64,000 bases of DNA from Nitrospira sp. (GTDB taxonomy: Bacteria > Nitrospirota > Thermodesulfovibrionia > Thermodesulfovibrionales > Dissulfurispiraceae): assembly GCA_002634385.1 (NCBI GenBank), contig NSJL01000008.1, positions 62,001 to 126,000 of the forward strand, in the 5' to 3' direction. A program made the position numbers and the translations under genes. Shown piece by piece: positions 1 through 64,000 of this stretch. The number at the start of each line of letters is the position of its first letter. The stretch's first letter is position 1. A model generated the notes under the pieces. The model saw only the letters and a list, made by a program, of their open reading frames with translations. It searched no databases and was not told the origin of the DNA.

Positions 1-1620
1 GTTGAATTTGTCCAGAGCGGCATGTTCCTTGTCGGGGAACTCCAGGACTTCAGTGCCGTCTCTTTCCGGATAGAGATTCCCGCGGGATCTTCCAAGCTGT
101 TCGGGTTGATCGATCCCGAGGCGACGGCGACACTTGTTTTCAGGGGCGGGCAGGAGGTCCTCTATTCGGGGGAGTGCAGGATAATCAGGCGGACGCACTG
201 CCGGAAAACGGGAACCCTTGTCCTCGAGCCGGTGCACCATCAAATACGCAGATTCAAACCGAAGGAGTTCCGGAGTTCCCGGCAGATACTGTCCCCCGCG
301 CCGAATTGCGTATTCCGGCATCCCCTGACCGGGAAGACCATCAGCCTGCCCGTGGTAAATCTCTCGGGCTCCGGCTTTCTGGTCGAGGAGCACTTCGAGA
401 GCTCTGTGCTTTTGCCGGGTCTGATCATCCCTCACCTGGAGATGACTTTCGCCCCTACCTTCCACCTCTCCTGCAGGGCCCAGGTAATCTACCGGAACGT
501 GGACAAAACCCCGGAGGGAGACGTAAGCGTGAAATGCGGCATCGCCATTCTCGATATGGACATCCAGGAGCAGGCGGCCCTCTCGGCTTTTCTGCACCAC
601 AGCATGAATCTGAAGTCGCACGTTTGCAACAAAGTCGACCTGGACGATCTCTGGCATTTCTTTTTCGAGGCGGGGTTTGTCTATCCGAAGAAATACGCCC
701 TCATGCATGCCGAAAAGGAGAAGTTCAGAGAGACCTATAAGAAGCTTTACATGCAGAACCCTCACATCGCCCGGCATTTCATTTACCAGGATAAAGGGGT
801 GATCCAGGGGCACATCGCCATGGTCCGCTTTTATGAGAACACGTGGCTCATTCATCATCACGCCGCGAGCAAGTCGAATGCCATGGTCGGTCTGAGCGTT
901 CTGAACCAGGTCGGACGGTACATAAACGATTTTCATTCCCTGCAATCGACCCATATGGACTTCGTTGCCTGCTATTTCAGACCTGACAACAAGTTCCCCC
1001 GCCGCGTTTTCGGCGGGTGCGCCGCAGCGATAAAGGATCCGAAAGGGTGTTCCGTCGATACCTTCGCCTATTTTCATTTCTCGAAGTCTCCCGCTCCATG
1101 GAGTATGCCGGAGGGCATCCACTGCATAGCGGAAACCGACAGTGAGGACCTGCTGGAGCTGGAAAGCTTCTATGAGCATACTTCCGGAGGCCTCATGCTG
1201 CAGGCCCTGGATCTTGAGCCGCAAAGGAGTACCGGCATCTCCCTCAACAGGGAGTACAACAAGCTGGGGTTCAAACGGGCGCGCTACCTTTTCACCCTGA
1301 AAAGAGGGAACTCGGTCGCGGCTGTCATCATGGTCATCATTTCCGATGTCGGATTGAACCTGTCCAACCTTACCAATTGCGTACATGTGTTCATTCCCGA
1401 TACGGACAATCTCCCCCCCGTCACCCTCCATTCCGTTCTTTCCATGCTCTCCGGGTACTATAACCAGGAAGATATTCCGGTGCTTCTTTACCCCGCCAGT
1501 TATGTGGAAAAACACTCCATGCCCTATGAGAAGTTGTACAGTCTTTGGGTCCTGAACATGCAGCATACCGATCACTACTTCAGGTTTATCGAAAGCCTGG
1601 TAGGGAAGAGCCATGGGTAA
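1..1620 (+). CDS. PilZ domain protein with C-terminal GNAT-like domain (5' end outside window)
   Basis: The frame is open from base 1, so the true start probably lies upstream; the first ATG inside the window is at 22. Counting from that ATG, residues about 75-195 look like a PilZ (c-di-GMP-binding) domain: an arginine-rich stretch (RRFKPKEFR) is followed by the NLSGSGFLVEE turn. Residues about 210-530 resemble an acyltransferase (GNAT-fold) region, with a HIAMVRFYENTWLIHHHAAS strand pair typical of proteins that follow PilZ in delta-proteobacteria-like genomes. No catalytic residues can be assigned. Its last 8 bases overlap the next gene, an HD-GYP protein, so translation is probably coupled and the pair would be a c-di-GMP receptor plus c-di-GMP hydrolase. 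The PilZ call is fairly firm; the acyltransferase call is tentative. Confidence 0.75.
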   Translation, partial: VEFVQSGMFLVGELQDFSAVSFRIEIPAGSSKLFGLIDPEATATLVFRGGQEVLYSGECRIIRRTHCRKTGTLVLEPVHHQIRRFKPKEFRSSRQILSPAPNCVFRHPLTGKTISLPVVNLSGSGFLVEEHFESSVLLPGLIIPHLEMTFAPTFHLSCRAQVIYRNVDKTPEGDVSVKCGIAILDMDIQEQAALSAFLHHSMNLKSHVCNKVDLDDLWHFFFEAGFVYPKKYALMHAEKEKFRETYKKLYMQNPHIARHFIYQDKGVIQGHIAMVRFYENTWLIHHHAASKSNAMVGLSVLNQVGRYINDFHSLQSTHMDFVACYFRPDNKFPRRVFGGCAAAIKDPKGCSVDTFAYFHFSKSPAPWSMPEGIHCIAETDSEDLLELESFYEHTSGGLMLQALDLEPQRSTGISLNREYNKLGFKRARYLFTLKRGNSVAAVIMVIISDVGLNLSNLTNCVHVFIPDTDNLPPVTLHSVLSMLSGYYNQEDIPVLLYPASYVEKHSMPYEKLYSLWVLNMQHTDHYFRFIESLVGKSHG

Positions 1621-3565
1621 TGCTGAAGTGAGCCGTCACCTTGCCGATGAGGCGGTGGAAATTCAGAAGGCAGACAACCGCCCCCTCTATAACAGCAGGA
1701 TCATTAATACCTTTGTGCGTCTTATCAAGAGGGATTACCCGTACATTACCATAGGCGAGTTGTTGCAGTATGCAGGGATCGAGCCGTATCAGGTCGAAGA
1801 TGAAGGCCACTGGTTTACCCAGGAACAGGTAGACCGGTTTTACGAGAGACTCGTCCATCTGACCGGGAACAAGGGGATTGCGCGGGAGGCGGGCAGGTAC
1901 GCGGCATCACCGGAGGCGATCGGGGTGATGAGGCAGTATGTCCTCTCCCTCGTCTCTCCGGGGAACGCGTATGAGATTGTGGGAAAGTATGCACACAAGT
2001 TTACGCGCTCCTCGACCTACAAATCCGAAAGGAAAGGTACCAACAGGGTTGAAATCACCGTCATGCCCACGGAAGGCATTCACGAAAAGCCGTTCCAGTG
2101 TGAAAACAGGATCGGCTATTTCGAAGCGATCGCCAAGCTGTTTAACGACAGATTACCGGAAATACGGCATCCGGAGTGTGTTTTCAAAGGAGGCAAGGTC
2201 TGCCGCTATATCGTCTCCTGGAAAGAGACCCGCTCTTCTTTCCTCAAGCAGATGAGGAATTATACCGCCCTCTTTCTCGCTGCCGCCTGCTTCGGTCTTT
2301 TCTTCTCGTATCCGGAAACGACGCTGGCCTGGATACTGCCCGGCTCCGTGCTGGCCATCCTGCTCTTTACCATCCATATCGGACACAAGGAAACGGTGGA
2401 ATTGAAAGCCGCAATCGACAGCATCAGGGACTCGACGGACAAACTCCTGGAGCGCATCGACCTCAATTACAATAACGCCCTCATGCTCAACGAGATCGGC
2501 CTCGCTCTCAACAAGAAGCTGCATATCGATGTCATTCTGGAGAATGTGGTGCAGGTCCTGGAAAAGAGGCTCGACTATGACCGTGGCATGATCCTGCTGG
2601 CGGACCGCGACAAAAAGAGGCTCTCCTTCTGCGCCGGATTCGGGTACAGCAGCGAGCAGATGACCACCCTGCGGGATACCAGTTTTCGCCTGGATAACCC
2701 CAGGTCGAAAGGGGTGTTCGTCGTCTGCTTTCATGAACAGAAGCCCTTTCTGGTGAACAATATCGATGAAATCGAGGATACTCTCACCTCTCACAGCCTG
2801 GCATTCGCGCGGCGGATGGGGGCAAAATCCTTTATCTGCTGTCCCATTGTTTTTGAGGACGAGTCGCTGGGAATCCTTGCGGTCGACAACAGGAGAACGA
2901 AGAGACCGCTGCTCCAGAGCGACATCAGCCTGCTGATGGGCATTGCCCCCGAGATCGGGATAAGCATTCGCAATGCCCTGCTCATCGAGGACAAGGAGCA
3001 ACAGTTCAGATCCATGCTCCAGGTACTGGCGGCGAGCATCGATGCCCGCGACGACCTTACCGCAGGACATTCTGAAAAAGTCTCGGAATATGCGGTGGGG
3101 ATAGCGAATGCAATGGGTCTCTCCCGTGATTACTGCGAGATGATCAGAGTGGCGGCATTGCTCCATGATTACGGAAAAATAGGCATCAAGGACTCCATCC
3201 TGAAGAAAAGGGGCACCCTGACCGAAGAGGAGAGGGCGGAAATACAGACCCATGCGGTGAAAACCAGAGAGCTGCTGGAGAGGGTGAATTTCGAAGGTAT
3301 TTACCGGGAGATCCCCGAAATTGCCGGGAACCATCATGAGAAGATCGACGGGAGCGGCTATCCGAAGGGGCTCCGGGGGGAAGAGATCCCCCTGGGGGCA
3401 AAGATCATTGCGGTGGCCGACATCTTTGAAAGCATCACCTCACGGCGCCACTACCGCGAACCGATGACCCTTGATGAAGCGTTCGTCCTTCTCGAAAAGG
3501 AGAGCGGGGTCCGCCTCGACAAAAAAGTTATCGAAGCATTTATGAGATATTACCGAAGGCAGTGA
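1613..3565 (+). CDS. Membrane HD-GYP phosphodiesterase with sensory N-domain and GAF domain
   Basis: A 650-residue signalling protein. Residues 1-205 form a soluble sensory domain ending in a VFKGGKVCRYIVSW motif, like V4R/heme-NO-associated domains placed before signalling modules (tentative). Two hydrophobic segments lie at about 214-231 and 237-255, followed by a short coiled linker. A GAF domain covers about 300-455 and an HD-GYP domain about 468-650. The metal ligands are visible: LLHDYGKIG (His/Asp near 517), HHEKIDGSGYPKG near 575-587 (the GYP motif) and a conserved VADIFESITSRRHYR helix. Expected activity is hydrolysis of c-di-GMP to pGpG/GMP at the inner membrane. The ATG sits inside the preceding PilZ gene (8-bp overlap), with GGGAAGAG just upstream. 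Confidence 0.9.
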   Translation: MGNAEVSRHLADEAVEIQKADNRPLYNSRIINTFVRLIKRDYPYITIGELLQYAGIEPYQVEDEGHWFTQEQVDRFYERLVHLTGNKGIAREAGRYAASPEAIGVMRQYVLSLVSPGNAYEIVGKYAHKFTRSSTYKSERKGTNRVEITVMPTEGIHEKPFQCENRIGYFEAIAKLFNDRLPEIRHPECVFKGGKVCRYIVSWKETRSSFLKQMRNYTALFLAAACFGLFFSYPETTLAWILPGSVLAILLFTIHIGHKETVELKAAIDSIRDSTDKLLERIDLNYNNALMLNEIGLALNKKLHIDVILENVVQVLEKRLDYDRGMILLADRDKKRLSFCAGFGYSSEQMTTLRDTSFRLDNPRSKGVFVVCFHEQKPFLVNNIDEIEDTLTSHSLAFARRMGAKSFICCPIVFEDESLGILAVDNRRTKRPLLQSDISLLMGIAPEIGISIRNALLIEDKEQQFRSMLQVLAASIDARDDLTAGHSEKVSEYAVGIANAMGLSRDYCEMIRVAALLHDYGKIGIKDSILKKRGTLTEEERAEIQTHAVKTRELLERVNFEGIYREIPEIAGNHHEKIDGSGYPKGLRGEEIPLGAKIIAVADIFESITSRRHYREPMTLDEAFVLLEKESGVRLDKKVIEAFMRYYRRQ

Positions 3566-3574
3566 GTGAGAGTT

Positions 3575-4375
3575 TCAGTCTGCAGGCTTGCGCCCCCTGC
3601 ATGCAATGACAGGCGTATAGGTGAACCTCCTCGGACTCGAAAAAAAACGGTCGAACTCCTCCCGGAACTCCTCATATCCTCCTTCATACTCCTCAAAGAT
3701 GAAGTCTATCCGCTTCGGGGCGACCTCGATCTTTTTCAACCAGTTGAAGGCATCGGTCTCTCTCAATGTCCCGTATATCAGGTGGTGGGCCGCCACGCTC
3801 ACCCCGATATCCTGAAATCCCATGTCGTACAGAAAGGAGTAAAGCTTTCTCCCCATGTAGGGATCGAAGTTTGCATTCTCTTCAAGGGCCTTTATGATTG
3901 CAAAGACGGTCCTCTCCAGGCGGGGCGATAATCCGTAATGGCTTAAACAATTGTAATCCAGATCGATAAGGCACAGGATGCCCCCCGGCTTTACCCTTTC
4001 CGCAATATTGCATACAATAGCGAGAGCATTGGAGCGGTAGTACTCCAGGAAAAAGCGTACCCAGACGAAATCGAACACGCCGAGATCATCGAGGGGGTTC
4101 AGTATATCTTTCTGCACAAATTCAATGCCTTCAGCGCCGAAATTCTTTCGGGCATGCGCGATTCTCCTCTCCGAGCCGTCCACTCCGACGGCGGTACCGC
4201 CGGGCTGTACCAGCGCATGCAAAACGGAAGTGGTCTTTCCCGGACCGCATCCGATATCCGCAACACGCATGCCGGGCTGTATTCCCGCCCAGCGGGCCTG
4301 CTGCTCGACAACGACGACATCCGTCTTTGCCTCCAGACGCAATGCCTCCTCCTCATTTTCCATCAAATAATCCAT
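3575..4375 (-). CDS. SAM-dependent class I methyltransferase
   Basis: 266 residues with a class I Rossmann methyltransferase core. Motif I is VADIGCGPGKTT at about residues 39-50, the acidic ribose-binding residue follows at AVGVDGSERR, and motif II/III-like FDFVWVRFFLEYY follows. The C-terminal part (YSFLYDMGFQDIGVSVAAHH) is typical of ubiE/arsM-like small-molecule methyltransferases. The substrate cannot be named. The gene is convergent with the HD-GYP gene (9 bp apart) and on the same strand as fhs, but a strong terminator lies between them, so it is probably a separate unit. The ATG at 4375 is preceded only by a distant AGGA, so the start is moderately certain; a second in-frame ATG lies at 4363. 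Confidence 0.85.
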   Translation of the reverse strand: MDYLMENEEEALRLEAKTDVVVVEQQARWAGIQPGMRVADIGCGPGKTTSVLHALVQPGGTAVGVDGSERRIAHARKNFGAEGIEFVQKDILNPLDDLGVFDFVWVRFFLEYYRSNALAIVCNIAERVKPGGILCLIDLDYNCLSHYGLSPRLERTVFAIIKALEENANFDPYMGRKLYSFLYDMGFQDIGVSVAAHHLIYGTLRETDAFNWLKKIEVAPKRIDFIFEEYEGGYEEFREEFDRFFSSPRRFTYTPVIACRGRKPAD

Positions 4376-4448
4376 ACCCGGTTATCCTGTATCCTTGTGT
4401 CCAGCTGTCCGGACTGCAAGATAAAATTCCCGCGATCAGAGAGTAGAA

Positions 4449-4487
4449 AGAGCCCTTCGGAGCGCATCGCGTGCTCCGGAGGGCTCT
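4449..4487 (-). terminator. Rho-independent terminator of fhs
   Basis: A 15-bp stem with one wobble pair (arms 4449-4463 and 4473-4487) and a 9-base loop lies 19 bases after the fhs stop. Read on the minus strand it is followed by TTTCT, a short U tract. Confidence 0.8.
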
Positions 4488-4506
4488 CCGGTCATGCAAA
4501 CATCAT

Positions 4507-6270
4507 TTAGAACAGCCCTTTTACTTTCCCTGTTTCCACATCCACATCCACTCTCCGGTATGCGGGGTCAGAGGCGGTACCCGGCATGAGCGTGATGGCC
4601 CCGGCGACAGGCACCACGAAGCCCGCGCCTTGGTAGGTAAGGATATCGCGGATAAAGAGCCTCCAGCCCTTGGGCACGCCTTTCAGGCTGGGGTTGTCCG
4701 AGAGGCTGAGATGCGTCTTCACCATGCAGGTGCCGAGCTTCGCGGTCTCGGGGTCTGCTTCCATTTTCTTCGCCTTGGCAAGCGCATCGGCGGAATAGTC
4801 GACGCCGTCCGCTCCGTACACTTCCGTGGCGATGAGCTCGATGCGCTTGCGCAGCGGGGTATCGAGCTCATAGAGGAACTTGAAATCGTTGGGCTCGTTG
4901 CAGGCATCCACGACAGCGTCGGCCAGCTCCAGGGCACCTTCTCCGCCATACTGCCAGTGTTTCGAAAGGGCGACACGGGCGCCCGCCGCCTCGGCAATCC
5001 TCTTGACCGCCTTGATCTCGTCATCCGTGTCGGTATAGAAGGCGTTGATGCAGACAACGGGGTTGATGCCCGCCTTCTTCACTACATTGACGCAATGAAT
5101 AAGGTTATCGCAGCCCTTTTCGACCCAGCCTACATTCTCTGTCTTATACTCTGCGGGGAGGGGCTTGCCGGGTACGGGGATCGGCGCGCCTCCGTGGCAC
5201 TTGAGGGCCCGGATCGTCGCCACGACCACCGCCGCATTCGGTTTGAGACCGGAGAAACGGCATTTGAGATTCCAAAACTTTTCAAAGCCGATGTCCGCAG
5301 CGAAGCCGGACTCGGTGACGTTGTAATCGGACACCTTGAGGGCGACACGGTCGGCGATGATGGAAGACTGGCCGATGGCGATGTTCGCAAAGGGACCGGC
5401 GTGGACAAAAACCGGCTGCCCCTCAATGGTCTGCATGAGGTTCGGATTCAGCGCCTCCACCATCCAGGCGGTCATGGCGCCCGCAACGCCGAGATCCTCT
5501 GTGGTAACAGGCTGTCCGGCTCTGTCGTAAGCCACGACAATCTTGCCCATCCTCTCCCGCATGTCCTTGAGATCAGTCGCCACGGCGAGGATGGCCATGA
5601 CCTCCGAAGAAACGGCGATAGCAAAGCCGGACTGCATCATAAATCCGTCGCTCTTGCCGCCCATGCCGATAACGATATTCCGGAGGGACTGGGCGCAGAA
5701 ATCGATGATCCATTTCATCTGGACATTGCGCGCATCGATGTTGAGCCTCTTCAGGTTCCTCTTCGCAAGCTGCTCGTCGGTGTAGTTGTACTCATGCTGC
5801 ATACGTGAAGTGAGGGCGACCATGGCGAGATTGTGGGCGTTCATGATGGCGTTGATGTCGCCCGTGAGTCCCAGGGAAAACGGGGTGAGGGGGACGCACT
5901 GGGAGAGACCGCCTCCTGCTGCCGATCCCTTGATGTTCATGGTAGGTCCTCCGGACGGCTGCCGGATGGCTGCTACCACATTTTTACCCCTCTTGCCCAA
6001 ACCCTGGGTGAGGCCGATCGTGGTGGTGGACTTACCCTCGCCCAGCGGGGTGGGGGTGATAGCGGTAACATCAACGTACTTTCCGTCAGGCTTGTTCTTG
6101 AGACGCTCCAGCACACTCTTGAAATCGACCTTCGCGACATAATGACCGTGCGGAAGGAGCTCCTGCTTCTCAAGGCCGAGAATTTCGGCAAGCTCGTAGA
6201 CGGTCTTCATGTTCTTTTCTGCTGCTTCTGCAATTTCCCAATCCGCATGCTTCGTTGGATCAAGTGGCAT
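4507..6270 (-). CDS. fhs: Formate--tetrahydrofolate ligase
   Basis: 587 residues. It performs ATP-dependent joining of formate to tetrahydrofolate giving 10-formyl-THF in the cytoplasm, the second step of the methyl branch of the Wood-Ljungdahl pathway or of C1 assimilation. The family P-loop is visible ([18 protein letters not shown]), as are the conserved [20 protein letters not shown] and [16 protein letters not shown] blocks. Length matches the family (about 555-590). The start at 6270 is chosen over the longer open frame because GGAGG lies 7 bases upstream and the protein then begins [14 protein letters not shown], as in homologues. It lies directly downstream of the formate dehydrogenase genes on the same strand (185 bp gap), so formate made by FDH can be used at once. 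Confidence 0.97.
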
Positions 6271-6412
6271 AAAAAAACCTCCATATGAGATTGATATTAA
6301 GAAATCCACCGGAGAGGACACAGAGAGCAACATTCAATGACGAAAAGACCTTACTACCCCTTCGGCATCCTCAACAGCAGCTTTTCTTTCTGAATAGGGG
6401 ACCTCGACAGAG

Positions 6413-6444
6413 GAGGAGCGCAGGGTTTCCCTCCTGCGTTCCTC
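6413..6444. terminator. Stem-loop between fdhA and fhs, possible terminator or processing site
   Basis: Arms 6413-6424 and 6433-6444 pair over 12 bp with one G-T pair and an 8-base loop. It lies 12 bases past the fdhA stop. There is no clear U tract on either side, so it could be a weak terminator, an attenuator or an mRNA 3'-end stabiliser. Confidence 0.45.
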
Positions 6445-6455
6445 TCCGCGGACTT

Positions 6456-9122
6456 TTATTTCGAGATCTGTACGGCACAAACCTTATATTCGGGTATTTT
6501 CACCTTCTTATCGAGAGCGTCATTCGTGATAACATTGGCGGCTGCCTCGCGGTAGTGCATGGGAATAAAGACGGTGCCGGAGGAAACCCGCGGGGTAATC
6601 CGTGCCTTGATCTTTATATTCCCCCTCCGGGAGGCCACGCATATCTCTTCACCGTCCCTGATGCCGAGCCTTTCCCCGTCTGCAGGATTCAGCTCCACAT
6701 AGGGTTCTCCCGCATGGGATTCGATGGCTTCGACCCTCCTCGTCATGGAACCGGAATGGTACTGGTACAGGTTTCTCCCCGTGGTGAGAATGAACGGGTA
6801 TTCGTTGCTCACGATCTCCGCCGGGGGCGTGTACGAAACAGGGGAGAAGTGCACTTTGCCTTTGGGGAACCCTCCCTTGTAGAGGTATTGCGTTCCGGGA
6901 TGCTCCTTGTCGGTGCACGGCCACTGAATGCCCTCTTTTTCGATACGCTGGTGGGTGATGCCCGCCAGGTTCGGCCACACCTGGCCGAACTCGATCAGCA
7001 CCTCTTCGGGAGATGCATATTTCATCGGGTAGCCGAGCCTCGCCGCTACCTCCATGATGATGGAAAAGTCGGATTTCGCCTCTCCGGGGGGCTCCACCGC
7101 TTTCCTCACCCGCTGGACTTTTCGTTCGGTATTGGAAAAAGTGCCGTCCTTTTCCGCAAAACAGGTCGAAGGCAGTACTACATCCGCCAGCGCTGCGGTC
7201 TCGGTCAGGAAGATATCCTGGACCACCAGGAAATCGAGATTCTTCAGAGCCTCCACTGTATGATGGGTGTTCGGATCGGTAATGACAGGGTTTTCCCCCA
7301 TTATATAAAGGGCCTTCAACTTCCCTTCATGGGCGGCGGGAATCATCTCGGTGGCTTTCAGGCCCGCTTTGGGCGCGAGGGGAACACCCCATGCCTTCTC
7401 GAATTTCGCCTGCACTTCGGGATTCTCCACCATCTGGTATCCCGGGTAGACATTGGGCAGGCACCCCGCATCGGAGGAACCCTGGACGTTGTTCTGTCCC
7501 CTGAGCGGGTTCACGCCGGTGAACTCCCTGCCGATGTTCCCGGTAAGCATCACCAGGTTTGCAATCGCCCTGACATTCTCCGAACCGCAGGTGTGCTGGG
7601 TGATGCCCATGGTATAAAAAATTCCGGCCTTGCGGGATCTCCCATAGAGGCGTGCCGCCTTCATGATATCCTCTTTGGCGACACCCGTTATCTGCTCCAC
7701 CCTCTCCGGAGTGTACTCCTCCACCGACTTCTTCCACTCTTCGAAGCCCTCGGTCTTTTCCCTGATAAAATCTTCGTTGTGGAGCCCTTCTTTAAGGACG
7801 ACATGGGCGATGCCGTTGAGGAGGGCGATGTCCGTCCCCGGCTTGAGGGCCATGAAGACATTGGCGAACCGTACCATCGGTACTCTCCTGGGGTCTGCAA
7901 CGATAATCTTCGCCCCTTTCCGATGGGCCTTGATCATCCTGTTGGCGATAACGGGATGGGTCTCCTTGGTATTGGAGCCGATGATGAAAATGACCTCCAT
8001 CCCCTCGATCTCCCTGATGGAGTTGGTCATTGCGCCGGAACCGAAGATGGCGGCCAGACTGGCCACCGTGGGAGCGTGTCAGAGCCGGGCGCAGTGGTCG
8101 ACGTTGTTCGTCCCGACCGCCGCGCGTATCATCTTCTGGAAGGCATAGTTCTCTTCGTTGGTGCAACGGGCGGAAGAGAGCCCGCCGATGGCATCGGGAC
8201 CATGGGAGGCTTTGATCTCGCTCAACCTTTTTCCCACATAATCGAGCGCCTCGTCCCAGGAAGCCTCTTCGAATGTGCCGTTCTTTTTGATGAGCGGCTT
8301 CGTAAGGCGGTCGGGGTTGTTGATGAACTGGTACCCGAACCGCCCCTTTACACAAAGCCACCCTTCATTCCAGGTGTCTTCCCGGGAGGTGACCCTGATG
8401 ACCTCATTCCCTTTCACATGAAGAGTGATATTGCATCCGGTGCCGCAGTAGGAGCAGACGGTGTCGACCTCTCTCACCCCTTTCTGCCTTCCCTTGTGGG
8501 ACCACATTTTTCCAGTGAGGGCTCCGGTAGGACAGACTGCGACGCATTGTCCGCAGAACTCGCAGTCCAGATCCTTCTCGTAGGGGGGACATATCTTGGA
8601 TTTGAATCCCCGATAGGTAAAATCGATGGCGCCCACTCCCTGCACTTCATCGCAGACCTTGACACATCTGCCGCACAGGATGCATTTCTCCATGTCCCTC
8701 TCTAGGAAAGGATTGCCGTCCCGCTTCGTATAGACTCTCCGCTCCCCCGCGAACCGGTTCTCCCTTATGCCGTAAGTATAGGCCATCTCCTGGAGGGTGC
8801 AGTCACCAGCCCTTTCGCATACCATGCAGTCGTTGGGATGGTCGGAAAGGATAAGCTCCAGCACCGTCTTGCGCAGGTCCTCGATCTGGGGTGTTGAAGT
8901 GGTAACCTCCATTCCTTCGCTTACCGGCGTAGTGCAAGAGGTGACCGGCCGGGGAATCCCCTTGATTTCGACGATACAGAGCCTGCACCCGCCGAAGGGG
9001 GTCAGCTTCGGATGATGACAGAGGGTCGGTATTTCGATATCCAGCATCCTGGCCGCTTCCAGGACCGTTGTCCCCTGGGGGACTTCTATGGACTTTCCGT
9101 CTATGGTTATTTTCATCTTCAT
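6456..9122 (-). CDS. fdhA: Formate dehydrogenase catalytic subunit, selenocysteine-containing
   Basis: 888 residues if the in-frame UGA at 8081-8079 (residue 348) is read as selenocysteine; otherwise the gene is split in two. The context HCARL-U-HAPTV matches the Mo/W-ligand selenocysteine of FDH, and a SECIS-like hairpin follows at once. Domains in order: N-terminal [2Fe-2S] (CRLC near 46-49), a NuoG-like His/Cys segment (DCMVCERAGDC), two 4Fe-4S motifs (CILCGRCVKVC, CEFCGQCVAVC), a further 4Fe-4S site (CSYCGTGC), then the molybdopterin oxidoreductase domains. It oxidises formate or reduces CO2 and passes electrons to the NuoF/NuoE-like subunits encoded just upstream (stop 2 bases before this ATG). 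SD GGGAG precedes the ATG. It needs selA/B/C elsewhere in the genome. Confidence 0.95.
8049..8078 (-). promoter_or_regulatory. Bacterial SECIS element of fdhA
   Basis: Immediately after the UGA, arms GGTGGCC and GGCCGCC form a 7-bp stem (8067-8061 with 8055-8049) closing an AGTCT loop. The loop begins 18 bases after the UGA, the same distance as the GGUCU loop in E. coli fdhF. It should recruit SelB-Sec-tRNA. Confidence 0.8.
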
Positions 9123-9124
9123 GG

Positions 9125-10903
9125 TTACTCCCTGTTTACCGCCTTGAATTTACATACATCGAAACAGCTCCCGCATTTGATGCACAACTCGTCATTTATC
9201 GCGTGCGGCTTTTTCTTTTCGCCGGTAATGGCCGCTGCAGGACATGCCCTCATGCAGGCTCCGCAGCCCACACAGACGTCCTTGAGGATGCTGTAGGTGA
9301 GGAGATCCCTGCATGCTTTTGCCGGGCATTTCTTGTCCCTTATATGTGCCTCATATTCCTCTCTGAAATACTTGATGGTGCTGAGGACAGGGTTGGGGGC
9401 TGTCTGTCCGAGCCCGCACAGGGAGGCGGATTTGATATCGCTGCTCAGCTTCTCCAGGAGCTCGATATCCCCCTCTTTGCCGAGGCCCTTGGTGATCCTG
9501 TCCAGGATCTCGAGGAGCCGCTTGGTGCCGATTCTGCAGGGGACACATTTTCCGCAGGACTCATCCCGGGTAAAGTTGAGGAAGTACTTTGCCACATTCA
9601 CCATACAGTCGTCCTCATCGAGGACGATCATTCCTCCTGAGCCCACGATGGAGCCCACCTTTGCGAGAGACTCGTAGTCGACATTGATATCGAGCATATC
9701 GGCGGTAATGCATCCTCCGGAAGGTCCTCCTGTCTGCACCGCCTTCAGCTTCTTATTGTTCTCGATGCCCCCTCCGATATCGTAAATGATTTCATTGAGG
9801 GTGATTCCCATAGGCACTTCGATCAGGCCGGTGTTCTTTACCTTGCCGGTAAGAGCGAACACTTTGGTCCCCTTGGATTTTTCCGTACCGTAGGAGGAAA
9901 ACCACTCCGGTCCCCTTTTGATGATGTAGGGAATATTGGCAAGGGTTTCCACGTTGTTGATCACTGTCGGCTTCCCCCATAAGCCGCTGTGCACGGGGAA
10001 GGGGGGCTTGGCGCGGGGCATGCCCCTCTGTCCTTCGATAGAGGCGATCAGCGCTGTCTCCTCGCCGCAGACAAAGGCGCCTGCGCCCAGCTTTATCTTG
10101 ATATCAAAGGTGAAACCCGTATCGAAAAGGTTCTCCCCGAGGAAGCCTCGCTCGCGGGCGGCCTTGATCGCCATGGTAAGCCTCTCCACCGCCAGGGGGT
10201 ATTCCGCCCTGATGTACACGTACCCCTTGGAGGCACCGATGGCATAGGCGCCGACCACCATCCCTTCAATAACGGCGTGGGGATTTCCTTCAATGACCGC
10301 CCTGTCCATAAAGGCACCGGGATCACCCTCGTCCGCATTGCAGATGATATATTTCTGATCCCCCGGTGCTTTCCGGCACGCCTCCCATTTCACCCCGGTG
10401 GGGAACCCTGCTCCTCCACGGCCACGCAATCCTGAGTTCTTCATGACCTCAATGACTTCTTCGGGGGTCATCGAGGTGAAAACTTTCCTGATTGCCTTAT
10501 AGCCTTCAGCTTCGATGTAGGAATCGATATCTTCAGGGTCGATATTGCCGCAATCGGAAAGGACAACTTTCACTTGTTTTTCATGGAATTTATGGTACTC
10601 ATCGGTCACCTGCCATTCGGCAACCGGGCTGCCTTCCGTAATATGTTCATCGATAATGCGCTGGACCATATCGGGCTTGATATACTGATAGGTTGTCCGG
10701 GCGCCGTCCACAATAACGTCCACCAGGACGTCTTTTGCACAGAGTCCGCGGCATCCCACCTTATGCATGGAACATTCCTTCTTGAACTCAGCGGGGATAT
10801 TCTTTTCCTTCATCAATGCTTCGAAGATAGCAAGCACTTCTGCACCACCGGCAGCCATGCCCCCCGTCCCCATACATACCTGAACAGTAACGTTCTTATT
10901 CAT
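9125..10903 (-). CDS. NuoF-like NADH-binding flavoprotein subunit of formate dehydrogenase
   Basis: 592 residues. An N-terminal thioredoxin-like [2Fe-2S] domain (about 1-110) leads into the NuoF core, with the NADH site GLRGRGGAGFPTGVKW, the FMN-site stretch CNADEGDPGAFMDRA and the 4Fe-4S motif ESCGKCVPCRIGTKR. The C-terminus carries two ferredoxin-type clusters (CVGCGACMRACPAAA, CIKCGSCFDVC). This three-part architecture is found in soluble NAD(P)-linked or electron-bifurcating formate dehydrogenases and hydrogenases (FdhB/HydB). It would transfer electrons between FdhA and NAD(P). The ATG at 10903 is preferred over an upstream GTG (10915) because GAGG lies 6 bases before it; it overlaps the NuoE-like gene by 8 bp. 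Confidence 0.92.
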   Translation of the reverse strand: MNKNVTVQVCMGTGGMAAGGAEVLAIFEALMKEKNIPAEFKKECSMHKVGCRGLCAKDVLVDVIVDGARTTYQYIKPDMVQRIIDEHITEGSPVAEWQVTDEYHKFHEKQVKVVLSDCGNIDPEDIDSYIEAEGYKAIRKVFTSMTPEEVIEVMKNSGLRGRGGAGFPTGVKWEACRKAPGDQKYIICNADEGDPGAFMDRAVIEGNPHAVIEGMVVGAYAIGASKGYVYIRAEYPLAVERLTMAIKAARERGFLGENLFDTGFTFDIKIKLGAGAFVCGEETALIASIEGQRGMPRAKPPFPVHSGLWGKPTVINNVETLANIPYIIKRGPEWFSSYGTEKSKGTKVFALTGKVKNTGLIEVPMGITLNEIIYDIGGGIENNKKLKAVQTGGPSGGCITADMLDINVDYESLAKVGSIVGSGGMIVLDEDDCMVNVAKYFLNFTRDESCGKCVPCRIGTKRLLEILDRITKGLGKEGDIELLEKLSSDIKSASLCGLGQTAPNPVLSTIKYFREEYEAHIRDKKCPAKACRDLLTYSILKDVCVGCGACMRACPAAAITGEKKKPHAINDELCIKCGSCFDVCKFKAVNRE

Positions 10904-11363
10904 CACTTGCCTCACTGAGCGCCTTGATTTCCTTCGCTACTTTATCGGAAGTCATCTTCCCGTAAACCTTTTTGTTGATGATTACCACCGGGGCGATGCT
11001 GCACGCACCCACACAGGCCACCTGCTCAAGGGTGAATTTCTTGTCCTCTGTGGTCGTCTGCCCCTCGCCGAGGTTCAACTCCCTCTTTACGTTATTGATG
11101 ATGCGCTCGGACCCCTTCACATGGCAGGCGGTGCCGCAGCACGCGGTAATAATGTTCCTGCCCCGCGGCTTCAAGTAGAATTGGGCGTAAAACGTTGCGA
11201 CGCCAAAGAATTTGCTTGCCGGAATGTCCAGTTCCTCCGAGAACCGGTACACCGCCTCTTCGGGAATATACCCGAAGGTCTCCTGGGTCTGTTGCAGAAG
11301 GGAAATAACATTCCCCTCATGTTCTCTGAAATACTCAATCAGTTCTTGCAGTTTTTCTTCCAT
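10896..11363 (-). CDS. NuoE-like [2Fe-2S] subunit of formate dehydrogenase
   Basis: 155 residues, the usual size of the NuoE/HydC family. An N-terminal helical part (residues 1-75, QETFGYIPEEAVYRFSEEL) is followed by a thioredoxin-like [2Fe-2S] fold. The four cysteine ligands are visible in a C-x4-C pair (CCGTACHVKG) and a C-x3-C pair (CVGACSIAPV). It is the first gene of the transcription unit nuoE-like, nuoF-like, fdhA, probably continuing to fhs. GGAAGG lies about 10 bases before the ATG. The 248-bp region to the divergent glnD gene must hold the promoters of both. Confidence 0.93.
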   Translation of the reverse strand: MEEKLQELIEYFREHEGNVISLLQQTQETFGYIPEEAVYRFSEELDIPASKFFGVATFYAQFYLKPRGRNIITACCGTACHVKGSERIINNVKRELNLGEGQTTTEDKKFTLEQVACVGACSIAPVVIINKKVYGKMTSDKVAKEIKALSEASDE

Positions 11364-11611
11364 GGTTTATCATCCTTCCAACAAATTTCTTATATTAGCA
11401 TGCGAATCCTTTATATTACCATAGAAAAAAAATGTTGATCAAACCGGCCCTGCCCTGAATTTCCAGAGGGATGCAATGCTCTTTAGCATTTAAAATCAAG
11501 GGCATCAGGCAGATAATCTTTCGTAGTGCAAGAGAGTGTTCCCCGATATCTCTTTTTCATAACCCCTCCCTGTATGGTAAAATTTTGACGTGGCTTTCGT
11601 GCGAGGTTTCA

Positions 11612-14113
11612 ATGAGACAGAATATCGGTGAGCTCCTGTGCGCAAAAACGGAGGAGCTTATCGGATCCGGTTGTGACGGCATCGCGATCACCCGTCAGCT
11701 TACCAGAATCGTCGACGGTATTTTAGAAGAAGACTTTGCCTCCGCCTTTCCCCTTCCTCCCGGAGAAGAGGGCTCTCGCCAAAAAGGGCTGGTCCTGGTG
11801 GCGGTGGGAGGGTATGGAAGAGGGGAAATCGCTCCTTATTCCGATATTGATATCATGCTCCTCGGCAGGGTAAGAAGCGAAGCGATCACCGGGTCTGCCC
11901 AGTCCGTCCTCTACCGTTTCTGGGACAGAGGATTGAATATAAGTCATTGTTTCAGAACATTAAAGGAAAGTATCGACGATGCAATGGCCGACCTGCAGAC
12001 GCGGACATCCCTCATCGAATCCCGCTACCTTGCCGGAGACAGGGAGGTGTTTGATGCATTCAAGCGGGACATGTATCCCGGGATTCTTTATAAGAGGAAA
12101 CGGGAGTTTGTGGGAGCCCTGCTGCGGGAGATCGATAAGAGACATAAGATGTACGGCGATTCGGTCTATCTGCTGGAGCCCAATATAAAAGAGGGGAGGG
12201 GGGGATTGCGTGATATTCACTCCCTGTCCTGGCTCGCCCGTGTAGTACTGCATAGCAATGGCGAGGGGGATCAGGAAAGGCTCCTTACCCCTCCCGAATA
12301 CCGGCGCTTTACCAAGGCCTTCGACTTCCTCCTGCGCGCTCGTTTATGCCTGCATACGGTTTCGAGGAGGAGAAACGACACCCTCTCCTTCGAGTTCCAG
12401 AAACCGGTTGCGGAAAGGGCGGGCTTCAGGAATACGAAGAGGTTCCTCGCCGAGGAGATCATGATGCGGCTCTTCTATCGTAACGCACGCTTTATCATGG
12501 ACGCCCTTGAAAAGGTGATGAAAATGAGCGGATGGCACTACGTGGGCACAAGAATTCCCTCCCCCTTCTCCCTTAAGAGAATCAGTCCGGATTTCTCCCT
12601 CGCAAACAATGAGATCATCGCGATGGACAAAGGGCTCTTCAGAAATCCCGACAGTATTTTCGAGGCATTCTCCCTTTTCGCCCACACCGGGAAGAAGTTC
12701 AGCGAACAGGTGAGGGAGAAGATCAGGAGCAGGTTTCTTTTCATCAACAAGAAGACGCGCTCCTCACGGAAATCGGTGGCATATTTTTTTGAAATCCTCC
12801 GGAGCGACAGGGTGTATGATACCCTCAGGGAGATGCAGGATACCGGTATCCTGGACAGGTTTCTTCCCGAATTCGGCAGGGTACGTCACCTCGTTATTTC
12901 CGAACCCTACCACCGGTATACCGTGGATGAGCACACCCTGATTGCCCTGCGCAGTCTCGAGTTGCTGAAGCAGACGCGGGAAGCGAAACTCCGCTATCTC
13001 TCCGATATCATGAAAGGAGTGAGGAAGGAAATTCTTTTTCTTGCCGTTCTCCTGCATGACATCGGAAAGGGGGTCTCCCGGAAACACGAAGAGGCGGGGT
13101 ATATGATGCTCAAAGGCATTTTGGAGCGGTTCGGGGTGGAGAGCAGCGACAGGAACAGGATCGAGTTCCTGGTGAAAAATCATATCTACCTCTCGAAACT
13201 GGTGATGACCCGGGATGCGGACGACCCGGAGACAATCGCACAACTGGCCGAAAGGGTGGAAAACGAGGAGAACCTCAATGCACTGTACCTTATGACCTAT
13301 GCGGACATGTCCGCGGTCAATCCCCATTTCTGGACGGAATGGAAGGCGTATCTCTTCCATGATGTCTATCTCAAGACGAAGGAGCACCTGCGGGGAAGCA
13401 GGGGACGTTACTTCCGTTCCATCGACAGGAGGCTGAAAGAGTTTGTCGGGAATATGCCGGACAGGTATCTTATTTCCTCCACCGACGAGACCATCCATGC
13501 CGATTACCTTCTCGCGGAGCGGGCAAGAGCGGAGCAGGTGGCCCTCTCCCTGCAGGAGCATCCCGACAGTATCGCGGAAATTACCATCGCCACCGCGAAC
13601 ATGCCGGGCCTGTTTTCGAGGATTGTCGGCGTAGTGAGCCGGAGCGGCCTCAATATTCTCCGGGCACGACTGTATACGGGGCAGACAGGGATGGTGGTCG
13701 ACAAGATCGTTGTTTCGAACTGGAGGGAGGTGTGGTGGCAAGGCATGGAAGAACAGGTGAAAGAGGACCTGAAAGAGGCGATCCTTACCATGGCGGAAAC
13801 CCCGCCTTTTCAGGGGAGGAGACCCCGCCCCGCCCCAGACAGGCGCTTCGAGTCTTTCATCGAAATCGATAACGAGACATCCCGCGATACCACCATTATC
13901 GAGCTCCTCTTACCAGACAGGCTCGGTTTGTTATATGATATAGCGACATGCTTCTACGGGCATAGCGTGGATATTATTTCGGCAATCATCAATACGGAGG
14001 ACGGAGTGGCACAGGACGTCTTCTATGTACAGCACAGGGGAAAAAAACTTGAAACAGGGGTAGGTCTGGATATCCTGGTTTCATTGGAAAAAACGGAGAT
14101 CAGCAGCGAGTGA
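11612..14113 (+). CDS. glnD: Bifunctional PII uridylyltransferase / uridylyl-removing enzyme
   Basis: 833 residues. It uridylylates PII nitrogen regulators when glutamine is low and removes UMP when it is high. The nucleotidyltransferase motif GGYGRGE (66-72) with SDID (77-80) is intact. An HD hydrolase site LLHDIGKG lies near 479-486, and two ACT domains for glutamine sensing fill the last ~180 residues. The ATG at 11612 is chosen because GAGG lies 5 bases upstream and the protein then starts as in homologues; the open frame upstream to 11471 lacks similarity to the family. It is divergent from the formate dehydrogenase operon. No PII or glnA gene is in the window. Confidence 0.95.
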   Translation: MRQNIGELLCAKTEELIGSGCDGIAITRQLTRIVDGILEEDFASAFPLPPGEEGSRQKGLVLVAVGGYGRGEIAPYSDIDIMLLGRVRSEAITGSAQSVLYRFWDRGLNISHCFRTLKESIDDAMADLQTRTSLIESRYLAGDREVFDAFKRDMYPGILYKRKREFVGALLREIDKRHKMYGDSVYLLEPNIKEGRGGLRDIHSLSWLARVVLHSNGEGDQERLLTPPEYRRFTKAFDFLLRARLCLHTVSRRRNDTLSFEFQKPVAERAGFRNTKRFLAEEIMMRLFYRNARFIMDALEKVMKMSGWHYVGTRIPSPFSLKRISPDFSLANNEIIAMDKGLFRNPDSIFEAFSLFAHTGKKFSEQVREKIRSRFLFINKKTRSSRKSVAYFFEILRSDRVYDTLREMQDTGILDRFLPEFGRVRHLVISEPYHRYTVDEHTLIALRSLELLKQTREAKLRYLSDIMKGVRKEILFLAVLLHDIGKGVSRKHEEAGYMMLKGILERFGVESSDRNRIEFLVKNHIYLSKLVMTRDADDPETIAQLAERVENEENLNALYLMTYADMSAVNPHFWTEWKAYLFHDVYLKTKEHLRGSRGRYFRSIDRRLKEFVGNMPDRYLISSTDETIHADYLLAERARAEQVALSLQEHPDSIAEITIATANMPGLFSRIVGVVSRSGLNILRARLYTGQTGMVVDKIVVSNWREVWWQGMEEQVKEDLKEAILTMAETPPFQGRRPRPAPDRRFESFIEIDNETSRDTTIIELLLPDRLGLLYDIATCFYGHSVDIISAIINTEDGVAQDVFYVQHRGKKLETGVGLDILVSLEKTEISSE

Positions 14114-14156
14114 GCTGTACTACCATGCACTTCCTGCCTTTTTTGCAAACTACTCC

Positions 14157-17100
14157 ATGAAGAAAAGAGTTGTCTATACCGTCATCGCCGTTTTCGTGCT
14201 CGGAATTCTCCTCTACGCATCGCGGGGCCCGAATATCTCCAATTCCCTCAAAAAAATGATCCTTCCGGAACTGGAACTGGCCACCGGAAAAAGGTTTATC
14301 GCACAGAAGATCTATATCAACCTGTTCCCCCTGTTCATCGAGATGAAAGGAGTGAAAGCCTTCGGGGAAGATGGGGATAAGTTCCTTGAGGTACAGCGGG
14401 TAAAGGGGTATATAGGGCTTGCGGGTCTGCTCAGGAAGGAAATTACGATCAGGAGACTCCTTATCAAGGAGACGGAAATCGCCGCGGAAAGAGCCAGACT
14501 GGAGGAAATCATACGGAATGTGCAAAAACGCCTTGCAGAGGAATCGAAGGTGCCCTTCAAAGTGGCGGTGAAATCCGTGGAGGTGGACAACGCCGGCCTT
14601 CTGCTCCGGGAGGGGGATTCCGTCCTTGACGTGCGGGGGCTGAATGCAGAGATCGTCGCTTCGGAATCCCCCCGGTTCAGGGTCTCCCTGAAGAGGTTCG
14701 AGGTGAACAGGAGAGGGCTGACAGGGCTGAACGGAAGACTGGAGAGCCTGTTCTTTATCAGGAACGGAAAGCTCGAACTGAAAAAACTGAAGCTTCACTC
14801 GCACCGCTCGGAAATAACCGTGGAAGGCGAGGGAGACCCAGGGAAACAAAGCGGTCTGTTCAGGACGGAGGCCGCCCTTTTTGTTGAGTCCGCAAAAAGG
14901 ATTTTCGGGTTGAAGAACAGCGGCGAGGGAGAAGTCTCCGCAAAGGGCATTATCAAACTCGACGGTTTGAAAGAAGGAATTGGCAAAGTATTCATCAGCC
15001 TGCACCTGAAGGGAGATCTCTACCTCGAGACCCTGATGGAGCTGCTCAAGGTGAAAGAGCCCCTGCGAGGATTTCTCAGGGTGCAGGGGACGCTACGCGG
15101 GTACCTGAATGATCTTGACGGTTCCGGAGATGCCGAACTGGAAAAAGGCGCCCTCTTCGGGGTAGAGGTGGACAGACTCCGCTGTAAAGTCCTTTACAAA
15201 GACGGAGCCATGCGTTTTACGGAAGGGAATGCCCGGCTCTATAACGGTTCTGCTTCGGCCGAGGCAATGATCCGCCTTCCCGTCGTCAATCACTATACGG
15301 TGGACATCAAAGTGAAGGACGTGGACAGCAAAGGTATATTCAAATTGATCAAATGGGACCCCAAAATCCCTGAAGGAAAGGTACGGGGAGAGCTGTACAC
15401 CTCCGGAAACGCTTTCAATCCTTCCGGACGTTTTTCTTACCGAAGCAGTGGAAAGACGGGAGATATTCTCGACAGGGTAAAGACCGTCGAGGGGGATTTT
15501 TCGATGGAGAGGCATCGTATCCATTTCGGGAGGCTGGAAATCGCCTCCGCCGTATCCCGTATCGCTGCAGAAGGGAAGGTCGATCTGGAGCAAAGCATTC
15601 TGTCTTTTACCGGGAAGGGAAGGACGGAGGAAGTACAGGATCTTTCCTCACCTTACTTTACCTCACTATCGGGACCCGGCGACATAGCGTGCGCAGTAAC
15701 GGGCACCCTGGATGACCCGGAGCTGGAGCTGAGATTCCTCTCACGCAAGGCCTCCCTCTCCACTGCCGGACTCGGTATCCCTCAGGTGCTGAAGGACAGA
15801 ACTTTCCCCTTCGATTCCGTGGAGTCCCTTCTCGTCTACCGGAAGAGCCTGCTTTCGGTCCGGAGTCTTTCCGCCCGCTCCGGAAAAGAGGAGATCGGAG
15901 CTGCCGGAAATGTTTTCTTCAGGAAGGCCCGGCAGTTGTTTGATATGAAATCAGCCGATCTCGACCTCGTCGTGTATGGAAAAGGGCTCGATATTAAAAA
16001 GCTCTCCGGTACCTTCCAGGACGGCCCTCCCTTCAGCGGTGAGCTCCATACCTCTTTCAGGCTTTACGGCCCCCCCGGAGATATCAGGGCCGCGGGGGAT
16101 TTCCAGGCCCGGAACGCTGCTTATAAAAGCGGCACTCCCGTCGATTCCGTGGAGGGCAAGATTTCGTATGGGAAAGGGCTCTTTTCTTTCTCCTCTGTCC
16201 GCGCACGGAGGGGTGAATCCTCTCTCACTGCTCGGGGAGAAATCTCTCTGGACAAGGGATTCACTCTCCATGCGGAGGGACGGAGGATTATCATTACGGA
16301 TTTGCTCCCCGCACCCCTGAGAGAAAAGATCTCCGCACAAAAACAAGGGGCACCTGCAGCAAGCTTCCTGGGCACCCTCTCTTTTGTGAATCTGGAGGTG
16401 AGGGGAGAAGGGAGCTTTGACCGGCCCACCCTTTCTGCGAAAGGTGACGTGTATGGAGGGATATACCGGGGGCATTCGTTGGGAAGGGGAACCGTTGAAG
16501 CGGTGCTGCAGGGAAAGGAGCTGACCGCTTCCGCCTCCTTTCTGGACAAAAAGCTTGAGATGAAAGGGAATGCGGTCCTTGAGGGAAAAGTCCCCTGGTC
16601 TGTACGTATCGATCTTCAACCGGCCCGGTACGACTTTCTTCTCGCACATTTCCTGAAAGAGGTCCCCGATGATCTGCTCTTCAATATGAAGGGTACCGTT
16701 GTCGCCCAGGGGGATAGAGATCATGTCAATGCTCTCATGACAATACACAAGGCCCATCTCCATGTGTACGGGACCGGGTTTACCAACAATTCCGACGTTA
16801 TTGCGCGGATAGAGGACCGGAAGGTTACCATCGAGAGGCTTTCCATGAGAAGCGATGCCGCAGAGTTCAGTCTGGGCGGAACCGCCACCCTGGGACAGGG
16901 ATACGATCTCTTCCTCGAGGGCGCGTCTTCCCTTGCTCCCCTGAAGGCTTTCTCACGGAATATAGACGTCATCAAAGGGAATGCCTCCTTCATCTTTTCC
17001 ATTACCGGGGACTGGGATACACCGAAAATAAACGGCGATATGGATATTACGAACGGTGCCCTTGGCCTGAAAGGCATTCTCTATCGTCTCTCTTCCATCT

Positions 17101-18173
17101 CCGCATACATCTACGTCGATGAAGACAGAATCGTGCTGGAGCGGGCTTCGGGAAAACTTTCCGGCGGCGACGTATTCGCCTCGGGCACTGCCTATCTGCA
17201 GCGTTTTTCGATAAAGAGGTTTTTCCTTCAGGCGCAGCTCAAAGGAATTACCGCTTCGCTGAGGAAGGACTTCTGGGTGAGCTTCGACGGGGATCTCCAC
17301 TACCGCGGCACCCCGGAATCTCCGACACTGCTCGGCGATGTCACCCTTAAAAAAGCCCGTTATTCCGAAAGAACGGAGTGGAAAAGCTGGCTTCTGCGCC
17401 TGCGTCAACGGGAAAAAACCAGGGTGGAGCCTTCCCGATTGGATATGACGAGCCTGAATGTGAGGGTGACAGGATCCAATCTTGTGCTCGATAACAATGT
17501 CGCACGCACCACCATGAAGATGGATCTCCTCGTGAGGGGTACCCTCGGCCAGCCGGCGCTCCTGGGAAAAGTGGAAGCAAAGGAGGGCATCGTCTTCTTC
17601 AGGAACAACGAATTCAAGATCCTCAGGGCCACGGTGGATTTTTCCAACCCCAATCAGATCCATCCCTACTTCGATATTGTGGCGGAAACGAGAGCAAGGA
17701 GTTATAATATCCGCCTCGCACTGGATGGATACGTGGAGCAATTCAATCTCTCCCTCTCTTCGGATCCGCCTCTCAACGAGACCGATATCTTCAGCCTGCT
17801 TACCGTAGGTCAGATAGGGAAGAATCTCAAAGGACTGGAGGGGGGTATCGGAGCGGGCGAGGCAACCTCTTTCCTTACCGGAAAGCTGCAGGATGTGCTG
17901 GAAGAGAGGTTGAAAACCGTTACCGGTTTCGACCGGGTTCAGATTGATCCCTACATATCCAAGTCAACGGGAACGGTAAGTCCCCGGGTTACCCTGGCGA
18001 AAAGGCTGTTGGGGGATAAACTGTATGTTACCTACAGCACGGCAGTGGGATCCGGGGAAGAGCAGGTCTGGAAGCTGGAATACTCTGTCGCTAAAAATAC
18101 CTCTCTTGTGGGCGTCAGGGACGAAAAGGGCGGTCTCGGTGGAGATATCAAGTTCAGGTTCGAGTTTAAATAA
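14157..18173 (+). CDS. tamB: TamB-like translocation/assembly module protein (DUF490)
   Basis: 1338 residues. An N-terminal signal anchor (residues 5-22) is followed by a very long beta-rich region of repeated AsmA/TamB type that would form a periplasm-spanning hydrophobic groove. The C-terminal DUF490 signature is clear: ETDIFSLLTVGQIGKN, then a VTGFDRVQIDPYIS stretch and a KLEYSVAKNTSLVGVRDEKG stretch near the end. The family bridges inner and outer membranes and works with an Omp85 partner in outer-membrane protein insertion or phospholipid transport. That partner is the next gene, whose start is 13 bases after this stop. The start ATG (MKKRVVYTV) has no strong SD but fits the signal anchor. 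Confidence 0.9.
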   Translation: MKKRVVYTVIAVFVLGILLYASRGPNISNSLKKMILPELELATGKRFIAQKIYINLFPLFIEMKGVKAFGEDGDKFLEVQRVKGYIGLAGLLRKEITIRRLLIKETEIAAERARLEEIIRNVQKRLAEESKVPFKVAVKSVEVDNAGLLLREGDSVLDVRGLNAEIVASESPRFRVSLKRFEVNRRGLTGLNGRLESLFFIRNGKLELKKLKLHSHRSEITVEGEGDPGKQSGLFRTEAALFVESAKRIFGLKNSGEGEVSAKGIIKLDGLKEGIGKVFISLHLKGDLYLETLMELLKVKEPLRGFLRVQGTLRGYLNDLDGSGDAELEKGALFGVEVDRLRCKVLYKDGAMRFTEGNARLYNGSASAEAMIRLPVVNHYTVDIKVKDVDSKGIFKLIKWDPKIPEGKVRGELYTSGNAFNPSGRFSYRSSGKTGDILDRVKTVEGDFSMERHRIHFGRLEIASAVSRIAAEGKVDLEQSILSFTGKGRTEEVQDLSSPYFTSLSGPGDIACAVTGTLDDPELELRFLSRKASLSTAGLGIPQVLKDRTFPFDSVESLLVYRKSLLSVRSLSARSGKEEIGAAGNVFFRKARQLFDMKSADLDLVVYGKGLDIKKLSGTFQDGPPFSGELHTSFRLYGPPGDIRAAGDFQARNAAYKSGTPVDSVEGKISYGKGLFSFSSVRARRGESSLTARGEISLDKGFTLHAEGRRIIITDLLPAPLREKISAQKQGAPAASFLGTLSFVNLEVRGEGSFDRPTLSAKGDVYGGIYRGHSLGRGTVEAVLQGKELTASASFLDKKLEMKGNAVLEGKVPWSVRIDLQPARYDFLLAHFLKEVPDDLLFNMKGTVVAQGDRDHVNALMTIHKAHLHVYGTGFTNNSDVIARIEDRKVTIERLSMRSDAAEFSLGGTATLGQGYDLFLEGASSLAPLKAFSRNIDVIKGNASFIFSITGDWDTPKINGDMDITNGALGLKGILYRLSSISAYIYVDEDRIVLERASGKLSGGDVFASGTAYLQRFSIKRFFLQAQLKGITASLRKDFWVSFDGDLHYRGTPESPTLLGDVTLKKARYSERTEWKSWLLRLRQREKTRVEPSRLDMTSLNVRVTGSNLVLDNNVARTTMKMDLLVRGTLGQPALLGKVEAKEGIVFFRNNEFKILRATVDFSNPNQIHPYFDIVAETRARSYNIRLALDGYVEQFNLSLSSDPPLNETDIFSLLTVGQIGKNLKGLEGGIGAGEATSFLTGKLQDVLEERLKTVTGFDRVQIDPYISKSTGTVSPRVTLAKRLLGDKLYVTYSTAVGSGEEQVWKLEYSVAKNTSLVGVRDEKGGLGGDIKFRFEFK

Positions 18174-18186
18174 GCAGGAATACGTT

Positions 18187-20868
18187 GTGAGAAACAGACT
18201 CCTCCTTCTCCTCCTCGTCTGTTTCTCCTTCTCTTTTTTCTTCCGTCCTGCTGCGGCACACTCTTCCTCTCCCGGCGGGGAGCCGGTAACACGCATCGAG
18301 GTGAACGGTCTCACCTCCATACCCAGGAAGGACTTCCTGGATCTGCTCAATCTGAAGACAGGGGTCCCGCTCGACAGAACTGCGGTGGGCGCGGGGATAC
18401 GGAGGGCCTTTTTGACAGGGAACTTCGACGATATTGAGATCGAGCGCCCCGACAGCGACCCCCGACTGGTGAGAGTTTCCGTCCGCGAGAAAAAGACGGT
18501 CGCCTCTCTGAAGATCCGGGGAAATGATCATTTCTCCGGAAGATTCATAAAAAAACACCTGGATATACGAAAGGGGGATCGGGTAAACGCCCTTCGGCTC
18601 CGGAATGCCATAAGAGGCTTGAAGAGCGAGATGGAAAAAAGGGGTTTTCCCGAGGCCCGGGCAGATTACTCCCTGCTTCCTGAAAAGGGGAACCGGGTGA
18701 AGGTTGTGGTGGATATTCAGGAAGGCAAACCGGAAATCATCCGGAAACTCCGGATCTCCGAGCCCGACAACAGTGTGCGCTCTTTCCTGAAACTCTCGGA
18801 AGGGGATATCTTCGACCGTACGAAAATGGAGAGCCTGAGCACCAGGATGACGGGTCTCTACAAGCGGAAAGGGTACATCGAGACCGCCCTCTCGTATTCC
18901 TTTCATGAAGGGCTCCTCTCCATTACGGTACACCCGGGAAGAAAGCTCACCGTTGCTTTTATGGGGAATACAACGATTTCCACAAAGGAGTTGATGAAAG
19001 AGGTGCCCTTCTTCGAGCTCAATGAGTTCAGCGAGGACCTGCTGGAGGAGACAAAGGAGAGAATCGTTGCCCTTTACCATAAATACGGATACCCCTATGC
19101 GCAGGTAGCACCGGTGCAGACCGTCGACGCTTCCGGCATACGTATCGACTTTTTCCTTTATGAAGGAGAACAGTACCGGGTGGGCTCCGTCGCTTTCGAA
19201 GGGGTAACGATTTCCCGTGAAAAACTGCGGGATATCTTCTCCCTGCGTGCCGGGGATTACTACAATCCCGATTTCCTCGAATCCGATACGGATACCCTTC
19301 TCGAGTTTTATCATGCCCTTGGGTACATCCATGTGGAAGTCCAGGAACCCGGGGTGCAGCTGCACCAGAACAGGGCAGACGTTCTTTTCAGGATAAAAGA
19401 GGGTCCCCAGGTAACGGTATATGCAATAAAAATAACGGGAAACAAGGCGATTCCCGGAGATGTCCTGTCGAAAGCGGTGACGGTGAAGGAGGGACAGCCC
19501 TATAACGAGGTCGATATTGCTGATACGAGAAGAAAGATACTGGAGCTCTACAACAAGCAGGGGTATCCGGATGCCCGTGTCTCCGTCGAAAGGGAAATAG
19601 CGGAGGGGCATGCAGAGGTTACTTTTACTCTCCATGAGGGAGAGCTCACCCGGTTCGGCAAGTCCATCATCACCGGAAATGAGCGCACCAGGCAGCAGAT
19701 CATCACCAGGGAGTTCCTGCATTCCGAAGGTGCTCCCTTTGATAACAGTCTACTCCTGAAAGAGAGACAGGAGCTCTATCGCCTCGGGCTCTTCACCGAC
19801 ATCGAGATCACCCCTTCGGAGAAAACAGACAGTCAGAGAGATATCATTTACCGGGTCAAGGAGGCGAATGCCGGGGCAGTGGAAGTGGGATTCGGGTATG
19901 GAGAGTATGAAAGGTACCGGGGCTTTCTCGATATCAGCTACCGGAATCTCTGGGGGATGAACCGGCAGGCCTCTTTCAGGACGGAGCTGAGCTCGCTGGA
20001 GCAGCGCTATATCCTTTCCTACAACGAGCCCTGGTTCCTGGTCAGGGACTTTACCCTGAAAGCGGCGCTCCTGTACGAGGACAGAAAAGAAAGAAATATC
20101 GATACGAATGAGATACGCTACCAACTTGTCCGGAAAACCGCCACTGCCGGTGTGGAAAAAAAGCTCAGTGAGCGGATAAAGGCGGAGCTGTATTATGATT
20201 TCTCCGTGGTCAAAACAACCGATGTGAAACCGGATGTAGTCCTGAGCCGGGAGGATATCGGCACCCTGATTATCAGCGGGCTCCGTCCGGGTGTGATCTA
20301 CGACAGCCGGGATAATCCCTTCGAGCCCCGGAAAGGGGTGCTTGCCGGCCTCTCCTTCAAAGTCGCCTCCTCCGTCCTCTTCTCCGAAACCGACTTCCTG
20401 AAATTGACGCTGTACGGCAACAAATACCAGGGCCTCGGGAAGAGGTTCGTCCTTGCCCTTTCGACAAAGGGGGGAGCGGCCGTGGGATTCGGAGCCACAC
20501 GGGAGCTGCCGATCGTGGAGAGATTCTTCCTTGGCGGCAGAACTACGGTACGGGGATACGAGCAGGACACCCTCGGGCCCAAGGGGTCCGACGGCACTCC
20601 CACCGGTGGAAATGCCTTTCTTATGGGAAGTGCGGAATTGAGAAGCGATATCGGGAAAGGGTTCGGCATTGTCACCTTCTTCGATGCGGGGAACGTCTGG
20701 AGGAAGATAGAGGATTTCGACCTTTCCGATCTGCGGTATACCACAGGCCTCGGTATCCGCTATACTACTCCCGTAGGTCCGTTTCGGATAGATTACGGAC
20801 ACAAGCTGAACAGAGAGCAGGGGGAGAGCAGAAGTGAGATCCATTTCAGTCTCGGGCATGCATTCTAG
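18187..20868 (+). CDS. Omp85-family outer-membrane assembly protein (BamA/TamA-like) with about seven POTRA domains
   Basis: 893 residues from a GTG at 18187 preceded by GCAGGA; the longer frame back to 18025 overlaps tamB and is not used. A signal peptide (about 1-24, cut after AAA) precedes consecutive POTRA-like repeats at roughly 34-103, 104-181, 182-253, 254-329, 330-408, 409-487 and 488-561, each with the beta-alpha-alpha-beta-beta pattern and a Gly-Tyr/Gly-Phe turn (KRGFPEA, KYGYPYA, ALGYIHV, KQGYPDA). The 16-strand barrel fills 562-893, with the family motif VRGYEQDTLGP and a terminal Phe. BamA normally has five POTRAs and TamA three. Its place behind tamB suggests a TamA-like role, but the POTRA number would also suit a BamA. 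The TAG stop shares bases with an inverted-repeat element. Confidence 0.9.
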   Translation: MRNRLLLLLLVCFSFSFFFRPAAAHSSSPGGEPVTRIEVNGLTSIPRKDFLDLLNLKTGVPLDRTAVGAGIRRAFLTGNFDDIEIERPDSDPRLVRVSVREKKTVASLKIRGNDHFSGRFIKKHLDIRKGDRVNALRLRNAIRGLKSEMEKRGFPEARADYSLLPEKGNRVKVVVDIQEGKPEIIRKLRISEPDNSVRSFLKLSEGDIFDRTKMESLSTRMTGLYKRKGYIETALSYSFHEGLLSITVHPGRKLTVAFMGNTTISTKELMKEVPFFELNEFSEDLLEETKERIVALYHKYGYPYAQVAPVQTVDASGIRIDFFLYEGEQYRVGSVAFEGVTISREKLRDIFSLRAGDYYNPDFLESDTDTLLEFYHALGYIHVEVQEPGVQLHQNRADVLFRIKEGPQVTVYAIKITGNKAIPGDVLSKAVTVKEGQPYNEVDIADTRRKILELYNKQGYPDARVSVEREIAEGHAEVTFTLHEGELTRFGKSIITGNERTRQQIITREFLHSEGAPFDNSLLLKERQELYRLGLFTDIEITPSEKTDSQRDIIYRVKEANAGAVEVGFGYGEYERYRGFLDISYRNLWGMNRQASFRTELSSLEQRYILSYNEPWFLVRDFTLKAALLYEDRKERNIDTNEIRYQLVRKTATAGVEKKLSERIKAELYYDFSVVKTTDVKPDVVLSREDIGTLIISGLRPGVIYDSRDNPFEPRKGVLAGLSFKVASSVLFSETDFLKLTLYGNKYQGLGKRFVLALSTKGGAAVGFGATRELPIVERFFLGGRTTVRGYEQDTLGPKGSDGTPTGGNAFLMGSAELRSDIGKGFGIVTFFDAGNVWRKIEDFDLSDLRYTTGLGIRYTTPVGPFRIDYGHKLNREQGESRSEIHFSLGHAF

Positions 20869-21043
20869 GTCGTGTACGCAAATTGTTTCTACTGCGACCG
20901 GCTGCAGGCTTCCCGGGCTGCGTTGGCAGGGGGAAAATAGTTCTCAACGTAGCTCTGCTACGCCTCCGGGCTCTTTTACCCTGCCGCCTTGCCCGAAAAA
21001 CCTTCGCCCGGTCTCGTTACGAAACAATTTGCGTACACGACCT
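20867..21043. repeat. Inverted-repeat element, copy A (177 bp, 23-bp perfect terminal repeats)
   Basis: Bases 20867-20889 are the exact reverse complement of 21021-21043. Inside is a second imperfect hairpin (GGGCTGCGTTGGCAGGG near 20921 against CCCTGCCGCCTTGCCC near 20980) with a GTAGC-TCT-GCTAC tip. The element resembles copy B (31740-31987) and, at its ends, copy C (41191-41243). It has no transposase ORF, so it is MITE- or REP-like. It begins in the stop codon of the Omp85 gene and ends at the 5' end of the SurA-N-like gene. Confidence 0.85.
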
Positions 21044-21535
21044 GGCAGGGGAAAGAGTATCGTTTTCTTCCTCTTCTCTCTTCTTTTCTCCGCTGCTGTC
21101 GTTTCCGCTGAGGTGATCGACAGGGTAGTGGCTTTTGTGGATGATACCGCCATCACCCTCTCGGAATTCAGGGAGAACTATGCAGTGCTGAAGAAATCCA
21201 TGCCCTCCGTTGTGGAGGAGGAGGTGTTGGATACCATGATCAACCGGGTTCTCCTCCTCAAAGAGGCGCAGAAGATGCGCCTCGAGGCCCCGGACAGGGA
21301 CGAAATGCTGAAGGACTATATCGATGTGCGCATCAAATCAGCGGTGATCATCAAAGAAGAGGAGATAGAGAGGTTTTACCGGGAGCAGCGGGAAGGGTTC
21401 AAGGGAAAAGAATATATAACGGTGCGGGATGAAATAGAGAGGTATCTCTTCGAGCTCGAGACGAACAGGCAGTTAAAAAGACATCTCGAGGAGCTGCGTT
21501 CCGGCGCCGAGATCAGCGTGTCGCTCAAAGAATAA
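21029..21535 (+). CDS. SurA N-domain-like periplasmic protein (no PPIase domain), start uncertain
   Basis: About 168 residues. After a hydrophobic signal peptide (VFFLFSLLFSAAVVSA, then EVIDR) comes a SurA/trigger-factor-like helical chaperone segment: DRVVAFVDDTAITLSEFREN, and a late EYITVRDEIERYLFELETN that matches the C-terminal helix of SurA. The parvulin PPIase domain is absent, so it is a short SurA-like protein, probably an outer-membrane-protein chaperone serving the Omp85/TamB pair upstream. The start is a problem: no ATG or GTG precedes the signal peptide. A TTG at 21029 lies inside the right arm of element copy A; an AUC codon at 21059 has a good AGGGGA SD six bases upstream. The element may have removed the original start. 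Its 3' end overlaps the convergent GNAT gene by 11 bp. Confidence 0.7.
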   Translation: MRTRPGRGKSIVFFLFSLLFSAAVVSAEVIDRVVAFVDDTAITLSEFRENYAVLKKSMPSVVEEEVLDTMINRVLLLKEAQKMRLEAPDRDEMLKDYIDVRIKSAVIIKEEEIERFYREQREGFKGKEYITVRDEIERYLFELETNRQLKRHLEELRSGAEISVSLKE

Positions 21536-21995
21536 TGATGACCGCATGTTCGTTGCATTCGGGGAATTTCGGGCATTTCAGGCAATCTCCCCATATCTTG
21601 TGGGGGAGCTTCACCTTATCGATCTCCTTGAATCCCATCTTTTCGAAGAATTCCGGAAGGTAGGTGAGGGCGAATACCCTCTTGATTCCCAACTCCCTGG
21701 CATCGCGCAGGCATCTTTTCAGGAGCGCCGTACCGACGCCGCGCCCCTGATCCTCCCGTCTGACCGCGAGTGATCTCACTTCCGCCAGATCCTCCCATAC
21801 CACACGGAGGGCGCATATGCCCCTCAGCTCTCCTGATTCCTCATAAATGAAAAAATCCCGTACGTTTTCATAGAGGTCGTTCAGCGCCCTCGGGAGCATC
21901 TCTTCATTTTTCGCAAACCCATTGATAAGCTTGTGAATGCTCTTTACATCCGCTATCTTTGCCCTGCGTACTTTCAACGCCTTACGTACTTTCAA
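21525..21995 (-). CDS. GNAT N-acetyltransferase (short ArgA-like)
   Basis: 156 residues with a GNAT fold. The acetyl-CoA pyrophosphate loop is RREDQGRGVGTALL, preceded by the AEVRSLAV strand, and the ALTYLPEFFEKMGFKEIDK segment is typical of short N-acetylglutamate synthase-like enzymes. A C-terminal cysteine cluster (DCLKCPKFPECN) is seen in many ArgA-like proteins from anaerobes. Arginine biosynthesis (N-acetylglutamate formation) is therefore plausible but not proven. The start is a TTG at 21995, overlapping korC by 14 bp; the first 18 bases are almost exactly repeated (21995-21978 and 21977-21960), so a second TTG at 21977 is an equal candidate. Confidence 0.8.
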   Translation of the reverse strand: MKVRKALKVRRAKIADVKSIHKLINGFAKNEEMLPRALNDLYENVRDFFIYEESGELRGICALRVVWEDLAEVRSLAVRREDQGRGVGTALLKRCLRDARELGIKRVFALTYLPEFFEKMGFKEIDKVKLPHKIWGDCLKCPKFPECNEHAVIIIL

Positions 21996-22563
21996 CGAAA
22001 TGATATCCTTTCATGATTAATTCCCTGTTTGCCCGCAGGGATTCCTTCCGGTGCACAGGGGTTATTTCCCCGACCGCCTTCAGAGCGGAATCGAGGGTGA
22101 GGCAGCCGGTGGCGGCAACAAACGCTCCCATCATCACCATATTTGCCCCTTTGGTGCTTTTCAGTGAGGCAGCAATCTCGCTGGCGGATACCTTCCGGAC
22201 CGAGATGTCCTCTCTGCAGTCCACGGGGGAGATGAGGGAGGAATCGTACAGAAGGAGTCCTCCAGGAAGCAGCTTCCCGGAAAAACGCCGGTAGGAGGCC
22301 TCGTTCATTACCATGAGAATGCCGGGGTTCCTGATGACAGGGGAGCCGATCATCTCCTGTGAGATGATTACCGTGCAATTTGCGGTCCCCCCCCTCATTT
22401 CCGCGCCGTAGGAGGGAAACCAGGTGACTTCCCGGGCATCGAGCATGGCGGCGTAGGTGATGAGTCTTCCGAGAAACAGGATGCCCTGCCCCCCGGAACC
22501 GGCGATAATAATACGCTTTTCACCATATTTTCCCCCTTCCTCTTTCCCTGGCGTGTGCTTCAT
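21982..22563 (-). CDS. korC: 2-oxoacid:ferredoxin oxidoreductase gamma subunit
   Basis: 193 residues of the pyruvate/2-ketoacid ferredoxin oxidoreductase gamma domain. It starts with RIIIAGSGGQGILFLGRLI and contains SYGAEMRGGTANCTVIIS, both family signatures. With the beta subunit encoded 13 bases upstream it would form part of a CoA-dependent 2-oxoglutarate (or other 2-oxoacid) oxidoreductase making acyl-CoA, CO2 and reduced ferredoxin. The ATG at 22563 is preferred because a GGAAGAGGGGGA ribosome site adjoins it; longer in-frame starts would overlap korB. No alpha or delta subunit gene lies next to this pair. Confidence 0.9.
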   Translation of the reverse strand: MKHTPGKEEGGKYGEKRIIIAGSGGQGILFLGRLITYAAMLDAREVTWFPSYGAEMRGGTANCTVIISQEMIGSPVIRNPGILMVMNEASYRRFSGKLLPGGLLLYDSSLISPVDCREDISVRKVSASEIAASLKSTKGANMVMMGAFVAATGCLTLDSALKAVGEITPVHRKESLRANRELIMKGYHFVEST

Positions 22564-22576
22564 TCCCCCTCTTCCT

Positions 22577-23326
22577 TTACCGGGCATTCCCCTTTTTCTC
22601 TTTGAGGACACCCAATGTATACTCTTCGAGCATGTTCTCCCTCATCCATTCCACTGCCGCAACGGGGGAGAGCCCCCAATCAGTGGGACAGGGGGACAGA
22701 ATCTCGACCAGGTTGAACCCTTTCCCCTCCATCTGGTTCCGGAAAGCCCTTTCGATCATTTTTTTTGCAAAAGCGAGGTTTTTGCCGGAATCGACGGCAA
22801 CCCTTGCAATGAAAGAGGCAGCATCAATGGAGACGAGGAGCTCGGCAACGTGAAGGGGATGTCCTTCGGTGGCGAAACATCTCCCCTTTGGAGTGGTGGT
22901 TGTCTTCTGTCCGGTGAGGGTAGTGGGGGCCATCTGCCCGCCGGTCATTCCATAGGTGGCATTATTGACAAAAAAGACCGTAATATTTTCCCCTCTGTTT
23001 GCAGCATGAATGATCTCCGCCGTCCCGATGGCCGCCAGATCTCCATCCCCCTGATAAGAGAAGATAATCCTGTCGGGGAGTATCCGTTTCATTCCGGTGG
23101 CTGCGGCAGGGGGCCGTCCATGTGCGACCTCGAGAATATCGAAGTTGAAATAATCGTACGCAAAAACCGCACACCCGACGGGGGCTATGCCGATACACCT
23201 CTCACGGATGCCCAGTGAATCGATCACCTCGGCAATCAGACGATGGATAAGGCTGTGGCCGCAGCCGGGACAAAAACGGAAAGGGGTCTTCTTCAGACTC
23301 GCCGGCCTCGTAAAGACTTTCATCAT
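22577..23326 (-). CDS. korB: 2-oxoacid:ferredoxin oxidoreductase beta subunit (TPP-binding)
   Basis: 249 residues. The TPP-binding motif GDGDLAAIGTAEIIHAANRG is intact and ends with the usual NN pair (VFFVNN). RFCPGCGHSLIHRLI near the N-terminus is the beta-subunit cysteine motif, and TYGMTGGQMAPTT is diagnostic of KorB/VorB-type rather than PorB. It should bind TPP and decarboxylate the 2-oxoacid with an alpha subunit, which is missing here. Two adjacent ATGs (23326, 23323) lie just 7 bases after a TATAAT, with no SD, so the mRNA may be leaderless. The substrate (2-oxoglutarate or branched-chain or aryl) cannot be told from this subunit. Confidence 0.9.
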   Translation of the reverse strand: MMKVFTRPASLKKTPFRFCPGCGHSLIHRLIAEVIDSLGIRERCIGIAPVGCAVFAYDYFNFDILEVAHGRPPAAATGMKRILPDRIIFSYQGDGDLAAIGTAEIIHAANRGENITVFFVNNATYGMTGGQMAPTTLTGQKTTTTPKGRCFATEGHPLHVAELLVSIDAASFIARVAVDSGKNLAFAKKMIERAFRNQMEGKGFNLVEILSPCPTDWGLSPVAAVEWMRENMLEEYTLGVLKEKKGNAR

Positions 23327-23333
23327 GGCTGTA

Positions 23334-23339
23334 ATTATA
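23334..23339 (-). promoter_or_regulatory. Consensus -10 box of korB
   Basis: A perfect TATAAT ends 7 bases before the korB ATG, placing the transcription start at or next to the start codon. I see no good -35 at 16-18 bp. Confidence 0.45.
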
Positions 23340-23401
23340 CCACACACTTCATGCGGAGCAGAGGGCTTTCCTTGACGGAATCCCTTTCTGCAACGATACG
23401 A

Positions 23402-23429
23402 TTGCCTGTAAGAGGTAATCCTCTATAAT
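23402..23429 (+). promoter_or_regulatory. Likely sigma70-type promoter of treZ
   Basis: TTGCCT, a 16-bp spacer and TATAAT lie about 70 bases before the treZ ATG, giving a 5' leader of roughly 60 bases. Confidence 0.5.
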
Positions 23430-23497
23430 TAAAGTAGAGTCTCACTTATATACGTTGCTGCGTATCGTCTTGCCCCCGATGAGAGAAGGAGGAATCT

Positions 23498-25366
23498 ATG
23501 AGAATCGGAGCATATTACCTCAGGAGCGGGACCTGTGAATTCAGTGTCTGGGCCCCCTTCGCCCGGAAAGTAGAGCTCAAGATAGTGTATCCGGAGGAAA
23601 GGCTTTTGCCCATGGCGAGAGATGAAAAGGGATACTGGACGACTACCGGTGAGAATATCCTTCCCGGAGCAAAGTACCTGTACCGCATTGATGAGGCCAA
23701 AGAGAGACCCGACCCCGCCTCTCACTTCCAGCCCGACGGCGTCCATGGCCCCTCGCAGGTGGTGGACCACCACGCATTTCCCTGGGAGGACGGAGAATGG
23801 AAAGGCATGGATCTCCGCAGGATGATCTTTTACGAGGTGCATGTGGGAGCGTTCACCCCGGAGGGCACTTTCGATGGAGTGGTTGCGCGCCTTGACGAGC
23901 TGAAAGATCTGGGCATTACCGTGCTTCTGCTTATGCCGGTGGCCCAATGTCCCGGCTGCAGGAATTGGGGGTATGATGGCGTCTTCCCCTTTGCAGTGCA
24001 GGATTCCTATGGAGGGCCCGAGGGGCTGAAGCGGCTGGTGAACGAATGTCACAAGAGGGGGCTGGGCGTTAAATTGGACGTCGTGTACAATCATCTCGGA
24101 CCGGAGGGGTGTTACGTATGCGAGTACGGGCCCTTCTTTACCAACGCCTATAAGAGCCCCTGGGGCGAGGCGATAAACTTCGACGGGGAATACAGCGACG
24201 AAGTGAGGAACTTCTTTATTCAGAATGCCCATTACTGGTTCCGGCACTACCATATCGATGTCCTCCGTATGGATGCCGCAGACAGGATCTATGATATCAG
24301 CGCTTATCCCTTTCTCCAGGAGCTTGCCGATGAGGTAGATGCATCGGCCCGGCAGGAAGGAAGGAAATGCTTCCTCATTGCCGAAGCCGACCAGAACGAC
24401 CCGAAGCTCTTGCGCCCGAAGGAAAAAGGCGGGTTCGGCCTCGATGCACAGTGGTGCGACGACTTCCACCACTGCATCCATGTGCTCCTCACCGGCGAAA
24501 AAGAGGGGTACTATCTCGATTACGGGAAGATCGGGCAATTGGCAAAATCGTTCAGGGAGGGGTTTGCGTACAGCGGAGAGTACTCCCCGTACCGGAAGTG
24601 CCGCAGGGGACAACCTTCAACGGACATACCGGGCTACCGTTTTGTGGTGTTTTCCCAAAACCACGACCAGGTAGGGAACCGTATGGCGGGAGACCGCCTT
24701 TCCGCTCTCGTGCATTTCGAGGCGCTGAAGCTTGCAGCCGGAACAGTGCTCCTCTCTCCTTTCCTGCCCCTCCTCTTCATGGGCGAAGAGTATGGGGAGG
24801 AGGCTCCTTTCCATTATTTTGTCAACCACATCGACCCCGAGCTGATCAAGGCGGTGCGGGAGGGGAGAAAGAGTGAATTCACCTCCTTTGCCTGGGAGGA
24901 GGAGCCACCGGATCCCGAGTCGGAAGAGACCTTTCTCCGTTCCAGGATACAATGGGAAAAAAGGGAGCAGGGCAAGCACCGCACGCTGCTTGCTCTTTAT
25001 AAGGCTTTGATTAAACTGAGGAAAGAGACACCAGCCCTCTCCAACTGCGATAAGAGCCTTTTGGAAGTGATGGCCTATGAAGAGGAGAAGGTGCTCCTGC
25101 TGAAAAGATGGCAGGAAGAGGAAAACAGTTTTGTCTTTTGTGCATTCAATTATAAGACAGCGGACACCCGTATCTTTCTGGGGGATTTTATCGAGGAGGG
25201 GAGGTGGAGGAGGGCTTTGGACTCTTCCGATGTCCAATGGGGCGGCCCGGGATCGCTTCTTCCGGACGAACTGCACGCTGCCGAGGCAATCTTCTTGAGA
25301 GAGCACAGCTTTGCCCTGTTTATTATGAAAAAACAGCGGAAAAACGATTTTACCCCCGGCCCATGA
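23498..25366 (+). CDS. treZ: Malto-oligosyltrehalose trehalohydrolase
   Basis: 622 residues, GH13 family. It releases trehalose from maltooligosyltrehalose in the TreY/TreZ pathway from glycogen or maltodextrin. An N-terminal CBM48-like domain (about 1-95, CEFSVWAPFARKVELKI) is followed by the (beta/alpha)8 barrel with YEVHVGAFTPEGTFDGV, DVVYNHLGPEG, the nucleophile region VLRMDAADRI, the acid/base region LIAEADQND and the third carboxylate in FSQNHDQVGNR. FMGEEYGEEAPF and a C-terminal beta domain complete it. AGGAGG precedes the ATG. No treY is in the window. The 3' end overlaps the convergent ppx gene by 17 bp. Confidence 0.93.
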   Translation: MRIGAYYLRSGTCEFSVWAPFARKVELKIVYPEERLLPMARDEKGYWTTTGENILPGAKYLYRIDEAKERPDPASHFQPDGVHGPSQVVDHHAFPWEDGEWKGMDLRRMIFYEVHVGAFTPEGTFDGVVARLDELKDLGITVLLLMPVAQCPGCRNWGYDGVFPFAVQDSYGGPEGLKRLVNECHKRGLGVKLDVVYNHLGPEGCYVCEYGPFFTNAYKSPWGEAINFDGEYSDEVRNFFIQNAHYWFRHYHIDVLRMDAADRIYDISAYPFLQELADEVDASARQEGRKCFLIAEADQNDPKLLRPKEKGGFGLDAQWCDDFHHCIHVLLTGEKEGYYLDYGKIGQLAKSFREGFAYSGEYSPYRKCRRGQPSTDIPGYRFVVFSQNHDQVGNRMAGDRLSALVHFEALKLAAGTVLLSPFLPLLFMGEEYGEEAPFHYFVNHIDPELIKAVREGRKSEFTSFAWEEEPPDPESEETFLRSRIQWEKREQGKHRTLLALYKALIKLRKETPALSNCDKSLLEVMAYEEEKVLLLKRWQEEENSFVFCAFNYKTADTRIFLGDFIEEGRWRRALDSSDVQWGGPGSLLPDELHAAEAIFLREHSFALFIMKKQRKNDFTPGP

Positions 25367-26333
25367 GGGACGACTGTCCTTCTGAGAGAATGCCTTCCAG
25401 GAGACCGTAATCGCTGATGGTGATACGGTTCTTCTTCATAATCTCCATGAGAATGAGTAAAATAAGAATACCCGGTACGATGATATCCGCACGATCAGGC
25501 CCCATCCCCCTGATGCCCGCCCTTTCCGCAACGGTCATTCCGGAAAGCTTTGCATGGAGTGTCTTCAAGGCAAGGTAGGTAATACGATGGTGGTGAACCC
25601 TTTCTCCGTCATAGGTTCCCAGTCCCAGATCGATAGCCGCGACAGTGGTTGCGGTGCCGCCGGTGGCGATCAACTCTCCCGAATTGAGGAGGACAGAGCG
25701 TAGATTATTCTTTAAGATATAGCGGTTAATTTCCTTATAAACATGCTGAATAGCCTTATGCAATTCCTCTGCAGTGGGGGGGTCGGAGTGCAAGAAAAGA
25801 TCGAAAAGCTTTACGGCCCCGATGGGGATGCTCCCCTTGCTCATCCCGTCTCCGCAAACGATTATTTCGGTACTACCCCCGCCCAGGTCAACAATGATAT
25901 CGGGCTTCTGTGCGGTGCCGTGCAGGATATCTCCACGGAGTCCCTTGAGAGTCAGCTCAGCCTCACGTTCCCCGGAGATTATCTCTATTCCGATGCCTGT
26001 CTCCTCCCGCGCCCTCTCGATGAAGGAGCGACTATCAATTGCTTCACGCAGTGCGCTTGTGCCCACCGCAATAACAGGCAGAGCCCCATATTCATTAAGT
26101 ATTTCTTTAAAAGAAGCAAGAATTCTTATTGATTTTTTTATTCCTTCCTTGTTCAGGGAGCCCGCCCTTTGTATGTTCTGCCCCAGTCGGGTAACAGAGC
26201 GCTCCTGCCGCATGCGAACTATTCTGCCTTCATGGAAACATCCGATGAGGAGCCTCAGGGTATTGCTCCCCACATCGATGACAGCCACGGGCGCCGGGCA
26301 GCGCTCTTTATTCTGTTGTATTGACAATGGCAA
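25350..26333 (-). CDS. ppx: Ppx/GppA exopolyphosphatase-family phosphatase
   Basis: 327 residues of the ASKHA-fold Ppx/GppA family, short form lacking the HD domain. It hydrolyses polyphosphate or pppGpp. The phosphate-binding motifs are visible: AVIDVGSNTLRLLIG, the GTSALREA segment, DLGGGSTEIIV and the ATGGTATTVAAIDL loop. The start is a TTG at 26333, overlapping proS by 26 bp, with AGGA five bases upstream; a GTG at 26288 would still keep the whole fold. The gene is probably cotranscribed with proS. Confidence 0.88.
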   Translation of the reverse strand: MPLSIQQNKERCPAPVAVIDVGSNTLRLLIGCFHEGRIVRMRQERSVTRLGQNIQRAGSLNKEGIKKSIRILASFKEILNEYGALPVIAVGTSALREAIDSRSFIERAREETGIGIEIISGEREAELTLKGLRGDILHGTAQKPDIIVDLGGGSTEIIVCGDGMSKGSIPIGAVKLFDLFLHSDPPTAEELHKAIQHVYKEINRYILKNNLRSVLLNSGELIATGGTATTVAAIDLGLGTYDGERVHHHRITYLALKTLHAKLSGMTVAERAGIRGMGPDRADIIVPGILILLILMEIMKKNRITISDYGLLEGILSEGQSSLMGRG

Positions 26334-27996
26334 TGATGTCCTGCACCGCAGTGTCCACAGGAACCTTCTTCGACTCTTTTGTGCGGCGCACTTTTACTTC
26401 TATCATATTATCCTTCAATGACTTTTCTCCCAATACCACCTGAACAGGAATACCGATAAGGTCTGCATCCTTGAATTTTACTCCGGGTCTTTCATCCCGG
26501 TCGTCGATAAGAGCATCCTTTCCTTCCGCAGCGAGTCCCTTGTGAAGGGCATCCGCTATCTCCATCGTTCTGGAGTCCTGTACGCTCAAGGGAATAATCT
26601 CCACATCATACGGGGCGATACTGCGGGGCCAGATGATCCCGTCTTTATCGTTATTCTGCTCGATGGCAGCCGCCGCAATCCGTGCGGGTCCTATGCCATA
26701 GCTTCCCATAATAATCGGATGTTCCTGTCCGTTTTTGTCCAGGAACACTGCATTCAGGGAAAGGGAATATTTTGTCCCCAGTTTGAATATATTCCCGATT
26801 TCGATCACTTTTTCCGTTTTCAAGGGATGTGAGCATACAGGACAGAGATCCCCCGCCCGTGCAATATGTATGTCGTGCCATTCCGCAGAGAAGTGAATGC
26901 CTGGTCGTATTCCCCGCACATGATAATCGGTTTTATTCGCACCGGTTATAAAAGTGCCCTCCTGAAGAGCTGTATCAGCGACTATGTGCACCTTATGTCC
27001 CATAGGTCCGATGAAACCCGCTTCCACTCCCAGGGTGGAGAGGACTTCCTCCCTGCCGGCAGGTCTGAAATTTCCTATCAGGTTCTGGAGCTTCTTCTCA
27101 TGCAGTTCCTGGTCGCCGCGAATCAGCACCAGCACCGGCTTTTCTGAAGCGATCAGCAGCAGGCTCTTGATAAAAGAAGAGGGGGGGGCCTTCAGGAAGT
27201 GAGAGACTTCCTTAAGGGTCCGCTTTTGAGGCGTATGTATCTCTTCCCTTTCTCCGAAGTCGCCCTCTTGCTTCGGTGCTTTTGACGTCGCCACTTCAAC
27301 ATTTGCCGTATAGTTGCATGATTCGCAAAGAACAATCTCATCCTCTCCGGCAGGACTGGGCGCCATGAATTCATGGGCCTCCGCACCACCCATCATTCCG
27401 GTGTCGGATTCCACCTGGTAGAAAACAAGACCGCACCTCTTGAATATTCTGTGATATGCCTCTGCATGGAGAGTATAGCTCGCGGCCAGGCCCTCCTCGT
27501 CCCTATCAAAGCTGTAACTGTCTTTCATGATAAACTCACGCGTCCGCAGGATACCGCTTTTCGGTCTCGCTTCATCGCGCAGTTTTGTCTGGATCTGGTA
27601 CCATACCTGGGGAAGGTCCCTGTATGACTTTATCTCCCGGGCCGCCAGCCATGTCATGATCTCCTCATGGGTCATTCCGAGACACATATCGCGGTCTGTC
27701 CTGTCTTTCAGGCGAAACATCTCTTCCTTTATATCGTACCATCTTCCTGTTTTCTGCCAGATTTCGGCAGGGTGAAGGACGGGCATGGACACTTCCTGTG
27801 CTCCGATCCCGTCCATTTCCTCCTTCAGGATTCGATTGATCTTATTGAGAACCCTCCATCCAAGCGGTAGATATATATAAAGCCCTGCAGCGAGTTGCCG
27901 TACATACCCCGCCCGCAGCATGAGCTTATGACTGACCGCTTCGGCATCCGAAGGTACCTCACGAAGGGTCGGGATCAGCATTTTGGAAAATTTCAT
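26308..27996 (-). CDS. proS: Prolyl-tRNA synthetase
   Basis: 562 residues, bacterial-type ProRS with the editing (INS) domain between motifs 2 and 3. It charges tRNA-Pro in the cytoplasm. Visible landmarks are SHKLMLRAGYVRQLAAGLY, the motif 2 region TKLRDEARPKSGILRTREF, the editing region KSLLLIASEKPVLVLIRGD and the anticodon-binding C-terminus (DDRDERPGVKFKDADLIGIP). GGGAGG lies 6 bases before the ATG at 27996; the ATG two codons earlier would be too close to it. Confidence 0.96.
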   Translation of the reverse strand: MKFSKMLIPTLREVPSDAEAVSHKLMLRAGYVRQLAAGLYIYLPLGWRVLNKINRILKEEMDGIGAQEVSMPVLHPAEIWQKTGRWYDIKEEMFRLKDRTDRDMCLGMTHEEIMTWLAAREIKSYRDLPQVWYQIQTKLRDEARPKSGILRTREFIMKDSYSFDRDEEGLAASYTLHAEAYHRIFKRCGLVFYQVESDTGMMGGAEAHEFMAPSPAGEDEIVLCESCNYTANVEVATSKAPKQEGDFGEREEIHTPQKRTLKEVSHFLKAPPSSFIKSLLLIASEKPVLVLIRGDQELHEKKLQNLIGNFRPAGREEVLSTLGVEAGFIGPMGHKVHIVADTALQEGTFITGANKTDYHVRGIRPGIHFSAEWHDIHIARAGDLCPVCSHPLKTEKVIEIGNIFKLGTKYSLSLNAVFLDKNGQEHPIIMGSYGIGPARIAAAAIEQNNDKDGIIWPRSIAPYDVEIIPLSVQDSRTMEIADALHKGLAAEGKDALIDDRDERPGVKFKDADLIGIPVQVVLGEKSLKDNMIEVKVRRTKESKKVPVDTAVQDIIAIVNTTE

Positions 27997-28032
27997 GAAC
28001 ATCCTCCCGGGAAAATGAATAATTTGATATTC

Positions 28033-28062
28033 ACTATATCATTAATCTTATTGAATTGACAA
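28033..28062 (-). promoter_or_regulatory. Likely sigma70-type promoter of proS-ppx
   Basis: TTGTCA (28062-28057), an 18-bp spacer and TATAGT (28038-28033) lie about 37 bases before the proS ATG. Confidence 0.55.
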
Positions 28063-28098
28063 CAGAAATGAGAGATAAGAGAATGGGCAGAGAGACGG

Positions 28099-28644
28099 CT
28101 ACTCCCTTTCCTTTACCCGGAATTCAAGGGAAGAGGGGGCTTCCTTTCCGCTCATACCATGATATTCAACATGTTCTCCTGTTTCTTTAAATATAACGCT
28201 TTCACTTTTATGGAAAAAAGTGATGGTTTTTTGCTTTTCGTCAATTAAGTAGTTGAATTCCTTTAGAATGTGCCCACCGAAAAGATTCAGCTCTGTATCC
28301 GGATAGAAGGCTGCGCTGACATTGCGCATTATAATATTTCCCCATTGAACCGAGGGTATTTCAAAAATGCGGATCTTTATATTTCCTCCCGCTGTATTGG
28401 CTCTCTTCGTTCCATTTGTCCTGGGCGCCCCAAGTTTTTTATATACCTCATGATTCACAAGTATTTGGGATGATCCGGTATCGAAGATCATTTCCACAGG
28501 AATGCCGTTAAGATATACCGTTATATATTTCACATTCGCTTCTTCATGCTTTAAGTAATACGGTATTGTCTCGGAAGAGAGCAAAGGTCCGGGTACCGTC
28601 ATAAAAAATAGAATCAGCACCGCTCCTGTCAGTAAGATTCTCAT
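28099..28644 (-). CDS. Exported retropepsin-like aspartic protease (clan AA)
   Basis: 181 residues. A signal peptide (about 1-24, ending near LLSSET) is followed by a single retropepsin-like lobe with the catalytic MIFDTGSSQILVNHE motif and the later LNLFGGHILKEFNYLID flap/strand typical of the TIGR02281-like family. Such proteins are periplasmic or membrane-attached single-lobe proteases that act as dimers; substrates are unknown. It stands alone between the proS promoter and a long low-G+C intergenic stretch. An AAGGA lies about 12 bases before the ATG, so translation initiation may be weak. Confidence 0.82.
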   Translation of the reverse strand: MRILLTGAVLILFFMTVPGPLLSSETIPYYLKHEEANVKYITVYLNGIPVEMIFDTGSSQILVNHEVYKKLGAPRTNGTKRANTAGGNIKIRIFEIPSVQWGNIIMRNVSAAFYPDTELNLFGGHILKEFNYLIDEKQKTITFFHKSESVIFKETGEHVEYHGMSGKEAPSSLEFRVKERE

Positions 28645-29112
28645 GGGTTTTCTTTATCCTTTTCTCTCCTTTTTCAAAATATAGAGCATTTTCGGGGTGG
28701 GGGCAACGGGATATCTATCCCGGGTGAAGTGCGGATACGTGAGTTGATACCGGAAGAGGTGCTCATTGTTAAAAAATTGTCCCTTGATACCTGAAAACTT
28801 CTTCACTTCGGTGGAAAAAGACCTTTTTTCGTCGGAAAATTTTACGTTTTTGGCCAACGGGAGAGAAAAAGAAGAGAATAGACAGTATATCTATTTGTTA
28901 TTTCGTGAAAATATTACTTTCTTCCTTTCTTTACACTTGTAAAAAGCTCCGTCTCACTTTTAATTTAATTTAACATAATATATCTTATCGGTCATTATAA
29001 ATGAACATCCTTTGTTAGGAACCTGTTACAAACTGGGTGAATATCTAGCAGTCGACAGCGTGGAGACTGGTTTTTATCGATACTGTATAACTTGTAGGCA
29101 AATAAAAAATGT
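28645..29112. other. Low-G+C intergenic region
   Basis: 468 bases without a convincing gene. A 67-codon TTG-initiated minus-strand frame (28857-28654) has no family features. Bases 28860-29112 are markedly A+T-rich against the rest of the window and contain TTTAATTTAATTT-like tracts. It probably holds the promoter of the protease gene and the 3' end of mtaB; it could also be a scar of transferred DNA. Confidence 0.5.
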
Positions 29113-30372
29113 TTATAGGTGAAAGAGTTCAGGATTATTTTCAGGCACGCCCACGGCTCTGTCTCCGTCGATCCCCGTAATGTGAGTCAGAACAAGCATT
29201 CCCTCACGCCAGGAGCAGCTGCCCCTCAGAGAAACCTTGATATAATTGCCTGTTGTGCCGGTCGCCCCCTCTTCCTCCACCTTCTCGATGACAGTCCAAA
29301 GCTTCTCTCCGATGTTTCTCTTCAGATACGCAGCCCTTTTTTCTGCCCCGAGGTCCCTCAGTACGACAACCCTCTCTTTTTTTACGGCCTCGTCCACCTG
29401 AAGAGGAAAAGAAGCCGCCCTGGTCCCTGGACGCAGTGAATAGGGAAAAACATGCAGATACGTGAAAGGAAGTGACTCTATCAGCTTGTGTGTTGCCTCG
29501 AACTCTTCAGTGCCCTCTCCCGGAAATCCGACAATGACATCTGTTCCAAGGGCGATAGTGGGGAGACGTTTCGCTATTCTTTCGATTCCCCTCGAAAATT
29601 CCTCTGAGGAATACATCCTGTTCATCAATTTCAATATCTTGCCCGATCCGCTTTGAAGCGGTATATGAAGATGATGGCAGAGACGCTCCTCCTGCAGCAT
29701 CTCAAGGAGTTCATCATCAATTTCCCTAATTTCAAGAGAGCTCAAGCGTACCCTTCTTATCGCAGTGCCCCGCAGAATCTCCTTTACTAAAAAAGAAAGC
29801 GATCCCCTGGGGCTGAGGTCTGCGCCGTAGGTACCAAGGTGAATTCCCGTCAATACCACCTCGTTGAACCCCAGTGAAGCATAGAAAGATATCTCTTCAA
29901 CAATCTTCCCGACAGGAATGCTCCTCGATCTTCCCCTTGCCTGCGGAATAGCGCAATAACTGCAGGAGTAATTGCAGCCGTCTTGTACTTTTACAATGGG
30001 ACGATGCCGCGGATAGTGGCTGAGATTTCCGGAATCACTTGAACCTTGTTTCTGTATCAAGTTGAATATTTTTTCTTTATCGTCATTCCGCACTACACGT
30101 ACCGCACTACCCAGGTCGTGCAGTCTCTCTCTGTTGAGTTCCGCATAACACCCGGTGACAATAACTTTCGCATTATTTTTCAACGCTCTTTGAATGAGTT
30201 GCCGCGACTGGTAGTCCGCCTTTGCGGTTACGGTGCAGGTATTGATTACACAGAGGTCCGGTTTTCCGGAAAGATCGACGATTTCGTGACCGGATCCATT
30301 GAGGAGTCTCTCCAGGTGAAAACTTTCCGCCTGGTTTGTTTTACATCCGAGGGTTAGAACAGAGATTTTCAT
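29113..30372 (-). CDS. mtaB: tRNA t6A37 methylthiotransferase
   Basis: 419 residues of the MiaB/MtaB radical-SAM methylthiotransferase family. It adds a methylthio group to t6A at position 37 of ANN-decoding tRNAs. The N-terminal UPF0004 domain has its cysteines in TLGCKTNQAES, NTCTVTAKAD and VTGCYAEL; the radical-SAM cluster is CNYSCSYCAIPQARGRSR; a TRAM-like domain ends the protein. The TLGCKTNQAES start and CAIPQARGRSRS favour MtaB over MiaB. It lies 13 bases downstream of miaB, so two related enzymes are encoded in tandem. No strong SD is seen. Confidence 0.92.
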   Translation of the reverse strand: MKISVLTLGCKTNQAESFHLERLLNGSGHEIVDLSGKPDLCVINTCTVTAKADYQSRQLIQRALKNNAKVIVTGCYAELNRERLHDLGSAVRVVRNDDKEKIFNLIQKQGSSDSGNLSHYPRHRPIVKVQDGCNYSCSYCAIPQARGRSRSIPVGKIVEEISFYASLGFNEVVLTGIHLGTYGADLSPRGSLSFLVKEILRGTAIRRVRLSSLEIREIDDELLEMLQEERLCHHLHIPLQSGSGKILKLMNRMYSSEEFSRGIERIAKRLPTIALGTDVIVGFPGEGTEEFEATHKLIESLPFTYLHVFPYSLRPGTRAASFPLQVDEAVKKERVVVLRDLGAEKRAAYLKRNIGEKLWTVIEKVEEEGATGTTGNYIKVSLRGSCSWREGMLVLTHITGIDGDRAVGVPENNPELFHL

Positions 30373-30385
30373 GCAATTCTTTACT

Positions 30386-31678
30386 TTAAAATAAAATAAT
30401 TCCTTCCAGGGAGTGACGGTTTGCTTTCGTTATTTCGAGGGAAACGACGCTCCCCGGCTTGGAGTCGGGAGTATCGGGGAAAGTGACGATCTTATTCGAG
30501 CGGGTCCTGCCGGTGAGGCGTCCCTCATCTTTTTCGCTCTGCCCCTCGACCAGCACTTCCTGTACGGTGCCCTTCAAGGCCCTGTTCTTCATGTCGGTTA
30601 TTTTGTTCTGCAGCTCGAGGATCTCAGAAAGTCTCTCCGATTTGACGACAGCGTCAAGGTGGCCCTCCATGGAAGCCGCCCTAGTCCCCACCCTCGGGGA
30701 ATACTTGAAAGCAAAGATGCCGTCGTACTGGATTTCGCGCAAAGCCCTCACGGTACAGAGATGATCCTCTTCCGTTTCCCGGGGAAAGCCGGCAATGATG
30801 TCTGTCGTTATGGCAATGCCGGGAATTTCCTTTTTCAGTTTCTCCACTCTCTGCAGATATTCGTCATAGGTATATTTCCTGTTCATTTTGCCGAGAATCT
30901 CCGTGGAGCCGGACTGCAGGGGAAGATGCATATGCTCACACACCTTTTCAAGGTCCCTTATGGCATGGATGAGATCATCGGAAAGGTCTTTGGGATGGGA
31001 AGTGACGAACCGTATCCGCTCCAGGCCCTCTACGGCGTTGATTTGCCGGAGCAATCCGGGAAAATCCGTACTGCTCCTGTATGAATTTACATTCTGACCC
31101 AGGAGGGTGACCTCTTTATACCCTCTTTCTGCAAGACCTTTCACCTCATTGACGATATCGTGACTCGCCCTGCTCTTCTCCCTTCCCCTGGTGTACGGAA
31201 CAATACAATAACTGCAGAAATTGTTGCACCCATACATAATGTTGACCCAGGCACGAATGCTGTCCTCCCTCTCCACCGGGAATTCCATATCGGTAAGGAA
31301 GGGGTTGTCTTCAACAGCGACGAAATCATTTTCTGCCTGGGCGATTTCCCTGACCTTATGGATATTCTGGGGACCGAGAACAAAGTCGACATGGGGCGCC
31401 CTCTGGAAAATTTTCGATCCTTCCTGCTGGGCAATACATCCCGCGACAGCGATTTTAATACCGGGCCGCTTTTTCTTGAGGGACTTCAATCGTCCGAGCT
31501 CGCTGAAAAACTTCTGTTCCGCTTTCTGGCGGATACTGCAGGTGTTGAAAATAATGAGATCCGCGTCCCGCGGTGTATCAGCCTGGATATAGCCCTCTGC
31601 CTTGAGAATGCCGGACATCTTCTCCGAATCATGGACATTCATCTGGCAGCCCATGGTATGTACATAATATTTTTTCAT
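30386..31678 (-). CDS. miaB: tRNA i6A37 methylthiotransferase
   Basis: 430 residues. It converts i6A37 to ms2i6A37 using two 4Fe-4S clusters and SAM. Motifs: HTMGCQMNVHDSE, NTCSIRQKAEQKF and VAGCIAQQEG in the N-terminal domain; CNNFCSYCIVPYTRGREKSR for the radical-SAM cluster; IIAGFPRETEEDH; and a C-terminal TRAM domain. The ATG at 31678 (MKKYYVHTMGCQ) is chosen because homologues start there; the frame continues upstream to 31855 into a repeat element without family similarity. Copy B of the inverted-repeat element lies about 60 bases upstream, so any promoter must be close to the gene or within the element. Confidence 0.95.
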   Translation of the reverse strand: MKKYYVHTMGCQMNVHDSEKMSGILKAEGYIQADTPRDADLIIFNTCSIRQKAEQKFFSELGRLKSLKKKRPGIKIAVAGCIAQQEGSKIFQRAPHVDFVLGPQNIHKVREIAQAENDFVAVEDNPFLTDMEFPVEREDSIRAWVNIMYGCNNFCSYCIVPYTRGREKSRASHDIVNEVKGLAERGYKEVTLLGQNVNSYRSSTDFPGLLRQINAVEGLERIRFVTSHPKDLSDDLIHAIRDLEKVCEHMHLPLQSGSTEILGKMNRKYTYDEYLQRVEKLKKEIPGIAITTDIIAGFPRETEEDHLCTVRALREIQYDGIFAFKYSPRVGTRAASMEGHLDAVVKSERLSEILELQNKITDMKNRALKGTVQEVLVEGQSEKDEGRLTGRTRSNKIVTFPDTPDSKPGSVVSLEITKANRHSLEGIILF

Positions 31679-31739
31679 TATGAAAGTTCTCTCGTATCCC
31701 GTTCTGCGGGGATCGTTCCGCATAATCCCTGCAGAACCA

Positions 31740-31987
31740 AAGGGTGTGTATGCAAACTGTCTTCTCCTGCGGCCGGCTGCAGAGTCTCTGTACTGCGTTC
31801 CACCCCAAAAGATCTCTGATCTTTCGGGGACCCTGTTCTTGGGTGTCTTGTGCACAGCGTCCTCAACGGAGCGCTGCTCGGTATTGTCTCCTTATGGCGG
31901 GAGCTGTACCCGTGACGCTTTGCTCCCAAGCATTCAGTGATTCTTCGCTCGGCACTGAAACGAACTCATTCTGCCTGCACACCCTAG
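31740..31987. repeat. Inverted-repeat element, copy B (about 248 bp)
   Basis: The left end (AGGGTGTGTATGCAAACTG) and the right end (reverse complement AGGGTGTGCAGGCAGA) are imperfect terminal inverted repeats. The left 55 bases match copy A closely, including a shared CCGGCTGCAG and CTGCGTT, and a CTCAACG-AGC-CTGCT block is also shared. An internal 12-bp hairpin with one mismatch lies at 31803-31829. No ORF in it is convincing. It fills most of the 359-bp gap between htpG and miaB. Confidence 0.75.
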
Positions 31988-32037
31988 TATAAACAATATG
32001 TTTTTTGCCCAGCAAGAAAGCGGCTGTCCGGGGGATG

Positions 32038-33945
32038 CTATCCCTTCACCGCATGCTTCACCATCAGGTTCGTAATAGAGCGGGCGAAAGCGCCAGGGTC
32101 CTTCGGCTTTGATCCCTCAAGCAAAACAGCCTGATTGTACAGAATATCGATATACTCCTTGAGCAATGGGCTCTCCCTATCCTTTTCGAATATCTCCTCC
32201 ATTGCCGCAAGGACAGGATGGTCAGGATTGATTTCAAGGATTCTTTTGCCGGAGAAGACTTCCCTTCCCATGGATTTCAACAACTTCTCCACGGTGGGGT
32301 CCACATCTCCCTCATCGGCGACGAGACAGCAGGGAGAGTCCTTCAATCTCCCGGACAAACGTACATCTTTTACCTCATCTTTCAACTGATTCTTGAAAAG
32401 TTCGATGAGCTTTTCAAAACGCTGCTTCGTCTCTTTTCTCTCCTCGACGCTCTTCCCGAGGTCGATATCTCCCTTGATTACCGATTTGAATTTTTTCTCT
32501 TTGTATTCGGCAAGATCGCCCATCACGAAATCGTCCAGATCGTCAAGGAGTATCAATACCTCCAGCCCTTTTTCATGGAAAGCTTCGAGATACGGCGATT
32601 TCATCACTTCGTCCAGGGAGGTGCCCGTAATATAGTAGATCTCCTTCTGCTCCTCCCCCATTCCCTCAACATACTTTTGCAAGGTTGTAAAAGCGTCCTG
32701 CTCCGTTTTTGTAGAGGGGAAGAGGAGCAGATCGGCAATCGCCTCCCTGCGGGAAAAATCGAAATGGATCCCCTCCTTCAACACCCGTCCAAACTCCTTG
32801 TAAAAAGAAACGTAGGTATCGTACTCCTTGCTCTTCATCTCGCTCAGGGTGTCTAGGACCTTCCTGGTAACGCTTTTTTTGATAATCTCCACCTGCCGGT
32901 TGTTCTGGAGAATCTCCCTCGACACATTCAGGGGAAGATCCGAGGAATCCACCACCCCTTTCACGAAACGCAGGTAAACGGGCAGAAGGTCCTCGCAATG
33001 ATCCATGATCTGTACCCTTCTTACGTAAAGCACGGGTCCGATCTTATAGTCCTTGTACAGCAAATTGAAAGGAGCCCTTGAAGGGATATAGAGAAGGGCA
33101 TTGAATTCCGATGTGCCCTCGGCTTTGAAATGGATCACCCGCAGGGGGTCGGCATAATCGTGTGAAATATGCCGGTAAAACTCATTATATTCACTTTCGG
33201 TTATTTCCGCCTTGTCCTTGAGCCATATCGCCTTCCGGGAGTTCAGCACCACATCCTCCCGGACGGTCACTTTCGTATCCTTTGCCAGCTCACTCTCCTT
33301 TTCCCGCTCCACTTCCATGACGATCGGATGCTCGATGAAGTCGGAATATTTCTTCACGATGTTCCGTATCTCCCATTCCTCGAGGTACTTCCTCTCGTCG
33401 GCTTTCAGATGCAGGATAACATCGGTTCCTTTCGTCTCCTTCTCCACATCGTCCACAGTGAAGGTGCCGTCCGCAGCGGATTCCCACCGCACTCCCTTTT
33501 TGTCATTCGCCCCCGCCTTCCGCGACAGAACAGTCACTTTGTCGGCGACCATGAAAGCGGAATAGAACCCCACCCCGAACTGGCCGATAAGCTCCACCGC
33601 ATCTTTTCTCTCCCTCTCCTGTATTGCCTTCAGGAACTCCTTTGTCCCCGAATGGGCGATGGTGCCCAGCTCCCGGACCGCTTCCTCCCGGGTAAGACCG
33701 CTGCCGTTATCGCTGATGGTCAACGTACCTGCATTTTTATCCGCACTGATCCTGATCTTCCATTCTTTTTCCCCTTCGAGAAACGAGCTGTCCGTCAGCG
33801 ACTCGTAGCATGCCTTATCGATAGCGTCAGAGGCGTTCGAAATGAGCTCTCTCAGGAAGATTTCCTTGTGTGAATAAAGGGAATGAATCATTAAATCAAG
33901 CAGTTGGTTGATTTCTGTCTTGAACTCCATTTTCTGTTCCGCCAT
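32038..33945 (-). CDS. htpG: Hsp90-family molecular chaperone
   Basis: 635 residues. It is the ATP-dependent cytoplasmic chaperone. The GHKL ATPase motifs are clear: ELISNASDAIDKA, TISDNGSGLTREEAV, IGQFGVGFYSAFMVADKV and GTDVILHL. The middle-domain catalytic region (LPLNVSREILQNNRQVEIIKK) is present, and a C-terminal dimerisation domain completes the usual length. GAGGTG lies shortly before the ATG. A perfect CIRCE operator 24 bases upstream of the ATG indicates HrcA repression and heat induction, which is less usual for htpG than for groE or dnaK. Confidence 0.97.
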   Translation of the reverse strand: MAEQKMEFKTEINQLLDLMIHSLYSHKEIFLRELISNASDAIDKACYESLTDSSFLEGEKEWKIRISADKNAGTLTISDNGSGLTREEAVRELGTIAHSGTKEFLKAIQERERKDAVELIGQFGVGFYSAFMVADKVTVLSRKAGANDKKGVRWESAADGTFTVDDVEKETKGTDVILHLKADERKYLEEWEIRNIVKKYSDFIEHPIVMEVEREKESELAKDTKVTVREDVVLNSRKAIWLKDKAEITESEYNEFYRHISHDYADPLRVIHFKAEGTSEFNALLYIPSRAPFNLLYKDYKIGPVLYVRRVQIMDHCEDLLPVYLRFVKGVVDSSDLPLNVSREILQNNRQVEIIKKSVTRKVLDTLSEMKSKEYDTYVSFYKEFGRVLKEGIHFDFSRREAIADLLLFPSTKTEQDAFTTLQKYVEGMGEEQKEIYYITGTSLDEVMKSPYLEAFHEKGLEVLILLDDLDDFVMGDLAEYKEKKFKSVIKGDIDLGKSVEERKETKQRFEKLIELFKNQLKDEVKDVRLSGRLKDSPCCLVADEGDVDPTVEKLLKSMGREVFSGKRILEINPDHPVLAAMEEIFEKDRESPLLKEYIDILYNQAVLLEGSKPKDPGAFARSITNLMVKHAVKG

Positions 33946-33969
33946 GCTTCTTCACCTCATCACCGTAAT

Positions 33970-33996
33970 TTAGCACTCCGCGCAAACGAGTGCTAA
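33970..33996. promoter_or_regulatory. CIRCE operator (HrcA-binding) of htpG
   Basis: TTAGCACTC, nine bases, GAGTGCTAA: both arms match the consensus exactly. A TTGACA (-35, minus strand 34031-34026) with a weak TAAAAA -10 at 18 bp would start transcription inside or at the edge of the operator, so HrcA binding would block it. Confidence 0.92.
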
Positions 33997-34040
33997 CCAT
34001 TTTTTTACTACAAAAAAAAGGGTAATGTCAACCGGAATGC

Positions 34041-35402
34041 TCAGGAGATCCCGTACTCTTTTATTTTGGTAAGGAGGGTTTTATAGCTGACTTGAAGAAT
34101 TTCCGCAGCCTTGCTCTTATTTCCCCGGGTCTGCACCAGAACGCTTTCAATGCGCGCCTTTTCGGCGGAGCGGAGAGCGTAGTGCGCAACATCGTGCAAC
34201 GGGGCATCCTGGGGCGCCTTTTCCTGCAGGGGCGCCGCCGGAAAAGAGAAGTGTTCCACCGTGAGCACATCGCCCTCGCACAGGATAACCGCTCTCTCCA
34301 TAACATTTCTCAGCTCCCGGACATTCCCTCTCCATTCGTGTTCCAGCAATGCACGTTCTCCTTCGGAGGAGAGGGAGAGTCCTTCCTTGTTCATCTCCCG
34401 TGAGAAGAGGGAGATAAAATGCTGCGCAAGGGGAATGATATCCTCTCTCCTGGCCCGCAGGGGTGGTATAGTAACCGGGAAGACATTCAGTCGGTAGAAA
34501 AGGTCTTCGCGGAAGGTTCCCTCGGAAACCGTTCTCTCGAGATCCTTATTGCTTGCCGCAATCACCCGGACGTCCACCCGGACGGTCTTCGTGCCACCCA
34601 CCCTCTCGAACTCGCTTTCCTGCAGGACGCGCAGCAGCTTTGCCTGCAATTTCAGCTCCATCTCTCCCACTTCGTCGAGGAAAATGGTTCCTTTGTCCGC
34701 CATCTCGAATCTTCCCTGCTTGATTTCTCCCGCTCCGGTATAGGCCCCCTTCTCATGCCCGAACATCTCGTTCTCTACAAGATCTCTTGCGATGGCGGCG
34801 CAATTGATCGCGATAAAGGGCTCTTTTGCCCGGGGACTCCGGTGATGGATGGCCCGGGCGATCAATTCCTTACCCGTTCCGCTCTCGCCGAGGATAAGGA
34901 CGGTGGTCCTCAGGGGGGCGATCTTGTCCACCTTCTCCATCACCTCCCGCCATATCCTGCTCACGCCGATCATAGCGGGAACGACAAGACAACTTCCTCC
35001 CTCTCTCCGTATCGCGGCGCACTCCCTGCGCATGGAGCGCTCCTCCAGCGCCCTCGTGAGGATCCGCAAGAGATGATCGGTGTCGAAAGGCTTTGTTATG
35101 AAATCGTAGGCACCCTCCTTTACCGCGCGCACGGCCAGCTCAATACTTCCATATGCCGTCATGACGATCACCGGCAGATGGGGAAAGCTCTCCCTGGCCG
35201 CGGTAAGGACATCCATCCCCTCTCCGTCCGGAAGCTTCAGGTCGGTTACCACTGCGTCGATGCCGCTGCGTCCGAGCAGCGCAATTCCCTCCTGCACGGA
35301 AAAGGCGGCATACGCATCGAACCCCTGTGTCTGCAGGGTTCTGACAAGCATGTCGGACATGCTCTTTCTATCCTCTACCACCAGGATCGCCCTCTTTTGC
35401 AT
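34041..35402 (-). CDS. NtrC-family sigma54-dependent response regulator
   Basis: 453 residues in the standard order: receiver domain (1-120, phospho-acceptor Asp in AVVTDLKLPDG, Lys in FITKPFD), AAA+ sigma54-interaction domain (Walker A LGESGTGKELIA, sigma54-contact loop GHEKGAYTGAGE, Walker B GTIFLDEVGE) and a Fis-type helix-turn-helix (NKSKAAEILQVSYKTLLTKI). It should activate sigma54 promoters when phosphorylated, most likely by the kinase encoded 16 bases upstream. GAGGA lies 8 bases before the ATG. Target promoters are not evident nearby. Confidence 0.95.
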   Translation of the reverse strand: MQKRAILVVEDRKSMSDMLVRTLQTQGFDAYAAFSVQEGIALLGRSGIDAVVTDLKLPDGEGMDVLTAARESFPHLPVIVMTAYGSIELAVRAVKEGAYDFITKPFDTDHLLRILTRALEERSMRRECAAIRREGGSCLVVPAMIGVSRIWREVMEKVDKIAPLRTTVLILGESGTGKELIARAIHHRSPRAKEPFIAINCAAIARDLVENEMFGHEKGAYTGAGEIKQGRFEMADKGTIFLDEVGEMELKLQAKLLRVLQESEFERVGGTKTVRVDVRVIAASNKDLERTVSEGTFREDLFYRLNVFPVTIPPLRARREDIIPLAQHFISLFSREMNKEGLSLSSEGERALLEHEWRGNVRELRNVMERAVILCEGDVLTVEHFSFPAAPLQEKAPQDAPLHDVAHYALRSAEKARIESVLVQTRGNKSKAAEILQVSYKTLLTKIKEYGIS

Positions 35403-35418
35403 AAATCTTCCGTCCTCC

Positions 35419-36273
35419 CTAGGGTGCTTCGGCGGGAAGGAGCAGCCGGAAGACGCTCCCTTTTTCCCCCGCGCTTTCCACTTCTACACTTCCCCCATGG
35501 GCAAGCGCGATCTTTTGCACGAGGGCAAGCCCTATTCCGGTACCCTTCTCCTTTGTGGTGTAAAAGGGAAGAAATATTTTCTTTTTTTCCTCCTCGGGAA
35601 TCCCCCTGCCGTTGTCCCGCACCTCAATGATAACCGTCATGGCCCCTGATACGAGCCCCTGTTTTGCGCCGACCGCCACCTCTTCCCCTGCGTCGAGGGC
35701 GTTCTGCACCAGATTTCTGATAGCCTGCCGAAGGAGAGTCTCGTCCCCCTTCATTGCAAGGGGGCCCTCACAGGTGAGGTGGATACTCTTCCCCTCTGTA
35801 CCCATGCTGTTCACGACGGTGTTTATGGTTTCCACCAGGTTGAAATCCGCTTTGCGCAGGGCCCCGGCAGTCGAGAACTTCATCAGTTCCTCCATTACCC
35901 GGTCCATCGCTTCAATCTCCTGAAGAATTCCCCTTGCCATCTCCCGCCGCGGATCACTCTCCTCAAGACTTTTCAGGAGCAGCCGTGCATACCCGGCAAT
36001 GACCCCCATGGGGTTCCTGAACTCGTGGGCGATCCCCGCAGATACCTCCCCCAGCGCGGCAAGCCTCTCCTTGAGAAGAAGCTGCTCCCTGAGGGTTTTG
36101 ATCTCGTTTCCGAGGGCATGGAAAGCGCCCATGACACTTTCCGTTTCGGATACGCCCGCTTCCGCCTCTCTCCTCTTCAGCAAACGGGGCAGAAAAACCA
36201 CCAGAAGAAAAAGGACGATCAAAAGAACGGAGGCCGGGAGCAAGGCAAGGACGAGGCCGGGGGTATCTCTCAT
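35419..36273 (-). CDS. Membrane histidine kinase with minimal sensory region
   Basis: 284 residues. One N-terminal membrane helix (about 5-27) leads almost directly into a HisKA domain (GIAHEFRNPMGVIAGYARLL) and a HATPase_c domain (N box LVQNALDAGEE, G1 DNGRGIPEEEK, G2 GTGIGLALVQKIA). There is no room for a periplasmic sensor domain, so the signal probably comes from a partner protein. The ATG at 36273 overlaps the TGA of the DsbC-like selenoprotein gene (ATGA), indicating translational coupling, and the response regulator follows. The longer frame upstream is an artefact of the neighbouring gene. Confidence 0.92.
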   Translation of the reverse strand: MRDTPGLVLALLPASVLLIVLFLLVVFLPRLLKRREAEAGVSETESVMGAFHALGNEIKTLREQLLLKERLAALGEVSAGIAHEFRNPMGVIAGYARLLLKSLEESDPRREMARGILQEIEAMDRVMEELMKFSTAGALRKADFNLVETINTVVNSMGTEGKSIHLTCEGPLAMKGDETLLRQAIRNLVQNALDAGEEVAVGAKQGLVSGAMTVIIEVRDNGRGIPEEEKKKIFLPFYTTKEKGTGIGLALVQKIALAHGGSVEVESAGEKGSVFRLLLPAEAP

Positions 36274-37091
36274 TCTCTCCCGTCGACATATTCGATGATC
36301 TTTCCGGATGGGAGCGTTCCGGAATGCATCCTCCCGTCCGGAAAGATCAGGGTAGGAGTGCCGGTTATCCCCAGAGACTGCGCCTGCTGTATCGTTGCGT
36401 CGATCTCCTTTGTAGCACACTCGTTCCGGGGGATGGCCTTCTTTTCGAAGGTCATTTCGAGCAGTCTCATGGGTTCAGAGTCGGAGGCGGCGCAGATAAT
36501 GCTCTTCGCTTTGCCGTACGCCTCTTTGTGGATTGCCAGAGGAAAAAGTTTAATGAAAAAAGAGATGTCTTTCCTCTCGCCCACCACCTTCTTCATCTCC
36601 TGATGAAGTTTTCCGCAGAAAGGTCAATCGGGGTCGGTAAAGACAACCACCTTCCGGGGAGCGTTCCTGTTCCCCATTACGAGGGCGTTCTCCAGGGGAA
36701 TGCGCGAGAAGTCGACCTTCTTCTTTATTTTTTGATAGCTCTCTTTTGTCTTGTCGGCACCGCTCTCGACCTCGATAACGGGGCCGGAGACGATATGCCT
36801 CTTCGAAAAATCGATATAGATGATGCCCCGCTGTCCCTTGTTCTCGAGGGATATCTCCCAAAGGCTCTTTACCGGGCTTATCCGGATGCCGATAATCTTT
36901 GCATCGGCAAGGTTCGTCTTCTTCAGGATGCCGCTCACCTCCTGCTCATTCAATGAGTGGCATTTTTCGCAATCGCCGTCGCACCCTCCCGCAGTGAAGG
37001 CCCCGGCCTGGCTGAAGAAAGCGACAACAAGGCAGAGCGCTGCAACGGACAGCATCCCTGCCACTTTCTTGCGCTCGAGGAGAATTTTCAT
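36270..37091 (-). CDS. Periplasmic DsbC-like thiol:disulfide protein, selenocysteine at active site
   Basis: 273 residues when the in-frame UGA at 36626-36624 (residue 156) is read as selenocysteine. The two open frames on either side are continuous, and the join reads FTDPD-U-PFCGKLHQEMKKV, exactly where DsbC/DsbG proteins have DPDCPFC; the active site is therefore U156-P-F-C159. A signal peptide occupies about 1-31. Just after it, C37, C41 and C44-H45 form a CxxxC plus a CxxCH motif that could bind c-type haem or metal. The cis-Pro loop is intact (GITGTPTLIF). A SECIS-like hairpin follows the UGA. Expected role: disulfide isomerisation or reduction in the periplasm. It is coupled by ATGA overlap to a histidine kinase and response regulator. 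Confidence 0.85.
36591..36608 (-). promoter_or_regulatory. Putative SECIS hairpin of the DsbC-like gene
   Basis: CTTCATC and GATGAAG form a perfect 7-bp stem around an AGGA loop, starting 15 bases after the UGA. A G among the first two loop bases and this UGA-loop spacing fit the general bacterial SECIS model. Confidence 0.65.
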
Positions 37092-37119
37092 GACGTTTCT
37101 ATATTAAATAACTGAATCT

Positions 37120-37148
37120 TTGAAATTCAAGAGCGCTTTTGGTATAAT
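37120..37148 (+). promoter_or_regulatory. Strong sigma70-type promoter of scpB
   Basis: TTGAAA (37120-37125), a 17-bp spacer and TATAAT (37143-37148). The predicted start site falls at about 37155, next to the GTG start at 37157. Confidence 0.7.
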
Positions 37149-37156
37149 TGCGTGCT

Positions 37157-37687
37157 GTGGAAGATTTTGAAAAAAAAGCCGTGCTGGAGACCCTGCTTTT
37201 CGTGGCCGGCGAACCGGCGTCCGCAGCGAGCCTCGCAAAGGCAATGGAGGTGCAGGAATCCGAGGTCAGGAAGCTTCTGGAAGAGCTGATAGGCGAGTAC
37301 CGGGACAGGAATGGAGGCATCCTTCTGGTGGAAGTCGCCGAGGGATACCAGCTGATCACCAATCCCGATTACTCCCAATGGGTGAAGAGGTTCAAGAATA
37401 TCAGCCAGACCAACAAGCTCTCCCAGCCGGCCCTTGAAACCCTGGCGATTATCGCCTACAAACAGCCGGTGACAAAGCTTGAAGTCGACCAGTTGCGGGG
37501 AGTGAATTCAGACGGGGCAGTCAGGAGTCTGCTCGAAAAACGGTTCATCAAGATTGTGGGGAAGAAGGAATCCCCCGGAAGACCTTTTTTATACGGCACA
37601 ACGAAGGAGTTTTTGCATTATTTCGGACTGAAGAGCTTAAACGAATTACCCCCTATCAGCGATTTTTTGAAAGAAGAGACAGCTTAG
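37157..37687 (+). CDS. scpB: Segregation and condensation protein B
   Basis: 176 residues with two winged-helix domains. ScpB binds ScpA and the SMC condensin. Conserved blocks are ETLLFVAGEPASAASLAKAM, VEVAEGYQLITNPDYSQWV, LSQPALETLAIIAYKQPVTK and LLEKRFIKIVGKKESPGRP. The start is probably the GTG at 37157 (VEDFEKKAVLETLL); a TTG at 37148 overlaps the -10 box. With no leader, the mRNA is probably leaderless. Unusually scpA is not next to it: the neighbour upstream is divergent and the gene downstream encodes a cell-wall hydrolase. Confidence 0.92.
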   Translation: MEDFEKKAVLETLLFVAGEPASAASLAKAMEVQESEVRKLLEELIGEYRDRNGGILLVEVAEGYQLITNPDYSQWVKRFKNISQTNKLSQPALETLAIIAYKQPVTKLEVDQLRGVNSDGAVRSLLEKRFIKIVGKKESPGRPFLYGTTKEFLHYFGLKSLNELPPISDFLKEETA

Positions 37688-37732
37688 CGGCAGAAAGGCA
37701 GTTCATCACGTTACCGGTTGTGAGGAGGATCT

Positions 37733-38887
37733 ATGGGGAAGAGGTTCGCCGTACTGTTTTCCGCTCTCTTTTTTTTCCTTGCATCAGCCGTTCACGCCAC
37801 CACCACCTACACCGTCCGACAGGGAGATACTCTCTACAAGATAGCGCGCCACTTCAACGTTCCGCTCGCCGAGCTCAAAGCAGCGAACAAGCTTAGAACG
37901 CACCGCCTGAATACCGGAACAAAGCTGGTCATCCCCGGGGCGCCGTCACCGGAGAAATCGTCCGGCGCCTCCCGGCAGACGACAACGGAATCCGGGAAAA
38001 AATCCGAGCCGGCGGTCCGGGACAACGAAACGCATTATACGGTAAGGAAGGGAGACACCCTGAAAAGCATCGCCCGGAAGTATTCCCTGACTCCCGCCGA
38101 TTTAAAACGCATCAACAATCTGAAGAGCTCCAGGCTGAAAAACGGGCAACAGCTCCTGGTCAGGGTCCCCGAGCCCGGATCCTACACGGTCAGGAAGGGC
38201 GACACCATGAGGAAGATCGCGAAGAAGTTCCGCATGAGTGCCGACGAGTTGCGCGCGATAAACGGCCTGCCGGACATGACCATTAAAGCGGGACAAAAGC
38301 TTCTCCTGAGCCGGAAATCCCCAGAAGAGAAAGGGGAGGAGAAAACGGAAGAAAAGCCTCTTCCCCTGTCTTTCGACGGGAAGTTCTCCCCGGTCATCGC
38401 TTCGGCACGTATCGAAGAGGTAAGGGGTATGGCGAAATCGGAGGATATCCTAGCGGAGCTCAGTATCAAGGAGCGCCTCATTCTTTTTGCAAAAAAGATG
38501 CTGCATCTTCCCTATCAGTTCGGCGGCAACGGCTCCATCGGACTCGATTGCTCGGCATATGTACAGAAGGTCTACGGTTTCATCGGGCAGGCTCTCCCCC
38601 GCAGTGCGCGGGAGCAGTTTCACGTGGGAGAGACCGTAAAAAAAGAACAGCTCTCCACCGGTGATCTCGTCTTCTTCCGAACGTATGCCTCGTTTCCCTC
38701 CCATGTGGGTATCTATATCGGAAACAATCTCTTCATCCATGCCTCCTCCCTCTCGAAAAAAATCACCATCGACAGCCTCGAGAGCCCCTATTTTCTGAAG
38801 AGGTACATCGGTGCACGAAGATTGCTTCCGGAAGAGAAGAAGGAAACGGAGGCGGAGGATCTTTCCGTTTCCGTAAAGGAGAATTAG
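37733..38887 (+). CDS. LysM-repeat NlpC/P60 peptidoglycan endopeptidase
   Basis: 384 residues. A signal peptide (about 1-22) precedes three LysM peptidoglycan-binding repeats (about 25-67, 102-144, 151-193; each begins YTVR-GDT) joined by Lys/Ser/Glu-rich linkers. A C-terminal NlpC/P60 domain follows (about 245-365), with the catalytic Cys in IGLDCSAYVQKVYG, His in SHVGIYIG and the third polar residue in FIHASS. It would cleave D-gamma-glutamyl-diaminopimelate bonds in the wall. GAGGAGGAT precedes the ATG. It lies 45 bases after scpB and its stop overlaps that of the convergent RACo-like gene by 4 bp. Confidence 0.93.
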   Translation: MGKRFAVLFSALFFFLASAVHATTTYTVRQGDTLYKIARHFNVPLAELKAANKLRTHRLNTGTKLVIPGAPSPEKSSGASRQTTTESGKKSEPAVRDNETHYTVRKGDTLKSIARKYSLTPADLKRINNLKSSRLKNGQQLLVRVPEPGSYTVRKGDTMRKIAKKFRMSADELRAINGLPDMTIKAGQKLLLSRKSPEEKGEEKTEEKPLPLSFDGKFSPVIASARIEEVRGMAKSEDILAELSIKERLILFAKKMLHLPYQFGGNGSIGLDCSAYVQKVYGFIGQALPRSAREQFHVGETVKKEQLSTGDLVFFRTYASFPSHVGIYIGNNLFIHASSLSKKITIDSLESPYFLKRYIGARRLLPEEKKETEAEDLSVSVKEN

Positions 38888-40404
38888 CCTTTCAGCACTG
38901 CGGGATCGGTATGAGGGATAAAGAGCGCCCCCGGCAGAAGTCTCATGAAATCGCCGTCCGTATTCATTTCCTTATAGGTGATCATCCTGCAGATGCTTTC
39001 AATATCGGCAAGCAGGGACCTGTCCAGAAGGAGCATTTCCGCCCCTTTCAGCGACGAGTTTCCCATGAGGACGAAGGCGTTCCTGTCCTTGTCGGGTATC
39101 ATTCCGATCCGGGCCGCCTTTCCGGCATCAATGCCGGTACCGAAGGCGCCGCTGACGTAGAATTTCTCCACATCCACGAACTCCAGCCCCACTGACTGCA
39201 CCATCACCTGGAGAAAGGTGAACATGGCCGCCTTCGATAGGAGAAAGTTATTGATATCGGTAGCTTTGATACGCAGATTATTGCCTCCGGGGACGGGAAT
39301 AATGAATGCCTTGCTCCCGCCGGTCTCTTTCACCACTCCCGCTTCTTCGGCACGGGAGGTAAACCTTCCCTGACCGTCGATCATTCCCGCATCGAACAAC
39401 TCGGCCACCAACTCGATCATACCGGATCCGCAGATCCCTTTCGGTGTTCCGCCGCCTAGGGTCCTGACCCGCACCGCAAGGCTCTCCCTGTCGATCTCCA
39501 CGGAATACACCGCTCCTTCCACCGCTCTCATCCCCATTTCGGAGATACCGCTTTCCAGGGCGGGCCCCGCTGCTCCGGCCCCCACCATCAGCCATTCCCG
39601 GGTGCCCAGGACAATCTCCGCATTGGTTCCCACGTCCACCAGCAGGGAGGGAGCCTCTTCCCTGTAGAGTCCGGAGGAAAGAATGCCCGCTATGATATCC
39701 CCTCCCACGTAGCTTCCTACACTGGGGAAGACATACACGGTTCCATGGGGGCATATGGCGATTCCCGCCTCCCGGGGAGAAAGAAACCCGATATGGTGGG
39801 CTACGGGGATATAGGGCTCCAAAGGGATGCTCTCCACGGGGAGGTCCAGGAAAAAGTGGGTCATGATCGTATTACCGGCAACGGTGAGCACGTAGATGTC
39901 GGACGGAACAATACTGTGCTCCCGGCACAGATCGAGGAGGAGCTCGTTGATCCCCCCTGCCAGGAGGCGATGTAGTTTTTCGCTTGCTCCTCCCATGGCT
40001 GCATGCATCCGGGTAAGTACATCGAGTCCCACCGCCGTCTGGGGGTTCTCCTTCTCCTGCCCCCCCACTTTTTTTCCCGTCGTCAGCTCGAAAAGGGAGG
40101 CCGCCATGTTGGTGGATCCTATGTCCAGTGCGACTCCATAGAGGGAGGTCTTCTGCAGGGCAGCTACGGTTCCCCTGTCGCCGGTAAAAACAAGGGCGGG
40201 AGAGAGGCAAAAATCCCGTTCCCGGAGAGTATGGGGCAGCTCCCTCAGAATATCGAGGGGGATATCCACCGGAAGATCCTCTCCGGGGCAGCGGGACAAC
40301 GCTTCGATGAGGCGCTCTTTGTCCGCTCTCTTGTCGGAGGGAGAGGGCTTTTCCAGGCGAACGGAACAGGTGGCGGCCAGGGGGTTCAAGAAAAAATCCG
40401 GCAT
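38884..40404 (-). CDS. RACo-like reductive activator of corrinoid protein (DUF4445/ASKHA), without the N-terminal ferredoxin domain
   Basis: 506 residues of the COG3894 family. The ASKHA motifs are visible: YGVALDIGSTNMAASLFEL near residue 88, SLLVDVGTNAEIVLG, GICGSGMIELVAELF and FYVSGAFGTGIDA. Characterised RACo proteins use ATP to re-reduce inactivated Co(II) corrinoid proteins and carry an N-terminal [2Fe-2S] domain. Here residues 1-85 lack a ferredoxin-type cysteine motif, so electrons would have to come from a separate protein. It starts 1 base after the stop of the P-loop gene, so the two are cotranscribed. In a genome with fhs and FDH the likely client is the corrinoid Fe-S protein or a methyltransferase. 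Confidence 0.85.
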   Translation of the reverse strand: MPDFFLNPLAATCSVRLEKPSPSDKRADKERLIEALSRCPGEDLPVDIPLDILRELPHTLRERDFCLSPALVFTGDRGTVAALQKTSLYGVALDIGSTNMAASLFELTTGKKVGGQEKENPQTAVGLDVLTRMHAAMGGASEKLHRLLAGGINELLLDLCREHSIVPSDIYVLTVAGNTIMTHFFLDLPVESIPLEPYIPVAHHIGFLSPREAGIAICPHGTVYVFPSVGSYVGGDIIAGILSSGLYREEAPSLLVDVGTNAEIVLGTREWLMVGAGAAGPALESGISEMGMRAVEGAVYSVEIDRESLAVRVRTLGGGTPKGICGSGMIELVAELFDAGMIDGQGRFTSRAEEAGVVKETGGSKAFIIPVPGGNNLRIKATDINNFLLSKAAMFTFLQVMVQSVGLEFVDVEKFYVSGAFGTGIDAGKAARIGMIPDKDRNAFVLMGNSSLKGAEMLLLDRSLLADIESICRMITYKEMNTDGDFMRLLPGALFIPHTDPAVLKG

Positions 40405-40405
40405 T

Positions 40406-40966
40406 CTACGAAGCGTCCGCCTTCAGTATCGTGCAGACTTTCCGGATGAACTCGCTCTCTACGACAAGTCCCCCATCCTTGGTGAGCATCAGGACGATAT
40501 CGATTTTATGGACTATCCTGCTTATGTTTTTCAGGCATCCCGCAATGATGAAGACCTTGATGTTTTCCGTTCCGAGGATCTCGAGGATCTTCTCGTACTG
40601 CTGATCGCTTCTTCCATAGATCTCGTCAACCACCAGGACTGTGTCCTTGCCGGCAAGGGGGGCGGGATCGAAGGAAACGATTTCCTCCTCATCCGCTATG
40701 ATATGCATGTCCTTTTTCAGTGACATAATGTAGTGGATGTACTTATCGTACCCTTTGGCGCGGGGTTTTCCTATATAATCCACCGGGTTGCCGATATAGT
40801 AGACGTGAGGGGTATCCTGGAGGGCTTCGAGGGTGTTGGTGATCTTGCCCACCCCCTCCTCTCCGCTTACCGCGATATTCTTGTACTGTCGTATGATATC
40901 CCGGATCTTGCTGATGATCGCTTCCTTGTTGATTATCTGCTGATCAACCGTTTTCGAGGCCCCCAT
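40406..40966 (-). CDS. P-loop ATPase-like protein of unknown function, partner of RACo-like gene
   Basis: 186 residues. A P-loop-like segment (AVSGEEGVGKITNTLEAL) lies near the start. The usual Ser/Thr after GK is Ile, with Thr one place later, so nucleotide binding is not certain. A Walker-B-like strand DTVLVVDEIYGRS and a sensor-like VFIIAGCLKNISRIV follow, giving a compact AAA/STAND-type core without extra domains. The ATG at 40966 with GGAAAGG upstream is preferred to a GTG at 41035. It directly precedes the RACo-like gene, so it may regulate or load that activator; I do not recognise a named family. Confidence 0.6.
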   Translation of the reverse strand: MGASKTVDQQIINKEAIISKIRDIIRQYKNIAVSGEEGVGKITNTLEALQDTPHVYYIGNPVDYIGKPRAKGYDKYIHYIMSLKKDMHIIADEEEIVSFDPAPLAGKDTVLVVDEIYGRSDQQYEKILEILGTENIKVFIIAGCLKNISRIVHKIDIVLMLTKDGGLVVESEFIRKVCTILKADAS

Positions 40967-41190
40967 ATGCCTTTCCGAGCCCTCCTCCTCTTTGGGATGC
41001 GTGGCAGATGCCAGGGGGCGTGTGCCAAAGAGCACCCGCTCCCTTCCGGCGGCGAATACCTAATTATACCAAATCACGGAATTTTTAACGGTACTGAAAA
41101 GAGCTTGAATACATGAACAGGGGACGGGAGCTAACTCTCTCTCACCCTAGCCCCATACCCAAAGTATGCCTGTTCAGAAAGGAATGCTTT

Positions 41191-41243
41191 AGGTTGTGTA
41201 TGCAAAGTGCTTCTCCAGCAAACGGCTTGCCTGCACACCCCAG
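41191..41243. repeat. Inverted-repeat element, copy C (about 53 bp, internally deleted)
   Basis: The left end (AGGTTGTGTATGCAAAGTG) and right end (GCCTGCACACCCC) match the ends of copies A and B, but nearly all of the interior is missing. The rest of the 320-bp gap (40967-41286) holds a TATAAT on the minus strand (41068-41063), an 8-bp inverted repeat (41113-41120 with 41169-41176) and no gene. Confidence 0.65.
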
Positions 41244-41286
41244 GTAATTTATCCGAAGAGGGCTATAATTGAGAGAGGAGGCGACC

Positions 41287-41469
41287 ATGAATGCTCTTGC
41301 CGGCAGAACAGCGGAAAGATTGGACACGTTTGAAAAGCTGATTCAGATGGCGTCCGGGCATTTCGGGATGATGCGGGGGACTATTTATGAGAAATATACG
41401 GAAGATATGCTGGAATCCGTCATAACGGAGAAGGAGGAGTTCATCACCCATATCGTCCGGAGCAATTGA
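41287..41469 (+). CDS. Small conserved-looking protein of unknown function (60 aa)
   Basis: An ATG at 41287 has a perfect AGGAGG six bases upstream and a TATAAT at 41264-41269, so expression is likely. The 60-residue product is helical, amphipathic and methionine-rich in its middle (IQMASGHFGMMRGTIYEKY), with no signal peptide or membrane segment. I recognise no family. It sits just downstream of repeat copy C and convergent with the nucleotidyltransferase gene 23 bases away. Confidence 0.6.
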   Translation: MNALAGRTAERLDTFEKLIQMASGHFGMMRGTIYEKYTEDMLESVITEKEEFITHIVRSN

Positions 41470-41491
41470 TTCTCCCCATTCCCCTCTCCCC

Positions 41492-42307
41492 TTATTGTGC
41501 CGGCATCGGACTGGCTTCCTCTTTTGCCGACAACCGCCTGCTCTCTTCCCGTATGTCATACGTCACCGGCCGGGCATCCCGGAACCCCTTCTGTTCCACA
41601 TCATAAAGGTATTGGGTCTTGGAGAGGAGGGTGCCCCTGCAGAGTTTTTCTTCCACAGGAGGAAGTGCCAGCTCTTTTTCCAAGCGTCCGGCAAGCTCCC
41701 TCATTACCCATTCGGGGATGCGCTTCTTTTCAGAGGGATAGATGAACATAAAGAGGACAAGATGGCTGTAGAGCACCGGCCAATGATCGTTAAAACGGCG
41801 GAGCAGCCTCTCCCAATCGAGGCTCTCGCCGCATGCAAGGAGCAGATGCGCGACATCCGCACCGTCGTAGCGTTCGCGTTCCATAAGGTATGATTTCGAC
41901 CAGACGATTTCTTCGGGGGGGCATAGTTTCACCTCCATTCCCAGGATCACCTCCGGTACGGCAAAATCGAACCATTCGTCATCGATATCATTGATTCCCT
42001 TCCCCGATCCGAAGATGATATCGATGAAATCCTCTCCATCAAAAGCTTTTCCCAGCCAATGAGGAGCGGTGATCTCGGTCCGGTACCCCACTGAGGAGAA
42101 TGCTTCCATAATACGCTGCACATCACGTGGATGGACGAACAGGTCGAAATCCTTCGTCCTCCTGTTGATGCCCGTGTAGCAATTGAAAGCAAAAGCCCCT
42201 CCTACCAGGAAGGGAATGTGCATCGAGTCCGCCAGGGCCATTGCCTTCCGGTAGAAATCACGGGTTTTCGGGTCTATATCGTTCTCATTCGATATGCACG
42301 ATCTCAC
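41492..42307 (-). CDS. Nucleotidyltransferase-fold protein
   Basis: 271 residues. The N-terminal half carries a pol-beta-type nucleotidyltransferase signature (FLVGGAFAFNCYTGINRRTK followed by DFDLFV), with a further acidic residue in EDFIDIIFGSG. The C-terminal half is helical (LLACGESLDWERLLRRFNDH) as in AbiEii/MNT-like proteins. The substrate could be a nucleotide, tRNA or an antibiotic. There is no partner antitoxin-like ORF upstream, so a toxin-antitoxin role is not supported. The start is a GTG with a perfect AAAGGAGG five bases upstream. It lies 24 bases after the phosphoesterase gene on the same strand. Confidence 0.75.
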   Translation of the reverse strand: MRSCISNENDIDPKTRDFYRKAMALADSMHIPFLVGGAFAFNCYTGINRRTKDFDLFVHPRDVQRIMEAFSSVGYRTEITAPHWLGKAFDGEDFIDIIFGSGKGINDIDDEWFDFAVPEVILGMEVKLCPPEEIVWSKSYLMERERYDGADVAHLLLACGESLDWERLLRRFNDHWPVLYSHLVLFMFIYPSEKKRIPEWVMRELAGRLEKELALPPVEEKLCRGTLLSKTQYLYDVEQKGFRDARPVTYDIREESRRLSAKEEASPMPAQ

Positions 42308-42331
42308 ATCTTCCTCCTTTTTCGGGAAAAC

Positions 42332-43072
42332 TCATTTTTGTATCTCCACCAGCCTGAAGGAGGGGCGGTCCGGAAACATCCGATGCAGAAGCGGCATGGA
42401 TACGTTGTACACCGGTATGCCCTCCCTGGTGCGCCCCTCCGGACTTCCGCTGTGGGCGTGTCCGTGGAAAACCGCCGACACCTGACAGCGGTTCAGGGGC
42501 TCCTCAATACGGGAGGAGCCGAGATAGGTGAAAATTTCGGGATGCTCTCCCTCTATGGTGTCTTTTACCGGTGCGTAATGGAGAAGCACCACCCGCAGTG
42601 CCATCTCCAGCTTTGCCAGGGCTTTCTCAAGACGGAGCGCCTCGTCCACCGTCTCCTGCACAAAACGCTTGATGATGTCCTCTCCCCATGGCTGCAGTGC
42701 CTGGCGTCCGAACCCCCCGCAAAATCCCTTTACTCCGGCGAAGCCCACTCCCTGGATCTCGCAGGCGGAGCCGTCGAGCATCGAGACCCCCGCCTCCGAA
42801 AGGATGTCCCTCACTTCCGCATGTTTCCCGCTCTCGTAATCATGATTGCCCAGCACCCCGACGAGAGGGATCTTCACGTACGATGTAAGATCCGCAGCAA
42901 GAGTATGGGCCTCATCAGGGTGTCCGTTATCCGTCAGATCACCGCAGAGCAGGAGCACGTCCGCAACTTCAGTAGCCTGGGAGAAGAGGTTCTTCAGAGC
43001 ACCCGGCGATTTTCTGGTGTAATGGATATCTCCCACCGCCGCCAGGCGGATTGTCTTGTATTCCGTTTTCAC
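42332..43072 (-). CDS. Calcineurin-like metallophosphoesterase
   Basis: 246 residues with all five metallophosphoesterase motifs: GDIHYTR, GDLTDNG, GNHDYES, a histidine in LLHYAPV and the closing HGHAHSGSPEG. It is cytoplasmic, with no signal peptide. The family covers phosphodiesterases and nucleotidases; the substrate cannot be named. The start is a GTG at 43072 next to a GGAAGAGG site. It probably forms a two-gene unit with the nucleotidyltransferase gene downstream. Confidence 0.87.
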   Translation of the reverse strand: MKTEYKTIRLAAVGDIHYTRKSPGALKNLFSQATEVADVLLLCGDLTDNGHPDEAHTLAADLTSYVKIPLVGVLGNHDYESGKHAEVRDILSEAGVSMLDGSACEIQGVGFAGVKGFCGGFGRQALQPWGEDIIKRFVQETVDEALRLEKALAKLEMALRVVLLHYAPVKDTIEGEHPEIFTYLGSSRIEEPLNRCQVSAVFHGHAHSGSPEGRTREGIPVYNVSMPLLHRMFPDRPSFRLVEIQK

Positions 43073-43317
43073 CCTCTTCCCCCCGCCGTACGGCAGTCCG
43101 TGAAGTGCGTGCAGAACAAATACTTATCGTTAAAACAATAAACCTAATCTCAACTTAACACATAAAAAAGGCACCGTCAAGCAAGGGATGCAAACAAGGG
43201 GCACCCTGCTCCTTTTCCTTCCCTTTTTTTAGTGGTATCATTGTAACAGGAAGATGTTTCCCTCAATCGGAGCATTTCAAAAGCCGGATCCGGTACCCTT
43301 AAAAAATGAGGTGCACT

Positions 43318-44118
43318 ATGAGAAGATGCCTGCCGTTTCTCCTCCTTTCCGTAGCACTCCTTTTTGCCTGCCAGACGGTTCCCATCACCGGGAGGCAGCA
43401 GCTCAGCCTCGTTTCCTCCGAATCCCTCCTTCCCATGAGCTTCAGTACCTACCGGGAATTCCTCGCAAAGCACCGGGTTATCGAAAACACCCCGCAGGCA
43501 CAGTCGGTTAAAACGGTGGGAGCGAGGATCCGGCAGGCCGTTCAGGAATATCTCTCCAGCCAGGGTCTGAGCGAGCGACTGAAAGGATACCAATGGGAAT
43601 TCAATCTGATCGAAGATAAAAGCGTCAACGCATGGGCGATGCCCGGGGGAAAGGTGGTCGTCTATTCGGGTATGCTGCCGGTGGCGCAGAACGATACGGG
43701 ATTGGCGGTAGTAATGGGGCACGAAATCGCCCATGCGGTGGCCGCCCATGGAGAGGAGCGCATGAGCCAGGGGCTGATCGCACAGTTGGGCGGAGTGGCC
43801 CTCAGCACCGCCCTCTCCCAAAAGCCCCAGGAAACGGTGAACCTCTTCATGCAGGCCTACGGGCTCGGCACACAGGTGGGTGTTCTGCTCCCCTTCAGCA
43901 GGGTACAGGAAACGGAAGCCGACCGTCTCGGCCTTATCTTCATGGCGATGGCGGGATACGACCCCAGGGCCGCCGCGGATTTCTGGCAGAGGATGTCCGC
44001 GGCAAAGCAGGGGGCGGCACCGCCCGAATTCCTGAGCACCCATCCCGCTGATGAAACGAGGATCAGAAATATAAAGGAATTCCTTCCCGAGGCGATGCGG
44101 TATTACCGTCCGCGGTAA
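43318..44118 (+). CDS. M48-family metalloprotease lipoprotein (BepA/LoiP-like)
   Basis: 266 residues. A lipoprotein signal peptide ends in the lipobox LLFAC (Cys about residue 18). The zinc protease motif GHEIAHAVAAHGEER follows, and the third ligand Glu lies in ETEADRLGLIFMAMAGYDP. The C-terminal STHPADETRIRNIK is characteristic of the M48B/C outer-membrane quality-control proteases. It is expected in the periplasm, anchored to the outer or inner membrane, degrading misfolded envelope proteins. The ATG at 43318 is supported by TGAGG six bases upstream. Confidence 0.92.
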   Translation: MRRCLPFLLLSVALLFACQTVPITGRQQLSLVSSESLLPMSFSTYREFLAKHRVIENTPQAQSVKTVGARIRQAVQEYLSSQGLSERLKGYQWEFNLIEDKSVNAWAMPGGKVVVYSGMLPVAQNDTGLAVVMGHEIAHAVAAHGEERMSQGLIAQLGGVALSTALSQKPQETVNLFMQAYGLGTQVGVLLPFSRVQETEADRLGLIFMAMAGYDPRAAADFWQRMSAAKQGAAPPEFLSTHPADETRIRNIKEFLPEAMRYYRPR

Positions 44119-44137
44119 GGGAAGCCAGGGAAGCGTA

Positions 44138-45676
44138 TTAGCGTGCCTGGAGCGCCTCCTTGACGGAAAGCAGGAGCTCGGAGAGCGTATACGGCTTTTG
44201 CAGGAGCCGGAACCTTCGCTGCCTGATGGCATTCCATTGCGGTTTTTCGCTCAAACACCCGCTGCTGAGCAGGACCTTCAGGGAGGGCTTCCGTGTCAGG
44301 AGACGGTCGACCAGGTGAAGGGCGGTGGTGTCCGGAAGAGCGACATCGCAGAAGGCAAGGTGAAAGTCACTCCCTTCCCTCTCGAAGACCTCCCATGCCT
44401 CTTCGGCGCTCGACGCCTCGAAAACCGAATACCCGTTCTCGTTGAACACCCTCCGGGCGAACGCACGAACCCCTCTGGAGTCTTCCACGAGCAGAATCCT
44501 CTCTCCGTTTCCACGAAGGTCTTGCAATAAAAAGCTTTTTGTATTCCTTTGCGGAGCTTCCACCGCACGGGGTGAAGAGCGTTGTATCACTTTCAAAAGA
44601 CGATACGGAATGTCTCCTTGCTCCCCATTGGCCAGGGAGAGCCCGGCATGCCCCTGGAGGGCGGTCAGCAGGTCATTGAAATCACGGGCGGCCTCTCCCG
44701 CCAGCGCTCCTATGGTTTCCCCCCGCTGCATTTTCCTGATCTGATCCCGCATTCTCATGTTTTCCTCTTTCTCCCTGATCCGTTGGAGGGCGACGCAGAG
44801 CTGCAGTGCCGCCTTTTCCAGCAGAAGCACCGTCTCGAGGGGAAGCATTCCCGGCCGGGTATCCGCCACATGGAGTACCCCGAGAATACGATGTTCCCCT
44901 TTGAGAGGAATGAGCGCCATGGATGCATATCCACTGCTGCAGGCGGTGCATGCCCCTGCTCCTCCCCCGTCTTGTGCATTCCCGATGTGGCGGGAAAGGT
45001 CGTTCACATAAAAAGAGCCTTCCTTCGTAAAGGAAGAAGTCCGGGAGCCGGTCTCCCCCCCGATGACATTGACGCACAGACCCCCGTTTTCAGTGGGGGT
45101 GCAGAGAGTCTCCCTTTTGCACCAATGGCTGTACCCCGCATACTCCTGGTAGAGAAAGGTTTCCTCATCCTCGTCAAGGATACGTATGCCCGCTGCCCCG
45201 CATTCGGAATATGCCTGCACTCCGCGCACAAAGTCTTTCAGCAAGGGAGCGATACTGTGATGCCGGCTCGCCATTTCCAGAAAATGGTGTGAGATACGCA
45301 GGGATCTTTCGGCCTTTTTCCTGTCGGTGAGGTCTTTCAGAGAGAGGAGGAATCCGCCGCCTTCTGCAAGGGAAGAGGAGGAGACGAGACACGGCAATAC
45401 CGTTCCATCCGATTTCACTATCTCCGTCTCGCACCTCCCGGGCGTTCCTTTCCTGACCCATTGCCACCATTCGCAAAAGCCCTTCCGCTGGGACCCTGGA
45501 ACAAGCAAAGCAAAGGGTCTGCCGATGCAGTCCTCACTGCGCAGACCAGTCGTTTTCTCTACCTGAGGGTTTACATACTCTATCGTCCCGTTCTCCGTAA
45601 GAGCGAGAAACAGGTCGGGAGAAGCATCCAAAATAGCAGCCAATTGCGTTTTTACTTTACCTATATCGTCCGGCAC
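44138..45676 (-). CDS. Degenerate hybrid sensor kinase: PAS-GAF-vestigial HisKA-receiver
   Basis: 512 residues. A PAS domain (about 8-125, ILDASPDLFLALTENGTIEY) is followed by a GAF domain (about 130-310). The next segment is recognisable as a HisKA dimerisation helix (ETIGALAGEAARDFNDLLTA) but has Arg where the phospho-accepting His normally stands (family motif AHDFNN). The HATPase_c domain is absent: only about 40 residues separate that helix from a complete C-terminal receiver domain (ILLVEDSRG, Asp in LAFCDVALPD, Lys in LLQKPYT). It therefore cannot be a normal kinase. It could be a signal-receiving adaptor or a decaying gene. The GTG start is preceded by GGAGGAGGG. Confidence 0.85.
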   Translation of the reverse strand: MPDDIGKVKTQLAAILDASPDLFLALTENGTIEYVNPQVEKTTGLRSEDCIGRPFALLVPGSQRKGFCEWWQWVRKGTPGRCETEIVKSDGTVLPCLVSSSSLAEGGGFLLSLKDLTDRKKAERSLRISHHFLEMASRHHSIAPLLKDFVRGVQAYSECGAAGIRILDEDEETFLYQEYAGYSHWCKRETLCTPTENGGLCVNVIGGETGSRTSSFTKEGSFYVNDLSRHIGNAQDGGGAGACTACSSGYASMALIPLKGEHRILGVLHVADTRPGMLPLETVLLLEKAALQLCVALQRIREKEENMRMRDQIRKMQRGETIGALAGEAARDFNDLLTALQGHAGLSLANGEQGDIPYRLLKVIQRSSPRAVEAPQRNTKSFLLQDLRGNGERILLVEDSRGVRAFARRVFNENGYSVFEASSAEEAWEVFEREGSDFHLAFCDVALPDTTALHLVDRLLTRKPSLKVLLSSGCLSEKPQWNAIRQRRFRLLQKPYTLSELLLSVKEALQAR

Positions 45677-45876
45677 TTTCCCTCCTCCGGCCCTGCCCTA
45701 TTCTTCTGTTATCCTTCATTATTCCGTTCTCCTCCGCGGAGCAAGCATTCTTTGCTGTACCGTCTGAAAACAAAGAAAAAAACTTGCAAACGGTATGCCA
45801 GACGGCATGATAATAAAAGGCATTGAATAGTAGTGGTTCTTTTATAGGAGGGAGAAAAAGTGCAGGAGTGACTCTG

Positions 45877-45910
45877 TATTTTTTATCGAAAATTCGCTAT
45901 TTTTTATCGA
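45877..45910. promoter_or_regulatory. Direct repeat, 13 bp, 21-bp spacing (possible operator)
   Basis: TATTTTTTATCGA occurs at 45877-45889 and 45898-45910, exactly two helical turns apart, and is followed by a GAGTG/CACTC hairpin (45909-45923). It lies in the 267-bp gap between the end of moeA and the start of the PAS/receiver gene, which otherwise holds no gene. Confidence 0.4.
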
Positions 45911-45943
45911 GTGGTGCGCACTCGCACGACACGGTACAGAATA

Positions 45944-47896
45944 TTACCCTTCATACATCACCTTCCCCATATCCCCTATGTCGTACCCCCCCAGGGACTG
46001 TACAAGCCCTTTGAACTCCCCGTTCTCACGAATGGCACTCAGAACGATCCCGACCTTCTCCTCATCCATGAACTCACGGGGGATTGCAAGATCGTACCGC
46101 TCCCTCGCCACGGGGATAAAGTCGAGATCCAGGGCCTTTGCGGAAGAGAGAACGGCAAGTCCGGTATCGGCAAGCCCGGTGAGCACTGCAGAAGCCACTG
46201 ACATATGGGTATATTCCTCTTTGTCGTACCCCTTGATCATGAAGGGATTGATGTTCAGCTCCCGGAGATGCCTGTCCAGGAGAAGCCGCGTCCCCGAGCC
46301 GGACTGCCTGTTGATGAACATGACGTCATCCCGTACGAGGTCCTCGAATCCCTGAATTCCTTTCGGATTGCCCTTCCTCACCAGGAGACCCTGCTGCCGA
46401 TGGACGAGGTTCACCAGAACCATCCTCCGGTCCGGAAAGAGTCTCTTTATATAAGAGATGTTGTATTCCCCTGTCTGTTCGTCAAGAAGATGTGTCCCCG
46501 CGAGATGGGCCTCGCCTTTTTTCAACGCCATCAGCCCCCCCAGGGACCCCACGTGAGCGGAAGACAGCGAATAGTTCGGGTGGTTTTTCTTGATGATATT
46601 CGCCAGAATATCAAGGGTATTGTCATGACTCCCGATGCAGACGATGGTATTCCTGACCTCGTCCCTGCTCCGCATCAGCTCCACCTCCACCTCGCTCCCT
46701 GCGCGTGCCCCTTCCGAGCCCGCGGGTATTCTCACGATACCGTCCGCCCTCACGAGGGACATCATCAGTCCGGCGCCCCTGCCTACCGGGGTGGCGACGA
46801 ACGTACCATCGACCGATCCCACCTTCACCCGGATGAACTCATCAACTCCGAGGGGGGACGCCACCTGCCGGGCGAGCAGCGCGGTGATCCTCTCCCCTTC
46901 CTCCGCAGCGATCCCCAGCAATCTTTCGATAACGGGGCGGACAAAGAGCTTGAAGGTGAGATAGGCGGAGACCGGATACCCCGGGACCCCCACCACCGTC
47001 TTGTTGCGGATAAAGCCGATAATCACCGGTTTCCCCGGCTTGATGGAGACACCGTGGATAATCGCCTCTCCCAGTTCCTGTATGGCGGCAAGGGTGTAGT
47101 CTTCGGAACCCCGCCCCGATCCTGCGTTGATCAGAACGAGATCGGCCGTTTCCACGGCCCGGAGCAGCACCTCCTTGATCGCGTCGAGATCATCCCTGAC
47201 AATGGGAAAACGCACCGCTTCGGCGCCCAATTCCCTTGCCATTCCGCCAATGACAGCGGTGTTATACTCGATGATCTCGGGGGGCGCCGGGGGCCGCTCC
47301 CTGAGCATTTCGGGGTCGATGAGCTCTGTTCCGGTGGGGAGAACAGCCACCACCGGCCTTTTTCTCACCGCTACCTCCAGGTGTCCGCTGGCAAGGAGGG
47401 CACCGATATCGATGGGCCGTATCCGGTGCCCCTCGGGGACGATCAGTTCAGTGGCTACAATGTCTTCGCCGATGGTCCTCACGTGCTGGTAGGGAGGAGC
47501 AGAGTGGTAAATTTCTATAAGGGTCCTGCCGGAGGCCGTTTTGCTGCCGTGCACCAGGTTGGCATCTTCGATCATGACGACCGCATTAAACCCCTCCGGC
47601 ATCGGATCTCCCGTGTCCACATACAGGGCGTCCCGCCCGATTTCCAGCAAACAGGGGGTTGTTTCCGAAGCGGTAAAAGTATCGGTATACCGCACCGCAT
47701 ATCCGTCCATGGCTGCGGAATGGTAGAAGGGGGACGAGTATTTTGCAAAAACGGGCTCCGCGGTGATCCTGTCCTGGGCATCTACTACCCGTACCCGCTC
47801 CTGCGGGAGTCTTTGCATATTCAGCGAGTCGAGCCGGGCAAAGAGCAGCTCCCCCGCCCTCTCGAGGCTGACAGTGTCGAGAAATATCTGTCGCAT
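45944..47896 (-). CDS. moeA: Molybdopterin molybdotransferase fused to a periplasmic-binding-protein-like domain
   Basis: 650 residues. Residues 1-405 are MoeA, which inserts molybdate (or tungstate) into adenylylated molybdopterin: SPFYHSAAMDGYAVRY, VDTGDPMPEGFNAVVMIED, VLPTGTEL and a VLINAGSGRGSEDYTLAAI loop. Residues about 415-650 form a COG1910-type substrate-binding-like domain (TIVCIGSHDNTLDIL, SGSGTRLLLDR, ADTGLAVLSSAKAL) without signal peptide, so it acts in the cytoplasm. This fusion is known in anaerobes and may couple metal-oxyanion sensing to insertion. It could supply the cofactor of the FDH in this window. The terminator of the gene upstream separates it from the diheme peroxidase. 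Confidence 0.92.
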   Translation of the reverse strand: MRQIFLDTVSLERAGELLFARLDSLNMQRLPQERVRVVDAQDRITAEPVFAKYSSPFYHSAAMDGYAVRYTDTFTASETTPCLLEIGRDALYVDTGDPMPEGFNAVVMIEDANLVHGSKTASGRTLIEIYHSAPPYQHVRTIGEDIVATELIVPEGHRIRPIDIGALLASGHLEVAVRKRPVVAVLPTGTELIDPEMLRERPPAPPEIIEYNTAVIGGMARELGAEAVRFPIVRDDLDAIKEVLLRAVETADLVLINAGSGRGSEDYTLAAIQELGEAIIHGVSIKPGKPVIIGFIRNKTVVGVPGYPVSAYLTFKLFVRPVIERLLGIAAEEGERITALLARQVASPLGVDEFIRVKVGSVDGTFVATPVGRGAGLMMSLVRADGIVRIPAGSEGARAGSEVEVELMRSRDEVRNTIVCIGSHDNTLDILANIIKKNHPNYSLSSAHVGSLGGLMALKKGEAHLAGTHLLDEQTGEYNISYIKRLFPDRRMVLVNLVHRQQGLLVRKGNPKGIQGFEDLVRDDVMFINRQSGSGTRLLLDRHLRELNINPFMIKGYDKEEYTHMSVASAVLTGLADTGLAVLSSAKALDLDFIPVARERYDLAIPREFMDEEKVGIVLSAIRENGEFKGLVQSLGGYDIGDMGKVMYEG

Positions 47897-47966
47897 TCCT
47901 TTATTCTACCCTACCCTCCGCTTTTTATAAAAGATCTGTGGGGGAAACAGTAATGCAATACAATAC

Positions 47967-48003
47967 AAAAAAATCCCCTGCAAGCCACCGGGGCTTCCAG
48001 GGG
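47967..48003 (-). terminator. Rho-independent terminator after the diheme peroxidase gene
   Basis: On the minus strand, a 12-bp stem with one mismatch (CCCCTGGAAGCC with GGCTTGCAGGGG) and a 5-base loop is followed by A and seven Ts. It lies about 26 bases after the stop. Confidence 0.88.
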
Positions 48004-48028
48004 AAGTTGGGGAGGTAGAGAGAAGCAG

Positions 48029-49099
48029 TTATGGGATCTCCGGTTTCTGCACGATAATCTCGTCCCCGGAAAGGGCTTCAACAAGAAAGGCTTTCAGATA
48101 TCCCTTTTCCTCCTTGCTCAGACCGAGGGGGTGCAACTCCCTGTTTCCCATTCCCCCTCCCCGGTCGATAAAATCAATGACCTCGTCGAGAGTCTTGAAT
48201 ACCCCGTTGTGCATATACGGAGCCGTCTTCGCAATCTCCAGCAGGGTCGGTGTCCGGAAGGCTTTCCAGTCCTGTTTCTGTTGTGTGATCAGGAATCTTC
48301 CCGGATCCTCTTTCAGGGTACGGTATTCACCATATCCATATTCCCGCGCGAAAAGCCTCCTCGTTGCCGCAACTCCCGGCTCGTCCCGGTATTTCGGATT
48401 TTCCGGCACCTCGAGAGCATGAAAGCCGTTGTCGGACAGAATGCTCCCGTTATGGCACCGGATACAGCTCCCTTTCCCCTCGAAAATCCCGAGCCCTTTT
48501 AGCGCCTCGGCCGACAACGCCTCTTTTTCTCCCTTGAGGAAACGGTGGAGGGGGACATTCCGGGAGAAAAGCGTCCTCTCGAAAGAGGCGAGGGCCATCG
48601 CAACCCGCTCCCGCGTTATTTCCCCGCCGAATACATTCCGGAAAGCGTCCACGTATTCCGGTACGGAACGCAGCACTTCCTCCATGAAGTCGAAATTCCG
48701 GTTCATTTCGAAGGGAGAGCGTATGGGGAAAAGGGCCTGCTCTTCCAGTGTTTCCGCCCGGCCGTCGTGAAAGAGGGATTGGTAAAAAACGGCATTCAGA
48801 AGTGTCGGCGCATTGCGCCAGTTCTTTGTAGCGGGGTAGCTGAAGGATATGTCCTGACCGTCAGTAAAGGCTTTTGCGGGGTTATGGCAGGAAGAGCAGC
48901 TCATGCTGCCATCTCCGGACAGTCTCCGGTCGAAGAAGAGCTTCTTCCCCAGATCCGCCTTTTCGAGAGAATGGGGATTTCCCGGCGGAAAGGGTACTTC
49001 CCCGAAAGGTTCCAGGGGGCCCGCAAGCACCCCTTTTGAAAGAAAGAGGAAACAGAGGAAGAAAGCGACGAGAACGCAGATGGTGCCTTGCGTGTTCAC
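48029..49099 (-). CDS. Diheme cytochrome c peroxidase (CcpA/MauG family)
   Basis: 356 residues. A signal peptide (about 1-26) is followed by two c-type haem motifs: CSSCH at 68-72 and CIRCH near 221. Family blocks include LGKKLFFDRRLSGDGSMSCS, KNWRNAPTLLNAVFYQSLFH, HDGRAETLEEQA and FRTPTLLEIAKTAPYMHNGV. It would reduce hydrogen peroxide in the periplasm with electrons from small cytochromes. The GTG at 49099 (AGGGG three bases upstream) is chosen because the signal peptide then begins properly; the frame continues to 49270 through remnants of a broken upstream gene. A strong terminator follows. Confidence 0.9.
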   Translation of the reverse strand: MNTQGTICVLVAFFLCFLFLSKGVLAGPLEPFGEVPFPPGNPHSLEKADLGKKLFFDRRLSGDGSMSCSSCHNPAKAFTDGQDISFSYPATKNWRNAPTLLNAVFYQSLFHDGRAETLEEQALFPIRSPFEMNRNFDFMEEVLRSVPEYVDAFRNVFGGEITRERVAMALASFERTLFSRNVPLHRFLKGEKEALSAEALKGLGIFEGKGSCIRCHNGSILSDNGFHALEVPENPKYRDEPGVAATRRLFAREYGYGEYRTLKEDPGRFLITQQKQDWKAFRTPTLLEIAKTAPYMHNGVFKTLDEVIDFIDRGGGMGNRELHPLGLSKEEKGYLKAFLVEALSGDEIIVQKPEIP

Positions 49100-49675
49100 A
49101 AGCCCCTCATCGTTGAAATTTCCGGAGTCGGGGTATGTATGCACATCCCCATACGGCAGACGCCTTACTTCAAGTGTATTCCATGAGGGGTGGCTGCGCA
49201 ACCGTTCTCTTTCCGCAAAAGAGAGAAAAATAGACGTCCCGTTGCTCCCGGAGAAAGTCTTTAATGGCACCCACCGATTCGACCCGCATCCTGTGGTCCC
49301 TCAGTACTTCCATATCGATGGACCCTGCATCGGCAGCGACGGCCCCTTTGTCGACGTTCTCGAGAATCTTTTCCCTGCTTCTGAAGGACAGCAGCCTCTG
49401 GAACTCCTCTTCGGCCTTCTTCAGGGTCGTGATGGTGGACTTCAGTTGGGCAAACTGGGAAGTATAATACCGAGCTTGCTTTTCATCCGGTGGTATTCAA
49501 AGGTATCGATGGCGGCGGAAACGACATACACGGAGCCGGCCAGCCATAAAAGGACGGACACGGCGATTCCTATGGAAGGGAGCCGTATGTTGACGGTGCG
49601 GTTGCTGTCATGGGGAATCAGCAGTATGGTGACCGGCGTGAAGAGCTTGCGCACAAAACGTCTGATCCTATACAT
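49100..49675 (-). pseudogene. Decayed M23-type peptidase (N-terminal membrane part only)
   Basis: An ATG at 49675 begins a typical M23-peptidase N-terminus (basic segment, then LLIPHDSNRTVNIRLPSIG and one membrane helix), but the frame stops at 49442. A one-base deletion near 49470-49472 explains this: in the next frame the coiled-coil continues (YYTSQFAQLKSTITTLKKAE ... VGAIKDFLREQRDVYFS). After that only scraps resembling the catalytic part remain, and the zinc-binding domain is absent. The region overlaps the end of purM by 8 bp and runs up to the peroxidase signal peptide. Confidence 0.7.
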
Positions 49676-50723
49676 ACCGTATCTTTTCCCCCTCCCCCTT
49701 TTCGATAAAGCCCAGATCACAGGCCTCGAAGCCCTGTTCCTTCAGCAGCGAGAGAGCGGAACCGCGTTCGTTTTCCGCAAGTACTATAACATAACCGATT
49801 CCCATATTGAATGTTTTTTTCATATCGTCCCCGGGGACGTTTCCCTGCTTCCCGATAAGCTCGAAAATCGCCGGAACCGTCCAGGAGCCTTCCCGGATGA
49901 CCGCCGTCACCCCGTCCCGCAGGATACGCGGAACATTTCCCGGGATGCCGCCTCCGGTGATATGGGCCATCCCCTTGACCCGCACCTTTCCCCTGAGCGC
50001 CTCGTATGCTTTTACATAGATCCTCGTGGGTTTGAGCAACTCCTCCCCCACTGTGGAGGATAATTCGGGAACATAGGTGTCCGGGGCGTACCGCGCCATA
50101 TCGAAGAGAACCTTTCGCGCCAGGGAATAGCCGTTGCTGTGCAGTCCGCTGGAAGCGACTCCGATGAGGACATCCCCCTCCCCTATTGCCGATCCGTCCA
50201 CGATCTCTCCCTTGTCCACGGCGCCGACGGCAAAGCCCGCAAGGTCGTACTCGTCCTCTTCATAAAACCCGGGCATCTCCGCTGTTTCGCCGCCGATGAG
50301 GGCGCAGCCGGACTCCCTGCATCCTTCCGCGATACCCCGCACCACCTCGCCCGCCTTTTCGGGCTTCAGCTTTCCGGTGGCGAAATAATCGAGGAAGAAG
50401 AGCGGCTCCGCGCCGAGGGTCAGGATGTCGTTGACGCACATGGCTACGAGGTCTATACCCACGGTATCATGTTTGTCCATCATGAATGCGATCCTCAGCT
50501 TCGTCCCTACGCCGTCGGTCCCGCTCACCAGGACGGGCTCCCTGTATTTTGTCATATCCATTTTGAAGAGGGCGCCGAAGGAGCCTATATCGGTCATCAC
50601 CTCCGGCCTGAAGGTCTTTTTGACCAGGGGGGAGATGAGCCGTACAAACCGGTCCCCTTCATCGATATCCACGCCCGCTTTCCTGTATGTCATCTCTTCC
50701 ATATCGTCACCCCTTCTGCGCAT
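49668..50723 (-). CDS. purM: Phosphoribosylformylglycinamidine cyclo-ligase (AIR synthetase)
   Basis: 351 residues. It is the fifth step of purine synthesis, ATP-dependent closure of FGAM to AIR. Signatures are GTDGVGTKLRIAFMMDKHDT, GIDLVAMCVNDILTLGAEPL, LIGGETAEMPGFY, ASSGLHSNGYSLARKV and AHITGGGIPGNVPRIL. The ATG at 50723 has GGGGGAG five bases upstream; another ATG at 50702 also has an SD-like AAGGGG. It is separated by 52 bases from nadC upstream, so the run valS, hypothetical, nadC, purM may be one transcription unit. Confidence 0.95.
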   Translation of the reverse strand: MRRRGDDMEEMTYRKAGVDIDEGDRFVRLISPLVKKTFRPEVMTDIGSFGALFKMDMTKYREPVLVSGTDGVGTKLRIAFMMDKHDTVGIDLVAMCVNDILTLGAEPLFFLDYFATGKLKPEKAGEVVRGIAEGCRESGCALIGGETAEMPGFYEEDEYDLAGFAVGAVDKGEIVDGSAIGEGDVLIGVASSGLHSNGYSLARKVLFDMARYAPDTYVPELSSTVGEELLKPTRIYVKAYEALRGKVRVKGMAHITGGGIPGNVPRILRDGVTAVIREGSWTVPAIFELIGKQGNVPGDDMKKTFNMGIGYVIVLAENERGSALSLLKEQGFEACDLGFIEKGEGEKIRYV

Positions 50724-50775
50724 AGTGCTCCCCCCGCCATTTCAGAAAAAAACGGATTGCGCCGGAAACAGGGAG

Positions 50776-51627
50776 CTATGAGCTGTATAGTATTTTCATG
50801 CTGATATCGGCTGCACGTGCCGAATGGGTCAAAGCGCCGACAGAAATGATATCCACCCCTGTTTCCGCAATGCTGCGGACAGTCTCGAGGCGCACATTTC
50901 CCGAAGCTTCGAGGAGGGCTTTTCCCTGCACGAACCGTACCGCCTCCGCCATGGCGGAGAGGGACATGTTGTCGAGCATGATGATATCCGCACCCGCCTC
51001 AAGGGCCTCCTTTACCTCGTCGCCGTTCCTGACCTCCACCTCTATCTTCAGCAGGTGGTGGCCCTTCCGCGCGCGCAGGACCGCCTCCTTCACCCCGCCT
51101 GCAACCTCGATATGGTTGTCCTTGATCAGGATACCGTCAAACAGGCCGAAACGGTGGTTCGCCCCCCCACCCATTCTTACCCCGTATTTTTCCATGAGAC
51201 GCATTCCGGGCACTGTCTTCCTCGTATCCGTAATCTTCACCGGCAGATCTTTCACCCGCTCGACAAAGGAATGCGTCAGGGTGGCGATGCCGGAGACGCG
51301 CTGCAGGAGGTTCAGGGAGACCCGCTCCCCGGCGAGAAGGCTCCGCGCTCTTCCCGCTATCTCAGCAATGATATCGCCCTCCTTCACTGCAAAGCCCTCG
51401 GGCATGTGCGCCGTTACCCGCACAGCGGGATCAATGACCCTGAAGACCTCCTCCACGAAGGGCATGCCGGCAAGGATGAAATCCTCTTTGGCGATGAGCC
51501 GCGCCCCTGCCTCCCTTTCTTCGGGGATGATAAGGAACGAAGTGATGTCACCCTGCCCGATATCCTCCTGGAGGGCGCGGCGGATGGTCCCCTGGAGCAG
51601 GGAGGAATACCGCAATTCCCGCAGCAT
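50776..51627 (-). CDS. nadC: Nicotinate-nucleotide diphosphorylase (quinolinate phosphoribosyltransferase)
   Basis: 283 residues. It joins quinolinate with PRPP to give nicotinate mononucleotide and CO2 in de novo NAD synthesis. Family blocks are ALQEDIGQGDITSFL, ERVSLNLLQRVSGIATLT, ITDTRKTVPGMRLMEKYGVR, GGGANHRFGLFDGILIKDNH and EASGNVRLETVRSIAETGVD. The length is standard. The ATG directly follows the stop codon of the upstream hypothetical gene, so translation is probably coupled. nadA and nadB are not in the window. Confidence 0.96.
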   Translation of the reverse strand: MLRELRYSSLLQGTIRRALQEDIGQGDITSFLIIPEEREAGARLIAKEDFILAGMPFVEEVFRVIDPAVRVTAHMPEGFAVKEGDIIAEIAGRARSLLAGERVSLNLLQRVSGIATLTHSFVERVKDLPVKITDTRKTVPGMRLMEKYGVRMGGGANHRFGLFDGILIKDNHIEVAGGVKEAVLRARKGHHLLKIEVEVRNGDEVKEALEAGADIIMLDNMSLSAMAEAVRFVQGKALLEASGNVRLETVRSIAETGVDIISVGALTHSARAADISMKILYSS

Positions 51628-52110
51628 CTATCGCCTCTTCAACAACGAAAGAAGACCGAAGACCCCACCGGCGACAGCGCCCAGGGCAAGGGCGGAGCGC
51701 CAGTCCAGAAGAGTGGTCACCGTACCGTTCACCTGCTTCCCGATCATGAGGAGGGAAGTGCTGTTATTGGCAGTGATCTCCCGGGCCATCATCGTCCCCA
51801 CCGCGCTTCTGTTCACCGTCATCTCCCGGGTGGATACGGCAACGGAGGAGAGGGAGAGGTTGAGGTCGGTGGTATTCCCCACGGCAAGGACTCCGATGCT
51901 CTGGTGTAGAGAGAGGTTGGACCCGTGCATCAGCACCGAGGCGCCCTGGGTGACTTCGATCCGCTCGCCGTCGACGCTCACCGCACCGACCTGCTGCAGT
52001 TCCACATGGCCGCCGTCCACCGCCCTCACGGTGCTCTGTTTGATGTTGATGAATTCGGCCTCTACCACATCGAGATGCTTTTGTTCTATATCCAGCGCAT
52101 CCTTTTCCAT
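51628..52110 (-). CDS. Hypothetical repeat-rich protein with C-terminal membrane anchor
   Basis: 160 residues from an ATG at 52110 with GGGGG five bases upstream. Residues about 10-125 consist of short alternating beta segments with regularly placed Val, Gly, Ser and Asn (VRAVDGGHVELQQVGAVSV, IEVTQGASVLMHGSNLSL), suggesting a small beta-solenoid as in bactofilin-like or polymer-forming proteins. A hydrophobic helix (LALGAVAGGVFGLLSLL) followed by KRR ends it, a tail anchor. It lies tightly between valS (1-bp gap) and nadC (0-bp gap). I do not recognise a named family. Confidence 0.65.
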   Translation of the reverse strand: MEKDALDIEQKHLDVVEAEFINIKQSTVRAVDGGHVELQQVGAVSVDGERIEVTQGASVLMHGSNLSLHQSIGVLAVGNTTDLNLSLSSVAVSTREMTVNRSAVGTMMAREITANNSTSLLMIGKQVNGTVTTLLDWRSALALGAVAGGVFGLLSLLKRR

Positions 52111-52111
52111 C

Positions 52112-54946
52112 TTATCCCCCTTCTTTGCCGTCAATGGTTTCCAAAAGCCTGATATTCTCTTCGATCTTCTCTCTCTTCCCTTTCAATTCTTCGAACTTGG
52201 CCCTATCCTTTTCCAGGACATTCTTCGGGGCGTTCTTCAGGAAATCCTCGTTCCGCAGCTTCCTGCCCAGAAAGGTAAGGGACTCCTCAAGCTTCGCCAT
52301 TTCCTTCGCAAGCCTCCTGATTTCGGCCTGAACATCCAGAAGGCCCTCGATCGGCACATAGATTTCCATGCCGTTCTGCACCGAGACAGCAGCTCCCCGT
52401 ATGCGCTCCACCTCAGCTCCCACCCGTACTTCCCCACAGCGTGTCATCTTCTTGACAGGTTCGATATTTTCAAGGAGGACCTCACGCGCCTCGCCGGTAA
52501 GGGTCCTGATCGCCGCTGTCATCTCGAGGGAAGGGGAAATGTTCAGCTCTCCCCTGATGCTCCGGATCCCCGTCACCGCATTCAGAACGTACTCCATCTT
52601 TTTCTCGGCATCGGGAAACGCCGGTAAGGCTTCGGGGTACGGAGAGAGCATAATAGTGGTCTTCCCGAATACGCTGCTCCATATCTCCTCGGTGACAAAG
52701 GGCATGAAGGGGTGCAGCACCTGGAGGCTCTTCTCCAGGACGAAAAACAGGCAATCCACTACGGCGCTCTTTTCGCCACTCTCCTCCTCCTGGTAAAGCA
52801 CGGGCTTGGTCAGCTCGATGTACCAGTCACAGAACTCATGCCAGAGAAAATGGTAGATACTGTTGGCCGCGTCGTTGAAACGGTAGCCGGCGAGATTCCG
52901 GTTCACCTCTTCCACAGCGGCTGCCAGCCGGCTCAGTATCCATCTGCTGGCGAGATCCAGCTCCCGCCCGCCCTCTGTCACCGGCTTTCTTTTCCATGCG
53001 CCCTCATAGCGGATGATGAATTTCGTGGCATTCCACAGCTTGTTGATGAAAAAGCGGTATCCTTCGAGTCTCTCCTCGGAGAAGCGCACGTCTCTCCCCT
53101 GCGCTGCGAAGGCGGCAAGGGCGAACCGGAAGGCATCCGCCCCGTACTTGTCGATCATCACCAGGGGATCGATGACATTGCCTTTGGACTTGCTCATCTT
53201 CTGCCCCTTGGCATCCCGCACCAGGGCATGGATGTAGACATCCCTGAAGGGCACGTCCCCCATGAATTTCAGTCCCATCATGATCATGCGGGCTACCCAG
53301 AAGAAGAGGATATCGAACCCAGTCACCAGCACACTGGTGGGATAGAAGGTCTTCAGGTCCACGGTCTGCTCCGGCCACCCCAGGGTGGAAAAGGGCCACA
53401 GTGCCGAAGAGAACCAGGTGTCGAGAACGTCGGGGTCGCGGAGAACCTCCCTGCTCCCGCACGCCGGGCACTCCACTATATCCTCCCTCGTGCAGAGGGG
53501 AATAACGCCTTTCGCCACCCTGACGATCTTCGAATTCCTCACAATCGCATCGTGCCCCATCCCCGCCTTTTTCAGTTCCGAATAGGTCCCGCCCGTTACG
53601 GTCCTGCCGTCGCCGAGGGTGACGGGCTCGAAAAAGATATGCTCGATCAAGTCACCCTGCACGGCCCCGTTCTCATTCCTGCACCCGGGACAGTACCATA
53701 CCGGTATCTGGTGACCCCACCAGATCTGGCGGGAGATACACCAGTCTTTGATCTCCCGCATCCATGCGAAATAGTTATTGTCCCACGCCTCGGGGATCAG
53801 TTCGATGGCTCCCTCCTCCACCGACCGTATCGCCTCTGCCGCGAGGGTTTCCACCTTCACGTACCACTGAATGGTCAGGAGGGGCTCGATAATGGTCTTG
53901 CAGCGGTAACAGTGCCCCACGGAATGGGGGTGCTTTTTCTCCCCTTCCAGCAGGTCCAGCTCCTTCAGATCCGCCAGGACTTTCTTCCTGGCCGCATACC
54001 TGTCCATATCCTTGTATCGCACACCCGCCTCGGCGCTCATACGGCCGTCTTCCGTGATAACGTTGACCGAAGGAAGCCGGTGGCGCTTGCCCATGGCCTC
54101 GTCGTTGAAATCGTGGGCGGGGGTCACTTTCACCGCTCCCGTGCCGAAGGCGGGATCGACGGCGGAATCCGCGATAACGGGTATTTTTCTTCCGGTGAGC
54201 GGCAGGTCGAGGGTCTTCCCTACAAGATGCGCATACCTTTCGTCTTCCGGGTTGACGGCGACCGCGATGTCGCCGAGCATGGTCTCGGGCCTCGTGGTGG
54301 CGACGGTGAGAAAGCCGTTGCCCCCGGTCAGGGGATACCGCAGGTAATAGAGCCTGCCCTCCATATCCTCATATTCCACTTCCAGGTCGGAAAGAGCCGT
54401 ATGGCACCGCGGACACCAGTTGATCAGGCGGTTGTCACGGTAGACCAGCCCCTCCTCGAAAAGCCGCACAAAAACTTCCCGCACCGCACGGGAAAGTCCC
54501 TCGTCAAGGGTGAAACGCTCCCGCGACCAGTCGCACGAGGCTCCCAGCTTCTTGAGCTGATGAATGATCCGTCCCCCGTATTCCGCCTTCCACTTCCAGA
54601 CCCGCTCGATAAAGGCATCGCGTCCCAGTTTGTGGCGGTCGACGCCCTCTTTCCCCAGTTCCCTCTCCACCACGTTCTGTGTGGCGATCCCCGCATGGTC
54701 GGTGCCTGGAATCCATACCACCCGGTGTCCCTGCATCCTTTTCCACCGGATCAGGATATCCTGGATTGTAGCATTGAGCGCGTGGCCCATATGGAGAGAC
54801 CCGGTCACATTGGGGGGAGGAATGACAATGGAAAAGGGAGAGCGTGGCGCATCCGGATCAGGTTTGAAATACCCGCGGTCTTCCCAGTATCCGTACCATG
54901 TATCCTCTATCTCTTCCGGATGATAATTCTGTTTGAGCTCGATCAT
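52112..54946 (-). CDS. valS: Valyl-tRNA synthetase
   Basis: 944 residues, class I synthetase. It charges and proofreads tRNA-Val. The HIGH-type motif is GSLHMGHALNATIQDIL and the KMSKS motif is KGQKMSKSKGNVIDPL; the CP1 editing domain (TTRPETMLGDIAVAVNPED), the anticodon-binding helices and a C-terminal Val-tRNA arm coiled coil (LAKEMAKLEESLTFLGRKLR) are all present. It is the first gene of a run continuing to the hypothetical gene, nadC and purM. The 193 bases upstream hold no gene and no obvious T-box. Confidence 0.97.
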   Translation of the reverse strand: MIELKQNYHPEEIEDTWYGYWEDRGYFKPDPDAPRSPFSIVIPPPNVTGSLHMGHALNATIQDILIRWKRMQGHRVVWIPGTDHAGIATQNVVERELGKEGVDRHKLGRDAFIERVWKWKAEYGGRIIHQLKKLGASCDWSRERFTLDEGLSRAVREVFVRLFEEGLVYRDNRLINWCPRCHTALSDLEVEYEDMEGRLYYLRYPLTGGNGFLTVATTRPETMLGDIAVAVNPEDERYAHLVGKTLDLPLTGRKIPVIADSAVDPAFGTGAVKVTPAHDFNDEAMGKRHRLPSVNVITEDGRMSAEAGVRYKDMDRYAARKKVLADLKELDLLEGEKKHPHSVGHCYRCKTIIEPLLTIQWYVKVETLAAEAIRSVEEGAIELIPEAWDNNYFAWMREIKDWCISRQIWWGHQIPVWYCPGCRNENGAVQGDLIEHIFFEPVTLGDGRTVTGGTYSELKKAGMGHDAIVRNSKIVRVAKGVIPLCTREDIVECPACGSREVLRDPDVLDTWFSSALWPFSTLGWPEQTVDLKTFYPTSVLVTGFDILFFWVARMIMMGLKFMGDVPFRDVYIHALVRDAKGQKMSKSKGNVIDPLVMIDKYGADAFRFALAAFAAQGRDVRFSEERLEGYRFFINKLWNATKFIIRYEGAWKRKPVTEGGRELDLASRWILSRLAAAVEEVNRNLAGYRFNDAANSIYHFLWHEFCDWYIELTKPVLYQEEESGEKSAVVDCLFFVLEKSLQVLHPFMPFVTEEIWSSVFGKTTIMLSPYPEALPAFPDAEKKMEYVLNAVTGIRSIRGELNISPSLEMTAAIRTLTGEAREVLLENIEPVKKMTRCGEVRVGAEVERIRGAAVSVQNGMEIYVPIEGLLDVQAEIRRLAKEMAKLEESLTFLGRKLRNEDFLKNAPKNVLEKDRAKFEELKGKREKIEENIRLLETIDGKEGG

Positions 54947-55139
54947 TTTCTCGTAACACCTTGTTATCGTAATCGTGGCGGCTTTGACGACCCCGGAACG
55001 GCGGCCCCGTATAATCCCTCCCCCGGCAGACGGCTTTCGTCAGGCAGGAGAAGTGCCCTTCATTATAAAGAAACGAAGTTGCGTGTAAAGTAGGGAATGA
55101 GCCGAAAGCTGCTCCTCAACGCTTCACAGGACAAGGTCC

Positions 55140-56117
55140 TTAAAGCTCTGCAGTAATCTTTTCTATCTCTTTCTTGATGATGGTTTCCGCGACCTCGGGA
55201 ACGATCTTCCCAATGGCGGCATGGATTTCGCCGCGCAGAGAGTGCAGCATTTCCTTCAGCAGCTCACGGGTGACCCTCTCCACAATGCCCGGGGCACAAT
55301 CGGCGAGCACCCGCTCTGCCGCTTCCCGGATTGCAGGGGAAAGCACCGGAACCACCTCGCTGGACAGCACCTCGGAAATCCTCTTCTCCACGGTTTCCCG
55401 GACGCTTTCTGAAACCTCCCGCTGCGAGGGAGCCGTATAGAGCGGAGAAATCTCTTCGGGGTGCGCGGACCTCTCTTCGACCCGCATCGCATCCTGCAGC
55501 TCCGCCTCGAAGGAGGTCCCTTCCGACAGGAGTGCGACTTTCGCCTCATATTCCTCGTCGGTGAATCCCTGCCCGGTATCTCCCTCAGGAGAGACAGTGA
55601 TATCCTTGATATCCTCCCATACCAGGGAATCACTTCCCGGAAGGGCTTCCCCCGCTACGGCAAAAGGGGTTTCAGGGAGTTCCGCAGGTGATTCGAAGGA
55701 TACCGCTTCCTCCTCGACCTCTTCAGGCTCGTGGGAGAGAGCAGGAGCAGCACTGACAAGCAGGGATTTCACCTTGCTGATCAATTCCTGCGATTCGAAG
55801 GGTTTGATGATGAAGTCATCCGCGCCTACCGCTTTGGCATACTCTTCATCAAAAGGCTCGAAGGCCCCCGCCAGAAGAATGACCGGGATATTCGCCGTGG
55901 CGAATTCACCCTTGATCCTCTCGCAAAGCTGGTAACCGTTCAGCTTCGGCATCTCTATATCGGCAAGCACGATATCAGGGTGGAAGGTCCCGAGCATCTC
56001 GAGAGCCAGTTCTCCATCGTTCACCGCCTTTATCTCGAAATCTTCGTGAACAAGGACCAGTTCCACCACTTTCTGGATGGTAAGACTGTCGTCCGCCAGC
56101 AACAATTTATTCGCCAT
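55140..56117 (-). CDS. Response regulator with receiver domain and long alpha-helical C-terminus
   Basis: 325 residues. A receiver domain fills 1-120 (LLADDSLTIQKVVELVL, phospho-Asp in DIVLADIEMPKLNG, Lys in FIIKPFES). An acidic, low-complexity linker (about 125-240, rich in Glu, Pro and Ser) leads to a helical region with repeated VEKRISEVLSSEVVPVLSPA-like segments, probably a coiled coil. No DNA-binding or enzymatic output domain is present. Similar proteins occur in myxobacterial and delta-proteobacterial motility or polarity systems (FrzZ- or PilH-like), but the output here is unknown. Confidence 0.85.
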   Translation of the reverse strand: MANKLLLADDSLTIQKVVELVLVHEDFEIKAVNDGELALEMLGTFHPDIVLADIEMPKLNGYQLCERIKGEFATANIPVILLAGAFEPFDEEYAKAVGADDFIIKPFESQELISKVKSLLVSAAPALSHEPEEVEEEAVSFESPAELPETPFAVAGEALPGSDSLVWEDIKDITVSPEGDTGQGFTDEEYEAKVALLSEGTSFEAELQDAMRVEERSAHPEEISPLYTAPSQREVSESVRETVEKRISEVLSSEVVPVLSPAIREAAERVLADCAPGIVERVTRELLKEMLHSLRGEIHAAIGKIVPEVAETIIKKEIEKITAEL

Positions 56118-56185
56118 GATGTTGTTTATCCTTGCTTATTTGCCTGTTTACCGTCCCCAAATTGTAGAGGTACGGGAGACTTTTG

Positions 56186-56557
56186 TCAAGATTTTTTCTT
56201 GCTCCGGTAATCCTCGACCGCCTTCCTGAGAGCATCGGCGCCGAGATTGGAGCAATGCATCTTCTGGGGCGGCAGCCCCCCCAGTTCCTGTGCAACCGCC
56301 TCTTTCGAGATGCTCAGTGCCTCGTCCAGGGTCTTTCCCTTGATCATTTCGGTGATCATGCTGCTCACTGCAATGGCGGCCCCGCATCCGAAGGTCCTGA
56401 ACTTCGCGTCCACGATCCTGTCGTTCTCCACCTTGATGAAGAGCTGCATGGCGTCTCCGCAGGTCGGATTGCCTTCCATTCCTACGCCGTCCGCATCGGG
56501 CATCTCCCCCACATTCCGGGGGTTCATGAAATGGTCCATCACCTTCTCAGAGTACAT
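56186..56557 (-). CDS. iscU: Fe-S cluster assembly scaffold
   Basis: 123 residues of the IscU/NifU N-terminal family. It assembles [2Fe-2S] or [4Fe-4S] clusters. The three scaffold cysteines are present (GNPTCGDAMQLF, FGCGAAIAVSSM, KMHCSNLGADAL) along with the N-terminal EKVMDHFMNPRNVGEM. The region lacks the HscA-binding LPPVK motif; it has GGLPPQKMHCS instead, as in NifU-type scaffolds from anaerobes. It lies 60 bases downstream of the cysteine desulfurase homologue. Partner proteins HscA/HscB are not in the window. Confidence 0.94.
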   Translation of the reverse strand: MYSEKVMDHFMNPRNVGEMPDADGVGMEGNPTCGDAMQLFIKVENDRIVDAKFRTFGCGAAIAVSSMITEMIKGKTLDEALSISKEAVAQELGGLPPQKMHCSNLGADALRKAVEDYRSKKKS

Positions 56558-56617
56558 TATCGTTCCTCCTCTCCTTCCGAAACAGTTTCCGCAGGTTCAT
56601 TCCGACCCGCTTCAGCT

Positions 56618-57814
56618 TCAGCCCGTGTAGCACTTTTCCCCTTCGCCGCCTTCCCCCCACCCCTTCGCAAAGGGCGACATCATTCTCAGCTTCTGGATCA
56701 CCTCGACGAAGACCGCAAGGAAGTATTCCACATCCTCCACGGTATTCTCTTTCCCGAGGCTGAACACGATGGAACCCTGGGCCAGGGCGGTCGGAACGCC
56801 GAGGGACAGCAGCACGGGAGAAGACTTCAGCGCTTTGGACGAGCAGGCGGAACCGCTCGCCGCATAGATCCCCTTCATGGAGAGCATAAGCAGCATCGCC
56901 TCCCCCTCGATAAACTCCACCACGAAGCTCGCATGATGCGGGAGCCTCTTTTCCGGATGGCCGGTGAGATATACGTTGGGAAGGCGCAGGGTTCCCTGGA
57001 TGATCCTGTCGCGCAGGCTTCTACAGTGCTCTATACGGTCTTGCAGCTCTTCCGCGGCAAAAACCGCGGCTTTCCCCATTCCCACGATTGCAGGCACATT
57101 CTCCGTACCCGCCCTTCTGCCCCCTTCCTGTATCCCCCCATAGATGAGGGGGACAACCCGGAGCCCCTCCCTGATATAGAGGGCGCCCGCTCCTTTCGGC
57201 CCGTAAAACTGATGGGCGGCCATGCTCATCAGGTCGACCCCCAGCTCCTTTACATCCACCGGGATATTCCCCACGGCGGCCACCGCATCCGTATGCAGCA
57301 CGATATTCCGCTCCCGTGCGAGGGCGGCAACCTCTCTGACGGGCTCAATCGTACCGATCTCGCTGCTGGCAAGGGCAAGGGAAATCACCACCGTTTCCCT
57401 GGTGATCGATGCCTTCAGTACCTCCGGGTCGACCATGCCATGCTGGTCGACGGGGAGATAGGTCACCACGAAACCACTCTTCTCGAGAAAGCGGGCGGCG
57501 TTGAGAATGGAATGGTGTTCTACCTTGGAGACGATAATATGCTTTCCCTGGTTCTGCTTTGCCAGGGCGACCCCCCTGAGGGCGAAGTTATTCGCCTCCG
57601 CTCCGCTCGAAGTGAAGACAATCGTGGAAGGCTTTGCATTGATAAGGGCAGCAACTTCCGCCCGTGCCCCCTCGATGGCGTCCCGTGCCTGCATCCCGAG
57701 ATCGTACACGCTGAGGGGATTCCCGAAGTTCTCCTTGAAGTACGGCATCATCGCGTCCAGCACCTCGGGGCGCAGGGGATTGGTGGCTACATGGTCAAAA
57801 TAGCATTTCCTCAT
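56618..57814 (-). CDS. Cysteine desulfurase homologue (NifS/IscS) with Gln in place of the PLP-binding Lys
   Basis: 398 residues with the NifS/IscS fold. Present are TSSGAEANNFALRG, VEHHSILNAARFLE, a PLP-stacking and Asp/Gln region (HTDAVAAVGNIPVDVKELG) and the catalytic-Cys loop ASGSACSSKALKSSPVLLS (C324). At the position where IscS has the Schiff-base lysine (SAHKxYGPKG), this protein reads AAHQFYGPKG, so Lys is replaced by Gln202. A similar loss is known in Archaeoglobus IscS (Asp). Classical desulfurase activity is therefore doubtful; it may act as an IscU partner using sulfide, or use another lysine. The operon is iscR, tusA-like, this gene, iscU. Confidence 0.9.
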   Translation of the reverse strand: MRKCYFDHVATNPLRPEVLDAMMPYFKENFGNPLSVYDLGMQARDAIEGARAEVAALINAKPSTIVFTSSGAEANNFALRGVALAKQNQGKHIIVSKVEHHSILNAARFLEKSGFVVTYLPVDQHGMVDPEVLKASITRETVVISLALASSEIGTIEPVREVAALARERNIVLHTDAVAAVGNIPVDVKELGVDLMSMAAHQFYGPKGAGALYIREGLRVVPLIYGGIQEGGRRAGTENVPAIVGMGKAAVFAAEELQDRIEHCRSLRDRIIQGTLRLPNVYLTGHPEKRLPHHASFVVEFIEGEAMLLMLSMKGIYAASGSACSSKALKSSPVLLSLGVPTALAQGSIVFSLGKENTVEDVEYFLAVFVEVIQKLRMMSPFAKGWGEGGEGEKCYTG

Positions 57815-57857
57815 ACATTCTCCTCTTCAAAAACAGGGATCCGACTGTCAACCGTTG

Positions 57858-58109
57858 TTACGCAACGGTCTTTCTTACATAAAACTTATAGAAATCCTCG
57901 TCCTCGTCCATACCGATAAACTCGTTCCCCGTCTTCTCGCACCATTGGGGAATATCCTCGAGTGCGCCGTCGTAATCGGTGAGGATCTCGAGCACCTGTC
58001 CTCTTTCGAGCTCCTTGATCATCTCGTCGAGCTTGAGGAGGTGCATGGGGCACATCATATAAACAATATCCGCCGTCACATCGGCCTTTATCCCCTGAAC
58101 AAACTTCAT
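57858..58109 (-). CDS. TusA/SirA/YedF-like sulfur-carrier protein
   Basis: 83 residues from an ATG at 58109 that overlaps the iscR stop (ATGA). The TusA-family Cys-Pro motif near the start of the first helix is visible as YMMCPMHLLKLDEMI (Cys20, Pro21), followed by the beta-alpha-beta pattern VLEILTDYDGALEDIPQWC. TusA-like proteins hand persulfide sulfur between enzymes, for example from desulfurases to tRNA modification or cluster assembly. Its place between iscR and the desulfurase homologue makes a sulfur-delivery role to IscU/NifS likely. Confidence 0.82.
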   Translation of the reverse strand: MKFVQGIKADVTADIVYMMCPMHLLKLDEMIKELERGQVLEILTDYDGALEDIPQWCEKTGNEFIGMDEDEDFYKFYVRKTVA

Positions 58110-58579
58110 GAAGGAACCTTGATCAGATTTTTTTTCCCTCCCGTCGGCGGGATATTCCTCTTTCCCTTCAGGAAGTCCCCTTCGAGGAGGTTTTGGAGAG
58201 TAATGGTCTGCAGAAAGGCCTCGATTTGCTCTCCAAGGGCTTTCCACAAAAGGTGGGTAACGCAATTATCGGCTCTGACACACCCCTCATCGGGATCGAG
58301 ACACGAAGTGATGGCTACCGGTCCCTCGAGCTCATCGAGAATTGCGGCGATGCTGATCTTTTCAGGAGGTCCGCTTAAAAGGTATCCGCCCCCCGGGCCC
58401 TTGACACTCCTGATAAGCCCTCCCTTCCTGAGCTTGTTAAGGATCTGCTCGAGGTAGGCTACGGAAACTTCCTGTTTTTCGGATATTTCCTTGATCGTCA
58501 CCGGCTTCTCGGGATATCCCCGGGCGATCTCATACATGGCCCTTACGCCGTACTGGCCCTTTGTCGACAGTTTCAGCAT
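58106..58579 (-). CDS. iscR: Rrf2-family Fe-S-responsive regulator (IscR-like)
   Basis: 157 residues. The N-terminal winged helix is typical of Rrf2 (KLSTKGQYGVRAMYEIA, SVAYLEQILNKLRKGGLIRS, KGPGGGYLL). Three cysteines in CLDPDEGCVRADNC (C-x6-C-x5-C) followed by THLLW correspond to the [2Fe-2S] ligands of IscR, though the first spacing is one residue longer than in E. coli. It would sense cluster supply and control its own operon (tusA-like, desulfurase homologue, iscU). It probably has a leaderless mRNA from the TTGACA promoter just upstream. Confidence 0.9.
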   Translation of the reverse strand: MLKLSTKGQYGVRAMYEIARGYPEKPVTIKEISEKQEVSVAYLEQILNKLRKGGLIRSVKGPGGGYLLSGPPEKISIAAILDELEGPVAITSCLDPDEGCVRADNCVTHLLWKALGEQIEAFLQTITLQNLLEGDFLKGKRNIPPTGGKKNLIKVPS

Positions 58580-58585
58580 GCATTT

Positions 58586-58614
58586 ATGCTATAAAACCTT
58601 ACTATTTTTGTCAA
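58586..58614 (-). promoter_or_regulatory. iscR operon promoter, possible IscR site
   Basis: TTGACA (58614-58609), a 17-bp spacer and TAGCAT (58591-58586) put the start site at about the iscR ATG (58579). The sequence ATACTTGACAAAAATAGT around the -35 resembles type-1 IscR sites, so autoregulation is plausible. Confidence 0.5.
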
Positions 58615-59665
58615 GTATTATTTGAGCGTCGGTTCCGCTGAAAAGCGGATGCTTTAGAAAGCCCGCCGATGAGGGGAAGGCAGCAGGGGGGAAAAGCGAT
58701 ATCGAGAGCATTTCGTTGCGTCTCTCAGCGAAACGAAACGGCCACCCGGCAATTGTCTGAATAGGCAGCCTTAGGTATGGGGCAAGGGGGCACCCTCTTT
58801 CTTTGCGAGTGAATTCCTCCCTGTTCTCAGGGGAAATACTGATCGTGATATCTCCCCCTCTCCCCTTCATGCATACAAGGGGGACAGGACGTTACCTGTC
58901 CCCTCCGATATCCCAGACACTCGCGGCAGACAAGAGGATACCCCCCTGCCCCCGTACATACTCCGTTTCAGAATCCGTCACTCAGGGAGAAAGCCGGAGT
59001 TCCTCTACTCCGTCACCCCGGAGAGAGTCAGAATCCCTCAAAGCCGTCACCCCGGCGAAAGCCGGGGTCCAGTTCCTTATTCAAAGGACTGGATCCCGGC
59101 TCAGAGGATCCGCCGGGATGACGGCAGAAGAAAAGAGAGGGGAGAGGGACCCCCTCTTTCTCTCTCCCCCGAAAGGAATGCGTGTGAAGTGAGTCTGAGG
59201 GATGAAGGAGAGGGGAGGAGGGGAGTTCTGAGCGGACCTTAGCTCTTGTTCGTCTCCTCTCTTCGTGAAACGGAGTGGCCACCACAGTGCATGCCAGAAC
59301 GATGGAGGAAAAGAGGGGTCCCCGAAACAGTCGTAAGACTTTTCGGGGCGGAGAAGGCGAGTTTGCGCTGTGGTAACGGAGTGAGCGGTAGAGAGGCAGA
59401 ACAAGAGGTCGGGGAGCGAAGGACTTCACGACTCCCCTGAGACGGAGAGCAGGAGTCAGGGGTGAGTCTCCCCGGAGGATACGAGCATCAGAATCAACTA
59501 TCCGCGAGAGAATACGGTGATCCTGTCGCATTGCAAGGACATCGAATCCCCCTGCCCCGACCCCTCCCCCGAAAGAGAGCGCAGTGGTTCTTTGGTCTTT
59601 TCATGCCCTCGCGAAAGAGAGCGCATTAGCAGAGCAATAGGGGAAGTAAGACGGGCGAGGGTAAG
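58615..59665. other. Long intergenic region with hairpins and repeats
   Basis: About 1.05 kb without a credible gene between iscR and gspN. It contains a perfect 9-bp hairpin (58880-58888 with 58895-58903), a set of degenerate CCGTCA repeats (58975-59124) and a 14-base direct repeat CGAAAGAGAGCGCA (59570-59583, 59613-59626). Open frames in it lack ribosome sites and family features. No terminator with a clear U tract was found. Confidence 0.6.
58975..59124. repeat. CCGTCACCCCGG-type palindromic intergenic repeat cluster
   Basis: Three head-to-tail half-repeats start with CCGTCA at 58975, 59010 and 59044 (period 34-35). The last is completed by an inverted half ending TGACGG at 59124, forming an 81-bp palindrome (CCGTCACCCCGGCGAAAGCC ... 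GGGATGACGG). This is a known type of dispersed bacterial palindromic unit with GGATCC-like arms. Confidence 0.8.
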
Positions 59666-60451
59666 TTATTGCAGGAAAAAGCCGCTTCTGAGGGGGATCA
59701 CATAGTATCCGGGGGAGACCTTGTACATGGTAAGGAACGGAAGCAGTCCGCCGCTGTCCTCGAAAGACGCATCAGGCATGATTTCCAGTACCGCATCGGG
59801 AGCAGCACCCGCAAAGCTTCCCTTTACCCGTGCGTAGATACCCTTTCCCTCCATTACCAGAGAATGGACCGTCAGGGAATTCCGCGCAAGAACAAGGGCA
59901 CAGCGTACCGTATGGAAGACCTCGAAGGGAACGCTCACCCCCATGAAAGAACCCTTCTCCATCCGGGCCTTCTGCAGGGAGAAAGTAAGCTCTCCCCGCT
60001 CCGCTTCGAGGGAAAGCTTCCCCGACAGAGCACCCCGGCCTTTCAAACCTGCGACAGCAAAAAAGGGAACCGCTGCCATATCGGCCCCTTCGAGGGCTAG
60101 GTGGACCTGTCTTCGGGCACCCAGCAGTTCCGCCCTCCCCGTCGCTTTTCCTCCGCCGCTCTCCGCCTCGAAGGAGATGGGGAGCTTCAGTCGGAAGAGG
60201 GAGAGGATATGAACGGCTCCCCTCAGGTTCTCCATGGAGAAGACAGGGGTCTCCCCTCTCCTGAGAACAACGGAACGGCACTGAAAGGTGTACAGCAGTC
60301 CCTTCCTGAACCCGGAAATCTCAAGGGTAAAGCCTCCGCCGTTAACCGATCGCTCCAATTTTTCCACAAGAGCCTCCTCGGGCAGGGCAATCGACCATAT
60401 TCCCAGGGCGAAGAGGAGAAGACCGGCAGCAATGGAGAGAAACAGTTTCAT
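59666..60451 (-). CDS. gspN: Type II secretion system protein N
   Basis: 261 residues. An N-terminal membrane helix (about 4-20, LFLSIAAGLLLFALGIW) leads into an AsmA/TamB-like periplasmic beta domain typical of GspN. It is the last gene of the gsp run; its ATG overlaps the gspM stop (ATGA), which fixes the start against the much longer open frame. GspN is thought to stabilise the inner-membrane platform of the secretion machine, and its exact role is not settled even in model systems. Confidence 0.8.
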   Translation of the reverse strand: MKLFLSIAAGLLLFALGIWSIALPEEALVEKLERSVNGGGFTLEISGFRKGLLYTFQCRSVVLRRGETPVFSMENLRGAVHILSLFRLKLPISFEAESGGGKATGRAELLGARRQVHLALEGADMAAVPFFAVAGLKGRGALSGKLSLEAERGELTFSLQKARMEKGSFMGVSVPFEVFHTVRCALVLARNSLTVHSLVMEGKGIYARVKGSFAGAAPDAVLEIMPDASFEDSGGLLPFLTMYKVSPGYYVIPLRSGFFLQ

Positions 60452-60948
60452 TTCGGCCGTATGAGGGCAAGGGTCAAGGTAACATCCAGCCGGGCGGCGC
60501 TGTCGAAAGAAGTTTTGACGGAACTCTTCCGAAGGGAGAGGAGCAGGGGGGCGTTTTCGATCCGGTAGAAAAGGTTTACCATCTCGTTCATATCCAGCTT
60601 TTCCACCCGGATTTCTGCCTCCTCCTCCATCATCTCTCCCACTTCCCTCGTACCGGTCTGCTTCACCGACTTGATTTTCTGCTTCAGCCCGAGGGGCCGG
60701 AATACTTCGTCCACCGCCTGGAGGATCCCCCGTACCGGGGTGACGGATGTCTTCCCTTCGACCCTCGCCACTCTCTCCCGCAGTTGCTTCACTTCCTCCC
60801 CGACTACCGCAAGCTCCTTCTGACGTTCGCGCAGGGACTTCAGTTCCCTCTTGGCAGAGAGAGAGAAATTCAGGAGGAGAACGCAGAAGAGCAGGACGGC
60901 TCCGATACCCGCACCCACCAATACTCTCTTGTCGGGCCTTCTCATCAT
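60448..60948 (-). CDS. gspM: Type II secretion system protein M
   Basis: 166 residues. A single N-terminal helix (about 9-28) is followed by a coiled coil (ELKSLRERQKELAVVGEEVK) and a ferredoxin-like periplasmic domain, the standard GspM plan. It binds GspL and links it to the pseudopilus base. The ATG at 60948 overlaps the gspL stop. Sequence conservation in this family is low, so the call rests on architecture and place in the operon. Confidence 0.8.
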   Translation of the reverse strand: MMRRPDKRVLVGAGIGAVLLFCVLLLNFSLSAKRELKSLRERQKELAVVGEEVKQLRERVARVEGKTSVTPVRGILQAVDEVFRPLGLKQKIKSVKQTGTREVGEMMEEEAEIRVEKLDMNEMVNLFYRIENAPLLLSLRKSSVKTSFDSAARLDVTLTLALIRPK

Positions 60949-62024
60949 TGTTTCTTCCCCAGGGCGGAGAGGGTAAAGGCGGTCCGGTCCTGTGCAAGGG
61001 TCTTCGTATCGGAGATCCGCACCCCCCGCAGTCTCTTTTCGAGGTCCGCCTTCAGGAGCTGCACATCGCTCAGGGAGGGGCACTCTCCCTTCAGCACAAT
61101 CCTTTCCCTGTCCATGGTGATTTCCTGGAAGGCGACCCCCTGCCGGCTGACAGCGGATAGATCGAGCAAGAGAGAAAGGGGGGCAATCCCGACAAGGTAC
61201 TCCTCCTTTTCCCGCAGTTCCTTTAAATGCGCCTTTGCCTGGTACAGCTCGCTGCTCACTTTCGTGTCCCGGGGGAAAAGAGCCGCATAGGTCTTCCGGA
61301 TATCGGCCTTTACCGAGGCGATCTCTCTCTTCGTCACCGTTATGGTGAACGTCATGAAGGCAAGATAGGCGGACAGCAGCAGGATGGAAAGCACCGCCGT
61401 GAGGCGCAGGGTCTTCTTCAGGCGGTCGGCGGGGATGGTGCAGGCGAACTCGTCCCGGGCAAGATTGATAGCAGGGGTCTCCATCTCCCGCGCCGCGGCG
61501 CGGAGGCGTTCCTCCTCTGTCAGCGGAACGGGATCGAGGAGCAGGCGGGCCAGATCTTCTTCTCCTCCGGACGAGGAGAGAAACGAGGAAAGGTCCAGGG
61601 AGAGAATCGCTTTCGGCTGTATCCCGCATGTCCGTATCGCTTCCACGAGGGGGCGCAGCGACTCCTTTGATGCGTATGCCACCCCGACCCGGTACTGCCC
61701 GTTGCTCTCTCGTATCGAAAAGATATCGAACACCACGCCCGCAGCCCCGCCGAGGACAAGGGTATCGAGCTCAAAGGGGAGGATCTCCCGTATATGTTCC
61801 CTGTCGGAAAAAGGGAACTCCAGGAACCTGCAATTCAGGAGGCGCAGGGGGATGCCGAGGTACACCTCGCCGTTGGTGTCGGGGGGAAGAGCGGGACAGG
61901 AGGGGGATCCTCCCGGTGCGGAGACCGGAAAGGACTCTTTCACCGTACAGGAGGTGCCGTTCTTTTCCACGAGGAAGGCGGTCAGGGTATCCTGCTCCAT
62001 TGCGAAAAAGAGTGCTCTTTTCAT
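60945..62024 (-). CDS. gspL: Type II secretion system protein L
   Basis: 359 residues. A cytoplasmic actin-like domain (about 1-215; EFPFSDREHIREILPFELDT, ILSLDLSSFLSS) is followed by one membrane helix (about 233-252, LTAVLSILLLSAYLAFMTFT), a coiled coil and a periplasmic ferredoxin-like domain. GspL recruits the ATPase GspE to the inner-membrane platform. The ATG at 62024 is chosen for its GAGGCAGG site; the longer open frame overlaps gspK. Confidence 0.85.
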   Translation of the reverse strand: MKRALFFAMEQDTLTAFLVEKNGTSCTVKESFPVSAPGGSPSCPALPPDTNGEVYLGIPLRLLNCRFLEFPFSDREHIREILPFELDTLVLGGAAGVVFDIFSIRESNGQYRVGVAYASKESLRPLVEAIRTCGIQPKAILSLDLSSFLSSSGGEEDLARLLLDPVPLTEEERLRAAAREMETPAINLARDEFACTIPADRLKKTLRLTAVLSILLLSAYLAFMTFTITVTKREIASVKADIRKTYAALFPRDTKVSSELYQAKAHLKELREKEEYLVGIAPLSLLLDLSAVSRQGVAFQEITMDRERIVLKGECPSLSDVQLLKADLEKRLRGVRISDTKTLAQDRTAFTLSALGKKQ

Positions 62025-62034
62025 GCCGCCTGCC

Positions 62035-62940
62035 TCATCTCTCCTTCCAGTATTTGACCACCGGCCTGTTGCCCGACATCTCGAGAACGCACTGGATGAT
62101 GTTCCTGATGCCGCCCGATGCCGCAGTAGAGAGCACACTGAAAGCGCTGCCCTTCACCGTGATGCGCCCCATCAGCGACGTACCCACCGTCTCGAAACCT
62201 GCGACCTTCATAATATTTTCGGTCTTTTCGAAGGGGGTATGCCCCCTGTACTGCACAATTCTCCCGGCCATTTCCCGGTCGATGGATTCGGAGAGGGACA
62301 TGAGGACGGGGACAGCGGCGCCGTTAATATTGATCAGGCCGTTGCCGTATATTGTAACATACGGCAGCAGCGCTTCGTAGCTCTTCCTGTCGATCCCCGG
62401 GACCAGGAGCAACTCGTCCACGCTGTCGAGGAAACCGTTTTTCGCCTTTCCCTCGGAATCCCGCCTTCGCGGTTCGGTATCAGGATCGATCCAGTCGGCA
62501 AGCCCGTCAGCGATGGCGGGATCGATCTCCAGGGCTTCGAGGAGGCGCACAAGGGACTGGTACGCGTTCTCATTAAGCAGGCCGTTGGAGTACATGAGCG
62601 TATTCAGATTAAACTTTGCATTTTCGTCCTCGATCCTGATGACGGCGGATCCGTTAAAACCCCGCACCGGCTCCGTGGCGGGGAATTCAAGGACCCCGGG
62701 ATAGGTGTACGAGAGCCTGTTGTTCGTATCGGAGATCATCTCCGCCGCCAGGTTGATCACCGATTTTCCCAGCAGGGAGAGCCTCTGCGCGGTCTGCCAG
62801 TTATGCAGCGAGCTGGTGCTGATATAGACGCCATAGGAGAACTCCACCACCATCGCGGTGAGCACGGCGACCACCAGGAGCGTCAAAACGAGGGCCATGC
62901 CGTGCATATCGGAGAGAGGCGAAAAGAGACGGTTTCTCAC
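62035..62940 (-). CDS. gspK: Type II secretion minor pseudopilin K
   Basis: 301 residues. A prepilin-type N-terminus is cut before MALVLTLLVVAVLTAMVVEF; as usual for GspK there is no Glu at position 5. A large globular domain with SAM-like helices follows (RIEDENAKFNLNTLM, LADWIDPDTEPRRR, NGFLDSVDELLLVPGID, INGAAVPVLMSLS). GspK caps the pseudopilus with GspI and GspJ. The ATG overlaps the gspJ stop (ATGA). Confidence 0.93.
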   Translation of the reverse strand: MRNRLFSPLSDMHGMALVLTLLVVAVLTAMVVEFSYGVYISTSSLHNWQTAQRLSLLGKSVINLAAEMISDTNNRLSYTYPGVLEFPATEPVRGFNGSAVIRIEDENAKFNLNTLMYSNGLLNENAYQSLVRLLEALEIDPAIADGLADWIDPDTEPRRRDSEGKAKNGFLDSVDELLLVPGIDRKSYEALLPYVTIYGNGLININGAAVPVLMSLSESIDREMAGRIVQYRGHTPFEKTENIMKVAGFETVGTSLMGRITVKGSAFSVLSTAASGGIRNIIQCVLEMSGNRPVVKYWKER

Positions 62941-63560
62941 AGGACGCTCCCTATCTTCGGGCGTACCGTCTCGGACAGGGAGAGCTTTTTGTCCTTTATC
63001 ATCACTGTCACCGTAATACGTATTTCTTCGGGGACTTTCCCGTTCTCTGCGGCATTCCAGGTCCTCACCCAGCCACCGCCCTCCCTGACCTCCACCGAAA
63101 AGGCCTCGATCTCTTCTATCAGCTCCATCCCCTTCTCCTCTCCCGGCTTCTCATGGGAAGAATACCTCTTTTTCAAGAGGGTCTTTTTCCCCTCCTGCTC
63201 TTCCACGTAATACGAAAGAGAGGACAATCCCGGAGCAAGGGGGGAGTGGGAGGAGAAGAGGAGGCGGGACGCCTGCTTTCCATACAGGTCCCTGTCTTCC
63301 ACTTTGAACAGGGTATACTTGTTTCCCGTGCTGTATACAAGGGAGTCCAGCTCCCGCCTCATCATGTCCAGGGTCATCCTGCACTCCTGCATCTTCACCA
63401 GGGTGTCGTCCATTCCTTCCAGGGCCCGTTGAGAGAGGAAAAAGGTGCTGTAGAGGGCACCGAGGACGACGGACAGCAGGACCAGGGCAAGCAGTATTTC
63501 GATAAGGGTAAAGCCCCGTTCTCTGCAGGAGACGGGGTGCTCCGCAAAGAGAGTGCTCAT
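62937..63560 (-). CDS. gspJ: Type II secretion minor pseudopilin J
   Basis: 207 residues. The prepilin cleavage site is RERG-FTLIEILLALVLLSV (Glu at +5), then an amphipathic helix and a beta-rich head (VYSTGNKYTLFKVEDRDLYG, FSVEVREGGGWVRTW). Together with GspI and GspK it forms the pseudopilus tip. Start and stop codons overlap with gspI and gspK, so the operon is translationally coupled. Confidence 0.9.
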   Translation of the reverse strand: MSTLFAEHPVSCRERGFTLIEILLALVLLSVVLGALYSTFFLSQRALEGMDDTLVKMQECRMTLDMMRRELDSLVYSTGNKYTLFKVEDRDLYGKQASRLLFSSHSPLAPGLSSLSYYVEEQEGKKTLLKKRYSSHEKPGEEKGMELIEEIEAFSVEVREGGGWVRTWNAAENGKVPEEIRITVTVMIKDKKLSLSETVRPKIGSVL

Positions 63561-63943
63561 TGGGTTTTTCTCTTCAACCCGGTGATCCTGACCTGTTCGA
63601 CCCCGTTACTGACGATGACCGAGATCTCCTGGAGCCCGGGAAAGAGGGCGTCTCCCCTCTCGACCCGGTACCGGTACCCGCTGTACTGTCCGGAGAAGTC
63701 CCCCTTTGTATCCATTGCCCCCTTCTCCACTTCCGCCATCTTTTCCTTCGCGAGCAGGGTAGCGACGGTAAGGAACTCATGTCGTCCCGCAATGCCGAGA
63801 TGGTACTGCAGTGTGTAGAGGAGGGTCGTCAGAAGCCCTCCGATCACTGCCAGGGCGATCAGGATTTCGAGGAGGGTAAAGCCGTCCTTCCCTGCATTAC
63901 TCCGCGCTCCCTGCCCTTTGTTCTGTAGTGTTCTTCCCCTCAT
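63557..63943 (-). CDS. gspI: Type II secretion minor pseudopilin I
   Basis: 128 residues. The prepilin site is KDG-FTLLEILIALAVIGGLL with Glu +5, followed by ATLLAKEKMAEVEKG, the conserved helix end of GspI. The small size suits this family. The stop overlaps the gspJ ATG. The gene upstream, probably gspH, ends 13 bases earlier. Confidence 0.9.
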   Translation of the reverse strand: MRGRTLQNKGQGARSNAGKDGFTLLEILIALAVIGGLLTTLLYTLQYHLGIAGRHEFLTVATLLAKEKMAEVEKGAMDTKGDFSGQYSGYRYRVERGDALFPGLQEISVIVSNGVEQVRITGLKRKTQ

Positions 63944-63956
63944 CGGCCTTTTGTAT

Positions 63957-64000
63957 TCAGGACTTTTTTCCTTCCTCCCCCTCCGAGATCCTTACCCTGC
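63957..64000 (-). CDS. gspH: Probable GspH (minor pseudopilin), C-terminal end only
   Basis: Only the last ~14 codons lie in the window, reading RVRISEGEEGKKS and then a stop at 63959-63957. The RVRI ending and the position before gspI fit GspH. Another open frame ends in a TGA overlapping the gspI ATG, so the choice of frame is not certain. Confidence 0.45.
   Translation of the reverse strand, partial: RVRISEGEEGKKS

Follow-up and report, generated by a model that had tools for sequence, protein, structure and literature searches.

The window, that is, the whole stretch of 64,000 nucleotides analysed here, carries a four-gene operon in the order Rrf2 regulator, TusA-like carrier, NifS-like protein and IscU scaffold. 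All four genes lie on the minus strand with short gaps, and the start of the TusA-like gene overlaps the stop of the regulator gene (ATGA). The NifS-like protein lacks the lysine that binds pyridoxal phosphate (PLP) and is called NifS* in the following. The genes and the relevant codons are listed below, alignment columns being numbered as in E. coli IscS and residue counts referring to 70 class orthologues.

58106..58579, minus strand: Rrf2/IscR-like regulator, first gene of the operon (Pfam Rrf2, 3.6e-39)
57858..58109, minus strand: TusA-like sulfur carrier, 83 aa, CP motif with Cys20 (Pfam TusA, 6.1e-20)
56618..57814, minus strand: NifS*, a NifS/IscS-fold protein without the PLP lysine, 398 aa (ORF translation, profile matches, AlphaFold2)
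57599..57601, minus strand: Ala72, column of the PLP-phosphate residue Thr76 (A 65/70)
57362..57364, minus strand: Ser151, Asn155 column (S 47, P 18, R 4, G 1; no Asn)
57287..57289, minus strand: Asp176, E. coli D180 (70/70)
57278..57280, minus strand: Ala179, column of the PLP-O3' residue Gln183 (A 65/70)
57218..57220, minus strand: Ala199, column of the PLP-phosphate residue Ser203 (A 50, S 12, T 7, V 1)
57209..57211, minus strand: Gln202, codon CAG (ctg on the plus strand), column of the Schiff-base Lys206 (alignment, class counts)
56843..56845, minus strand: Cys324, persulfide cysteine, E. coli C328 (70/70)
56765..56767, minus strand: Val350, column of the substrate-carboxylate residue Arg354 (V 69, I 1)
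56186..56557, minus strand: IscU/NifU-type scaffold, 123 aa (NCBIfam NifU_clost, 205.8 bits, above the cut-off of 187.9)

The regulator scored 143.7 bits against NCBIfam IscR, below the cut-off. The TusA-like protein matched PF01206 with 71.3 bits (cut-off 28.6) and has the CP motif with the persulfide cysteine of this family; the IscU beside NifS* has all three cluster cysteines. NifS* itself matched TIGR03402 at 5.2e-145 but, with 483 bits, stayed below the curated cut-off of 530.75. By profile and by AlphaFold2 model it belongs to the NifS/IscS family and to the fold-type I structures. The model had a mean pLDDT of 91.2, with a flexible Cys loop and low values at residues 326-328. Among the solved structures nearest to it are those of human Nfs1, E. 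coli IscS and A. fulgidus IscS, with an rmsd of 1.1-1.9 to IscS/Nfs1 and of 1.1-1.4 to 4hvk, 4r5f and 4eb5 (46-47% identity).

The original prediction had placed Gln202 in the Schiff-base column. An alignment that included the paralogues agreed with this: Gln202 stands opposite K206 of E. coli IscS, a reference sequence with its landmark residues at the published numbers, and opposite D199 of A. fulgidus IscS, a sequence checked against PDB 4eb5. The lysine of the YGPKG motif (K207) was considered as a displaced Schiff-base lysine and rejected, since it aligns with the YGPKG lysine of the homologues themselves. The Cys324 loop "and other motifs" had been called intact as well; this stood for the loop, whereas most of the pocket for PLP and cysteine has changed, Arg354 included. 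In IscS, T76 and S203 bind the PLP phosphate and R354 binds the substrate carboxylate. NifS* carries A72 for T76, S150 for N154, S151 for N155, A179 for Q183, A199 for S203, Q202 for K206 and V350 for R354, and keeps H104 (H100 in the window), E156 (E152), D180 (D176), H205 (H201) and C328 (C324). Compared with group I cysteine desulfurases, it thus has the loop cysteine and lacks both the Schiff-base lysine and the substrate arginine. In IscS, Gln183 contacts O3' and Asp180 contacts N1 of PLP, and neither the K206A nor the Q183E variant of the E. coli enzyme has desulfurase activity (PMC9978102). The K206A variant still holds some PLP (PMC9978102), so that loss of the lysine alone is no proof that PLP is absent. 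Judged from its residues, NifS* very likely has no classical desulfurase activity.

The NifS* protein was searched in 60 related genomes, then in 150 genomes from the class and 118 from the phylum. The orthologues formed a clear group with 60-92% identity, separate from the paralogues at below about 50%. Among 70 distinct orthologues from the class (Nitrospirota, Thermodesulfovibrionia), none had Lys in the Schiff-base column (Q 65, E 2, M 1, L 1, I 1) and none had Arg in the Arg354 column, while Cys324 and the Asp180 and His104 columns were invariant; most of the pocket replacements are themselves conserved in the class. The dN/dS values of nine orthologue pairs lay between 0.020 and 0.079. 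With this conservation across 70 orthologues and these low ratios, NifS* has been maintained, with a conserved pocket of its own, and has not decayed. Chance, sequencing error and a decaying gene were rejected as explanations on the same figures. In two relatives (L022 in G010, L034 in G024), the genome search gave a single in-frame stop (TGA, TAG) within the match, either real or an effect of the match edge. H100, D176 and H201 were invariant in 70/70 despite the loss of most PLP contacts, and the pocket may still bind a ligand. The region of the arginine patch with which E. coli IscS contacts TusA (R220/223/225) held one arginine in 82/82 proteins of the class set; it was less constant in canonical proteins, a contrast too weak to use.

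The TusA-like carrier of the operon had also been part of the original prediction, and its link to NifS* proved far stronger than is visible from the window. A TusA-like gene on the same strand adjoins 66 of the 68 class orthologues with enough flanking sequence, 25/32 other loci without Lys and Arg, and 6/10 loci where Lys is kept and Arg lost; this makes 31/42 for the other Arg-less loci overall against 1/49 for canonical ones, adjacency counts which are phylogenetically clumped and do not represent independent events. The CP motif was present in all 113 neighbouring TusA matches. TusA lies upstream in Thermodesulfovibrionia and at two archaeal loci; most other bacteria have it downstream of IscU, and the link therefore survives changes in gene order. 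It also adjoins two of the three archaeal loci with Lys replaced by Asp (L191, L207). At three Arg-less loci of Aquificaceae neither TusA nor IscU was found adjacent, and adjacent TusA was absent from the f14/f17 and Asn-type Arg-less loci. At one f14 locus without adjacent TusA, inspection by eye revealed a DsrE-like ORF (L094:4160-4447) beside Rrf2, NifS* and IscU, possibly a replacement sulfur carrier.

A contig scan, complemented by added loci, found relatives without Lys or without Arg in Chloroflexota, Myxococcota/'Deltaproteobacteria', Planctomycetota, Bacillota, Aquificota, Thermodesulfobacteriota (Smithella), Saganbacteria, Aminicenantes and other Nitrospirota, and, among archaea, in Bathyarchaeota and Hadesarchaea. 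Across this wider family the residue in the Lys column is Q, L, M, P, R, N, D, E or I. All Lys-less proteins examined also lack Arg354. The converse is false: some Nitrospirota families retain Lys and have Leu, Val or Gln for Arg354. Lys is retained and Arg354 gone in L111, L112, L114, L116 and L091-L095, most of which have SGSTCTS or SASTCTM as the Cys loop. Such relatives may represent an intermediate stage in the loss of PLP chemistry or use another substrate.

The phylogeny was inferred with 19 active-site columns removed. This careful tree replaced a first quick one, whose topology was not optimal, a constrained tree being 49.6 log units better. It needs two origins of Arg loss, one bacterial and one archaeal, the latter including A. 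fulgidus IscS. A single origin appeared in 0/200 bootstrap trees; the AU test of one clade did not reject it (p = 0.165). The Lys/not-Lys character requires at least four changes by parsimony. With only two origins of Arg loss, possibly one, no independent-contrast test of its association with TusA is possible, and an independent-pairs test, with two usable pairs only, was uninformative. In the trees, the archaeal Lys-less group has as its sister L201, a Hydrothermarchaeota NifS that has both Lys and Arg and yet a TusA gene directly upstream.

Sixty related genomes were profiled for SufB/D (PF01458) and IscU/NifU (PF01592). Sixteen genomes of at least 90% completeness (G018, G031, G038, G043 and G044 among them) contain NifS*, exactly one NifU_N gene, which stands beside NifS*, and no SUFBD match. 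The distance between the two genes is 2.3 kb in G015 and within about 0.5 kb in the other 15. The NifS*/IscU operon is probably the general scaffold system of such genomes, as it is the only recognisable one there. The genomes G039, G051 and G128 of family f10, all without NifS*, have a SufB-type scaffold and lack NifU_N altogether, contrary to most genomes of their order. The search for a second desulfurase with the lysine, suggested in the original prediction, was successful: the window genome has three Lys-bearing paralogues (L001, L002, L004), and most genomes with NifS* and a single NifU_N gene also keep a Lys-bearing NifS elsewhere. In G030 (98% complete), no canonical desulfurase was found among the PF00266 matches; the second match proved on inspection to be an aminotransferase of the alanine-glyoxylate type. 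The window genome further has a dsrA match of 528 bits, consistent with a sulfate or sulfite reducer. It contains two dsrAB-like loci (G000:C7:187132-189321 and C67:21802-23932), one with this strong score and one that scores lower (336 bits) and does not reach the dsrA cut-off.

In E. coli, sulfur flows from IscS to TusA. We propose, with a probability of roughly 60%, that NifS* acts as a PLP-free persulfide relay or scaffold in a TusA-NifS*-IscU machine. NifS* would have dropped PLP-dependent cysteine desulfuration and kept the fold, the mobile loop with its persulfide cysteine and the IscU partner. The TusA-like carrier would be charged through sulfide/polysulfide chemistry or by a Lys-bearing desulfurase of the genome and would hand sulfane sulfur to C324, which in turn would give it to the IscU encoded by the adjacent gene or help to ligate the nascent cluster there. 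Sulfur would then pass from TusA to NifS* and on to IscU, the reverse of the E. coli flow; we infer this direction as the probable one, although operon adjacency cannot reveal which way the sulfur moves. The suggestion of another route of entry for sulfur, voiced in the original prediction with sulfide as the example, has gained support, and the gene neighbourhood agrees with persulfide donated by TusA no less well than with direct sulfide. On E. coli IscS, the sites for TusA and IscU are adjacent and overlapping, each reaching C328 (PMC11302665), and a relay between them is therefore sterically plausible on a protein of this fold. What speaks against the relay is the clumping of the TusA association on a phylogeny with two, possibly one, origins of Arg loss, and the Arg-less loci where adjacent TusA is missing (Aquificaceae; f14/f17 and Asn-type). 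The full conservation of the D180, H104 and H205 columns would also be odd for an empty pocket.

NifS* could, in the manner of A. fulgidus IscS, serve as a scaffold for cluster ligation only, with C324 as a temporary ligand of a [2Fe-2S] cluster and no sulfur carried. IscU would then build its cluster from free sulfide and iron, and TusA would belong to another sulfur route or to regulation. A. fulgidus IscS is itself Lys-less and inactive and gives a cysteine ligand to the IscU cluster (PMC7585200), it shares with NifS* the losses of the lysine, Q183 and R354 at 46-47% identity, and the dsrA match points to a sulfide-producing setting. Ligation alone leaves unexplained why TusA tracks Arg loss so closely, even at the archaeal Lys-to-Asp loci L191 and L207, and we regard it as unlikely, though the most serious competitor of the relay. 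The fully conserved D180, H104 and H205 columns, together with the PLP retained by E. coli K206A (PMC9978102), would also suit a protein that binds PLP non-covalently, with Asp176 under the ring nitrogen and His100 over the ring, for an altered chemistry whose substrate is perhaps a persulfide or another sulfur donor and not free cysteine. This possibility appears rather improbable to us: the residues for the PLP phosphate (T76/S203) and for O3' (Gln183) are mostly replaced, and with Arg354 gone there is no anchor for the carboxylate of a free amino acid.

The Lys-bearing NifS paralogues in the window genome and in most relatives might suggest that NifS* is a relic or a regulatory, inactive paralogue, which modulates IscU or a canonical desulfurase encoded elsewhere in the genome without carrying sulfur. 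We find this very hard to reconcile with a persulfide cysteine conserved in 70/70 orthologues under strong purifying selection, with NifS* adjoining the only IscU of many genomes, and with the missing canonical desulfurase among the PF00266 matches of G030. We consider it an even bet that there is a phylum-crossing ISC-type machine for iron-sulfur assembly whose core is free of PLP and cysteine desulfuration, with TusA as persulfide donor, NifS* as relay and IscU as scaffold. Its sulfur would flow opposite to that in E. coli, and in many Thermodesulfovibrionia it would form the sole recognisable scaffold system, IscU-type and SUF-free.

In annotation pipelines the genes will appear as cysteine desulfurases, with cysteine as the supposed source of Fe-S cluster sulfur. 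Should the proposal hold, a large group of anaerobes would build their clusters from persulfide carried by TusA or from sulfide, and the old question of how sulfide feeds anaerobic cluster assembly would become testable with three small proteins. The homologues also offer a natural series in the dismantling of a PLP site, with Arg lost throughout and Lys lost or kept according to lineage. Our literature search, incomplete in coverage, brought up no paper that describes a Lys-less family linked to TusA or its part as partner of the main scaffold, nor one for the PDB series 9wep to 9wfy.

IscS proteins without the lysine are known from A. fulgidus and, as IscS1, from Methanosarcina acetivorans (PMC7585200); for the latter, likeness to NifS* consists in the absence of the essential lysine, by the cited description. 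A. fulgidus IscS (4eb5, 4hvk; D199K mutant 4r5f) had been named in the original prediction and is indeed an inactive precedent. Lys is replaced, Cys kept and the fold the same; Gln183 has become Ala and Arg354 Leu, two positions also lost in NifS*; and both proteins have an IscU partner, which for NifS* is encoded alongside and carries the cluster cysteines. It differs from NifS* by having Asp and not Gln in the Lys column, and it keeps Thr76, Asn155 and Ser203, which NifS* lost. Its branch is archaeal, and a common origin of the losses found no bootstrap tree (0/200) but was compatible with the AU test (p = 0.165). The NifS homologue of Aquificaceae (PDB 9wfy, 9wfe, 9wfb, 9wf8, 9wew, 9wer, 9wep) falls into the same Arg-less bacterial clade as NifS*. 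Entry 9wfy has the natural Aquificaceae residues, Leu in the Lys column, Val for Arg, Arg for Asn155 and Pro for Gln183, whereas the other members, judged by sequence only, are near-identical chains to which canonical pocket residues were added stepwise, apparently by engineering. Unlike NifS*, the three Aquificaceae loci have no TusA or IscU gene adjacent. E. coli IscS in its complexes with TusA and IscU (3lvj, 3lvl) resembles NifS* in fold, Cys loop and both partners; it is, however, PLP-dependent and the sulfur donor to TusA, roles which we propose to be swapped in NifS*. The minimal Fe-S systems SMS (SmsCB) and MIS are, like the machine proposed here, anaerobic and minimal, and SMS uses sulfide (PMC12192291). 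Both differ from it, since MIS is described with a cysteine desulfurase and SMS without IscS and IscU. All in all, IscS without its lysine is already known, and the TusA gene partner is the new part.
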